Shown here piece by piece: positions 1-44,618 of a stretch of 44,618 nt of DNA. How positions within the stretch are numbered: the stretch's first letter is position 1; every line of letters begins with the position of its first letter. Source of the DNA: Bacteroidota bacterium (GTDB lineage Bacteria; Bacteroidota; Bacteroidia; AKYH767-A; OLB10). Both the position numbers and the translations under genes were made by a program. The stretch spans positions 1 to 44,618 of the forward strand of contig JAHEMF010000022.1 in assembly GCA_024643795.1 (NCBI GenBank), in the 5' to 3' direction. Below the pieces are notes generated by a model, which did no database searches, had not been told where the DNA came from, and was given only the letters and a program-made list of their open reading frames with translations.

Positions 1-36
1 CTTTATTAGTTGGTTCACTTTGTCTTCAAGCGCCAT
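1..36 (-). CDS. GatB/YqeY domain protein, first 12 codons only
   Basis: Partial gene running off the left edge. The visible N-terminus reads MALEDKVNQLIK, which matches the usual opening of Bacteroidota YqeY-like proteins (GatB/YqeY domain, tRNA amidotransferase-related, exact role unknown). Its ATG lies one base after the TGA stop of ftsZ, so it is translationally close to ftsZ and probably in the same transcript. A yqeY gene after ftsZ is a common arrangement in this phylum. Only 12 residues are visible, so the assignment rests on the start motif and on position. Confidence 0.6.
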   Translation of the reverse strand, partial: MALEDKVNQLIK

Positions 37-37
37 A

Positions 38-1822
38 TCAGTCTACTCTGTCATGTAAGAACGGATTATTTGGTTTGATCTCTGGCTTACTTTCATTGTC
101 GTTACTTAAAGTATACCTTGAAACCTCTTCTCCTGTTGATGAAGGGACATCTTTTAATTCAATGTTCCTTCTTTTATATGCAGGCTCTTTCTCCAGTTCA
201 TTTAATTCGGCAGTGCTTCTTACTTTATAACTCAATTCCCGCAACTTCTGAATTCTTTCTCTGGTCTTCTGAAGTTGGCTTTCTCCAAAGATCTCATCGC
301 CATGGTTTTCATTTTCTTCGGCATCAGTATTCCTTTCAACAGGTGGAAGAGATTCATAAACAGGTTCTGATTTCACAGGTGTCTCTTCATTGACAACATC
401 ATTATTGACATCAAATTCAAAAACAATCTCCTCCTCCTCTTTATCAACCGTAATATCACTTACCGTTTCTGAAGATAATTCAGATATAGTTCCTGAATTT
501 GACTGATCATCCGTCAGTTCATCTTCTGTCACATCAACTTCATCATACAAATTATGTACTACAGTTTCATTGTTTTCCGTCTGCAGCGGCATCGTAATTT
601 CCTCATCTTCCACAGGATCAAAGGTATTGACAGTAGCTTGAGGCAATAAGTTTACAGACTCTTCATCCTTAGTAATTAGCTTGATTCCGGATGCTTCAAC
701 CTTTTCATTTATCTCTTCATCTACAAATTCTGTTTCAGATGCCGTCACTTCAGGTTCAACAACAGGAGAGGATTCAGCATCTATATTTGAGCTGATAGAT
801 CCACCATTTATATCAAAAACAACTTTTTCAACTTTCTTTTCAATTACTCCATTTAGATTGTCATTAGTATTAAACCCGGTAGCAATTATAGTTACACTTA
901 TCTTGTCTCCTAAAGATTCATCGGTACCGATACCCATGATAATGTCTGCTGAATTTCCTGCTTGCTCCTGAACAAAGTCATTGATTTCCCCGATCTCATC
1001 CATTGTAGCTTCAAGATTTCCGGAAGTAATATTTAGCAATATATATCGGGCACCTTCAATTTGATTGTCGTTTAGTAATGGCGAGTCGAGTGCAGCTGTA
1101 ACTGCCGAAAGGGCTCTGTCCTCTCCCTCAGCCTGCGATGCACCCATAATAGCTACACCACTTTCTTTCATCACTGTTTGTACATCTGCAAAATCAACAT
1201 TCAAATGAAGATTTGTAGTTATGATCTCTGCAATGCTTTTTGCAGCAACGGAAAGGATATTATCCGCATGAGCGAAAGCCTCACTAAGCTTAAGATTCCC
1301 ATGCATCAACCTTAATTTATCATTACAGATAACAAGCAGCGTATCAACATTATTGCGTAATTCTTCAATACCCTTTTCAGCAAGTTCTTTACGCTTTCTA
1401 CCTTCAAATGAGAAAGGAACAGTTACTATACCAACAGTTAATATTCCAAGTTCCTTTGCAACACCTGCCAATATAGGTGCTGCTCCTGTTCCGGTACCAC
1501 CTCCCATTCCGGCAGTAATGAATACCATCTTAGTGTTCTCTCTGAGAATTTCACGTAATTCATCCAAATTTTCTATAGCTGCATTCTTTCCTACTTCTGG
1601 AATAGCACCAGCTCCCCGGCCTTCAGTAAGGCTTGGGCCGAGTTGAATTTTCTTTGGAACCGGACTATTATCAAGTGCCTGGTGGTCTGTGTTGCAAACG
1701 ACAAACTCAACACCTTTGATGCCCAGTTTATACATATGGTTCACTGCATTGCTTCCGCCGCCTCCCACACCAATTACCTTTATTATTGAAGGTCTTTCTT
1801 TAGGGATCTCAAACTGCATCAT
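38..1822 (-). CDS. ftsZ: Cell division GTPase FtsZ
   Basis: Tubulin-like GTPase that polymerises into the Z ring at midcell. The nucleotide-binding GGGGSNAV motif is at residues 19-26, the tubulin signature AGMGGGTGTG at 104-113 and the catalytic T7 loop NVDFADV at 208-214. The globular core ends near residue 320. After it comes an unusually long, acidic, low-complexity linker (about 330-500), a charged helical stretch (about 515-560) and a C-terminal peptide NNPFLHDRVD typical of Bacteroidota FtsZ, which should bind FtsA. At 594 residues it is much longer than the roughly 380 of E. coli because of the linker. The start is MM, so either ATG may be used. It is the last division gene of the cluster, 39 bases after ftsA. 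Confidence 0.97.
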   Translation of the reverse strand: MMQFEIPKERPSIIKVIGVGGGGSNAVNHMYKLGIKGVEFVVCNTDHQALDNSPVPKKIQLGPSLTEGRGAGAIPEVGKNAAIENLDELREILRENTKMVFITAGMGGGTGTGAAPILAGVAKELGILTVGIVTVPFSFEGRKRKELAEKGIEELRNNVDTLLVICNDKLRLMHGNLKLSEAFAHADNILSVAAKSIAEIITTNLHLNVDFADVQTVMKESGVAIMGASQAEGEDRALSAVTAALDSPLLNDNQIEGARYILLNITSGNLEATMDEIGEINDFVQEQAGNSADIIMGIGTDESLGDKISVTIIATGFNTNDNLNGVIEKKVEKVVFDINGGSISSNIDAESSPVVEPEVTASETEFVDEEINEKVEASGIKLITKDEESVNLLPQATVNTFDPVEDEEITMPLQTENNETVVHNLYDEVDVTEDELTDDQSNSGTISELSSETVSDITVDKEEEEIVFEFDVNNDVVNEETPVKSEPVYESLPPVERNTDAEENENHGDEIFGESQLQKTRERIQKLRELSYKVRSTAELNELEKEPAYKRRNIELKDVPSSTGEEVSRYTLSNDNESKPEIKPNNPFLHDRVD

Positions 1823-1861
1823 ATCTTTAGGTTTTTAGGGTTATTGTTTCAGTTATTAAGA

Positions 1862-3133
1862 TTATAAACTTTTGTCAGATTCATCGGCAAGCAATTCTTT
1901 GAAAATGTGCCTGAACCAGTTTCCCCGATGTTTTGGGACCTCTGATTTTACTCCTGCCATCTCAGGTGCTTTCTCATGCTCTTCCTGATCCTGAATTCCT
2001 TTTATTACAAGACCAACACCGGTAGCATACATCGGGCTTTTGATCTCATCAAAGCCTTTACCCAAATGTTCATTAGGAAGACCAATTCTGGTATCCATAC
2101 CTGTGATATATTCTATCAGCTGTTTAATATGCTTCAGCTGACTACCACCACCGGTTACCACTATACCAGCAATGAGTTTCTTTTCAAAACCGGAATTACG
2201 GATCTCATAATAAACGCTTTCAATGATCTCTTCCATTCTGGCTTGAATTATATTTGCCAGATTCTTTACTGAAATCTCTTTGGGGTCTCTCCCTCTCAAT
2301 CCGGGAATAGATACTATCTCATTATCTTTCATCTGCTTTGCCAAAGCTGAACCAAACTTTAGTTTCAATAACTCAGCCTGACTTCTGATAATAGTACAGC
2401 CAACTTTGATATCATCGGTTATTACATTACCTCCAAAAGGAATAACAGCAGTATGCCTGATTATTCCATCCTGAAAAATTGCAACATCGGTTGTTCCACC
2501 ACCTATATCAACAAGTACAACTCCGGCTTCTTTCTCTTCATCTGTAAGAACTGCTTCCGCCGAAGCTAACGGTTCTAATATAAGGTCAATTGGTTTCAAC
2601 CCAGCTTTGGTAACACACTTTTGAATATTGTGTGCCGCCGTTACCAGTCCGGTTATGATATGACAATTTGCTTCGAGCCTGATACCTGACATTCCTACCG
2701 GATCCTTGATACCCTGCTCATTGTCAATAATAAATTCCTGTGGTATTACGTGAATGATCTCTTCACCGGGAGGCATGGCCAACTTGAACATGTCTTCGAT
2801 GATCTTATTGATATCACTCTTACTTATCTCGTCATTCAGATCGGCACGGGTTAACATACCGCGATGTTGTAAACTCTTGATGTGCTGACCTGCAATACCC
2901 ACATAAACATCGGCGATCTCAACTCCTGCCTTCTGTTCAGCCTCTTGAACAGCCATCTTTATAGAGTTAACTGTTTTTTCAATGTTCGCCACTACTCCTC
3001 GCATCACCCCTAGGGATTCTGACTTACCCATCCCGAGGATCTCAACTTTACCAAATTCATTTTTCTTGCCAACAATGGCACAGATCTTTGTAGTACCTAT
3101 ATCAAGTCCAACAATTATTTCATTATTATCCAT
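1862..3133 (-). CDS. ftsA: Cell division protein FtsA
   Basis: Actin-family ATPase that tethers FtsZ filaments to the membrane and recruits later division proteins. The actin-fold phosphate-1 motif VGLDIGTTK is at residues 8-16, the phosphate-2 motif VDIGGGTTDVA lies near 208-218 and the adenosine motif VVTGGGSQL near 325-333. The extreme C-terminus (GNWFRHIFKELL) can form the amphipathic membrane-targeting helix expected of FtsA. Length 423 is normal. It sits between ftsQ (34-base gap) and ftsZ, the classic order. I see no TAnnTTTG element in either gap, so it is probably read from upstream. Confidence 0.97.
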   Translation of the reverse strand: MDNNEIIVGLDIGTTKICAIVGKKNEFGKVEILGMGKSESLGVMRGVVANIEKTVNSIKMAVQEAEQKAGVEIADVYVGIAGQHIKSLQHRGMLTRADLNDEISKSDINKIIEDMFKLAMPPGEEIIHVIPQEFIIDNEQGIKDPVGMSGIRLEANCHIITGLVTAAHNIQKCVTKAGLKPIDLILEPLASAEAVLTDEEKEAGVVLVDIGGGTTDVAIFQDGIIRHTAVIPFGGNVITDDIKVGCTIIRSQAELLKLKFGSALAKQMKDNEIVSIPGLRGRDPKEISVKNLANIIQARMEEIIESVYYEIRNSGFEKKLIAGIVVTGGGSQLKHIKQLIEYITGMDTRIGLPNEHLGKGFDEIKSPMYATGVGLVIKGIQDQEEHEKAPEMAGVKSEVPKHRGNWFRHIFKELLADESDKSL

Positions 3134-3167
3134 TTAGTTAATTAAGGTTTGGGGTTGTTATCTTAGG

Positions 3168-3983
3168 TTAATTATTATTTGTTTTTGTACAAACTACCTG
3201 ATCTTTATATTTAAGATTGATCACGGAGTAATTGTTCCATCCTGTTTTGCTGATCCCTTCTTTATAAAATACCAACAGGTTATCAAGCTTTTTATCAAGA
3301 TCCTTTGTATCACCAATTAATATACGCTGGCTTCCAACTCTTGGTATCAATTCTAATTCAAAATTCTCGTTCACATATATCTGCTCAATTTGTGATTGCC
3401 AGAACGGATCGTTTTCCAAAACTGATGCAACTTCATACAATTGTATCAAAACTGGCGTTTGCTCACTGTCTCCCGGAAACGGCGAAGCAAATGCAAGGCT
3501 TTTTTGAAGAAACTTGTCGAATATAAATCCATTGGCCACAACCACATTTTTTGAAAACTTATCAGTTACAGGCATAAACTCCCCCTTCTCATCTATGTAA
3601 TAATGTTCATTTTCAGAGTTGATTATCCTGATCACCGGATTCCTTTGCCACACCTGTATATTTACGTATCCATCAATCGTTGAATATACTTCTGCTCTGT
3701 CTACGTATGGATTTGTATATACTATTTTTTCCAACATAGGCATGTTGATATCGTTCATAGGCATACCTTTCAGGTTTCTCCCTCTTGTATCGATCAACTC
3801 CTTTATATCAGAAGACTCAATGAAATAATTGTTGTTTCCTTCAACTATGTTGACCCGCAAGCCTGCTGATGCTCTCATATTATGGCGCTTGTTGGCAAAA
3901 CCCATCAACACAATAAATGCCGTTAACCCAAAGGCCCACCCAATGGTAGCCAGTACCCCTTTTTTGAATTTAATGAACTTCAT
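3168..3983 (-). CDS. ftsQ: Cell division protein FtsQ
   Basis: Bitopic divisome protein. There is one membrane segment at about residues 10-28, then a POTRA-like domain (about 42-118, from VNIVEGNN to VWQRNPVI) and a beta domain. FtsQ links early cytoplasmic and late periplasmic divisome parts. Sequence conservation in this family is low, so the call rests on the topology, the POTRA ending in QVWQRNPVIRI, and its position between murC and ftsA. Its ATG overlaps the murC stop in an ATGA, which suggests translational coupling. Length 271 is normal. Confidence 0.93.
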   Translation of the reverse strand: MKFIKFKKGVLATIGWAFGLTAFIVLMGFANKRHNMRASAGLRVNIVEGNNNYFIESSDIKELIDTRGRNLKGMPMNDINMPMLEKIVYTNPYVDRAEVYSTIDGYVNIQVWQRNPVIRIINSENEHYYIDEKGEFMPVTDKFSKNVVVANGFIFDKFLQKSLAFASPFPGDSEQTPVLIQLYEVASVLENDPFWQSQIEQIYVNENFELELIPRVGSQRILIGDTKDLDKKLDNLLVFYKEGISKTGWNNYSVINLKYKDQVVCTKTNNN

Positions 3984-5386
3984 ATCCCAATTGAGTATTT
4001 ATTGATGAGTGCATTTTTGATATTTTCCGTTACTGTATCAATATCTCCTGCCCCAAGAGTTAAAATCACCCCAGCACCGGACTGGGTAACTAGGTCAGTG
4101 ATATTGGCAAGGGTACCTAACTTTTTATCAGTTAATTTCACTTTATTAAAGATCAGTTCCGAACTAATTCCCTGTATTGGCTTCTCCCTTGCAGGATAAA
4201 TATCAAGCAGGATAAGTTCATCCAGCATTGACAAAGAACGAGCGAAGCCATCAGCAAAATCACGTGTTCTTGAAAAAAGGTGTGGCTGAAATATCCCCAG
4301 CACCCTTTCACCGGGATACAACTCCCTCACTGAGCTTATTGTAGCTTCTAATTCACTGGGGTGATGGGCATAGTCATCGATATAAATGACCTTATCATCA
4401 CAGATCTTATATTCAAACCTTCTTTTCACCCCTGTAAATGACTCTATAGCCCTTTTTATGAACTCAACTTCAACACCCATGCATCTTGCAACCGAAAAAG
4501 CAGCTAGTGCATTTTCAACATTGTGCCTGCCGGGCCAGGTAAGAGTGAAATTTTTATAACATTCACCAGCGTGGTTGATATCGAATTTATAAGTATGATT
4601 ATCTATCCTTATTGATGAAGCTGTAACAGTAGCATGGTCATTTATTGAGTAAGTAATAATAGTGTCTTCATGATCATTAAATGGTAATCCCTCTTTAAAA
4701 ATCAATACCCCACCCGGCTTCAACTTACCTGCAAATTCACTGTAAGCCGATACCATTGACTCTGCATTACCATAAATATCAAGATGATCAGCGTCTATAG
4801 AAGTTATCACAGAAATATCGGGGTTCAACTTAAGGAAAGAGCGATCGAATTCATCAGCCTCAACCACCATGGCAACATTTTCATCTACAGGTGATAATAA
4901 TAAGTTGGTCTGATAATTTGTGGCGATGCCACCTAAAAAAGCTGTACAAGGTACTCCTGATGACCTTAAAATATGAGCCACCATAGATGAAGTAGTTGTT
5001 TTACCATGAGTTCCTCCAACTGCAATTGTATAATGATTTTCTGTAAGCATACCCAACACTTCAGATCTTTTGAAAAGATCAAAACCTCGATTCTTTAGCA
5101 CTTGTATTCCCTTATGGTCTAAAGGGATGGCAGGAGTATAAATTACTAGTACCTCTTTCTGAATCGTAGCATCATCAAGGAAAGCAGGCAACTGATCCTC
5201 ATTATCTTCATATGAAATATCAATACCTTCATTTTCCAGATTACCTGTCAGTGCTGTTCTTGTTTTGTCATACCCGGATACAGTTAATCCTTTTGAATTA
5301 AAAAATCTGGCAAGTGCACTCATACCAATTCCACCTACACCTACCAGGTATACATATTTAATTTTATGTAAGTGTGGATTACTCAC
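3980..5386 (-). CDS. murC: UDP-N-acetylmuramate--L-alanine ligase MurC
   Basis: Cytoplasmic ATP-dependent ligase that adds L-alanine to UDP-MurNAc, the first amino acid of the peptidoglycan stem. The N-terminal nucleotide fold carries GVGGIGMSALA (16-26), the Mur-ligase P-loop GGTHGKTTT is at 124-132, and a central region with DADHLDIYG and DYAHHPSE completes the ligase signature. HxKTTT (rather than NGKTTT) in the P-loop is the MurC form. Length 468 is typical. The start is GTG, overlapping the murG stop by four bases (GTGA), and ftsQ follows with an ATGA overlap. Confidence 0.97.
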   Translation of the reverse strand: MSNPHLHKIKYVYLVGVGGIGMSALARFFNSKGLTVSGYDKTRTALTGNLENEGIDISYEDNEDQLPAFLDDATIQKEVLVIYTPAIPLDHKGIQVLKNRGFDLFKRSEVLGMLTENHYTIAVGGTHGKTTTSSMVAHILRSSGVPCTAFLGGIATNYQTNLLLSPVDENVAMVVEADEFDRSFLKLNPDISVITSIDADHLDIYGNAESMVSAYSEFAGKLKPGGVLIFKEGLPFNDHEDTIITYSINDHATVTASSIRIDNHTYKFDINHAGECYKNFTLTWPGRHNVENALAAFSVARCMGVEVEFIKRAIESFTGVKRRFEYKICDDKVIYIDDYAHHPSELEATISSVRELYPGERVLGIFQPHLFSRTRDFADGFARSLSMLDELILLDIYPAREKPIQGISSELIFNKVKLTDKKLGTLANITDLVTQSGAGVILTLGAGDIDTVTENIKNALINKYSIGI

Positions 5387-6495
5387 TTTGATTCTGAAAG
5401 TTTTATTACTTCAGTTGCAATTACTTCTGCGGCATTCCGAAGTGCCATCTTCGAGATATTATTAGATAATGTATTCCGCTTTGATTCATTTTTCACCAGC
5501 GACACTGCATTTTTGACGAGTACAGAATTTGCATCCGTATCTTTTATCAGTATTGCTGCATCATTATCAACCAATTCCTGACAATTTTTAGTTTGATGGT
5601 CCTCTGCTGCTGTAGGAAGCGGAACAAGTATGGCCGGTTTGCCTACAATAGCCAACTCTGAAACCGTGCTCGCTCCCGCCCTTGATACTATTACATCTGC
5701 CGCAGCATATGCCAGGTCCATTCTGGTAATAAAATCGTATGAATGTAACCCCATGTTGCCTGGCATTTTGTTAATTGCATCAACAGATCTTTGATAAAAC
5801 AACTTGCCACACTGCCATATTAGTTGAATGTTACTTTCACCCAACAAATTCAAGTTACTTTCAATGGCTAGGTTTATACTTCTGGCACCCTGACTTCCTC
5901 CAACTACTAATATGACCGGCCTGGAAGGGTCCAGATTGAAAAACTGATGAGCCTCAGCTTTCTTACCTTCTATATCCACCATGTTTTCGCGGACAGGGTT
6001 TCCTGTGAGAATTATCTTTTCAGCCGGGAAGTATTTTTCCATCCCCTTAAATGCAACACAGATCTTTTTAACTCTTTTGGCCAAGATTTTATTGGTAATA
6101 CCAGGATAGGAATTTTGCTCCTGAATAAGTGCAGGTATCTTCTTTCCTGCTGCTGCATACAACATGGGTCCGCTGGCGTAACCACCAACACCTATAGCCA
6201 CGTCCGGCTTGAATTTCCTGATCAATGCATACGATCGCATGATGCTTGATATAACTTTTAAGGGAAACAACAGATTGGTCAACGTCAGCTTTCGCTGAAG
6301 TCCGCTTATCCACAGTCCTTCGATCTTATACCCTGCTGCAGGTACCTTTTCCATTTCCATTTTCCCCTTGGCGCCGACAAATAAAAATTCTGCCGTCGGA
6401 TTATTTTTTTTTATTGCGTTGGCAATAGCTAATGCCGGAAATATATGACCACCGGTTCCGCCACCACTTATTATCACTCTTAACTCACGCTTCAA
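5383..6495 (-). CDS. murG: Lipid II synthase MurG (GlcNAc transferase)
   Basis: Peripheral membrane glycosyltransferase (GT28) that adds GlcNAc to lipid I to make lipid II. The glycine loop GGGTGGHIFPALA is at residues 11-23. The second Rossmann domain has GGSQGARSIN near 199-208 and the UDP-GlcNAc region SRAGASTVSELA near 271-282, followed by P..AAEDHQTKN. Length 370 is typical. The start appears to be TTG, overlapping the end of ftsW by 11 bases. The next in-frame start candidate is GTG at V7, which would leave only three residues before the glycine loop and is less likely. Confidence 0.97.
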   Translation of the reverse strand: MKRELRVIISGGGTGGHIFPALAIANAIKKNNPTAEFLFVGAKGKMEMEKVPAAGYKIEGLWISGLQRKLTLTNLLFPLKVISSIMRSYALIRKFKPDVAIGVGGYASGPMLYAAAGKKIPALIQEQNSYPGITNKILAKRVKKICVAFKGMEKYFPAEKIILTGNPVRENMVDIEGKKAEAHQFFNLDPSRPVILVVGGSQGARSINLAIESNLNLLGESNIQLIWQCGKLFYQRSVDAINKMPGNMGLHSYDFITRMDLAYAAADVIVSRAGASTVSELAIVGKPAILVPLPTAAEDHQTKNCQELVDNDAAILIKDTDANSVLVKNAVSLVKNESKRNTLSNNISKMALRNAAEVIATEVIKLSESK

Positions 6496-7633
6496 CTGCT
6501 TTCAATCCTCCTTCCTTTTCTGATTCACGACTCACCGACAATATTATTCCAACAGCAATACTTGTAAACCAAATACTTGTACCTCCCATAGACAGCATTG
6601 GTAATGGCTGGCCGGTAACAGGAAATAAATTCACTGCTACTGCCATATTTATCATTGCCTGGAATGTGAGACTGAATGCACACCCTATAGATAAGAATGT
6701 AGCAAAGGCCCTGGGATTATTTTTTGCGATCTTGATAGCCCTATAAAATAATATCAGGTACAACAATACAACTAGTGCACCACCTATCAATCCGTATTCC
6801 TCAATAATTATTGCGTAGATAAAATCAGAATAAGGGTGAGGCAGGAAGTTTCGCTGTGTGCTGTTCCCGGGACCCTTTCCCACTATTTGCCCGGAAGCTA
6901 TTGCGATCTTGGCCTGTTGCGACTGGTAGCTTCCCATCCCGTCATCATCCATAAAGGTTTCTATCCTTTTTTCCCAGGTAGAGATCCTGCCTTCAATATG
7001 TAACAACTTAGAGATACCAATAAAAAGTAAAAGCGATATTAAACCGGCCCCAAGCAGCAGCCCAATATATTTAGTATTGATCCTTCCTATCACCATCAAA
7101 ACTACACATGTCATGAACAAGACAGCCGATGTAGAAAAATTTGCAGGCAGGATCAACCCGCATGTTAATAGCACAACCAGCATGATAGGTAAAAATGCTG
7201 TTCTGAAATCTTTTATATTCTCTTGTTTCTTTGAAAGCTCTCTTGCTACAAACAAAAGCAGTGCAAGCTTCGCAAGATCTGATGTTTGAAATGACAAATT
7301 GATGATAGGCACCGTAAGCCACCTGCTGGCTTCGTTAAGGTTTGTACCCATTACTAATGTCAAAAAAAGTAATGGCACAGCAACAAAAATGGCGATCTTA
7401 GAAATTCTAGCGTAAAAAGTGTACTTGATTGTATGGGCAAAATACATCAATGCCAATCCGAACAATAGTATGATCAGATGTTTAAATAAATAATATTCTG
7501 TATTTCCGGATTGATATTTATATGCCAGAGATCCTGTTGAGCTGTAAACAGCCAACAAAGAGAAAAGCATCAGCAATCCTACTGTGAACCACAGATACTT
7601 ATCGCCTTTAAATAAATTACCCAGCACATTCAT
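6485..7633 (-). CDS. ftsW: Division-specific lipid II polymerase FtsW (SEDS family)
   Basis: Polytopic SEDS glycosyltransferase that polymerises septal peptidoglycan together with FtsI. About ten hydrophobic segments span the 382 residues. The conserved SEDS loop is present as LPHPYSDFIYAIIIEEYG (about 262-279), and the last helices carry the PVTGQPLPMLSMGG motif that defines FtsW/RodA. It is FtsW rather than RodA because it lies between murD and murG. The start is ATG, 28 bases after murD. Confidence 0.96.
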   Translation of the reverse strand: MNVLGNLFKGDKYLWFTVGLLMLFSLLAVYSSTGSLAYKYQSGNTEYYLFKHLIILLFGLALMYFAHTIKYTFYARISKIAIFVAVPLLFLTLVMGTNLNEASRWLTVPIINLSFQTSDLAKLALLLFVARELSKKQENIKDFRTAFLPIMLVVLLTCGLILPANFSTSAVLFMTCVVLMVIGRINTKYIGLLLGAGLISLLLFIGISKLLHIEGRISTWEKRIETFMDDDGMGSYQSQQAKIAIASGQIVGKGPGNSTQRNFLPHPYSDFIYAIIIEEYGLIGGALVVLLYLILFYRAIKIAKNNPRAFATFLSIGCAFSLTFQAMINMAVAVNLFPVTGQPLPMLSMGGTSIWFTSIAVGIILSVSRESEKEGGLKAVEA

Positions 7634-7661
7634 ATAACTCTGTTTAACCTGATAATTATTA

Positions 7662-9005
7662 TTATAAAGCCTTTACTGCCGACTTGAACTGCCAACCCCT
7701 ATCTTCATAGTTTTTGAACAGATCAAAGCTGGCACAGGCTGGTGACAACAATACTACATCACCCTTTCCTCCAATTTCATAGGCTGCCTTTACAGCATCG
7801 GTTGCAGTGCGTGCCTGTCTTATATCACTAACAACATCCTTGTATGTTTCAATGATCTTATCATTTTCAATTCCCAGACACACAATGCCTTTTACCTTCT
7901 GTCGCACAAGATCTTTGAGCATCTCGTAGTCATTTCCTTTATCAACTCCACCCACGATCCAAACTACTGGCTTTTCCATACATTCAAGAGCATACCAGGT
8001 AGAATTCACATTGGTTGCTTTTGAATCATTGATAAAATCAATTCCATGAACTGTCATCACATACTCAAGACGATGTTCAATATTTTTAAAATCAGAAAGG
8101 CTCTCGCGAACAACCTCTTTTCTGATGTCTATTAGACGGGATGCGATCCCTGCTGCCAGACTGTTATAAAGATTGTGCTTCCCCTGGAGTGCTAGTTCGA
8201 ATATTGACATATGCATGTTTTGGTTTTGTGTGTTTATTATTAGTTCGTTATTATCTATGTATCCTGCCATTTGTTCAGTTGCAGTGATTGAGAATGGATA
8301 CTTTTGGGATTTCAGATCCCTCTTTTTCAATTCTTCAGAAATAATAGTATCATCTGCACAGTAGATAAATGCATCTTCAGATGTTTGATTATTAGTGATC
8401 CTGAATTTTGAATTGATGTAGTTGGTGATGTCGTACTCGTATCTGTCTAAATGATCCGGTGTTATATTTAACAGTACCGCTATATCTGCTTTGAATTCAA
8501 TTAACCCGTCGAGTTGAAAACTGCTCAACTCAAGCACATAGTAGTCTTTGTCATTTTCCGCCACTTGCATTGCAAAACTCTTACCAACATTTCCTGCAAG
8601 TCCCACGTTTAATCCAGCCTTCTCAAGTATATGATAGGTTAGCAAGGTGGTAGTTGTTTTACCATTTGTACCTGTGATACAAACCTTGAATGCATTTGTA
8701 AACCTTGATGCAAATTCTATCTCCGAGATAACAGGAATACCTTTTTCTTTTATCTTTTTGATCAATTCTGACTTATCCGGTATGCCGGGACTTTTAATTA
8801 CTTCATCCGCTTCCAGGATCCTGGACATAGAATGTGTACCTTCTTCAAAATTGATACCTTCTGTAGTGAGTGCTGATTTATATTTTTCTGCTATTACACC
8901 ATTGTCTGACAGAAAAACCTCATTCCCTTTTCTGCTGGCAAGCACTGCAGCACCGCAGCCGCTTTCGCCTGCTCCCAACACAACTATTTTTACTGCTTTG
9001 CTCAA
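7662..9005 (-). CDS. murD: UDP-MurNAc-L-alanine--D-glutamate ligase MurD
   Basis: Cytoplasmic ATP-dependent ligase adding D-glutamate, the second stem-peptide residue. The N-terminal GAGESGCGAA (11-20) binds the uridine nucleotide, [11 protein letters not shown] is the P-loop (about 110-120), NITPDHLDRY lies in the centre, and NDSKATN and SPACASFDLF are the C-terminal signatures of MurD. Length 447 is typical. The start is TTG, two bases after the mraY stop; no ATG or GTG fits better before the Rossmann motif. Its D-glutamate substrate comes from MurI, also in this window at about 32.4-33.2 kb. Confidence 0.96.
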   Translation of the reverse strand: MSKAVKIVVLGAGESGCGAAVLASRKGNEVFLSDNGVIAEKYKSALTTEGINFEEGTHSMSRILEADEVIKSPGIPDKSELIKKIKEKGIPVISEIEFASRFTNAFKVCITGTNGKTTTTLLTYHILEKAGLNVGLAGNVGKSFAMQVAENDKDYYVLELSSFQLDGLIEFKADIAVLLNITPDHLDRYEYDITNYINSKFRITNNQTSEDAFIYCADDTIISEELKKRDLKSQKYPFSITATEQMAGYIDNNELIINTQNQNMHMSIFELALQGKHNLYNSLAAGIASRLIDIRKEVVRESLSDFKNIEHRLEYVMTVHGIDFINDSKATNVNSTWYALECMEKPVVWIVGGVDKGNDYEMLKDLVRQKVKGIVCLGIENDKIIETYKDVVSDIRQARTATDAVKAAYEIGGKGDVVLLSPACASFDLFKNYEDRGWQFKSAVKAL

Positions 9006-9007
9006 CT

Positions 9008-10264
9008 TTATCTCAACTTCAGAGTAACTACACTTAAAACTGCAAGCATTATTCCTATGATCCAGAATCGTGTTACGATCTTGGATTCATGATATCCTAA
9101 TTTCTGATAATGGTGATGTAATGGTGACATCTTGAAAACCCTTCTGCCCTCTCCATACTTCTTCTTGGTATATTTGAAGTAACTCACCTGAATCATTACG
9201 GATAAATTCTCGATCAGAAATATCCCACAAATGATAGGTATCAATAATTCTTTTCGAATAGCGATGGCAAAAACAGCTATTATACCTCCTAATGCCAGAC
9301 TACCGGTATCGCCCATGAATACCTGAGCAGGGTAAGAATTATACCACAGGAAGCCTACACAGGCCCCTACAAAGGCACTCATGAAGACCATTAACTCACC
9401 TGTGTGAGGTATGTACATAAGATTAAGATAGTTTGCAAACACCATATTACCCGATACATACGCAAACACTGCAAGTGTTGCCCCGATGATCGCGGATGAT
9501 CCTGTTGCCAGTCCGTCTATACCATCAGTGATATTAGCTCCGTTTGATACTGCAGTGATTATTAATATGACAATTAAGACATAAAGGACCCATGTGAACT
9601 TTTCTGAAGCAGGTCCCATCCAACTGATAAGTCTTGAGTAATCGAACTCATTATCTTTAAAAAAGGGGATCGTGGTTTTTGTTGATTTTATAGCTTCTGA
9701 CTTGTACAGAGTAACTTCACTTTGCTGAAGTTCATCGATTACGGATTGCTGATTGTTCATCACAATGACCGACCCTTCATTTTTTTCACGAACAACCACA
9801 TCCTCATGAAAATAAAGACATGTACCAATAATAAACCCAAGCCCTACCTGTCCAATAATTTTAAATTTTCCGGCAAGACCTTTTTTATCTTTTTTAAAAA
9901 CCTTTATATAATCATCCAGAAATCCAATAAGTCCAAGCCACACTGTTGATACAATCATCAGAATGATATAGATGTTATCAATCTTAGTGAATAGAATTAC
10001 GGGAATAAGAATCGCTGCCAATATGATCAACCCACCCATGGTTGGGGTACCTTGTTTTTCTGATTGACCATCAAGTCCAAGGTCACGTATGGTTTCTCCA
10101 ACCTGCTTTTTGAGGAGCATCGCAATGATCCTTCTTCCAAGTATCAAGGAAATGAAAAGTGATACTATAATAGCCATGGCAGCTCTAAAAGAAAGATACT
10201 TGAAAACCCCGGCTCCGGGCAGGTCATACATATTGTCGAGATATTCAAATAAATAGTAAAGCAT
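9008..10264 (-). CDS. mraY: Phospho-MurNAc-pentapeptide transferase MraY
   Basis: Integral membrane enzyme moving phospho-MurNAc-pentapeptide from UDP to undecaprenyl phosphate, giving lipid I. The catalytic aspartates lie in [15 protein letters not shown] (116-130) and [15 protein letters not shown] (241-255), and the [10 protein letters not shown] histidine motif is near the C-terminus. At 418 residues it is about 55 longer than E. coli MraY. The excess lies mostly at residues 154-197, a hydrophilic insert in the loop before TIPFFKD, which aligns with VPFFKD of E. coli. Its ATG shares one base with the murE stop (TGATG). Confidence 0.96.
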
Positions 10265-11727
10265 CAGCTCTCGTATATTTTGAATGAATCCTGCAACACT
10301 TTCATATCGTCAAATGGGAATTTCTTACCATTTATATCCTGGTACTTCTCATGACCTTTACCGGCAATGAGTATAATATCACCCGCGGCAGCCATGCTAC
10401 ATACTGCTTTGATTGCTTCACTGCGATCAGTGATACTTAAAACTTTTTTGGTATTATGCGTCTCAACACCCTTCTTCATATCATCAATGATCTTTTCAGG
10501 ATTCTCTGTTCTGGGGTTGTCTGATGTGAGCACAACCTTATCAGATAACTCACAGGCTATTCTAGCCATGATAGGACGCTTGAGTATATCTCTATCTCCA
10601 CCGCAACCGATCACGGTATAAACCTTTTCAGTTCCTGTTCTTATATCACGGATGGTACTCAACACATTTTGCAAGGCATCTGGCGTGTGAGCATAATCAA
10701 TGATTCCTGCAACCTTGTTCTTAGAAACAACATATTGAAATCTTCCTTCAACAGGCTCAAGGTTGCTGATAATAGTAAGTGTCTCCAACGGGTCTTCATC
10801 CAACAACACGGCAACAGAATATACTGCCAGTATGTTGTATGCATTGAAGCTCCCTATTAACCTGCAGAGCACTTCCTGTCCGTCGATATTCAGAAGTAAT
10901 CCCGCAAAAGTATTTTCAACTATTCTGCATCTGAAATCTGCCATTCCTTTCAGGGCAAAACTCCTTTTGCTGGCTTTGGTATTCTGCACCATTACCACAC
11001 CATTTCTGTCATCAGTGTTATACAATGCAAAGGCATCAGCAGGGAGCATATCAAAAAAGCCTTTTTTTGCCCTTATGTATTCATCAAATGTTTTGTGATA
11101 GTCGAGGTGGTCATGAGTGATATTTGTAAATACTCCTCCTCTGAATTTAAGGCCGGTAATCCTGTGTTGTACTACTGCGTGACTACTGACCTCCATAAAA
11201 CAAAACTGACAACCTTCTCTTTCCATCAATGACATCAATCCGTTAAGCTTTATAGGATCAGGAGTTGTATGTGTAGATGGAATTACTTCATCGTTGATAC
11301 GTATCTCAACTGTAGATATCAATCCGCAAGGGTAGCCAAGCTTTCTGAACAACCTGAATAGCAAAGTAGCAGTTGTGGTTTTACCATTGGTGCCAGTTAT
11401 CCCGATGAGCTGAAATTTTTCGGAAGGATTATCATAGTAGTTGGCAGCGATATAACCCAACGCTGCGGAACTATCTGATACTTTGATGTATGTGACACCT
11501 TGTCGTATAACTTCCGGAAACTCTTCACAAATTACAGCTGCAGCGCCTGCTTCAACAACATCAGATATAAAATCGTGAGCATCTACTGAAACCCCTCTCC
11601 TGGCAATGAATAGCGTTCCTTCTTTAACTTCCCGGGAGTCCGCTGTTATTGTATCAATATCAATATCAGTTGACCCTAATACATCAAGGATGCCTGCTTT
11701 ATAAATTATATCCTTTAACTTCCTCAT
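10264..11727 (-). CDS. murE: UDP-MurNAc-tripeptide ligase MurE (meso-DAP type)
   Basis: Cytoplasmic ligase adding the third stem-peptide residue. TGTNGKTTT is the P-loop (111-119), ITHDHLDYH sits in the central domain and DNPRTENP begins at 403. DNPR is the motif of meso-diaminopimelate-adding enzymes, so the peptidoglycan is inferred to be the DAP type. I place the start at the ATG at 11727, which shares one base with the ftsI stop (TGATG); a TTG one codon upstream is less likely. Length 487 is typical. Confidence 0.96.
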
Positions 11728-13835
11728 CAACCTAATTGAATTACTATCTCTTGTCCTTTTTTAAATGATGACCCCGCAGAAATAGATTGTTTTTTCACAG
11801 TCCCCCTTCCGGTCACCTTAACATTCAATCCTTTTGTCTCAAGCAGATAAATTGCATCTTTCAATCCCATCCCGGTGACATCAGGAACCTGATCATGCCT
11901 TATGTGTATTCCACTCAGTTCAAGTGCATTTTCATTGTTATTGGCTTTCACATAATTGAAGTCGCCTGATGAAACCTCTCCCGGAATATTCAGTGCATCC
12001 ATTACATTTTTGGTTGCTTTATATTCACCAGATTTAGTTTTGGGAATGTTGTGAGCCAACTGAGTATCTTCTGCAAGATTGTGATGCATGTCAATACTGG
12101 TAGCAAAAACCTTGTCAGCTATCTCCTTAAATATTGGAGCAGCAACTTGTGACGCATAATAGAGGTTATTGTTTGGTGCATAAACCACTACTATACAACT
12201 GTACTTAGGGTTATCTGCCGGGAAATAGCCTACAAACGATGCCTGATACCTCACTTTGTCGATCTTATAACCGCCTTTCTGATAAGCTATCTGGGCAGTT
12301 CCGGTTTTACCGGCTATTTTAAACTGCGCATGCTTTAAAATTGTGGCGGTACCATTCTCAACCACTCCCTCCAACGCTCCTTGTACCATTTTTATAGTGC
12401 GGGCAGATGCAATAGAATCCCGAATTACTTCCGGACTAAACTTCTTAACTACCTGGCCCTTATTCTGTATCTCTTTTACAAAAAGAGGCTTCATCATTTT
12501 ACCATTGTTTGCTACGGCATTATAAAAGGTGAGGATCTGTAGAGGTGTAAATGAACATTCATACCCAATGGACAAGTAGGGTAATGAAACCTTGGACCAC
12601 AATTTATTGTCGGCGTTCCTCAAGATCGGCTGCGGCTCTCCCTGTATTTGAATTCCATGTCTCTCACCCAGTCCGAATGAACGCACACGATCAATGAAAG
12701 ACTGTGGGTTGCGTGAATAATATTTAACAACCTCTTTTGATATTCCAACATTTGAACTAACCTCAAATACTTTCTGAAGTGGGATCACTCCATAACCACC
12801 TTCATGCGAATCTTTCATGATCCGGTTCGCATAACGTATCCTTCCATTTTGTGTGTCAACAAGATCATCAGTGCTTGCATAGCCATCTTCTATCATTGCC
12901 ATGATAGAGGCGAGCTTAAAAGTTGAACCGGGCTCAGTGCTCTCTCCAATTGCAAAATTGTAATCCTCATAATAGCCTCCATCTTTTGTTCGTTGAAGAT
13001 TTGCGATGGCTCGGATCTCACCTGTAGCGACTTCCATGAGTATTGCGCATCCTTTATCAGCATTATGCTGACTCAGTTGTGTATACAAAGAATTTTCTGC
13101 TACATCCTGAATGTTAATATCAATTGTAGTAACAGCATCATTACCATCATGAGGGTCTATCTGGTATTCATCACTTACAGGCTTCCAAACATTTCCTGCA
13201 ATACGTTGCATGAGCCTAAGGCCTTTTTCACCTTTCAGATCTTCATCAAAAGCACCTTCAATTCCTATGGGCTGAATCCCATCACGACTATACCCGATGG
13301 TTCGCTCAGCAAGTAGTCGGAATGGTTTTTCTCTTCTGTTTTTTTGTTCAATGATCAAGCCACCTTTATACCTACCACTTCTGAATATCGGGAATGTCCT
13401 GACTTCAGTCATTTGACGGTAAGAAACATTACGCTTTAATAAAAAGTACCGGTTATTATCTGAGCGGGCATTTCTTAAAATGCGTTTGTATTCACCTGCT
13501 GGCTTATCCTTAAAAAGCCTTGCCAGGCAGATAGAAAGTGAATCAAGTTCTGTGGCAAAAACCTCTCTGGTTATGCCATCAGCAAGCATATCAACTCTCA
13601 GATCATAGATTGGTACCGAAGTAGCAAGCAAACGACCATCAACTGAATATATATTTCCCCTGGACGCTTCTATAGGCAATAGTCGGGTTGTAAGACTGTC
13701 TGCCTTAGCTCTCCAGTAATCGCCCTGAACAAACTGAAGGTTGCAAACCTGAATAATGATAGCCAGACCAAAGACTACCATGAAGGCGTAAACTGAATAA
13801 ACTCTAATTAGGACCGACTTTCTGTTTTCGCCCAT
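11727..13835 (-). CDS. ftsI: Septal transpeptidase FtsI / PBP3 with PASTA domain
   Basis: Class B penicillin-binding protein that crosslinks septal peptidoglycan with FtsW. There is one N-terminal membrane helix (about 12-31), a dimerisation/pedestal domain beginning at RGNIYSVDGRLLA (59-71), and a transpeptidase domain with SxxK at S304-K307, SxN at S360-N362 and KTGT at 510-513. A single PASTA domain follows (about 645-702, VPDVTGMGLKDAIYLL). PASTA domains are absent from E. coli FtsI but usual in Bacteroidota. Length 702. It sits six bases after the ftsL-like gene and overlaps murE by one base. Confidence 0.96.
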   Translation of the reverse strand: MGENRKSVLIRVYSVYAFMVVFGLAIIIQVCNLQFVQGDYWRAKADSLTTRLLPIEASRGNIYSVDGRLLATSVPIYDLRVDMLADGITREVFATELDSLSICLARLFKDKPAGEYKRILRNARSDNNRYFLLKRNVSYRQMTEVRTFPIFRSGRYKGGLIIEQKNRREKPFRLLAERTIGYSRDGIQPIGIEGAFDEDLKGEKGLRLMQRIAGNVWKPVSDEYQIDPHDGNDAVTTIDINIQDVAENSLYTQLSQHNADKGCAILMEVATGEIRAIANLQRTKDGGYYEDYNFAIGESTEPGSTFKLASIMAMIEDGYASTDDLVDTQNGRIRYANRIMKDSHEGGYGVIPLQKVFEVSSNVGISKEVVKYYSRNPQSFIDRVRSFGLGERHGIQIQGEPQPILRNADNKLWSKVSLPYLSIGYECSFTPLQILTFYNAVANNGKMMKPLFVKEIQNKGQVVKKFSPEVIRDSIASARTIKMVQGALEGVVENGTATILKHAQFKIAGKTGTAQIAYQKGGYKIDKVRYQASFVGYFPADNPKYSCIVVVYAPNNNLYYASQVAAPIFKEIADKVFATSIDMHHNLAEDTQLAHNIPKTKSGEYKATKNVMDALNIPGEVSSGDFNYVKANNNENALELSGIHIRHDQVPDVTGMGLKDAIYLLETKGLNVKVTGRGTVKKQSISAGSSFKKGQEIVIQLG

Positions 13836-13841
13836 AAACGA

Positions 13842-14246
13842 TCAGTTGTTTTCTTCTTGATTTGAATTTAAACTGACAATTATTTTTCGTGGAGCAGTAA
13901 CCGACTCCTTAACTCCCTGAGCACTTACTTCTTTAGCAACAGCAGATTGTTTACTTACAAACATTAATTCACTTTTCCCTGATATATAATCTGCACGTAA
14001 TGTTTTTAACTCTTTGTTGAGGGCATCGATCCGTCTCACTGTCTTTTCAGCCATATAGCTGTTGGCTATATATAAGATGGTAAGCAGTGTTCCATAGAAA
14101 ATAAAAGGCATCACTTTAATCAGGGTATCGGTTTTGATGTAACCGAAAATATTCAGCACTTTTACATAGCGACGCGCAGCTTTAAATTTGACCGGCGATT
14201 TTTTTTCTTCAGCTTTAGGTTTTGGTGCTTGTTTAAATCGGTTCAT
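13842..14246 (-). CDS. FtsL-like divisome protein
   Basis: A 134-residue bitopic protein. It has a basic N-terminal cytoplasmic part (about 1-45, rich in K and R), one membrane segment (about 46-65, MPFIFYGTLLTILYIANSY), and a short predicted coiled coil (about 66-105, VRRIDALNKELKTLRADY). This layout and its place between rsmH and ftsI are those of FtsL, which forms a complex with FtsB and FtsQ and regulates FtsWI. Primary sequence is poorly conserved in this family, so the call depends on topology and synteny. Gaps to neighbours are 3 and 6 bases. Confidence 0.85.
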   Translation of the reverse strand: MNRFKQAPKPKAEEKKSPVKFKAARRYVKVLNIFGYIKTDTLIKVMPFIFYGTLLTILYIANSYMAEKTVRRIDALNKELKTLRADYISGKSELMFVSKQSAVAKEVSAQGVKESVTAPRKIIVSLNSNQEENN

Positions 14247-14249
14247 ATA

Positions 14250-15161
14250 TCAGATCCTTTTACCTATTCTTAGTTTAGCACTTCTTGAACGCGGATTTCT
14301 TGTCATCTCCTCCTCAGTAGCAAGAATCGGTTTCCTGTTTACAGGCTCAAAACTTCTGCCTTGCTTGTTGCCATACAGATCTCTTTTATCTTCACCTGAA
14401 AGATTGCCGAGTTGGATGAAATTCTTGACCAAACGATCTTCAAGAGAATGGTACGACATCACCACAAGCCTTCCGTCCTTTTTTATTAGTCCCGGAGCCT
14501 GCTCAAGCAGATCCCTGAGTGCCGATAACTCATCATTCACTTCTATTCTTAGAGATTGAAACACTCTGGCAAGAAATTGTGTCTCTGCTTGCTTAGGAAT
14601 GAATTTGGAAATGCAGCGTTTAAGATCTCCCGTTGTTCTGATAGGATTTACAGTACGACTTTCACAAATTGCTCTTGCCAGTTTTCGTGATTGGGTTATC
14701 TCACCATATTGGTAAAACACATCAGCCAGTCTTGACTCTTCATATTCGTTGATAACATTAAAAGCACTGAATTCTTGATCTTTGTTCATTCGCATATCAA
14801 GAACCTCATCTTCAAAACGTATTGAAAAGCCTCTTTCAGGGGCGTCGAACTGATGCGAAGAAACTCCCAGGTCGGCAAGCAAACCATCAACTTGGTCCAC
14901 TTCCATATCTGAAAGCCTTTTACCAATGTTTCTGAAATCATCCTGCACCAGCATAAATTTTGGGTCTTCTATTTTGTTTCTCAGTGAATCTTCATCCTTG
15001 TCAAAGGCTATCAAACGCCCTGTTCTTAACTTTGACAGTATAGCACCTGAATGTCCTCCTCCCCCGAATGTTGCATCGATGTAAATTCCGTTCTCTTTTA
15101 TTGCAAGGCCTTCAAGGCACTCACTAAGCATTACAGGTTCATGGTAACCTCTGCTATGCAC
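14250..15161 (-). CDS. rsmH: 16S rRNA m4C1402 methyltransferase RsmH (MraW)
   Basis: SAM-dependent enzyme that N4-methylates C1402 in the 16S rRNA decoding centre. HEPVMLSECLEGL (8-20) and the SAM loop DATFGGGGHSGAIL (29-42) are present. So are LLADLGVSSHQFD (about 94-106), ARAICESR and the C-terminal SYHSLEDRLVKNF, which is diagnostic for MraW. Length 303 is normal. The start is GTG and overlaps the end of mraZ by eight bases, which points to coupled translation. Confidence 0.97.
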   Translation of the reverse strand: MHSRGYHEPVMLSECLEGLAIKENGIYIDATFGGGGHSGAILSKLRTGRLIAFDKDEDSLRNKIEDPKFMLVQDDFRNIGKRLSDMEVDQVDGLLADLGVSSHQFDAPERGFSIRFEDEVLDMRMNKDQEFSAFNVINEYEESRLADVFYQYGEITQSRKLARAICESRTVNPIRTTGDLKRCISKFIPKQAETQFLARVFQSLRIEVNDELSALRDLLEQAPGLIKKDGRLVVMSYHSLEDRLVKNFIQLGNLSGEDKRDLYGNKQGRSFEPVNRKPILATEEEMTRNPRSRSAKLRIGKRI

Positions 15162-15618
15162 GCTCCTCCGACCCTGGTTTACCCATTACCTCTTCAGCCA
15201 ATGCAGCAAAATCATCAGATTCTGTTCCTTGCATTTCATTGAACTTCTGTTCGGACCAGATCTCGATCTTGTTTGCATATGCGGCAAGGATTATCTCCTT
15301 TTCAATGCCGGCATACTCAAGCAATCTCTTTGGTAACAGCAGTCTTCCTGTACCATCAAGTGCGAGTTCTGTTGCTCCACGATAGAAGAACCTCATGAAT
15401 TCACGGTTCTTCTGAACGTAGGGATTCAGGGTGTTAACCTGAGAACTGATCCTCTGCCATTCGGTTAATGGGTAAAGGGCCAGGCAGTTTTCGAAACCAC
15501 GATTCACAACAAATCGCTCCTGACTTTCAGGGGAAAGTTGCTTGCGGAGACCAGCAGGAAAGAGTATCCTTCCCTTGTCATCCATTTTGATTTCGTATTC
15601 GCCTAAAAACTGCGTCAT
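15154..15618 (-). CDS. mraZ: Transcriptional regulator MraZ
   Basis: DNA-binding protein made of two AbrB-like half-domains. Each carries the family signature: DDKGRILFPAGLR at 13-25 and DGTGRLLLPKRLL at 88-100. MraZ is the first gene of dcw clusters and, in E. coli and Mycoplasma, binds short TGG/GTGG repeats at 10-bp spacing in front of its own operon. Matching boxes are present upstream here. Length 154 is normal. It very likely heads the operon down to ftsZ and controls it. Confidence 0.96.
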   Translation of the reverse strand: MTQFLGEYEIKMDDKGRILFPAGLRKQLSPESQERFVVNRGFENCLALYPLTEWQRISSQVNTLNPYVQKNREFMRFFYRGATELALDGTGRLLLPKRLLEYAGIEKEIILAAYANKIEIWSEQKFNEMQGTESDDFAALAEEVMGKPGSEERA

Positions 15619-15638
15619 AGCTGCTTGGTCTGGCTTTC

Positions 15639-15688
15639 ACCCACCCCGAATGTGAACGGTTTTTTCATCCTTGTACTAAGGGGTGGGT
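15639..15688. repeat. Inverted repeat in the mraZ leader
   Basis: ACCCACCCC (15639-15647) and its exact complement GGGGTGGGT (15680-15688) are separated by 32 bases, between the MraZ boxes and the mraZ start. It could be a leader hairpin or another operator, since each arm also contains TGGG. The upstream arm touches the predicted -7 element, so an operator role fits at least as well as an RNA stem. Confidence 0.45.
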
Positions 15689-15705
15689 AAAGGTAAAAAA
15701 ATGTC

Positions 15706-15731
15706 TCCCACTTTTTACCACTATTTACCAC
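15706..15731 (-). promoter_or_regulatory. Predicted MraZ operator in front of mraZ (three boxes)
   Basis: Read on the minus strand, GTGG occurs three times with exact 10-base spacing: GTGGTAAATA, GTGGTAAAAA, GTGGGAGACA. On the plus strand the CCAC cores start at 15708, 15718 and 15728. MraZ of E. coli binds TGGGN repeats and that of Mycoplasma binds AAAGTG-type repeats, both with 10-bp period, so this is a strong operator candidate. The nearest box lies about 12 bases upstream of the degenerate -7 element TACCTTTA, where it would overlap the -33 region. Confidence 0.75.
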
Positions 15732-15836
15732 AATTGTTGATAAATTATTTTCTGCAAGATACATTTATTCAGTCATGTATGTCAATACACCTACAGAATG
15801 ACTATAAAACCTAGAATTAATGATTTTATTGTTTAA

Positions 15837-15851
15837 TGGTAAAAAGTGGGA
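15837..15851 (+). promoter_or_regulatory. Mirrored MraZ box pair facing the acyltransferase operon
   Basis: TGGTAAAAAGTGGGA on the plus strand contains two TGG cores exactly 10 bases apart. It is a perfect 15-of-15 inverted copy of 15706-15720. It lies 38 bases upstream of the TAnnTTTG element at 15890, a position suited to activation or to looping with the mraZ-side boxes. The match is directly visible; binding by MraZ is inferred. Confidence 0.6.
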
Positions 15852-15889
15852 ACTTTATAAAAACAGCAATTATCAAATACACAAAAATG

Positions 15890-15897
15890 TACCTTTG
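15890..15897 (+). promoter_or_regulatory. Promoter -7 element for the acyltransferase operon
   Basis: TACCTTTG is a perfect match to the Bacteroidota -7 consensus TAnnTTTG, 34 bases before the GTG start. No TTG is found at the usual 17-23 bases upstream, so the promoter may need an activator; the mirrored MraZ boxes sit just upstream. Confidence 0.6.
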
Positions 15898-15931
15898 ACC
15901 TATTAATTACACTCCAAAAATCAATTAGTAA

Positions 15932-16753
15932 GTGTCTGAAAACAAGAAGTTTATAGATATACACAAGGTTTTTCATGAGAAAAACCCATCATTATATAGG
16001 TGGACCCCAAATTTTCTTATCGATGCTCTTTCCCGACTCGTTCATGCTGAAGAGATAAATTTATTCATAGACACCTTTGGCCATCACTATAACCTTGAAT
16101 TCGTTGATGATATCATCTCTGAATTTGGCGCCAAACCACAGTCTCATGGTTTGGAAAATATCCCTAAAACTGGGGGATGCGTGATCGCTGCCAATCACCC
16201 TTTGGGCGGACTCGATGCCATTGCACTCATACAATCTGTTGCGAAGACCCGTCCCGACATCAAATTCATAGTCAATGACGTTCTGCTGCAACTTGAAAAC
16301 TTAAAAGAGATCTTTACGGGAGTAAACAAGTTCGGAAAGACCCGGTTGGGAGTACTCAGCAATATTGATGATCTCTATGCTTCAGGGATGGTGGTTATGA
16401 TATTTCCGGCAGGGCTGGTCTCAAGAAGACAACCGGATGGTACCATCAGGGACCTTGAGTGGAAAAAAAGTTTTATTAGCAAGGCCAAAAAGTACAACGT
16501 ACCGGTAATACCTACCTATATTGGGGGAACAAACACTTCCAGATTTTATTCACTGGCAAATTTCAGAAAGAAAATAGGTATCCAGGCTAATATTGAAATG
16601 ATGCTGCTACCTGACGAAATGTATAAACAGAAAGGTAAAGCAATTCCTATTATATTTGGTGAGAAGCTTTTTCCTGAATCCTTTCCTTCTGAAATGAGTG
16701 ATCAGGAAATAGCATCATGGGTGAAAGAAAAAGTTTATAATTTGCAAAATTAG
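15932..16753 (+). CDS. glsA: PlsC-family O-acyltransferase, probable GlsA/OlsA-type lipid synthase
   Basis: Membrane-associated acyltransferase of the lysophosphatidic acid acyltransferase superfamily. The catalytic block is NHPLGGLD (88-95), where His and Asp are five residues apart rather than the four of classical PlsC; FPAGLVSR (about 157-164) is the second acceptor-binding block. Next to a hemolysin-like GNAT acyltransferase, the best match is the O-acyltransferase that completes amino-acid lipids (GlsA, which makes glycine lipids in Bacteroides, or OlsA in ornithine lipid synthesis). The amino acid cannot be read from sequence. The start is GTG; no ATG is available near it. Length 273. 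Confidence 0.75.
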   Translation: MSENKKFIDIHKVFHEKNPSLYRWTPNFLIDALSRLVHAEEINLFIDTFGHHYNLEFVDDIISEFGAKPQSHGLENIPKTGGCVIAANHPLGGLDAIALIQSVAKTRPDIKFIVNDVLLQLENLKEIFTGVNKFGKTRLGVLSNIDDLYASGMVVMIFPAGLVSRRQPDGTIRDLEWKKSFISKAKKYNVPVIPTYIGGTNTSRFYSLANFRKKIGIQANIEMMLLPDEMYKQKGKAIPIIFGEKLFPESFPSEMSDQEIASWVKEKVYNLQN

Positions 16754-16792
16754 CAACTGGTCTTGCTGATCAGATTTACTTAGCTTTGGTAT

Positions 16793-17731
16793 ATGCAGGA
16801 AATCATTCCTCCTATTGATAGAAAGATCTTACGTCAGGAACTTAATCCTGACAGATTTATTCGTCGTGTTAACAATGGGAACAACCTGATCTACATTATC
16901 AATAATCAGAATTCACCCAATGTAATGCAGGAGATAGGCAGGCTTCGTGAGGTTACTTTCAGAGAAGCCGGTGGCGGTACTGGCAAATCTATTGACATTG
17001 ATCATTATGATATTACTGAAGCACCTTATCAACAACTTGTTGTCTGGAATCCTGATGATGAAGAGATTATTGGAGGATACAGATTCATCAAATGTGCTGA
17101 TGCCGAAATGGATGATGAGAACAAATTAAAGCTGGCCACAACAGAGTTGTTTAAATTTTCGGATATTTTTCTAAAGGACTATATACCCTACACTATTGAA
17201 CTGGGAAGATCTTTCGTACAACCCAGATATCAGCCTTCCAGTCAGAACCGCAAAGGTTTATTCTCTCTGGACAACTTATGGGATGGCCTGGGTGCATTGG
17301 TCATAGATAATCCGGACATTAAATATTTTTTCGGTAAGGTTACAATGTACACTCACTTTAACAAGGAAGCCCGGGATATGATCCTTGCTTTTATGCACTA
17401 TTACTTTCCCGACAAGGATAAGCTTGTTACACCATATGTACCTCTGCCCTTAAACGGTGATGTCACTGAGTTTTTGAAGAAGCTGGAGGATTTAAATTAT
17501 AAAGACGGTCACAGAATTCTGAATCGGGAAGTTCGAGACCTTGGTGAGAATATACCTCCACTTGTTAATTCTTATATGAACCTTTCTGCCACCATGAAAA
17601 CTTTTGGAACCGCTTTCAACGACCACTTTGGAGATGTGGAAGAAACAGGCATCATGGTAACGATCAGTGAAATTTATGACTCAAAAAAAGAAAGACACCT
17701 GACCACTTATATCAAAGACAAACTAATTTAA
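16793..17731 (+). CDS. glsB: GNAT-type N-acyltransferase, probable GlsB/OlsB-like
   Basis: Hemolysin/OlsB-like acyltransferase. Visible signatures are FREAGGGTGKSIDIDHYD (about 55-72) and YQQLVVWNPDDEEIIGGYRFI (roughly 79-99), then LGRSFVQPRYQ near 143-153. Homologues transfer a 3-hydroxyacyl group from acyl carrier protein to the amino group of glycine (GlsB) or ornithine (OlsB), and the partner O-acyltransferase adds the second chain. The gene follows that partner by 39 bases and is followed directly by engB, so the three are probably one operon. Length 312. Substrate identity is inferred from the phylum, where glycine lipids are common. Confidence 0.75.
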   Translation: MQEIIPPIDRKILRQELNPDRFIRRVNNGNNLIYIINNQNSPNVMQEIGRLREVTFREAGGGTGKSIDIDHYDITEAPYQQLVVWNPDDEEIIGGYRFIKCADAEMDDENKLKLATTELFKFSDIFLKDYIPYTIELGRSFVQPRYQPSSQNRKGLFSLDNLWDGLGALVIDNPDIKYFFGKVTMYTHFNKEARDMILAFMHYYFPDKDKLVTPYVPLPLNGDVTEFLKKLEDLNYKDGHRILNREVRDLGENIPPLVNSYMNLSATMKTFGTAFNDHFGDVEETGIMVTISEIYDSKKERHLTTYIKDKLI

Positions 17732-17737
17732 TTGGGC

Positions 17738-18343
17738 ATGCATATTGAATCAGCAATCTTTCTTGAGTCTAATACAGATTTTAAGAAATGCCCAACGCCC
17801 AATTTGCCCGAGTTTGCATTTATAGGAAGATCTAATGTTGGTAAATCAAGCCTGATCAATATGATCACTGGTCATAAAAAAATTGCCAAGACATCTTCAA
17901 CTCCCGGCAAAACTCAAACATTGAATCACTTTTTACTTAATAAAAAGTATTACATAGCCGATCTCCCAGGTTATGGATATGCTAAAACATCAAAGACAAA
18001 CAGGAGAAAGTGGGAAAAGATGATACGTGACTATCTTTTTTTCAGGCCAAATCTCATGAATACTTTCATTTTGGTCGACAGCCGCCATAATGCACAAGCA
18101 TCTGATCTTGAATTCATGGAATGGATGGGAGAGAATAGCCTCCCCTTTTCCATTATTTTCACAAAAACTGATAAGCTGTCAACCAATGCACTCCGTGAAG
18201 CTATTCCAAAATATCTGGAGGAACTATCAAAAACATGGGAAGAGCTTCCGGTATATTTCCTTACCTCAGCTGAAAAATCAACCGGCCGGGATGAAGTACT
18301 GGACTATATTGAAAAAGTATCTGTGGTCTTTGTACCACAATAA
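17738..18343 (+). CDS. engB: Ribosome biogenesis GTPase EngB (YihA/YsxC)
   Basis: Small TRAFAC GTPase required for assembly of the large ribosomal subunit. G1 GRSNVGKSS is at 30-38, G2 is the TSSTPGKTQ stretch (52-60), G3 DLPGYGYAK begins at 75 and G4 is TKTD. I place the start at ATG 17738 (MHIESAIF), six bases after the previous stop. An in-frame TTG directly abutting that stop would add only two residues. Length 201. It converges with gldC, with five bases between the stops. Confidence 0.95.
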   Translation: MHIESAIFLESNTDFKKCPTPNLPEFAFIGRSNVGKSSLINMITGHKKIAKTSSTPGKTQTLNHFLLNKKYYIADLPGYGYAKTSKTNRRKWEKMIRDYLFFRPNLMNTFILVDSRHNAQASDLEFMEWMGENSLPFSIIFTKTDKLSTNALREAIPKYLEELSKTWEELPVYFLTSAEKSTGRDEVLDYIEKVSVVFVPQ

Positions 18344-18348
18344 CTGAT

Positions 18349-18678
18349 CTATTTCAGAACACCTGCAAGCTTACCGAAATTCTGTGCAAACTCATTCATG
18401 GCTTCTGTAACCTCATCATCACCTGTTGCTTTTTGGTAAGTATCGGCCATACCTCTGATTGTTTCATACATCATATGCTGCATTTCTTCAACCATCATGG
18501 TCTTTGTCCACAAGTCTATTCTGTAAGTACACTCATCATTGCCATCCCATAATGATATCATTATTCCTTTACAGGGACGCGTTCCATCCATTCCTGAATC
18601 TGTAGCGGTCCATTCCATATTCACCGGATGTTTTGATTCATCCAGTTCAACCGTGATATTTATCTCTGATCTGTTCAT
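18349..18678 (-). CDS. gldC: Gliding motility protein GldC
   Basis: A 109-residue soluble protein opening MNRSEINITVELDESKHP and containing TDSGMDGTRPCKGIMISLWD, the recognisable GldC core. In Flavobacterium johnsoniae gldC lies directly after gldB, and loss of GldC reduces colony spreading; the biochemical role is not known. Here it starts one base after the gldB stop, so the two are co-transcribed. There is no signal peptide or membrane segment, so it should be cytoplasmic. Confidence 0.9.
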   Translation of the reverse strand: MNRSEINITVELDESKHPVNMEWTATDSGMDGTRPCKGIMISLWDGNDECTYRIDLWTKTMMVEEMQHMMYETIRGMADTYQKATGDDEVTEAMNEFAQNFGKLAGVLK

Positions 18679-18679
18679 A

Positions 18680-19693
18680 TTATTTATTGGGTTTATATCC
18701 TGATGCTTCGAGAATTTGTAGTGCGTCGTTGTTATTCATTAATTGTTCGAGAGTAACCTCCTCATTTCTTTCCATATATCTGTTAACAATTTGCCAGCCG
18801 GTGTAAGCACCCACTTTACCGGGAGACTCTTCGGGAAACCCTTTAGTGGTTGGTCCTTCACTAACATATTTCATATACTCGGATGCATCAGTATTGAATA
18901 AAAGTTTATTCTCTATGAAAAACCCCCAGATGCTACTTTCATTGGCATCGCACCATGCCAGCTGTTTGCCGGAATATCCGGTCACTAATGTATCATTCAA
19001 ATCAGGCGCAAGGTTTTTTATATAATAAATGACCTTCCCCTGATAAACCATTTGACTCAATAATTCATTCTTGACCTCAAGGGGGTCATAATCTGACTGA
19101 CAAATTGCTCTCAGACAATTGGGAATGATATATTCTTTTGAAAACCGGCTTGATAAATATGTTGGAAAACCTATCAACTGATAGTAAGGATTATCTGACC
19201 CAAGGAACATGTCCAGGCCTATGCCCAGAATGCTGTCGGCTGTAACCACACCATAGTTAAATGCAGATAAATAAGTATACACTTTTGGAATAGTTTTGGA
19301 TGGGAAATAGCTTTTACGAATCGACAGACTTTTTTGCAATTTTGACTCTAGTACATCCATAGTTGCATACCTGACCATGACACTATCATACAAAGCCGAA
19401 ATATTAGTATCACTCACAAAAAAGCTCAGACTCAACGAAAGTAACGTATCATTTGACCCGCTCATAGACATGATATCATATGCGAACACATCTAAAAATG
19501 GGCCAAATTCATTTTTTAAAACAGCAAGTTCTTCCAAACTGATAGTGTCACCAAGGGAGAACAATTTCTGCTCAAACCGATTAAAAACCAATTCTTCTCC
19601 ATTATCAGAAAAATCGGCTTCTTTTTCAGGACCACATCCTACTAACAAACCGGTTGTTAATAGAATAAAAAAAACTAAAAATACTTTGTTCAT
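18680..19693 (-). CDS. gldB: Gliding motility lipoprotein GldB
   Basis: Lipoprotein with a signal peptide and lipobox (LLVGC, Cys20), then a mostly helical soluble domain of about 310 residues. Recognisable stretches are GWQIVNRYMERN near the C-terminus and KQLAWCDANESSIWGFFIEN. GldB is essential for gliding in F. johnsoniae and is tied to the type IX secretion/gliding machinery, but its activity is unknown. Length 337 and the gldB-gldC order fit the family. A perfect -7 element lies 37 bases upstream. Confidence 0.92.
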   Translation of the reverse strand: MNKVFLVFFILLTTGLLVGCGPEKEADFSDNGEELVFNRFEQKLFSLGDTISLEELAVLKNEFGPFLDVFAYDIMSMSGSNDTLLSLSLSFFVSDTNISALYDSVMVRYATMDVLESKLQKSLSIRKSYFPSKTIPKVYTYLSAFNYGVVTADSILGIGLDMFLGSDNPYYQLIGFPTYLSSRFSKEYIIPNCLRAICQSDYDPLEVKNELLSQMVYQGKVIYYIKNLAPDLNDTLVTGYSGKQLAWCDANESSIWGFFIENKLLFNTDASEYMKYVSEGPTTKGFPEESPGKVGAYTGWQIVNRYMERNEEVTLEQLMNNNDALQILEASGYKPNK

Positions 19694-19729
19694 CTTTTTT
19701 GTAAACTTGCTTCATAAATCTATACGCTT

Positions 19730-19737
19730 CAAAAGTA
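19730..19737 (-). promoter_or_regulatory. Promoter -7 element for gldBC
   Basis: On the minus strand TACTTTTG matches TAnnTTTG exactly, 37 bases before the gldB ATG. A TTG lies 15 bases further upstream, a little closer than usual. The element shares its last base with the ATG of the divergent outer-membrane gene, so the two genes' starts are interlocked. Confidence 0.5.
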
Positions 19738-20378
19738 TGAAGAAACTTATTACAACTTCCGCTTTAATGGTATTGATCCTTTCAGGATCTTGGGCTCAAG
19801 CTCCCAGCCAAACTCTACACTTTGGGTTAAAGCTTGCGCCGATTCTTTCATGGTCAGACACTAATATTGAAGGACAGGAAGATGACGGATCTTCTATCGG
19901 TTTTATTTATGGACTTATGACCGACTTCCGGTTTACCGAGAATTATGCCTTCTCAACTGGTATTGAGCTATCCCAAAGAAAAGGAAAAACCAAACATAAC
20001 ACTCTGGACTATTCCACTAAATTCGATTTTCAGTATATCGATCTTCCTGTTGCTTTGAAGTTAAGTACCAATGAGATAGGATATATGAAATACTTCGGAA
20101 AATTTGGATTCATACCGGGTTTCAATGTAAAGGCCACTTATGATATAGATTCTAACGAACCTGCTGTTCCAAGTGTTAAAGACAAAAAATTCAGCAGTGA
20201 GGTGAACATATTCAATGTCGGGTTAATTATTGGGGTTGGTGCCGAATACAATATAAGTGGAAAAACATCGCTTATGGTGGAATTGCTTTATAACAATGGC
20301 TTCATTGATATTTTGAAGGAAAATAACACCCAGTTAAAAACTGATTACATAGCCCTGAACCTTGGGGTATATTTTTAA
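19737..20378 (+). CDS. Outer-membrane beta-barrel protein (PorT-like family)
   Basis: A 213-residue protein with a signal peptide (MKKLITTSALMVLILSGSWAQA) followed by alternating-residue beta strands and a terminal strand YIALNLGVYF ending in Phe. This is the architecture of the eight-to-ten-strand beta-barrel family that includes PorT. The reading frame is open further upstream, but the signal peptide fixes the start at 19737; an earlier start would run into divergent gldB. Its place between gldBC and nadE suggests a possible link to gliding or T9SS, but that is context only and no specific function can be claimed. Confidence 0.8.
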   Translation: MKKLITTSALMVLILSGSWAQAPSQTLHFGLKLAPILSWSDTNIEGQEDDGSSIGFIYGLMTDFRFTENYAFSTGIELSQRKGKTKHNTLDYSTKFDFQYIDLPVALKLSTNEIGYMKYFGKFGFIPGFNVKATYDIDSNEPAVPSVKDKKFSSEVNIFNVGLIIGVGAEYNISGKTSLMVELLYNNGFIDILKENNTQLKTDYIALNLGVYF

Positions 20379-20436
20379 ATTTCAGCACTTAGCCGGTTAA
20401 ATAATCATTAGTACTTTTACAGCTCAACCTCAAGCT

Positions 20437-22071
20437 GTGAAGATCGCTCTTGCACAAATCAACTGTCACATTGGAAACTTCCAGGGAAACTCGGAGGTGA
20501 TCCTTAGATTCATTGATAATGCAAGATCGGAAGGCGCTGACCTAATAGTGTTTCCCGAGCTTGCCATTAGTGGCTACCCTCCGCTTGATTTTCTGGAATT
20601 CAATCATTTCACAAAAGAATGTGAAAAGGCAATTAGTCTGCTTGAAAAGCATTCAAATGAAATTGATATCATAATTGGCTCTCCTTCGATCAACCCTGTG
20701 AAAGAAGGAAAGAATCTTTATAACAGTGCATACTTTATCTCAAAAGGGAAAGTTCAAAATATCATTCACAAAACACTGCTACCCACATATGATGTTTTTG
20801 ATGAATACAGGTACTTTGAACCTAACCATAAGTTTGAACTGATTTCATCGAATGGAATAAAGATCGCTCTCACTATTTGTGAGGACCTTTGGAATGAGGA
20901 GGATGATCCTATGTACATTAATTCACCCATGGATGAATTGATGAAACAAAAGCCTGATCTTATCATTAATATCGCTGCTTCACCTTTTGATTATGATCAT
21001 GAATTCAAGAGAAAGTCAATACTTCAACGTAATGTGACCAAGTACAAAATCCCTTTATTTTACGTAAATCATGTAGGTGCTCAGACCGACCTTGTTTTTG
21101 ACGGAGGATCAATGGCCATAAATTCTTCCGGAGTTATCTGTCATGAATTAAAATATTTCGAAGAAGATCAAAAGACCATTGATCTTGATCAACTCAAAAA
21201 TTCGAATCCTGTAAAGCGTAAGGTCAGTAGTAAAATTGAAAAGATTCATGCAGCAGTAAGAATCGGTATAAAGGACTACTTTAATAAAATGGCCTTTACT
21301 AAAGCTACCCTTGGGCTGTCAGGAGGCATTGACTCTGCCGTTGTGTTGGTTCTGGCTGTGGAAGCGTTGGGGAAAGAAAATGTGTTTCCGGTTCTCATGC
21401 CTTCACCATTCAGTTCCGAGCATTCCATATCAGACTCCATTGATCTTTGCAAAAATCTTGGGATCGAAAATCAGATCATTTCTATCAACAGGATCTATGA
21501 TGAGTTTTTATCAGCTCTTAAGCCGCATTTTGAAGGTTTGCCATTTAATGTGGCAGAGGAGAATATTCAGGCCAGGATCCGGGGCACTTTGCTCATGGGG
21601 CTGTCAAATAAGTTTGGTTACATCTTGCTCAACACTTCCAACAAAAGTGAACTGGCAGTTGGTTATGGCACCCTTTATGGGGATATGTGTGGCGGCCTTT
21701 CTGTGATAGGCGACCTTTATAAGACCGACGTGTATGAGCTTGCAGAACATCTTAATATGAACAGTGAGTTGATCCCATCAAATATCATCACTAAAGCTCC
21801 CTCAGCAGAATTACGTCCTGATCAAAAAGATTCCGATTCTCTCCCCGATTATGATTTGCTTGACAAAATACTTTATGAATATATTGAGCGGCAACAAGGC
21901 TACGATCGTATCCTGAAAGCAGGGTACGATAAACATACTGTTCAGAAGGTATTGAAACTTGTTAACAGTAATGAATATAAACGCTATCAGCTTGCTCCCG
22001 TGATACGAGTTTCGTGTAAATCATTCGGATTCGGCAGAAGAATGCCGCTGGTTGCAAAATATCTGGGTTAA
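20437..22071 (+). CDS. nadE: Glutamine-dependent NAD+ synthetase
   Basis: Last step of NAD synthesis: deamido-NAD is amidated with ammonia released from glutamine. The N-terminal nitrilase-type amidase domain (1-about 250) has the triad E41, K112 and C148 (in LTICEDLWN). The C-terminal synthetase domain has the P-loop SGGIDSA at 295-301 and TSNKSELAVGYGT further on. Length 544 is typical of the short two-domain bacterial form. The start is GTG, giving MKIALAQINCHIG as usual for the family. A weak -7-like TACTTTTA lies at 20412-20419. NAD kinase, the next enzyme towards NADP, is also in this window. Confidence 0.96.
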   Translation: MKIALAQINCHIGNFQGNSEVILRFIDNARSEGADLIVFPELAISGYPPLDFLEFNHFTKECEKAISLLEKHSNEIDIIIGSPSINPVKEGKNLYNSAYFISKGKVQNIIHKTLLPTYDVFDEYRYFEPNHKFELISSNGIKIALTICEDLWNEEDDPMYINSPMDELMKQKPDLIINIAASPFDYDHEFKRKSILQRNVTKYKIPLFYVNHVGAQTDLVFDGGSMAINSSGVICHELKYFEEDQKTIDLDQLKNSNPVKRKVSSKIEKIHAAVRIGIKDYFNKMAFTKATLGLSGGIDSAVVLVLAVEALGKENVFPVLMPSPFSSEHSISDSIDLCKNLGIENQIISINRIYDEFLSALKPHFEGLPFNVAEENIQARIRGTLLMGLSNKFGYILLNTSNKSELAVGYGTLYGDMCGGLSVIGDLYKTDVYELAEHLNMNSELIPSNIITKAPSAELRPDQKDSDSLPDYDLLDKILYEYIERQQGYDRILKAGYDKHTVQKVLKLVNSNEYKRYQLAPVIRVSCKSFGFGRRMPLVAKYLG

Positions 22072-22093
22072 CAATTGTTAAGAATTAAAGAGA

Positions 22094-23137
22094 TCAAACG
22101 ATCTCCCAAACTTCTTTCCCTCTCAGCAATTTGTCAAGATCCCCTTCACCCAACTTCTCTGTAGCCCTTTCAACCTGAAGGTTTATATCGCTATCGTATG
22201 TTTTTCTGTCTTCTGTATAGAATACCCCGAATGGGCGTGGAAAGTGATCAGGTTTTAATGCAGGGTTATCGAAGAACCTGCCCAGTATTCCTGCCTTTAC
22301 ACGATCTTTTTCATCATGAACCCAAAGATCATCAGGTGATGCAGATGCGCCCAACTCAACCACTTTAGGGGTAAACCCATCTAACTTAATTCCCTTTTCA
22401 TTTTCTTTTCCAAAGATCAAAGGTTTGCCATCTTCCACAAACAGAGTTTCCTCTTTTTTAGTTGCTTTATCAGTAAAGATCTCAAAAGTGCCATCATTGA
22501 ATACATTACAATTTTGGTAGATCTCAAGGAATGAAGTTCCGGAATGCGCATGTGATCTTCTTAACATATCCTTAAGATGTGTTGGGTCACGATCCATTGA
22601 ACGGGCTATAAACGTACCGTCTGCACCTATTGCAAGTGCAATAGGATTAAAAGGATGGTCGAGAGATCCAAATGGAGTTGATTTGGTAACCTTGCCTTCT
22701 TCAGATGTAGGGGAGTATTGCCCTTTAGTCAATCCATAGATCTGGTTGTTGAAAAGCAAAATATTCAAATTGAAATTTCTTCTCAGTATATGAATAAAGT
22801 GGTTACCTCCTATAGACAACGCATCTCCATCACCCGTTACAAGCCAAACACTAAGGTCAGGGCGGGTAGCCTTCAGCCCGCTGGCTATAGCAGTTGCCCG
22901 ACCGTGGATGCTATGCATACCAAAAGTTTCCATGTAATATGGAAATCGTGACGAACATCCGATTCCTGAAATAAAAACGATCTTTTCTTTTGGAATCCCC
23001 AATTCGGGTATCACTGTTTGTGCTTGTTTTAATATTGAGTAGTCACCACATCCCGGACACCATCTTACATCCTGATCAGTAACAAGATCTTTAGAAGTGA
23101 ACAATGGTTGTGGACTGGAGGTTGATATATCTGACAT
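22094..23137 (-). CDS. korB: 2-oxoacid:ferredoxin oxidoreductase, beta subunit
   Basis: Thiamine-diphosphate-binding subunit of the enzyme that oxidatively decarboxylates 2-oxoglutarate (or another 2-oxoacid) to the acyl-CoA and reduces ferredoxin. CPGCGDYS (27-34), GIGCSSRFPYY (58-68), the ThDP motif TGDGDALSIGGNHF (101-114) and NNQIYGLTKGQYSPTS (130-145) are all characteristic. Length 347. It follows the alpha subunit by 25 bases. The KorAB form is usual in Bacteroidota, where it can replace the 2-oxoglutarate dehydrogenase complex in the TCA cycle; substrate choice is inferred. Confidence 0.93.
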   Translation of the reverse strand: MSDISTSSPQPLFTSKDLVTDQDVRWCPGCGDYSILKQAQTVIPELGIPKEKIVFISGIGCSSRFPYYMETFGMHSIHGRATAIASGLKATRPDLSVWLVTGDGDALSIGGNHFIHILRRNFNLNILLFNNQIYGLTKGQYSPTSEEGKVTKSTPFGSLDHPFNPIALAIGADGTFIARSMDRDPTHLKDMLRRSHAHSGTSFLEIYQNCNVFNDGTFEIFTDKATKKEETLFVEDGKPLIFGKENEKGIKLDGFTPKVVELGASASPDDLWVHDEKDRVKAGILGRFFDNPALKPDHFPRPFGVFYTEDRKTYDSDINLQVERATEKLGEGDLDKLLRGKEVWEIV

Positions 23138-23162
23138 ATTGAATGGTTTCTATTTTTACTAA

Positions 23163-25007
23163 TTACTTTTTCAGGAGTTCAGTGATCTTGTCTTTTATCT
23201 CAGAAGCGGTAAATGGCATTCCCTGAACTTTATTGAGTGCAATTGCAGGAATCATATATTTATCTCTGATAACTCTTATAAGCTGCCCACTGTTCATTTC
23301 AGGGATCAACACATGCTCAAAATTATAAAGGAGTTCACCCAGGTTCTTAGGGAATGGTTTAATATAACGTACCTGTGCATGCGAAACATCATAACCCTCT
23401 GCCCTGGCATCAGCCGCAGCAGTTTTTATTGCTCCAAAGGTTGAACCCCAGCCGAGCACAAGTAGCTTTCCTTTATCACTACCTGAGTCTACTTTAATTT
23501 CAGGGATATAATCTGCGATCTTCTCAACCTTGGCTTCCCGCATATTAACCATAAACTCGTGATTCTCCGGATCGTATGATATATTGCCAGTCTCATGTTC
23601 CTTCTCAAGTCCTCCAATTCTGTGTTCTAGGCCTTTAGTACCAGGGATTGCCCAGGGTCTGGATAGTTTTTCATCCCGCTTGTAGGGTAAAAACTTTTCT
23701 CCTTCTTTGGCAGACGCATAGGTGACTTTTATTTCTGAAAGATCTGCAGACTTGGGAAACTGCCAAGGTTCCGCTCCGTTAGCTATATAACCATCCGACA
23801 GAAACATAACCGGTGTCATGAATTCAATTGCTAGTTTACAAGCTTCAAATGCTGTTCTAAAACAATCAGCTGGCGAAGTGGCTGCAATTACCGGCATAGG
23901 CGCTTCACCATTTCTTCCGTATAACGCCTGCATAAGATCAGATTGTTCTGTCTTGGTTGGCAATCCTGTTGAAGGCCCGCCTCGCTGAATATTGCAGATT
24001 ACTAGAGGGATCTCTAACATCACTGCCAATCCCATTGCCTCTCCTTTTAAAGCAATACCAGGTCCTGATGAGGCGGTAACGCCAAGGTGTCCACCAAAAG
24101 AAGCACCTATTGAGGAACAGATCGCGGCAATCTCATCCTCAGCCTGAAATGTCCGTACGCCAAAATTCTTGTACTTGGCAAGTTCATGTAAAATGTCTGA
24201 TGCTGGGGTGATCGGATAAGTTCCATAAAACATCGGAATTCCCGCTTTTTTTGAAGCTGCGATTAAACCCAAAGCTGCAGCCTGATTCCCCATGATATTA
24301 CGGTAAATACCGGGTTTCATTTTCGCAGGATTAACAATATACCGTGTCTCTATAGCTTCAGTTGTTTCACCATAAGCATATCCTGCTTTTAACACTTTGA
24401 TATTAGCATCAAGTACATCTTGTTTTTTGGAAAATTTCTCAGTCAGGAATTTAATACTGTTATCAAGCTCCCTGTTATACATCCAATACAAAAATCCCAA
24501 AACAAACATGTTTTTGGAACGGTCAATCTCTTTTGTTCCCAATCCTGAATCAACCAATGCTGCCCGGGTAAGTTTGGTTACATCAATCCTGACCAAACGA
24601 TAGTTACTGAGTGAATCATCCTCAAGTGGATTTTTTCCTTCAGGCACATTTGCCAACCTAAGATTTTTGGCATCAAACCCTTCTATATTTGCAATTATAG
24701 TACCTCCACTTTTCAGATGGCGTAAATTTGATTTTAATGCTGCTGCATTCATCACTACCAAAACATCACATCTATCGCCAGGAGAATAAATATTCACACT
24801 TCCAAAATGTATTTGATATCCTGATACACCTGCAAGGGTTCCTTGTGGAGCTCGTATTTCTGCAGGAAAATCCGGAAAGGTGCTTATATCATTCCCAAAA
24901 AGTGCGGCTGTGTTAGTGAATTGCGTTCCGGTAAGCTGCATACCATCCCCTGAATCACCAGCAAACTTGATGATAACCCTCTCTAAAACCGAATTATTTT
25001 GATCCAT
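23163..25007 (-). CDS. korA: 2-oxoacid:ferredoxin oxidoreductase, fused gamma-alpha subunit
   Basis: Partner of the ThDP subunit. The N-terminal gamma-like domain (1-about 210) begins with IIKFAGDSGDGMQLTG (12-27). The alpha domain from about 240 (GNQAAALGLIAASKKAG) contains YGTYPITPASD, AEDEIAA and TASSGPGIALKGEAMGLA. Fusion of the gamma and alpha parts in one 614-residue chain is normal for this family. The two-gene operon korA-korB has its own clear promoter upstream. Confidence 0.93.
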   Translation of the reverse strand: MDQNNSVLERVIIKFAGDSGDGMQLTGTQFTNTAALFGNDISTFPDFPAEIRAPQGTLAGVSGYQIHFGSVNIYSPGDRCDVLVVMNAAALKSNLRHLKSGGTIIANIEGFDAKNLRLANVPEGKNPLEDDSLSNYRLVRIDVTKLTRAALVDSGLGTKEIDRSKNMFVLGFLYWMYNRELDNSIKFLTEKFSKKQDVLDANIKVLKAGYAYGETTEAIETRYIVNPAKMKPGIYRNIMGNQAAALGLIAASKKAGIPMFYGTYPITPASDILHELAKYKNFGVRTFQAEDEIAAICSSIGASFGGHLGVTASSGPGIALKGEAMGLAVMLEIPLVICNIQRGGPSTGLPTKTEQSDLMQALYGRNGEAPMPVIAATSPADCFRTAFEACKLAIEFMTPVMFLSDGYIANGAEPWQFPKSADLSEIKVTYASAKEGEKFLPYKRDEKLSRPWAIPGTKGLEHRIGGLEKEHETGNISYDPENHEFMVNMREAKVEKIADYIPEIKVDSGSDKGKLLVLGWGSTFGAIKTAAADARAEGYDVSHAQVRYIKPFPKNLGELLYNFEHVLIPEMNSGQLIRVIRDKYMIPAIALNKVQGMPFTASEIKDKITELLKK

Positions 25008-25051
25008 TTGAATGTATTATGATGTTGATCTGTAATATGATTTAACGGTTA

Positions 25052-25083
25052 CAAATTTAGTGTGAAAAAAAGGATGGAACAAA
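25052..25083 (-). promoter_or_regulatory. Promoter of korAB
   Basis: On the minus strand a TTG (complement of 25080-25082) is followed after 20 bases by TAAATTTG (complement of 25052-25059). This is the complete Bacteroidota promoter, -33 TTG plus -7 TAnnTTTG, and lies 45 bases before the korA ATG. Confidence 0.7.
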
Positions 25084-25129
25084 ATTGAATATGAACCCGG
25101 TAGCTCAACTTATTCTATTTATATTCAAT
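25084..25129. repeat. Short inverted repeat upstream of the korAB promoter
   Basis: ATTGAATAT (25084-25092) and ATATTCAAT (25121-25129) are exact inverted copies 28 bases apart, between the trmB stop and the korAB promoter. It directly abuts the -33 element and might be a regulator site; the long gap makes a simple terminator unlikely. Confidence 0.3.
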
Positions 25130-25186
25130 TAGTTAAGATAATTTTAAAAATCTTAATAGAAGTTGAAAAACTTCCCGGAGCGTAAA

Positions 25187-25864
25187 TTATGCTTGCTGTG
25201 TATTGAGCCCGAATGCTATATGATGAATACTCAGTCCCTGAGCCAGAAATCTCTTCTCATAAGTGGTTTGGACCTCTGTCAACACACCTTCCTTATGATC
25301 TGAATATATATCGTCACTATGGCTTATCAGTTCCAGACCCTCAGCTTTTATGACCTCCAGAGTATATTCGTACAATGGTCTGTTATCAGTCTTCAAGTGG
25401 ATGACCCCACCAGGTGCAAGTAGCCTTTTGTAGATAGTAAGAAATTTTGGTGAGGTAAGCCGCTTTCTAGTCCTGGAAAGCTGAGGTTGAGGATCAGGAA
25501 AAGTGATCCATATTTCTGCAATCTCATTCGTATCAAAAAATGCGGCCAACTGATCAATATGAGTCCGCAGAAATGCGGCATTTAAAATGTTTTCATCATT
25601 TATTGTTTTAGCGCCTCTCCATATCCTTGCTCCTTTGATATCAACACCTATATAATTGTTCTGAGGATTTCGTTTTGCGAGACCAACAGTATATTCACCT
25701 TTACCGCAACCCAGTTCAAGAATTAAAGGTTGGTTATTGTTGAATACTTTCTTATTCCAGTTACCTCTTAATTCATAAACCCGGTCGAGGAACATACCTT
25801 CCGGTTGAAAAACACGCTCAAGAGTTCTCAACTCTTCAAACCTCTGAAGTTTCTTTTTTCCCAT
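25187..25864 (-). CDS. trmB: tRNA (guanine-46-N7)-methyltransferase TrmB
   Basis: SAM-dependent methyltransferase making m7G46 in tRNA variable loops. LELGCGKGEYTVGLAKRNP is the SAM loop, GVDIKGARIWRGAK follows, and WITFPDPQPQ (the DPW-like motif) and HLKTDNRPLYEY are family signatures. The frame is open 66 codons further upstream, but that part overlaps the divergent glycosyltransferase and has no family similarity. I place the start at the ATG at 25864 (MGKKKLQRFEEL), giving 225 residues, the normal length. Confidence 0.94.
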   Translation of the reverse strand: MGKKKLQRFEELRTLERVFQPEGMFLDRVYELRGNWNKKVFNNNQPLILELGCGKGEYTVGLAKRNPQNNYIGVDIKGARIWRGAKTINDENILNAAFLRTHIDQLAAFFDTNEIAEIWITFPDPQPQLSRTRKRLTSPKFLTIYKRLLAPGGVIHLKTDNRPLYEYTLEVIKAEGLELISHSDDIYSDHKEGVLTEVQTTYEKRFLAQGLSIHHIAFGLNTQQA

Positions 25865-25904
25865 ACAGGTTGCGAAAATACAAATCCCAAGTGTGCTAAT
25901 ATCA

Positions 25905-25912
25905 TACATTTG
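25905..25912 (+). promoter_or_regulatory. Promoter -7 element for the glycosyltransferase gene
   Basis: TACATTTG is a perfect TAnnTTTG ending only seven bases before the ATG at 25920. With the usual start-site spacing the mRNA would have almost no 5' leader. No TTG at the expected upstream distance. Confidence 0.55.
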
Positions 25913-25919
25913 TAAGGCG

Positions 25920-27008
25920 ATGGACGAATCTTTTAAAAAGGCCAGAGTACTTGTAGCACCTCTCAATTGGGGCATGGGGCATGCAACTCGCTGCATTCCG
26001 GTGATTGAAGAGCTGGAAAAACATGAATGTGATATAATTCTCTCAGCATCCGGAACCGGCAAATTAATATTGGCTGATCATTTCCCTAACCTACCGTTTG
26101 TTCATATTCCAGACATCGAAATCCGTTATGGCAGTCATTTACCAATATGGCTCATGATGCTTAATCAGTCAGCAAAATTTTTCAGAACTTATCGAAAGGA
26201 ACATTATCAGCTGAGTAAGATTATAACCAATGAAAAGATCACCCACGTTATTTCTGATAACCGGTATGGGTTGTATTCAAAAAAAGTTAAATGTGCAATT
26301 ATCACACATCAGATCAATATACAGACTCCGGGATTTCTTTCTATTTTTAAACCTATTGTAAATACAATCTCAAAAAGATTTATAAATAAATTTTCAGAAT
26401 GCTGGATACCAGATAATGAAGAAATAAACCTATCTGGCAAATTAAGTAAGTCTGACAGTATAAAAATTCCGGTTTATTTGTCAGGTATCTTATCTAGATT
26501 CAAGAGATCAGCAGAAATATCACAAAAAAAATATGATGCTGTTGCTGTGTTGTCAGGTCCTGAACCGTCCAGGTCAGCGTTTGAAAAAAAGATTATTGAA
26601 GAGTTGGGGGTTTATGGTAAACCCAGTCTGCTGGTGAGAGGGGTTTCAAATTCTTTGGACCCTGTTTTCAACATTCCGGATAATATAGATGTGAGATCAC
26701 TTATTACCGATGCGGAACTGATAAAAATTCTTCATCCCGACACCCTTTATATAGGAAGGTCAGGTTATTCAACTTTGATGGATCTATTGGTATTAGATCA
26801 CTCAAAAGTGTTGTTTGTACCCACTCCGGGGCAAACAGAACAGGAGTATCTCGCAAGGAATATAAGTGCAAAATTTGGATTTCCTTTTCAGTTGCAGAAC
26901 GAATTAACAATTCCCGATAAAGTAAATGGATCATGGAAAAACAACTTGCATATGCAAACTTCGCTGCCAAAGCTTGTAACCAATTTTCTGCGTTCCAATA
27001 AATCATAA
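25920..27008 (+). CDS. MurG-like glycosyltransferase (GT28-type fold)
   Basis: A 362-residue protein with two Rossmann halves. The N-terminal VLVAPLNWGMGHATRCIPVIEEL matches the GGTGGH-type glycine loop of GT28/MurG enzymes (here NWGMGHATR). The C-terminal half has GRSGYSTLMDLLVL and VPTPGQTEQEYLARNI, the nucleotide-sugar and acceptor-loop pattern of MurG and UDP-GlcNAc epimerase folds. The start is the ATG at 25920; a longer frame would add nine residues before it and cross the promoter. Donor and acceptor are unknown. It is divergent from trmB and precedes the B12 leader. Confidence 0.8.
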   Translation: MDESFKKARVLVAPLNWGMGHATRCIPVIEELEKHECDIILSASGTGKLILADHFPNLPFVHIPDIEIRYGSHLPIWLMMLNQSAKFFRTYRKEHYQLSKIITNEKITHVISDNRYGLYSKKVKCAIITHQINIQTPGFLSIFKPIVNTISKRFINKFSECWIPDNEEINLSGKLSKSDSIKIPVYLSGILSRFKRSAEISQKKYDAVAVLSGPEPSRSAFEKKIIEELGVYGKPSLLVRGVSNSLDPVFNIPDNIDVRSLITDAELIKILHPDTLYIGRSGYSTLMDLLVLDHSKVLFVPTPGQTEQEYLARNISAKFGFPFQLQNELTIPDKVNGSWKNNLHMQTSLPKLVTNFLRSNKS

Positions 27009-27018
27009 TTATATTATC

Positions 27019-27026
27019 TACTTTTG
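27019..27026 (+). promoter_or_regulatory. Promoter -7 element of the cobalamin-uptake operon
   Basis: TACTTTTG is a perfect TAnnTTTG match placed about seven bases before the 5' edge of the riboswitch, so transcription would begin at the aptamer. It is eleven bases after the glycosyltransferase stop. No good -33 TTG. Confidence 0.6.
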
Positions 27027-27030
27027 CTCC

Positions 27031-27205
27031 TATGTGGTTACCGGATAAACTATCCGGTATTAAAAGGGAAAATGGTGTAATTCCGTTACAGTCCCCGCTG
27101 CTGTGAAACCTGCGTGTTTCAGGTATTTTATACCACTTCCACCCCTCCCCGGGGTGGTGGGAAGGTTACCTGAAGAGGTTGAGTCAGAAGACCTGCCATG
27201 ATAAA
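27031..27205 (+). promoter_or_regulatory. Cobalamin (B12) riboswitch aptamer
   Basis: Core motifs appear in the right order: the CCGGATAAACTATCCGG hairpin (27041-27057), GGGAA (27066-27070), GGTG.AATTCC (27074-27083), the B12-box segment CAGTCCCCGCTGCTGTGA (27089-27106), an ACCACTT/GGGAAGG pair around a strong GC stem (27132-27165), and the closing GAGTCAGAAGACCTGCC (27181-27197). It lies directly in front of a BtuB-like receptor gene. In this family adenosylcobalamin or methylcobalamin binding lowers expression. Confidence 0.93.
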
Positions 27206-27211
27206 AATGGT

Positions 27212-27241
27212 GATCAAGCTTTCGGAGGAAAAGCACTGATC
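27212..27241 (+). promoter_or_regulatory. Riboswitch expression-platform hairpin
   Basis: GATCA (27212-27216) pairs with TGATC (27237-27241) and GCTTT (27218-27222) with AAAGC (27230-27234), presenting the loop CGGAGGA (27223-27229). It immediately follows the aptamer, where the regulatory stem of cobalamin riboswitches is expected. The GGAGG is 67 bases from the start codon, too far to be its ribosome binding site, and there is no U-run, so it is not a simple terminator. Confidence 0.6.
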
Positions 27242-27295
27242 CAGGTATAAAATAGTATCCGGCTCAGCATCATTTAGTAAATCTGTTTCATTGCC

Positions 27296-29197
27296 ATGAA
27301 AAAGGCAATCATTGTATGTTTACTCATTCTGTCAAATCAATTGTGTTTGGCATTCATTTTCCTGCCTGATGATACCATGGCTATCAGGTCGGTTACTATA
27401 ACCTCAAACAGACCAGAAATATTTTCTCCTGCGCGGCCTACTTTTGAAATTGATAGTGCTGCTATTTCAAGAAATCAATATAGCTCTCTTGGGTCATTAC
27501 TTCGTAAAGAGTCACCTGTACATATTAAAAGCTACGGCATGGCAGGGTCGTCTACCGTATCAATCAGGGGACTTGAACCCAGGCACACTCAAATATCATG
27601 GAATGGGTACAATATAAATTCAACTTCTTTGGGCGTATCTGACCTTTCATTAATACCAACATACTTTCTGGAAAGCATATCCATAATGAGAGGTGAACTT
27701 TCTACAGCTTGTGGCACATCATCTCCCGGAGGTGTTATATCTATGAATGTCGGCACTCCCGGCTTTAAGAAGGATCTCAAGATTGACCTGTATGCTTTTG
27801 CCGGCAGTTATAAAAATTCCGGCACCGGATTCACATTGATTGCTGCCAATAAATTTATTGAGAGCAAAAGTCGATTTTATTTTCAATCATCCAAAAATGA
27901 TTTTTCATTTTACAATACAGCTGTTGCGGGAGCTCCTGAACAGGAAATGACCAATGCTGAACTTACCAATATTGGATTAACGCAGGATTTTTCATTTAAG
28001 CTTAGCAACACGAGTTATTTATCTGCAGGAGTGTGGTACCAGAACACCGAACGCGGCATCCCACCTCTCATGACCATACCATCGAGCGAAGCCGGTCAAA
28101 AGGATAGCCTGATCAGAACTTATGTGAGATATCAGAAACATACTGGTAAATCAATACTCACATTGGGTGGTGCATGGTTTAGTGAAGACCAAAAATACTG
28201 GGATGATGCCACAGGTTTAAATACTCAATATAATGTTAGGAATGGATACTTAAATGCAGACCTAAGGTATCATATCTCTCCGGCTATTGTTTTAAATACA
28301 GGCATCATGTACAATAATTGCGGGGCATCATTTGATGAATATAATGGACATCAGTCGCGTTCCATTACTTCTTTGTTTGCCGGATCAACTTTTAGTCCGA
28401 ACAAAAGGACCGAGTTTTCTATATCAATAAGAAAAGAGTTCGGAACAATTGAAACTCCTACTATACTAGCACATATTGAATCAAAATATACCGTTATTGC
28501 TGACAAACTTTCTGTGATGGTATCGGGCGGTAATGTCTTCAATGCACCTACCTTAAATGATCTTTTCTGGACCCCTGGAGGAAATCCGGAGCTTGAAAGT
28601 GAAAAAGGTTATGGCGCTGAGTTGGGGTTGATTCTTGGCAATGGAATAAAACTTCCAAATCTGCAGATATCCTATTACATTAATAAAATTGATAATTGGA
28701 TAAAATGGTATCCAGGCCCAAATGGATATTATGAAGCAGCAAACATTAAACAAGTGAATGCTCATGGGTTGGAGGTAACAGGAAGTTACTCAAGGGTGAT
28801 CTCACATTATCAATTGAATGGCCGGATTTGGTATAACTGGTGCAGATCTGTAACCAGTAAAACAGATGAACCCTATTCATCATCTTCAATTGACAAACAG
28901 CTCATCTACATCCCGGAACACTCAGGTGGCATGCAGCTCTCGATCTCAGTATCAGGATTTACTTTTGCATATAATCAATCCTATACGGGATATCAGTATG
29001 TTAAAAGTGATAACACACAATGGCTTGACCCATATTTAATTGGGAGTTTTAATATTCAAAAAACATTTACCATAAATAATTTTCACATAAGTGTTTTTGG
29101 AGATGTAAATAATTTATTTGATGAAACATACCAGATAATTGCGTGGCGACCTATGCCCGGAAGATGGTATTTAGCAGGAATAAGATTAAGTATTTGA
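27296..29197 (+). CDS. btuB: TonB-dependent cobalamin receptor, BtuB-like
   Basis: Outer-membrane active transporter. A signal peptide (about 1-20) is followed by a plug domain (about 30-145, with STVSIRGLEPRHTQISWNGY and SPGGVISMNV) and a 22-strand barrel ending in WYLAGIRLSI. Cobalamin is the likely substrate because the gene sits behind a B12 riboswitch and before a BtuG-like lipoprotein. Length 633 is close to E. coli BtuB and much shorter than SusC-type receptors. No carboxypeptidase-like N-terminal extension is visible, which also separates it from SusC. The start ATG is 91 bases after the aptamer. Confidence 0.87.
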   Translation: MKKAIIVCLLILSNQLCLAFIFLPDDTMAIRSVTITSNRPEIFSPARPTFEIDSAAISRNQYSSLGSLLRKESPVHIKSYGMAGSSTVSIRGLEPRHTQISWNGYNINSTSLGVSDLSLIPTYFLESISIMRGELSTACGTSSPGGVISMNVGTPGFKKDLKIDLYAFAGSYKNSGTGFTLIAANKFIESKSRFYFQSSKNDFSFYNTAVAGAPEQEMTNAELTNIGLTQDFSFKLSNTSYLSAGVWYQNTERGIPPLMTIPSSEAGQKDSLIRTYVRYQKHTGKSILTLGGAWFSEDQKYWDDATGLNTQYNVRNGYLNADLRYHISPAIVLNTGIMYNNCGASFDEYNGHQSRSITSLFAGSTFSPNKRTEFSISIRKEFGTIETPTILAHIESKYTVIADKLSVMVSGGNVFNAPTLNDLFWTPGGNPELESEKGYGAELGLILGNGIKLPNLQISYYINKIDNWIKWYPGPNGYYEAANIKQVNAHGLEVTGSYSRVISHYQLNGRIWYNWCRSVTSKTDEPYSSSSIDKQLIYIPEHSGGMQLSISVSGFTFAYNQSYTGYQYVKSDNTQWLDPYLIGSFNIQKTFTINNFHISVFGDVNNLFDETYQIIAWRPMPGRWYLAGIRLSI

Positions 29198-29216
29198 TTT
29201 ATTATAAAATTATATC

Positions 29217-30290
29217 ATGATGAGACTACAGACTATTTTGGTCACAATTTTAACAGTACTGACATTTAATGCATGTAAAAAAGATAAGCAGACAGACCCA
29301 ACTCCTCAGGCAGGTAGCAAAGGGGTGTATGTAGTAAATGAAGGCGCATTTGGTAATAGTGATGCTACCGTATCGTATTATGACAAGAGCTCACAAACCA
29401 TGATTAGCAACATGTTCTCAAATGCCAACTCACTTCCTCTGGGTGATGTAGCTCAATCAATGATTATATCAGGTAGTTCAGGATTTGTTGTTGTAAACAA
29501 TTCTAAAAAAGTAGAAGTGGTTAATATCAATGATTTTACATCACAGTCAACCATAACAGGTTTCAGCGGACCCAGGTATATGCTCATACACAATGGTGCA
29601 GGCTATGTAACGGACTGGTTTTCTGACGATGTTAAAATTGTAGACCTTAACACTATGTCTGTCACCGGCTCAATACCAACCGGAACAGGACCCGAACAGA
29701 TGGCGCTTGTGAACGATCGCATCTTTGTTTGCAATATTGGCGGATGGGGTAGCGACAGTACCATTACTGTGATCAATACTGCATTGCAGGCAGTAGAAGC
29801 AACAATAAATGTTGGTATTAATCCCAACAGTATTTCAACTGACCTAAACAATAATATCTGGATCCTTTGTGGAGGTTCTACCGGGCCCGACTTTATTGGA
29901 GGTACTGCGGATGATATTGCAGGTTCACTTTACAAAATTGACCCTTCAAACTATAACATTACCTACCAGCAAACACTTCAGCAATTTGATCATCCTTTGA
30001 AGCTGACATACAGTTCTATTTCCAACCAGTTGTATTTTCTTATGGGATCAGATGGTTACACAGGTAAGGTAGTATCACTTGACCCTTCTATTCCTGGCAA
30101 CGGGTCAACGCAGATCAACGCAAGAACATTTTATGGACTAGGTGTTGATCCATATGATGGATTGATATATGCAGGAATGGCACCCGGCTTTAGTCAGAAT
30201 GGGTATGTGTTCCGGTTTCAAAATACTGGAACATTAATTGATTCTATGGAAGTAGGAATAGCTCCCAATGGATTTGCATTCAAAAACTGA
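29217..30290 (+). CDS. BtuG-like beta-propeller lipoprotein (DUF5074/YncE type)
   Basis: Lipoprotein with lipobox FNAC (Cys20) followed by KKDKQTD, a basic-acidic stretch resembling the surface-export signal of Bacteroidota lipoproteins. The mature part has repeated blades such as VVVNNSKKVEVVNINDF, GYVTDWFSDDVKIVDLNTM and IFVCNIGGWGSDSTITVIN, a YncE-like seven-bladed propeller. In Bacteroides, BtuG is a surface propeller that binds cobalamin tightly and hands it to BtuB. Position 19 bases after the receptor supports that role. Either of the two first Met codons could start it. Length 357. Confidence 0.8.
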   Translation: MMRLQTILVTILTVLTFNACKKDKQTDPTPQAGSKGVYVVNEGAFGNSDATVSYYDKSSQTMISNMFSNANSLPLGDVAQSMIISGSSGFVVVNNSKKVEVVNINDFTSQSTITGFSGPRYMLIHNGAGYVTDWFSDDVKIVDLNTMSVTGSIPTGTGPEQMALVNDRIFVCNIGGWGSDSTITVINTALQAVEATINVGINPNSISTDLNNNIWILCGGSTGPDFIGGTADDIAGSLYKIDPSNYNITYQQTLQQFDHPLKLTYSSISNQLYFLMGSDGYTGKVVSLDPSIPGNGSTQINARTFYGLGVDPYDGLIYAGMAPGFSQNGYVFRFQNTGTLIDSMEVGIAPNGFAFKN

Positions 30291-30291
30291 T

Positions 30292-30771
30292 CTACTGAAC
30301 CCTTGTAATGATAGTGGATGTGGTGATGGTATTAGACAAATGCCCTGCCCTATCTTTAATATACAACTCATATCTGATAGTATCATTTATCTTTAAAATA
30401 TTGTAATCAATATTGATCTGCACTGATCCTTTAAGAGAGGAATTATTACCAGAAGGCTTAAGGTAAGGTAAACGATATTCTAAGGGAGCGGCAAGGTTAG
30501 CTTCTGTAAAAACTCCATTTTTCAATTCAAAAAGTTTTGCAAAAATATCGCGATCACTGGTATTAGACTCAGGCGTACCTATATCACCATCTCCATCATT
30601 GAAATCAAAGATCAACTCCAAAGAATCCTGATTATTTTGAGAGGTATATTTCACGAGGCTCACAAAGCTTATTTCAGGCGTAATTGGAAAAGAGTCATCC
30701 TTTTTACATCCTGCACCTATTCCAAACACAATAAACATCCCCGTAAGGGTGATCCAAACTCTTTTACCCAT
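30292..30771 (-). CDS. Small predicted surface lipoprotein, function unknown
   Basis: A 159-residue protein with signal peptide and lipobox (GIGAGC, Cys22) followed by KKDD, which fits the lipoprotein export signal of this phylum. The mature part is beta-rich and contains FDFNDGDGDIGTPE, an acidic loop like calcium-binding DxDxDG motifs, and YELYIKDRAGHLSNTI, resembling a single Ig-like or cadherin-like domain. It is convergent with the BtuG-like gene with one base between the stops. I recognise the general type from gliding Bacteroidota but no named function. Confidence 0.75.
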   Translation of the reverse strand: MGKRVWITLTGMFIVFGIGAGCKKDDSFPITPEISFVSLVKYTSQNNQDSLELIFDFNDGDGDIGTPESNTSDRDIFAKLFELKNGVFTEANLAAPLEYRLPYLKPSGNNSSLKGSVQINIDYNILKINDTIRYELYIKDRAGHLSNTITTSTIITRVQ

Positions 30772-30847
30772 ACTGTAAAGTTATGAAATTGGATAGTTTA
30801 GTGGAATACAATTGATACTATTATATTCGTAAGCAAAACGTAATATT

Positions 30848-31369
30848 ATGGCTCTTATTCTCCCAGTAAAAGGTATTAGTCCGGTTTTCGGCGAAAATTG
30901 TTTTTTGGCACCCAATGCTACTATTACCGGAGAGGTTGTTATGGGAAACGACTGTTCAGTATGGTTTAATGCAGTAGTGAGGGGTGATGTTCATTCCATA
31001 ACCATCGGAAACCGTGTCAATATTCAGGATCAGGCAGTTATTCATTGCACTTATCAAAAAGCAAAGACCATAATTGGTGATAATGTATCTATAGGACATT
31101 CCGCTTTAGTTCACGGCTGCACATTAGAAGAGAACGTATTGATTGGAATGGGAGCTATAGTTATGGACCATGCTGTTATAGGTAAAAACTCAATGATAGC
31201 TGCCGGAGCGGTGGTGTTGGAAAACACGGTAGTTGAACCGGGCTCAATTTATGCCGGTGTGCCTGCCCGGAAAGTGAAGCAGATGACACCTGAACACTTC
31301 AAAGAGATCAATGAACGTATTTCCAATAACTATGTAATGTATGCCTCATGGTATGACGCAATAAAATAG
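30848..31369 (+). CDS. Gamma-class carbonic anhydrase family protein
   Basis: Left-handed beta-helix protein built of hexapeptide repeats (about 10-150: ITGEVVMG, VVRGDVHSITIG, VSIGHSALVHG, VLIGMGAIVMD). The three zinc-binding histidines of gamma carbonic anhydrases are present as H66, H84 and H89. Related proteins (YrdA, PaaY) are annotated with carbonic anhydrase or thioesterase-linked roles, so CO2 hydration is likely but not certain. Length 173 is typical. A near-consensus TATATTCG lies just upstream, around 30822-30829. Confidence 0.88.
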   Translation: MALILPVKGISPVFGENCFLAPNATITGEVVMGNDCSVWFNAVVRGDVHSITIGNRVNIQDQAVIHCTYQKAKTIIGDNVSIGHSALVHGCTLEENVLIGMGAIVMDHAVIGKNSMIAAGAVVLENTVVEPGSIYAGVPARKVKQMTPEHFKEINERISNNYVMYASWYDAIK

Positions 31370-31396
31370 TGTAGATTACACTTTCAAAATAGCGAT

Positions 31397-32392
31397 GTGG
31401 CAAAAAAAAGAATAAAATCAGACAGCTGTTTAAATTGTGGGGCAACTTTCTCTACCGATGTTAACTATTGCCCTGATTGCGGGCAGGAAAATGATAACAA
31501 ACGACAGCCAATTTCTTATGTGCTTTTAGATCTTGTACAAAATTTTCTTTCTCTTGACTCGAAAGTCGCCAACAGTATTATCCCGATTCTTTTCAAACCG
31601 GGTTTTCTTACACTGGAATTCATTAAAGGACGTAGACAAACATATATTCACCCTGCCCGTCTATTCCTGACTCTTGTAGTTGCCTACTTTCTGTTGTCGT
31701 CCTTATTAAGCTCAAGTCTGCCAAATGGAGGGAAATCCCCTGTGACTGTGACAATTGATACAACAGGAAAATCACAAAACCTGAATTTTTCCGTTCCAAA
31801 TCCGGCTTATAATGATGAATACCTTAAAAATATTGAAGAAAATGTGGAGCCTGACACCAATAGTGTATTCAGCTCATATGGCAAAATCAGAGATCTGCTT
31901 GATGGTGGTGTCACAGACGTTGAGATTTTACTTGACTCGCTTGGTAAAGAAAGGACTCTGTCAAACAAATTTACATACATGTGGATCATGAAAATTGTGA
32001 ATTATAATCAGGCTGAATTCTCAAAATATCTGCTAGATAAATTACCCTGGATGATCTTTTTATTCATGCCGGTATTTGCTTTACTATTAAAACTATTTTT
32101 TTATAAGCAAGATAAATTTTATATCGATCACCTTATATTTTCATTTCATGTTCACTCGTTCATTTTCATGCTACTCATAATAGCAACACTAGTAGCCTGG
32201 AGTACTTCTGTTACGCTGGAAGCATTAGTGACCATAATATTTATCATTTATGCTGTTATAGCATTGAAAAAAGTTTATGATCAAGAGTGGCGCACTACGA
32301 TCTTTAAATCTATTTTGATATTTTTAAGTTATAGCGTATGCGCGATCATCTGCTCATTACTATTTCTTGCAGTTTCATTCATATTATACTGA
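31397..32392 (+). CDS. DUF3667 zinc-ribbon membrane protein
   Basis: A 331-residue protein with an N-terminal zinc ribbon (Cys11, Cys14, Cys25, Cys28) and the DUF3667 segment FKPGFLTLEFIKGRRQTYIHPARLFL (about 69-94 overall). The rest has about five hydrophobic helices (around 95-110 and four in 215-330), with a polar loop of about 100 residues between. The family is common in Bacteroidota and has no known function. The start is GTG at 31397, and an overlapping ATG two bases upstream is out of frame. It follows the carbonic anhydrase by 27 bases, in which AGTGTA-gat-TACACT forms a small hairpin (31368-31382). Confidence 0.8.
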   Translation: MAKKRIKSDSCLNCGATFSTDVNYCPDCGQENDNKRQPISYVLLDLVQNFLSLDSKVANSIIPILFKPGFLTLEFIKGRRQTYIHPARLFLTLVVAYFLLSSLLSSSLPNGGKSPVTVTIDTTGKSQNLNFSVPNPAYNDEYLKNIEENVEPDTNSVFSSYGKIRDLLDGGVTDVEILLDSLGKERTLSNKFTYMWIMKIVNYNQAEFSKYLLDKLPWMIFLFMPVFALLLKLFFYKQDKFYIDHLIFSFHVHSFIFMLLIIATLVAWSTSVTLEALVTIIFIIYAVIALKKVYDQEWRTTIFKSILIFLSYSVCAIICSLLFLAVSFILY

Positions 32393-32397
32393 ATCTG

Positions 32398-33225
32398 CTA
32401 TTTCCAAAGATCAAGGTGCTCAAGTTTTAACTTGCCTTCAAAAAAGATCTTGGTACTCTTTTCAAAAGAGCTTGTATAATCTGAGATATAAAAATGGTGG
32501 TCACCACTCCTTTTGGTGCAGAGCAGTTTCCTGGCATTTAATATTGAGTGTATTCTGGAGGCAACTATCTCAGCACTGTCAACTATCCACACCTTTCCGT
32601 TGTAGTATTCGCTGATCTCTGGCTTTATCAGGGGGTAGTGAGTACATGCAAGGATCAATGCATCTATATTTTTTAGGCGTGGCTTTGACAAATAGCTATT
32701 AATGACCGTACGACTGATATTATTATTAAAAAAACCTTCCTCGATCATTGGAGCCAGCAAAGGTGTTGCTACAGAAACAACTTCCAGGTCCCGGTTAACA
32801 TTTACAAGTTGATTTGCATATTCACCTGACCGAATGGTTGCTCTGGTACCTATCACACCAATTTTCTTCATCTTTTTGGATCGGCTCACTTTATCAACAA
32901 CTGGTGAGATCACATCCAAAACAGGGCATTTTTCACCAATGTTATTTTTTACATGATCATATGCTATGGAAGAAGCTGTATTACATGCTATCACAATGAT
33001 CTTACACCCTTGTGAGAATAAAAATTCAGCTATTTTAAGTGAATAATTTTTTATTGAGCCCGGAGCCTTATCGCCGTAAGGTAAATGTGCAGTATCACCA
33101 AAATAAATTATTCTTTCAAGTGGCATCCTTGCTTTAATAGCATTTGCTACGGTTAAACCACCTATCCCGGAATCAAATATCCCGATAGGTGCTGAAGGTT
33201 TGGGCTTAGGGTGTTTGGCTTTCAA
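32398..33225 (-). CDS. murI: Glutamate racemase MurI
   Basis: Cofactor-independent racemase supplying D-glutamate for MurD. IGIFDSGIGGLTV is at the N-terminus, IIYFGDTAHLPYGDK follows, and the two catalytic cysteines lie in VIACNTASS and LACTHYPLI. The frame is open to an ATG at 33264, but that ATG is inside a terminator stem and the next (33252) is inside a perfect -7 element. I therefore prefer the in-frame TTG at 33225 (MKAKHPKPK), which gives 275 residues, closer to the family norm. The earlier ATG remains possible if transcription reads through from the upstream chaperone gene. Confidence 0.9.
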   Translation of the reverse strand: MKAKHPKPKPSAPIGIFDSGIGGLTVANAIKARMPLERIIYFGDTAHLPYGDKAPGSIKNYSLKIAEFLFSQGCKIIVIACNTASSIAYDHVKNNIGEKCPVLDVISPVVDKVSRSKKMKKIGVIGTRATIRSGEYANQLVNVNRDLEVVSVATPLLAPMIEEGFFNNNISRTVINSYLSKPRLKNIDALILACTHYPLIKPEISEYYNGKVWIVDSAEIVASRIHSILNARKLLCTKRSGDHHFYISDYTSSFEKSTKIFFEGKLKLEHLDLWK

Positions 33226-33245
33226 GTTGAAGAAATAATAATTAG

Positions 33246-33253
33246 CAAACATA
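33246..33253 (-). promoter_or_regulatory. Promoter -7 element for murI
   Basis: On the minus strand TATGTTTG matches TAnnTTTG and begins in the T-run of the upstream terminator. It implies a transcription start near 33240, downstream of both ATG candidates for murI and upstream of the TTG at 33225. Confidence 0.5.
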
Positions 33254-33282
33254 AAAAAAGCCATCCATTAAGGATGGCTTTG
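33253..33282 (-). terminator. Intrinsic terminator after the Skp/OmpH gene pair
   Basis: On the minus strand GCCATCC-ttaat-GGATGGC forms a perfect 7-bp stem, extended by three A-T pairs, with a five-base loop and a run of seven T. It lies about 20 bases after the stop of the OmpH gene at 33303 and should end that transcript. Confidence 0.85.
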
Positions 33283-33302
33283 TGGTAATAATTACCGTTA
33301 CC

Positions 33303-33812
33303 TTATTTCAGGCCAAGTTTTGATTTCACCAAAGGCATGATATCATCTGAATCCTGTGCAAAAAGTACTACACCTACACTAGTGTCGAGAATATAAGAAT
33401 AGTTCTTCTCTTTAGCCACAGCCTGGATAGCATCTTCTGCTTTCTTAACAATAGGGGAGTAAAGATCCTCCTTCTTTTTTTGAATCGATTGCTGAGCATC
33501 ATCCTGGAACTCCTGGATTCTGCCTTCAAGATCATTGATCTCTTTGGCTTTTGCTTGCTTTACAGGGTCAGGCATTGTTGCCTCATTAGCACGGTATTCA
33601 TTGATCTTACTCTGATATTCAGCTGACATGGTCTTAAGCTGACTTTCAAGAGACATTCCAAACTTCTGCAATGTTGAATCTGCAAGCTTGGTTTCAGGCA
33701 ACATTGCCAGTAGTTCAGTTGAGTTAATATGTCCGAATTTTAAATTCTGAGCATATGTTGAGAAAGCTGAACACAAAAATACAAGTGCAGCAATTTTAAG
33801 GGTCTTCATCAT
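33303..33812 (-). CDS. OmpH/Skp-family periplasmic chaperone
   Basis: Signal peptide (about 1-22, ending TYAQ) followed by KFGHINSTELLAMLPE, the characteristic start of mature Skp/OmpH proteins, then a long charged helical hairpin (about 50-135) and a small C-terminal beta part. Skp trimers hold unfolded outer-membrane proteins in the periplasm and deliver them to BamA. This is the second of two such genes downstream of bamA, followed by a strong terminator. Length 169 is typical. Confidence 0.9.
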   Translation of the reverse strand: MMKTLKIAALVFLCSAFSTYAQNLKFGHINSTELLAMLPETKLADSTLQKFGMSLESQLKTMSAEYQSKINEYRANEATMPDPVKQAKAKEINDLEGRIQEFQDDAQQSIQKKKEDLYSPIVKKAEDAIQAVAKEKNYSYILDTSVGVVLFAQDSDDIMPLVKSKLGLK

Positions 33813-33834
33813 TATTACTTATTTTAAATTTATA

Positions 33835-34470
33835 TTATCTAGGTTTAATATCTGTATCTCGGGAATCAGGAGCTGTAGAACCCCCACCTTGAGAAGGTGA
33901 AGTTTTAGGTGAACTTCCTGATGATCCCGAACTTCCTGAGGAAGAACCACCGGATTCAGGAACTTTATATCCCAGTTGCTCCAGGATATAGTCACTCTTA
34001 TCATATCTTTCATTGGCATAAAGCATGATAAGATCACTTGATTTGTCAAAAACTGCGGCATAACTTCTGTCCACTGCCATTTTTTGGATAGCGTTATAGA
34101 TCTTATCCTGCAACGGCTTGATCAACTCCTGCTTCTTTTTGAAGATCTCACCTTCATAACCGAACTTTTGCTTTTGAAATTCCTTCACTTCTTTCTCTTT
34201 ATCAATTATCTCACTTTCTCTTTTCCTTTTCATTTCCTCGGTTAGTAGGATCTGATCGGCCTGGAAATCTTTATAGAGTTTGTCAATGTGAGTGTATTTC
34301 TCTTCAATTTCCTTTTGCCAAGAGATAGAAAGTTGATCTAACTGTTGTTGTGCGGCCTTATATTCAGAAATGTTCTCAAGAATATATTCTGTATCGACCC
34401 AACAATATTTTTGTGCAGAAACATTAAATGCCAATGCCAACAGAGTGAAAATAATCGATAACCGTTTCAT
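33835..34470 (-). CDS. OmpH/Skp-family periplasmic chaperone with Gly/Ser tail
   Basis: Signal peptide (about 1-19, ending VSAQ), then CWVDTEYILENISEYKAAQQQL, a Skp-type N-terminus, a long helical hairpin (about 45-125) and AVFDKSSDLIMLYAN closing the fold. After residue about 172 the protein carries a low-complexity tail rich in Gly and Ser (GGSSSGSSGSSGSS) absent from the second copy. Length 211. Paralogous to the downstream gene; tandem copies after bamA are usual in Bacteroidota. It has its own -7 element upstream. Confidence 0.9.
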   Translation of the reverse strand: MKRLSIIFTLLALAFNVSAQKYCWVDTEYILENISEYKAAQQQLDQLSISWQKEIEEKYTHIDKLYKDFQADQILLTEEMKRKRESEIIDKEKEVKEFQKQKFGYEGEIFKKKQELIKPLQDKIYNAIQKMAVDRSYAAVFDKSSDLIMLYANERYDKSDYILEQLGYKVPESGGSSSGSSGSSGSSPKTSPSQGGGSTAPDSRDTDIKPR

Positions 34471-34493
34471 TTTGAATTAATTTTAAGAGTTTG

Positions 34494-34501
34494 CAAATTT
34501 A
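34494..34501 (-). promoter_or_regulatory. Promoter -7 element for the tandem OmpH genes
   Basis: On the minus strand TAAATTTG, a perfect TAnnTTTG, lies 23 bases before the ATG of the first OmpH gene and just after the bamA stop. The chaperone pair can thus be transcribed apart from bamA. Confidence 0.5.
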
Positions 34502-34509
34502 TACTTTTT

Positions 34510-37005
34510 TTACAACTGCTGGCCGATAGTAAAGTGGAATTGTCCCCCACTTTTGCCTGTTTGGCCAGGAATATTGTCTATTCCATAACCCCAATCCAGA
34601 CCTAAAAGACCAAACATTGGGAGAAAGATCCTAATACCCCCACCGTAAGCCCTCTTAATATTGAAAGGGTCATAATCACGGAATTGGTTGAAGGCATTAC
34701 CGGCTTCCACAAACCCCAGTATATAAACTGTTGCTGAGGGGTTTAGAGAAATCGGATATCTAAGCTCCAAGGTGTACTTATCATAAATTGTGCCACCTCC
34801 TGCAGGATTAAGAGAATTATTTGGATATCCCCTCTGTGCAATGATCTCACGGCCATCCAGAGAAAATCCTGAAAGTCCGTCACCACCCAGATAAAACCGC
34901 TCAAATGGAGGAGGACCAATATCCTCGTTGTAATATCCGAGAAAGCCAAAATTCAACCTTGAATAAAACACCAGCTTATTCCAAGCTACAGGAGCATACC
35001 ATTGAGTTTCAAATTTCCATTTATGATATTCGATGAAGCGATACTTAACCTGATCAGGTGCGATCTTATAATTAATGTTATTAAACAATGAATACGGCGG
35101 TGTGAACTGCACTGTAAAAGAAGTCTTAGCACCAATTCTTGGATAGATAGGAGCATCAATGCTGTTTCTGGAAATGGATTCTGTAAAACTCAGGTTGTTG
35201 CTGTAACCATCCTGAAAGAGGAATGTGGTATTATAATTATCAAGCTGATAATGCTGGAAACTCACCTGATGATAAACGCTGAAGAAGTCATCAGGCCACT
35301 GAAGTCGTTGTCCCAACCCTACTGATACACCATTAATGGCAATCGACTGACGGTTAATATCTGTTTTTTTGAGACCGTTACTTTGTATTGAACGATAAAC
35401 TGAAAATGACAAAGCATTTGGTTTTTTACCACCTAACCAAGGTTCAGTAAATGATGCACTATATGATTGATAAAATTTTCCATCTGTTTGGACTCTGAGG
35501 CTCAATCGCTGTCCATCACCTGATGGAAGAGGTGCCCATGCTCCTTTTTTGAAAAAATTACGAGCACTGAAGTTATTGAATGATAGTCCAAGTGTTCCAA
35601 CGATCTGACCTGCTCCCCAACCACCTGAAAGTTCGAGTTGGTCAGAGGGTCGTTCTTCTACTACATATTCAATATCTACAGTTCCATCTTCCGGATTCGG
35701 TTTTGGGTTTACACCTAGTTTCTCCTGATCGAAATAACCCAATTGGGCAAGCTCACGCTGGGTCCGGATAATATCCGACCGACTGAACAACTGACCCGGC
35801 TGAGTCCGGATTTCCCTCATAATAACCCTGTCATTGGTTTTCGTATTACCGGTAACCGTTACCCTGTTGATACGAGCCTGCTTTCCTTCATAGACCCTCA
35901 TCTCGTAATCAATATTCTGCCCTTCAACCATGACCTCAACAGGAGTTACCTGAAAGAACAGATAACCATTATCCATATACATGGAGGTTATATCCCTCCC
36001 GGAAGGGCTGCCAAACAAACCCATATCAAGCTTTTTCTGGTCGAATACATCACCTCTTGAAATACCCAGTATACGATCAAGTTCAAAAGCAGAATATTTG
36101 GTGTTACCGATCCAGCTGATATTTCTGAAATAATATTTATCCCCTTCTTCAACATTCATTTCAATATTGACAGTATTTCCGGGGATACGATATACTGTAT
36201 CCCATGTGATCACCGCATCCCGAAAACCCTCATCACGATACTTAGCTTCAACTTTCAGTTTGTCTTTTTCAAAATTTTCCGGCGTATATTTCGACATAGT
36301 AAATATGCTATACCATCTTTTCTGCTTGGTGTTTTTCATGGAACTTTTAAGCTTCCCTTCAGGGACCTGTGAAGCACCATTTATTTTTATATCATTGATC
36401 TTTATCCGGTGACCTTTATCAACATTCATGGTCATGACCTGGCTGTTGCTGATCTCTTTTTCGTCTTCAGTAACTATATCAACTTTAACATCCAGAAATC
36501 CCTTCTCAACAAAATATTTTGATATCTCTGTATGAGTAGTATTGATCAGGTTGTCATTTATGATCTTGCCACTTACCAACTTGATCCTGTCACGAAGCTT
36601 ATCAGCTTCAGATTTAGTTACTCCTTTAAATGAAAACCTTGATAAGCGAGGGCGTTCCTGGAGCTGGATATCTAAAAATATCACATTACCTTCTACTTTC
36701 TCAGCCACTATTTTAATATCAGAGAGCAGCCCCTGTTTCCATAAGTTTTCAATTGCCCCTGAAAACTTTTCACCGGGTACCTCTACTTTATCTCCGACCT
36801 TAAGCCCCGATAGAGTTCTGAGAACATCAGCATCCAAATACTTGATTCCAGTAACTCTGATACCCCCAATTTCAAACTCCCTGGGATTGGAGTAATCAAT
36901 TACATCTTCGCCATCCTCGGTAACAGATACCTGGGCATAAGAAAAAGCCGGAAGCAATAATAGAAGCAGTAAAAAGCTAGCTATCCTTTTAGGCATCATT
37001 ATCAT
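34510..37005 (-). CDS. bamA: Outer membrane protein assembly factor BamA
   Basis: Core of the machinery that inserts beta-barrel proteins in the outer membrane. After a signal peptide (to about SYAQ) come five POTRA-type repeats (about 45-430, for example YYFRNISWIGNTKYSAFELDRIL and ARINRVTVTGNTKTNDRVIMREIRTQPGQLFS). A 16-strand Omp85 barrel (about 445-831) includes the YLGGDGLSGF segment. Length 831 is typical. The start overlaps uppS by 17 bases if the first ATG is used. The third ATG (36996, MPKRIASF) gives a cleaner signal peptide and is at least as likely. It is followed by two Skp chaperones. Confidence 0.96.
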   Translation of the reverse strand: MIMMPKRIASFLLLLLLLPAFSYAQVSVTEDGEDVIDYSNPREFEIGGIRVTGIKYLDADVLRTLSGLKVGDKVEVPGEKFSGAIENLWKQGLLSDIKIVAEKVEGNVIFLDIQLQERPRLSRFSFKGVTKSEADKLRDRIKLVSGKIINDNLINTTHTEISKYFVEKGFLDVKVDIVTEDEKEISNSQVMTMNVDKGHRIKINDIKINGASQVPEGKLKSSMKNTKQKRWYSIFTMSKYTPENFEKDKLKVEAKYRDEGFRDAVITWDTVYRIPGNTVNIEMNVEEGDKYYFRNISWIGNTKYSAFELDRILGISRGDVFDQKKLDMGLFGSPSGRDITSMYMDNGYLFFQVTPVEVMVEGQNIDYEMRVYEGKQARINRVTVTGNTKTNDRVIMREIRTQPGQLFSRSDIIRTQRELAQLGYFDQEKLGVNPKPNPEDGTVDIEYVVEERPSDQLELSGGWGAGQIVGTLGLSFNNFSARNFFKKGAWAPLPSGDGQRLSLRVQTDGKFYQSYSASFTEPWLGGKKPNALSFSVYRSIQSNGLKKTDINRQSIAINGVSVGLGQRLQWPDDFFSVYHQVSFQHYQLDNYNTTFLFQDGYSNNLSFTESISRNSIDAPIYPRIGAKTSFTVQFTPPYSLFNNINYKIAPDQVKYRFIEYHKWKFETQWYAPVAWNKLVFYSRLNFGFLGYYNEDIGPPPFERFYLGGDGLSGFSLDGREIIAQRGYPNNSLNPAGGGTIYDKYTLELRYPISLNPSATVYILGFVEAGNAFNQFRDYDPFNIKRAYGGGIRIFLPMFGLLGLDWGYGIDNIPGQTGKSGGQFHFTIGQQL

Positions 37006-37744
37006 CAGGTTGGTTTTCGCTCAGCATTCCATACCGGCGTTCGCGTTTTTGAAAATCTCTGATCGCATCAAAAAAATCGTTTCTTCTAAAGTCGGGCCAT
37101 AATTTGTTTGTGAAAAAGAGTTCGGTGTAAGCAATTTGCCACAACATAAAGTTACTGATCCTGTATTCACCACTGGTTCGGATCAACAATTCAGGATCAG
37201 GACAAAATCTGGTACACATATGATCACTAATGACGTTATCATTGATGTCTTCAGGCTTGATATTTCCTTTGATAGCTTCTGACACAATTTCCTGCACTGC
37301 ATTAGTGATCTCCCATCTGGAACTGTAGCTTAACGCAAGAATGAGAGTCATTCTTGTATTAGAATTTGTTTTTTGAATGGTCTCATCCAATTGTTTACGA
37401 CATTTTTCCGGCAAACTATTTATATCGCCGATAGCCTGAAGCCTTATATTATTGTCCATCAAGGTCTTGGTTTCTTTGCTGATAGTATCGATCAACAATT
37501 CCATCAGTGCATTCACCTCCCATCTGGGCCGTTTCCAGTTTTCAGTTGAAAAAGCATATAATGAGAGAAACTTGACCCCCAGTTCAGCAGCTGCTTCTAC
37601 TGTATCTCTGACAGCTAATACTCCATTTTGATGGCCGAAGGTTCTTATTTTTCCTTGTTGTCTAGCCCATCTGCCATTGCCATCCATTATTATGGCAACA
37701 TGCTGGGGCAGCCTGGACGAGTCAAGATCATTAGGTAGGGTCAT
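36989..37744 (-). CDS. uppS: Isoprenyl transferase UppS (undecaprenyl diphosphate synthase)
   Basis: cis-prenyltransferase producing the C55 lipid carrier used by MraY and MurG. HVAIIMDGNGRWARQQG (15-31, catalytic Asp21), the central ALSYSSRWEI and the C-terminal RTSGEYRISNFMLWQIAYTEL and LWPDF motifs are complete. Length 251 is normal. It precedes and overlaps bamA, so lipid-carrier synthesis and barrel assembly are co-expressed. A perfect -7 element lies upstream. Confidence 0.96.
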   Translation of the reverse strand: MTLPNDLDSSRLPQHVAIIMDGNGRWARQQGKIRTFGHQNGVLAVRDTVEAAAELGVKFLSLYAFSTENWKRPRWEVNALMELLIDTISKETKTLMDNNIRLQAIGDINSLPEKCRKQLDETIQKTNSNTRMTLILALSYSSRWEITNAVQEIVSEAIKGNIKPEDINDNVISDHMCTRFCPDPELLIRTSGEYRISNFMLWQIAYTELFFTNKLWPDFRRNDFFDAIRDFQKRERRYGMLSENQPDDNDA

Positions 37745-37760
37745 GGCCGAAAACGAGGTG

Positions 37761-37768
37761 CAAATGTA
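37761..37768 (-). promoter_or_regulatory. Promoter -7 element for uppS-bamA
   Basis: On the minus strand TACATTTG matches TAnnTTTG exactly, ending 16 bases before the uppS ATG. No TTG at the preferred upstream distance. It suggests a short 5' leader of roughly ten bases. Confidence 0.55.
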
Positions 37769-37803
37769 AGAAAATCAAGCCATGGAACATGATTCATCAT
37801 GCT

Positions 37804-38649
37804 TTACCTGAGCTTTCTCTTAAAGGGTGAACAGTTGTCAACGTACTTATTGGAAAGCGTAAAATTGAGAGTTATCCCTCCAAACATGTACCAGTCATTA
37901 TCAGTTGAATTTCCTCTTTGCCTGTCAGTATTGCCAACTGACTGACCATCAATACTCCTGTCTGATAGTTGTACGGCTAATTCGCCATTTTCCGATAAAA
38001 GGACATCTTTATCAGCGTAAGTTTTACTAACATCGTCAAGGTAATCTGAATAGGTTCGCCTTGCCCCAACTTCGACGGAAATTCCGAAACGTCTGCCTAG
38101 TTTGACCCTAAACCCGGCTCCAAAAGGAATTGAAATTGCCACTCTTTTATATTTGTCTCTATCCGGGTAAACTGATGTACCCTGCCCCTCGGTTCCAAGA
38201 GGTTGCAGGTCTATCCAATCATCACCCAACTCTGCCTGAGGGTTGAACCGATAAACTGCAAGGCCACCAAACAGGAAAGGGGTCCAACGGGAGTCAGAAT
38301 TCGCAAGTTGATATGGGAAGAAATTAAACTCGAACATCCCGTGTGCTTCCAGTACCCTTGACCGAAAAGATAAATTCCTGCGTTGGTTGTATTCTATATC
38401 AGACTTGGCATCATCACCTGCCACAGTCCCATAATTGATTCCTAACCTATAGGCCCAATGACTGTTCAGGTTTCTTCTGTACAGAACTCCAACTGCGGGT
38501 CTCCAAAACTGTGTTTTGAATAAACTTTCGCTCAGCTCTCCTTTATAACCGGAGAACCCCAAAAAGAATCCAAGCTCGGAACTTTGTCCGAATGAAAAGG
38601 ACGAAATAAATAAGGCAATTATTAAAAACCTTGTGGTCTTATTGATCAT
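37804..38649 (-). CDS. DUF6089-type outer-membrane beta-barrel protein, copy 1
   Basis: A 281-residue protein with a signal peptide (ending FSFGQ) and a barrel-like series of amphipathic beta strands. It begins with SELGFFLGFSGYKGELSES and shares clear blocks with the next gene: LQPLGTEGQG, DKYKRVAISIPFGAGF and TYSDYLDDVSKTY. These blocks mark the DUF6089 family, whose function is unknown; genes of this kind are regularly found beside uppS-bamA in Bacteroidota. The 57-base gap to the other copy contains no perfect -7 element, so it is probably co-transcribed with that copy. Confidence 0.82.
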   Translation of the reverse strand: MINKTTRFLIIALFISSFSFGQSSELGFFLGFSGYKGELSESLFKTQFWRPAVGVLYRRNLNSHWAYRLGINYGTVAGDDAKSDIEYNQRRNLSFRSRVLEAHGMFEFNFFPYQLANSDSRWTPFLFGGLAVYRFNPQAELGDDWIDLQPLGTEGQGTSVYPDRDKYKRVAISIPFGAGFRVKLGRRFGISVEVGARRTYSDYLDDVSKTYADKDVLLSENGELAVQLSDRSIDGQSVGNTDRQRGNSTDNDWYMFGGITLNFTLSNKYVDNCSPFKRKLR

Positions 38650-38706
38650 TTAGAGGGGAAGACAAATCAGGATAAAACGTCTGATGAATAATATTATTAT
38701 TTCAGA

Positions 38707-39609
38707 TCAGAACAAAGGATATGATGAACGACCGGTTGTAAACTTATATACGACGCTGATCACAGCAAACATATAGGAATCCTTGTCTCTAGGGTCTCCC
38801 CTTTGTTCACCTGCTGCAGTTATATAAGGATAATCTTTAGACGACTTATCAGCCAATGCAGCAGCTAAAGCTCCATTTTCAGCAGCGAGCGATGCATTGT
38901 CATAATAGGTCTTACTTGCGTCATCAATATAATCGGTAAATGTTTTTCTTAAGCCATATTGCAATTGAATTCCCCATTGACGATCAAAGTTATATTTGAA
39001 TCCGAATCCAACCGGAATGGCGACTTGTAACCTCTTATATTTATCTCTGTTTTCAGCCACACCCTGACCTTCAGTTCCTAGTGGTTGCAACTCATACCAT
39101 TCGCCATTCAACTCGCCCTTTGGGTTGAAGTAAAATGCCGATACACCAACAAAACCATAAATAGCAACCTCAAATCCTCTTTTGCCTCTTACACCTCTAA
39201 GTCTGTATCGGTGTCCCGGCTGTTCACGAACAAAGGCAAATTCAAAATTGGTACCTAACTCCCAGATGTTGGATTTGAAATTAAGGTTACGGTAGTTTCT
39301 GAAGAATTCATCTGTAAGTTTATCATCACCCGAAACTTTTCCATATGAAAGGTGGGTATTCAGAGCCATTCTTTGAGATAGCTTATACCTGAGTGCAGCT
39401 TCAATTGCTATATTGGTTTCAGACAACTCGAGGTCCTTGAAATAGTCCGTTCCGATCTGGTTTGCACCGCCAAGTTCACCTAAGAAGTTTGTTACTCCAA
39501 TTCCGAATTGAAACTCCGTTCTGTTCGCTTTCCAGCGTTGCCTGCTTCTTTGGGCAAAAAGTAAAGAAGGCAGCACTAATAAGGTCAGTATTATAGTCAG
39601 TTTCTTCAT
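38707..39609 (-). CDS. DUF6089-type outer-membrane beta-barrel protein, copy 2
   Basis: A 300-residue paralogue of the gene downstream. A signal peptide (MKKLTIILTLLVLPSLLFAQ) fixes the start at 39609, seven codons inside the longest frame. The mature part starts with TEFQFGIGVTNFLGELGGANQIG and carries the same blocks as copy 1: LQPLGTEGQG, DKYKRLQVAIPVGFGF and TFTDYIDDASKTY. It has a basic loop GVRGKRGFE not seen in copy 1. It is likely an outer-membrane protein linked to barrel or envelope assembly by neighbourhood only. A full promoter lies upstream. Confidence 0.82.
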   Translation of the reverse strand: MKKLTIILTLLVLPSLLFAQRSRQRWKANRTEFQFGIGVTNFLGELGGANQIGTDYFKDLELSETNIAIEAALRYKLSQRMALNTHLSYGKVSGDDKLTDEFFRNYRNLNFKSNIWELGTNFEFAFVREQPGHRYRLRGVRGKRGFEVAIYGFVGVSAFYFNPKGELNGEWYELQPLGTEGQGVAENRDKYKRLQVAIPVGFGFKYNFDRQWGIQLQYGLRKTFTDYIDDASKTYYDNASLAAENGALAAALADKSSKDYPYITAAGEQRGDPRDKDSYMFAVISVVYKFTTGRSSYPLF

Positions 39610-39631
39610 GTCAATCTTCAATGGTAGCATA

Positions 39632-39660
39632 CAAAAATAATAAATTACCTAATGTTCCAA
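39632..39660 (-). promoter_or_regulatory. Promoter of the two DUF6089-type genes
   Basis: On the minus strand TTG (complement of 39658-39660) is followed after 18 bases by TATTTTTG (complement of 39632-39639), a complete TTG / TAnnTTTG promoter. It begins 22 bases before the signal-peptide ATG at 39609, which supports that start over the upstream one. Confidence 0.65.
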
Positions 39661-39672
39661 ACAATTTCGCTT

Positions 39673-40554
39673 TCAATTCCTTACATCCAATCCCCACATG
39701 AGTTTAGTCCGGAGCGTTCCAAGGAAATTATCATTGTCCATCCGAACAATATTCATCACAAAATCCTCTTTTCTGGCCGCTAATTCAATACCTGAATCAA
39801 TCGTAACTGACCTAGAATCAAGCGATGCAAGGAAATATTGGCTCCTTCCTGTTACTTTGAGGGTTATAACATACTTATCTGATACAACGATGGGGCGCAC
39901 GTTAAGGTTATGCGGGGCTATAGGTGTGATCACAAAATTATCGGAGTGAGGAACAATAATTGGACCGCCGCAGCTGAGAGAGTAACCTGTTGATCCTGTG
40001 GGGGTTGCAATTATCAATCCATCGGCCCAATAAGAATTCAAGAATTCCCCGTTCAGATACGTATTGATGATGATCATGGAGGATGAATCTTTTTTATGTA
40101 CAGTAATCTCATTTAAGGCATAATTGGTATCCCCAAACAGGGGGCGATTGGTTTCCAGCCTTATAAGTGATCTTACGTCCAGAGTATACCTCTCTTTAAA
40201 GATGGCATTGACCGCCTCTTTGATCTTATCACCTGCCACACTTGCCAAAAAACCCAGTCGGCCGGTATTGATACCAAGAACGGGTATCCCACTATCTTTT
40301 ACCATGGTTAAGGTCTCGAGCAATGTGCCATCCCCCCCAAGGGCAAATATAAAGTCAACCTTATCCCGGATCTCATCGTGGGTATTAAATGCTTTTATGT
40401 CAGGTGAAACCTGGACAGAGTTCTGCCTGAGGTAGTTATAGAAGGGATGGTAGATAACACATTCACCACCTACAGCTTTTATTTCAAGTAGTAGCTTTTC
40501 AAGAAAGGGAATAACAGTATTTGATCCGGTTCGGGAATAAATAGCAATATTCAT
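39673..40554 (-). CDS. nadK: NAD kinase
   Basis: Phosphorylates NAD to NADP. GGDGTLLET (73-81) is the nucleotide-binding and catalytic motif, GINTGRLGFLA follows near 94-104, NEITVHK lies in the middle and the glycine-rich TPTGSTGYSLSCGGPI is the NAD-binding block. Length 293 is typical. It starts 35 bases after the stop of the Omp85-like gene; the gap holds a 12-base palindrome. Confidence 0.96.
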   Translation of the reverse strand: MNIAIYSRTGSNTVIPFLEKLLLEIKAVGGECVIYHPFYNYLRQNSVQVSPDIKAFNTHDEIRDKVDFIFALGGDGTLLETLTMVKDSGIPVLGINTGRLGFLASVAGDKIKEAVNAIFKERYTLDVRSLIRLETNRPLFGDTNYALNEITVHKKDSSSMIIINTYLNGEFLNSYWADGLIIATPTGSTGYSLSCGGPIIVPHSDNFVITPIAPHNLNVRPIVVSDKYVITLKVTGRSQYFLASLDSRSVTIDSGIELAARKEDFVMNIVRMDNDNFLGTLRTKLMWGLDVRN

Positions 40555-40566
40555 TTGGCAGAACTT

Positions 40567-40578
40567 AGCCTATAGGCT
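40567..40578. repeat. 12-base perfect palindrome before nadK
   Basis: AGCCTATAGGCT lies in the 35-base gap between the Omp85-like gene and nadK, starting 13 bases upstream of the nadK ATG. It could be a small regulator site or chance; no U-run follows, so it is not an obvious terminator. Confidence 0.3.
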
Positions 40579-40589
40579 CCGGTGAAAGA

Positions 40590-42020
40590 TTAAATAGGAG
40601 CTGTAAAGTGCAGAAAAAATCCGTTCTCACCAAATTTATTGAACGAATACTCGAGCCTGAATACAAGACTATAATAGGTTACATAATCGATCCCAACGCC
40701 ATAACCAAATTCCCATTCGTTACCTATAGGGTTCAGTTCTGGCCACTGTCGGTCGCGCACATATCCGGCATCTCCAAAAACATTCAAATAAAAGGCAAAG
40801 GGGATATTCCTGAATTTTTCGAGAGGAACAAAGTTGGCTCTTACATTTCTGGTAGGTAAGAGCGCAAACTTCAAAGTAGATCTGCCTAAAATATAATTTT
40901 GGCCTGGCACTACGTAATACTCGTACCCCCGGACCAATTCATCTTTGTATCCAAAACCTCGTTGATTAAAGTATGGCGCGAAGGATCTTCCAGACAATTT
41001 ACCCTGAACCATTGCAGCTGCATAAAACCTCTCATTTAAAGGTTTGAAATATTTAAAATATGATGTGAAATAAAGTAGATTAGGTTCGTTTGACATTAAA
41101 CCTATTCCGTGTTTCACTGCTTCAAACTGAAATAAATATCCTTTCAAAGGGTATATTTTAAAGTTGCGCCGGTCGCGGCGAAAAGTCCATGCAAAACTCA
41201 ACACCTGCTGATTGTTGGCACCATCACCTAAAAAATCAGGATTAAGTTTTGCAACTGTATCACTCAAATTATTCTGCCTGTATTCAACTGAAAATATGTT
41301 ACTATTATAAAATCCTTTGCGATGGGTATACATTAAGAAGGTATTTATCTCTTCCCTGACAAACTTGTTTGGATTGTTATAAAATACGAGCTTACTTTCA
41401 TTAACATTATAGGGCACCTCCCTACTGCGTGAATATGTGATACCCAGCGAAAGTCCTTCTTCCTGATTCTTATTGATATAAGGTATGTTATAATACAGTC
41501 CTACCCTTCTTGTATACCCCCAACGCACTAAAAATCGCAGACTCTCATTTCTGCCTCGGAAATTATTCCAGTTAAGTAAAAATCCATAGTTGATTCTTTC
41601 GAGATCTTTGGTTCTCCACCATTCATTAAAATTTCGGTCTACCAGTTCAAAGATTGGAAATGGGAAAACATACCATCGCTCTTCAAGGTCAATTAACACA
41701 GTAGTTCTACCATGTTCATCATGTGTATATTGAATACTAATCTCATTGAAAAGGGTAGTGTTTTGAAGATTTTCTTTTGTTCTCTCAACTGCTTTTAAAA
41801 ACACGAACCCTGGCAATGTATCATTCTCATGAAAATATAATTCTCTGGTAATGATAGGTAACTTCGTGACTTTATATCCTGTGATGATAATATCATCTAC
41901 AATGACCGTATCAGGCACTGCTGCAGGTGTAGTTTCTAAACCTCCTCCGATGGCTGATACGCTAAATGGCAGTAAGTATAACGCAGATATTAAGAATAGA
42001 ATTGAAAAGGAATAGCGCAT
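40590..42020 (-). CDS. Omp85-superfamily outer-membrane protein with a single POTRA-like domain
   Basis: A 476-residue protein with a signal peptide (to about residue 23), one POTRA-like domain (about 38-115, DDIIITGYKVTKLPIITREL to TTVLIDLEERWY) and then a beta-barrel of about 360 residues with a C-terminal strand VFRLEYSFNKFGENGFFLHF. The barrel has the surface-antigen (D15) look of small Omp85 proteins. It is much smaller than BamA in this window and has one rather than five POTRA units. Function unknown. It starts 12 bases after the CBS-domain gene and is followed by nadK. Confidence 0.78.
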   Translation of the reverse strand: MRYSFSILFLISALYLLPFSVSAIGGGLETTPAAVPDTVIVDDIIITGYKVTKLPIITRELYFHENDTLPGFVFLKAVERTKENLQNTTLFNEISIQYTHDEHGRTTVLIDLEERWYVFPFPIFELVDRNFNEWWRTKDLERINYGFLLNWNNFRGRNESLRFLVRWGYTRRVGLYYNIPYINKNQEEGLSLGITYSRSREVPYNVNESKLVFYNNPNKFVREEINTFLMYTHRKGFYNSNIFSVEYRQNNLSDTVAKLNPDFLGDGANNQQVLSFAWTFRRDRRNFKIYPLKGYLFQFEAVKHGIGLMSNEPNLLYFTSYFKYFKPLNERFYAAAMVQGKLSGRSFAPYFNQRGFGYKDELVRGYEYYVVPGQNYILGRSTLKFALLPTRNVRANFVPLEKFRNIPFAFYLNVFGDAGYVRDRQWPELNPIGNEWEFGYGVGIDYVTYYSLVFRLEYSFNKFGENGFFLHFTAPI

Positions 42021-42032
42021 TATTGTGGTACT

Positions 42033-42695
42033 TTACATACCAAGGTAGTTCATGAATTCGTCGTATCGGGATTGCAGATCTTTTTGAAATTCACTTTGAT
42101 GATACGAAGCTTTTACTTCCAGGTTATGTCTGTAAAATCCTGCCAATATTCTGGTAAGGTCGATCCGATTTATCTTTAAAGTAACTTCTATAATGTCAGG
42201 ATCATCTGTTATGGTAGCGTGGGAACTTAATATCTGAGCACCTTCTGATTCCACTATCCGTGAAATCTCTGACAATATGTAATCATTCCTATTGATATGA
42301 ACTACAATGATTCCTCCAGGATTTTGCACCGAATTGGCCTCTGCAATGGCCCCTATGATATCTGGAAGGGTAAGCTGCCCCACATATTGCTCAGCCTCAT
42401 TCAAAACAGGCACTATTCCAAAATTATTATTGGCGGCAAGCTTAACAGCTTCAAAAATATGTTGATTCTCATATACAAACAGTCGACTTATTGGCACTGA
42501 CACCTCAGATATCTTAGCCTCAGGTTCATTTAGGAGTCTCAGGTCTCTTTCCATCACTATTCCTATATATCCCACTTCGCTGATTACAGGAAGCTGAGCA
42601 CACCTGAATTCCTCCATCCATAAAATAGCTTTAGCCACTTTGTCTGACGACTTTAATGGTGGCAGGTTGTCTTTTATATGGTTTTTAACGAGCAT
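42033..42695 (-). CDS. CBS-domain pair protein with ACT-like C-terminus
   Basis: A 220-residue soluble protein. Two CBS motifs occupy about 1-120 (SDKVAKAILWMEEFRCAQLPV and IFEAVKLAANNNFGIVPVLN), and an ACT-like beta-alpha region follows (about 128-200, GGIIVVHINRNDYILSEISRIVESEGAQILS). CBS pairs sense adenosine nucleotides, and ACT domains often sense small ligands, so it is probably a regulator. Its place beside pdxJ and nadK is conserved in many Bacteroidota as I recall them, but its partner is unknown. A full promoter precedes it, back to back with that of pdxJ. Confidence 0.82.
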   Translation of the reverse strand: MLVKNHIKDNLPPLKSSDKVAKAILWMEEFRCAQLPVISEVGYIGIVMERDLRLLNEPEAKISEVSVPISRLFVYENQHIFEAVKLAANNNFGIVPVLNEAEQYVGQLTLPDIIGAIAEANSVQNPGGIIVVHINRNDYILSEISRIVESEGAQILSSHATITDDPDIIEVTLKINRIDLTRILAGFYRHNLEVKASYHQSEFQKDLQSRYDEFMNYLGM

Positions 42696-42731
42696 GTTGT
42701 TAATACGTCAGGGTTATATCTCCGGTTGCAG

Positions 42732-42765
42732 CAAACATAATACATTTGTTATTTAAAGAACAAAA
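42732..42765 (-). promoter_or_regulatory. Promoter of the CBS-Omp85-nadK operon
   Basis: On the minus strand TTG (complement of 42761-42763, within TTTTG) precedes TATGTTTG (complement of 42732-42739) by 21 bases, a complete TTG / TAnnTTTG promoter 36 bases before the ATG. Confidence 0.65.
42741..42748 (+). promoter_or_regulatory. Promoter -7 element for pdxJ
   Basis: TACATTTG is a perfect TAnnTTTG 28 bases before the pdxJ ATG. It lies one base from the divergent -7 element of the CBS gene, so the two promoters overlap and polymerase can occupy only one at a time. Confidence 0.55.
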
Positions 42766-42776
42766 TTAATGCCGAT

Positions 42777-43490
42777 ATGGTTCGATTAAGCGTAAATATC
42801 AATAAGATCGCCACTCTCAGGAATGCCAGAGGGGGAAATTTGCCTGATGTGGAGAAAGTTGCTTCAGATTGTGAACGGTTTGGTGCCGATGGCATTACTG
42901 TACACCCGAGACCGGATGAAAGACATATAAAGTATAGTGATGTAATTGCATTAAAAAAGGTGGTCAAGACTGAATTCAACGTAGAAGGGTTTCCTGATCC
43001 AAAATTTTTAGACCTGGTACTTGAAGTGGTTCCTGACCAGGTAACACTGGTTCCTGATCCACCAGGTGTATTAACTTCAAATGCCGGCTGGGACACTAAA
43101 GTTCATTTGGACTTCCTAAAAGAAGTTATCACACACCTCAAGAGTAAAAAAATCAGAACCTCGATATTCCTTGACCCTAACCCAGACATGGTAATCGCTG
43201 CCACCCAAACCGGAACTGATCGAATTGAATTGTACACAGAAGCTTTTGTAAAAGGATTTAAAAGTGACCCTACGGGTTCCATTTCTTCTTATCGATCCAC
43301 AGCTCAAAAAGCTGCGGAAGCAGGTTTAGGAATTAATGCGGGACATGACCTTAACCTTTTAAACCTTGAATACTTTAAAAAAAATATCCCTCAACTTAGT
43401 GAAGTATCAATTGGACATGCATTGATCTGTGATGCCTTGTATTTTGGTTTAGAGAACACTATACAATTATACAAACAAAAATTACTTTGA
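42777..43490 (+). CDS. pdxJ: Pyridoxine 5'-phosphate synthase PdxJ
   Basis: TIM-barrel enzyme that condenses 1-deoxyxylulose 5-phosphate with 3-amino-2-oxopropyl phosphate to form pyridoxine 5'-phosphate (vitamin B6). LSVNINKIATLRNARGGN at the N-terminus, GADGITVHPRPDERHI (about 39-54), FNVEGFPD, VTLVPDPP and GLGINAGHDLNL are the family blocks with the catalytic His and Glu residues. Length 237 is typical. The presence of pdxJ means the DXP-dependent B6 route. It is divergent from the CBS gene. Confidence 0.96.
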   Translation: MVRLSVNINKIATLRNARGGNLPDVEKVASDCERFGADGITVHPRPDERHIKYSDVIALKKVVKTEFNVEGFPDPKFLDLVLEVVPDQVTLVPDPPGVLTSNAGWDTKVHLDFLKEVITHLKSKKIRTSIFLDPNPDMVIAATQTGTDRIELYTEAFVKGFKSDPTGSISSYRSTAQKAAEAGLGINAGHDLNLLNLEYFKKNIPQLSEVSIGHALICDALYFGLENTIQLYKQKLL

Positions 43491-43616
43491 ATTTTATAGC
43501 ATCTTGATGTGATCTGACTTTAATACATAGGTTCTTACCAGGTTTTTTCGATAACAATTAACATTTCATTAACTGTATTTAACCGCTCTTTAACCAGAAC
43601 AGGAAAGGTGCGACTG

Positions 43617-43624
43617 TACATTTG
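43617..43624 (+). promoter_or_regulatory. Promoter -7 element for the T9SS-sorted protein gene
   Basis: TACATTTG is a perfect TAnnTTTG ending 17 bases before the ATG at 43642, implying a short leader. The 151-base gap after pdxJ otherwise holds only AT-rich sequence, including a TTAAC-rich stretch at 43556-43595. Confidence 0.5.
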
Positions 43625-43641
43625 AATAAAAATTTACAGCC

Positions 43642-44616
43642 ATGAAAAACAAATTATTCAAAACAGGTTCATTAATGATGATGGCAGCTTATCTGTTCTT
43701 TCCGGGTGGAGTTCAGGGACAAAATGCCGAAAAAAAACAAAAGTTCCATATTGTAATGGTATCCGATGAAAATGGTGAAAAAACCAGGTTGGATACAACA
43801 TTCAACACAGAAGCAGAACTCGAAGCGTTCATGCAGTCTTCAGGTGTTGGCATGAAAATCCATGATCATGATAGAAATGCAAAAACCTACACACTTAGCA
43901 CAAGTGATGGAGAATCAGACGGAGAAACGGTCGTTATCGAACATATTAAAATTAAAGAAGAACTTGAACAGGCCGAAAAAGAATTGAACCGATCAAGGGA
44001 GGAACTCAAAGGCTCTGAAAAAGAATTACAAGAGGCTCTGAAGAAACTCCATGAAATGAATATTGAGATCGAAGATGAAGATGGCATCAAAAAAATTGAG
44101 ATGATAATTGATGGAGCAGATAATGGGATGAATTGGATACCAAAAGATCTTGATGGCACCATAGACATTACCAATATTTGTGATGACCTTAAGAACAATT
44201 TTATTTTAGCAGACAATGCCAACTCCGAAGTCATGGTCTTTATTAAAAAGACAAGTGAAGGTGAAACTGACTTACTGCAATTTGATGATTTCACAGAGAT
44301 TGAATCTGTTGAAAGCACTGATCCCGGAAGTGCCTCTGAATCTCAAATTCTTAATTACAGAATTCCCGAATCGAATGTCAGTGTATACCCTAATCCTACT
44401 AATGGCATTGTAACTCTTAAGTTTGAACCGGTCAATGATGAATCTGTTGATGTGAAGATCTTAGACAGCAGAGGAAGAACAATAGTCACTGACAGCTTTA
44501 CAGCGATGGGAAGCGTAACAAAGGAATATCAGTTAAAAAATTTTACCAAGGGCACCTACTTGATGCAAATACGCCAGGGAGATCACTGGAAACACGAAAA
44601 AATTGTGTTACGATAG
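43642..44616 (+). CDS. Secreted coiled-coil protein with type A T9SS sorting domain
   Basis: A 324-residue protein with a signal peptide (about 1-26, ending GVQGQ), a short beta region (34-100), a heptad-rich coiled coil (about 103-140, EELEQAEKELNRSREELK), an acidic middle, and a C-terminal domain of about 76 residues starting YPNPTNGIVTLKFE (249) and ending WKHEKIVLR. YPNP-start domains direct proteins through the type IX secretion system to the cell surface in Bacteroidota. The body has no family I recognise, so the function is unknown. The frame ends with TAG two bases before the window edge, so the gene is complete. Confidence 0.85.
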   Translation: MKNKLFKTGSLMMMAAYLFFPGGVQGQNAEKKQKFHIVMVSDENGEKTRLDTTFNTEAELEAFMQSSGVGMKIHDHDRNAKTYTLSTSDGESDGETVVIEHIKIKEELEQAEKELNRSREELKGSEKELQEALKKLHEMNIEIEDEDGIKKIEMIIDGADNGMNWIPKDLDGTIDITNICDDLKNNFILADNANSEVMVFIKKTSEGETDLLQFDDFTEIESVESTDPGSASESQILNYRIPESNVSVYPNPTNGIVTLKFEPVNDESVDVKILDSRGRTIVTDSFTAMGSVTKEYQLKNFTKGTYLMQIRQGDHWKHEKIVLR

Positions 44617-44618
44617 TA

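Follow-up and report, generated by a model that had tools for sequence, protein, structure and literature searches.

In a large share of bacteria, the division and cell wall (dcw) cluster opens with the gene for MraZ, a ring-forming protein whose mode of action on DNA is under active study. Operators bound by this protein have been described in front of the dcw cluster in Escherichia coli, Burkholderia cenocepacia, Mollicutes and Mycoplasma genitalium (PMC8475190; PMC7761207). They consist of TGG/GTG boxes in direct repeat, with a 10-bp period, close to the mraZ promoter, where MraZ acts as an autorepressor, and in those descriptions they form one local array of three to four boxes (PMC8475190; PMC7761207). 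The protein is an octameric toroid (PMC7761207). PDB entries 9sz7 and 9r4j hold MraZ on its promoter, and the former, a match in our structural search, is titled MraZ in complex with 4 box promoter. A different group of regulators, of the lac repressor or AraC type, joins two operators about 100 bp apart into a loop whose formation depends on helical phase, with a helical repeat close to 11 bp in living cells (PMC1762422; PMC8501960); for lac repressor loops in vivo, one study gives 11.08 bp (PMC1762422) and another about 11 bp (PMC8501960).

The locus analyzed here belongs to the window, a stretch of 44,618 nucleotides from a Bacteroidota bacterium, and shares features with both groups. Its mraZ promoter carries direct-repeat boxes of the described type, but Bacteroidia differ from the known MraZ operators by a second, mirrored pair of boxes located 75-150 bp or more upstream and helically phased. 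The arrangement of two phase-dependent operators about 100 bp apart recalls the lac and AraC-type loops; however, the MraZ fold is unrelated, each operator is an array of several boxes, and the phasing, obtained there with engineered spacers, is read here from evolution across species. Judged from these sequence comparisons, the mirrored repeat most likely serves MraZ as a remote second site, kept on the same helix face across the class as though the DNA were looped, rather than as a switch for the neighboring lipid genes. A phased, remote and mirrored operator conserved in a whole class would be the first sign of MraZ working by DNA looping; among open-licence papers we found no relevant report on MraZ and a DNA loop, which is no proof of novelty.

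The dcw cluster of the window runs leftward and opens with mraZ, followed by rsmH (mraW) and onward (Table 1). The encoded protein belongs to the MraZ regulator family: it comprises two MraZ domains (PF02381, in two stretches), the DxxxR motif found in each of them (D13..R17 and D88..R92) does not vary across the alignment, and its AlphaFold model matches the MraZ structures 1n0e, 9qlg and 9sz7 with Z about 20. MraZ entries ranked first in this structural search, the weaker matches corresponding to FliM, CheC and AbrB-like proteins. On the other side of a 313-bp intergenic gap lies the divergent operon glsA-glsB-engB, which comprises the GlsA-GlsB glycine lipid synthesis genes of Bacteroidetes and is tied to the MraZ box by neighborhood only.

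Within this gap, between mraZ and glsAB-engB, the sequence TGGTAAAAAGTGGGA is read directly on the minus strand at 15706-15720 and again on the plus strand at 15837-15851, exactly as an earlier note on this DNA had reported. The note had also described a third TGG on the mraZ side, and the sequence bears this out, with three TGG repeated every 10 bp on that side (minus 15730-15706) and two on the distal side. Its spacer of 116 bases is correct when measured from the inner 15-mer, but the distance from the outermost mraZ-side repeat is 106 bp, which is also the commonest inter-site gap elsewhere in Bacteroidia. These two copies are the only exact occurrences of TGGTAAAAAGTGGGA in the whole genome (2.88 Mb in 110 contigs). 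A wider MraZ regulon in the same genome was considered and rejected, the sole two matches with one mismatch (C79 and C89) lying inside coding sequence. Matches with up to three mismatches are not significantly enriched in the window alone (4 versus 1.9 expected), and the mirrored repeat is significant because of its exactness, its placement and its conservation. A matrix trained on proximal pairs only gives the distal box of the window a score of 24.3 (p=0.001 versus Markov shuffles), and on this score the copy matches the MraZ operator type in both sequence and spacing. Along with the assignment of mraZ to PF02381 and TIGR00242, this result fits the proposal that both sites are MraZ boxes, which we accordingly list as putative operators.

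Table 1. Features of the mraZ upstream region and its neighbors (window positions).
Feature	Position	Strand	Description
mraZ, first gene of dcw (division and cell wall) cluster	15154..15618	-	PF02381 E=8.8e-35; TIGR00242 above cut-off
Probable -7 element, mraZ promoter	15688..15695	-	TACCTTTA; TAnnTTTG type; 15 bp after last TGG
Proximal MraZ operator (putative)	15706..15730	-	TGGTAAATAG TGGTAAAAAG TGGGA; three TGG every 10 bp; read directly
Spacer, would form loop	15731..15836	.	106 bp; outermost mraZ-side repeat to distal box
Conserved element outside proximal boxes	15735..15743	+	TGTTGATAA, local form of TGTTRAWAA type
Distal mirrored MraZ operator (putative)	15837..15851	+	TGGTAAAAAGTGGGA, two TGG repeats; read directly
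Candidate glsA -7 element	15890..15897	+	TACCTTTG; about 40 bp beyond distal box; single sequence, read directly
glsA, lyso-glycine-lipid O-acyltransferase	15932..16753	+	NF053697 above cut-off; neighbor, not judged part of mechanism
glsB, glycine N-acyltransferase	16793..17731	+	NF053696 above cut-off; neighbor
engB (yihA/ysxC)	17732..18343	+	TIGR03598 above cut-off; neighbor

The proximal array has counterparts in nearly all Bacteroidia mraZ promoters, with the consensus TGGTAAAAAGTGGTA over 257 pairs. The Bacteroidetes -7 consensus is TAnnTTTG, and in 117 of 141 regions the motif TAnnTTT follows the last proximal TGG at a distance of 5-30 bp, usually 13-15 bp. The distal box is less general. 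At p<=0.01 it was detected in mirrored orientation in 86 of 235 Bacteroidia mraZ upstream regions, where about 2 are expected, leaving about 63% of the regions without a clear two-repeat distal box. In the first set of 156 non-redundant regions, a plus-strand distal pair was present in 56 at p<=0.01 (1.6 expected) and in 28 at p<=0.001 (0.16 expected), and a minus-strand pair in 10; in the second set, scanned with the matrix frozen, the box was found in 30 of 79 further regions. The pattern CCACWWWWWMCCA N82-112 TGGKWWWWWGTGG, searched in 396 whole genomes with no reference to genes, returned 20 matches, all 20 at mraZ, and its reversed control returned none in the same genomes. Single GTGGGA half-boxes are enriched in 131 regions that carry a proximal array and no clear distal box, on the plus strand (25 versus 5.1 expected) but on the minus strand too (16 versus 2.8 expected). 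E. coli possesses the proximal array and no plus-strand TGG-N7-TGG upstream of mraZ.

The spacing between the two sites, counted from where the innermost proximal pair starts, is not smoothly distributed but clustered in steps of 11.1 bp (75, 86, 97, 108, 119, 130, 141 and 152). In the first set, the best period was 11.14 bp, with peaks at 74.5, 85.6, 96.8, 107.9, 119.0, 130.2, 141.3 and 152.5. The phasing hypothesis was recorded before the 79 regions of the second set were collected, with matrix, period and phase frozen. There, 18 spacings were shorter than 170 bp, and 16 of them lay no more than 2 bp from a predicted peak; when a single case per family and spacing was retained, 13 of 15 did so (V-test p about 2e-6), as did 9 of 11 in families new to this set (phase statistic, simulated p 5e-6). 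Both sets together give a period of 11.11 bp (bootstrap 10.9-11.4), in agreement with the values for lac repressor loops in vivo (PMC1762422; PMC8501960), and the window itself, with a spacing of 129 bp, lies 1.2 bp off a predicted peak. The spacing is thus constrained to whole helical turns, as in a repression loop. An artefact arising from the gain and loss of 10-bp boxes was also considered and rejected, since a period of 10.0 bp fits poorly (R 0.30 versus 0.71). Exceptions to the phase are the genus g40 of family f22 (L269, L374-L376, L378 and L380), whose array-to-box gaps of 110-112 bp are about half a turn off the phase found elsewhere, and single cases at d = 105, 123, 125 and 133.

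The presence of the distal box is inversely related to the length of the local array. With strictly defined repeats, it accompanies 37 of 53 two-repeat arrays (70%), 41 of 137 three-repeat arrays (30%) and none of the 19 four-repeat arrays. This trade-off holds within families (odds ratio 7) and when each of 68 families contributes a single region (median Fisher p 0.0005), a thinning that reduces the effect of kinship among these mutually related genomes, mostly MAGs, and is no replacement for a tree-based test. A need for about four contacts, satisfied by two local and two remote boxes through a loop, would explain it. A broader proposal, to which we give even odds, is that full repression by MraZ takes about four boxes, supplied either by one local four-box array or by a short array joined to a looped remote mirrored pair; the switch of the whole division cluster would then alternate among Bacteroidia between a single site and two looped sites, and the spacing in their genomes would record the in vivo helical repeat of looped DNA.

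We therefore favor, with a probability of roughly 0.78, the reading of the plus-strand copy as an auxiliary mraZ operator that would be joined to the local one by a DNA loop held by MraZ. Support comes from the site pair and its conservation across the class, from its independence of the neighboring gene and lack of a distal promoter element (both described below), and from the phasing and the trade-off. A ring-shaped MraZ oligomer would grip the TGG boxes spaced by 10 bp, both in the proximal array, which overlaps the region of the mraZ promoter, and in the mirrored distal pair some 106 bp further upstream. The intervening DNA would be held as a loop, making autorepression of the dcw cluster stronger. 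The identity of MraZ as the bound protein, the bridging of the two sites by a single MraZ assembly and the repressive outcome are inferred. The idea of a loop between the two sites had been raised in the earlier note as one of two possibilities, and it is the one that gains support here, from a phasing that was predicted and then confirmed and from the trade-off with the local array. The loop model would explain why local arrays vary from two to four boxes, would make the function of the MraZ ring directly testable and would render loop geometry readable from spacing statistics across genomes.

The strongest competing explanation, which we nevertheless consider unlikely, dispenses with a loop closed by a single ring: two MraZ rings would bind independently, or a filament or another bridging protein would be involved. 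Each array taken alone has at least two boxes, the unit that MraZ recognizes, and multi-ring complexes are possible. However, independent binding predicts neither the 11.1-bp phasing nor the loss of the distal box at four-repeat local arrays, and a bridge made of two rings would still be a loop, differing from the auxiliary-operator model in stoichiometry only.

The other possibility raised earlier, and the main one there, was that the box facing out of the cluster allows MraZ to control the lipid operon, the distal box being a glsAB-engB operator that couples division to glycine-lipid synthesis. The position of the site, upstream of glsA and facing it, speaks for this explanation, as do the frequent occurrence of EngB or GlsAB as divergent neighbor of mraZ and the TGG sites found on the gls side in much of the window's family. 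In that family, 20 of 23 loci keep the divergent mraZ/glsA order and nearly all keep the mraZ-side array; the gls-side site is common but variable. Conservation of the plus-strand box wherever the gene order is kept, on which the earlier note had staked its reading, was found only in part: the two-repeat box is present in five of these 20 relatives (L001, L003, L006, L016 and L017), and in seven more the site is turned the other way. In the latter relatives (L004 and L009-L014), the site lies near glsA, more than 300 bp from the proximal array, and reads for example TGTGACAAAGTGGGA on the mraZ strand.

This variation within the family did not fit a simple glsA operator, and the two genes were therefore considered separately across Bacteroidia, by comparing glsA genes not located beside mraZ with mraZ genes not located beside glsA. 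Upstream of 40 relocated glsA genes, the matrix trained on proximal pairs found no mirrored box on either strand at p<=0.01, and the box does not travel with glsA. It is common, on the other hand, upstream of mraZ genes deprived of a glsA neighbor. Its rate at p<=0.01 is similar whether the neighbor is a divergent glsA (13/44), another divergent gene (28/78) or a gene in tandem (10/26), so that no divergent gene is needed at all. Neighbor orientation derives from ORF calls alone except in four tandem cases confirmed by Pfam, all of them ordinary housekeeping genes that leave mraZ without a divergent partner, namely a Cys/Met PLP enzyme (L106), a CoA transferase (L112), a glutamyl-tRNA-synthetase-type anticodon domain (L268) and a phosphoglycerate kinase (L271). 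Since the box rate is similar whatever the neighbor, tandem genes included, the distal site belongs to mraZ. Promoter sequences point the same way: TAnnTTT follows the distal box in 7 of 56 regions, which is the background rate (10.9%), so that no -7 element stands at a fixed spacing after it and the site, as expected of an auxiliary one, lacks a promoter. The distal box overlies no promoter element, and that of the window precedes the glsA -7 candidate by about 40 bp. MraZ control of the lipid operon through this box is thus not supported, and we regard it as quite improbable. As a side effect of a loop ending near its promoter, some control of glsAB-engB is possible, and nothing in the present data speaks in its support.

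The distal box could also control an unannotated divergent transcript, either a small RNA or a short peptide, originating from the mraZ upstream region. In every lineage, tandem neighbors included, the box does point outward from mraZ. A position-by-position consensus around the distal box, however, revealed nothing conserved but the box itself, neither a promoter nor any other sequence following it, which makes such a transcript very improbable. That the mirrored copy arose by chance or by a local inverted duplication in this genome, as identical 15-mers in a single genome might suggest, is contradicted by the class-wide enrichment, the strand specificity and the phasing, and can be practically dismissed.

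A few further observations concern the surroundings of these sites. An element of the form TGTTGAAAACTT is present in 127 of 209 mraZ upstream regions, for example in L010 and L046, versus a background of 1.4%, and it mostly lies 3-4 bp beyond the outer CCA of the proximal MraZ boxes. It differs from a DnaA box at a single position, and nine regions carry TGTGGATAA in its place. In one member of the window's family (L007), glsAB is replaced beside mraZ by a frame judged by eye to be alpha/beta-hydrolase-like, with engB coming next; this genome, 88% complete, yielded no glsA. In the window, gldC and gldB, two gliding motility genes, directly follow engB on the opposite strand (18349-19693).
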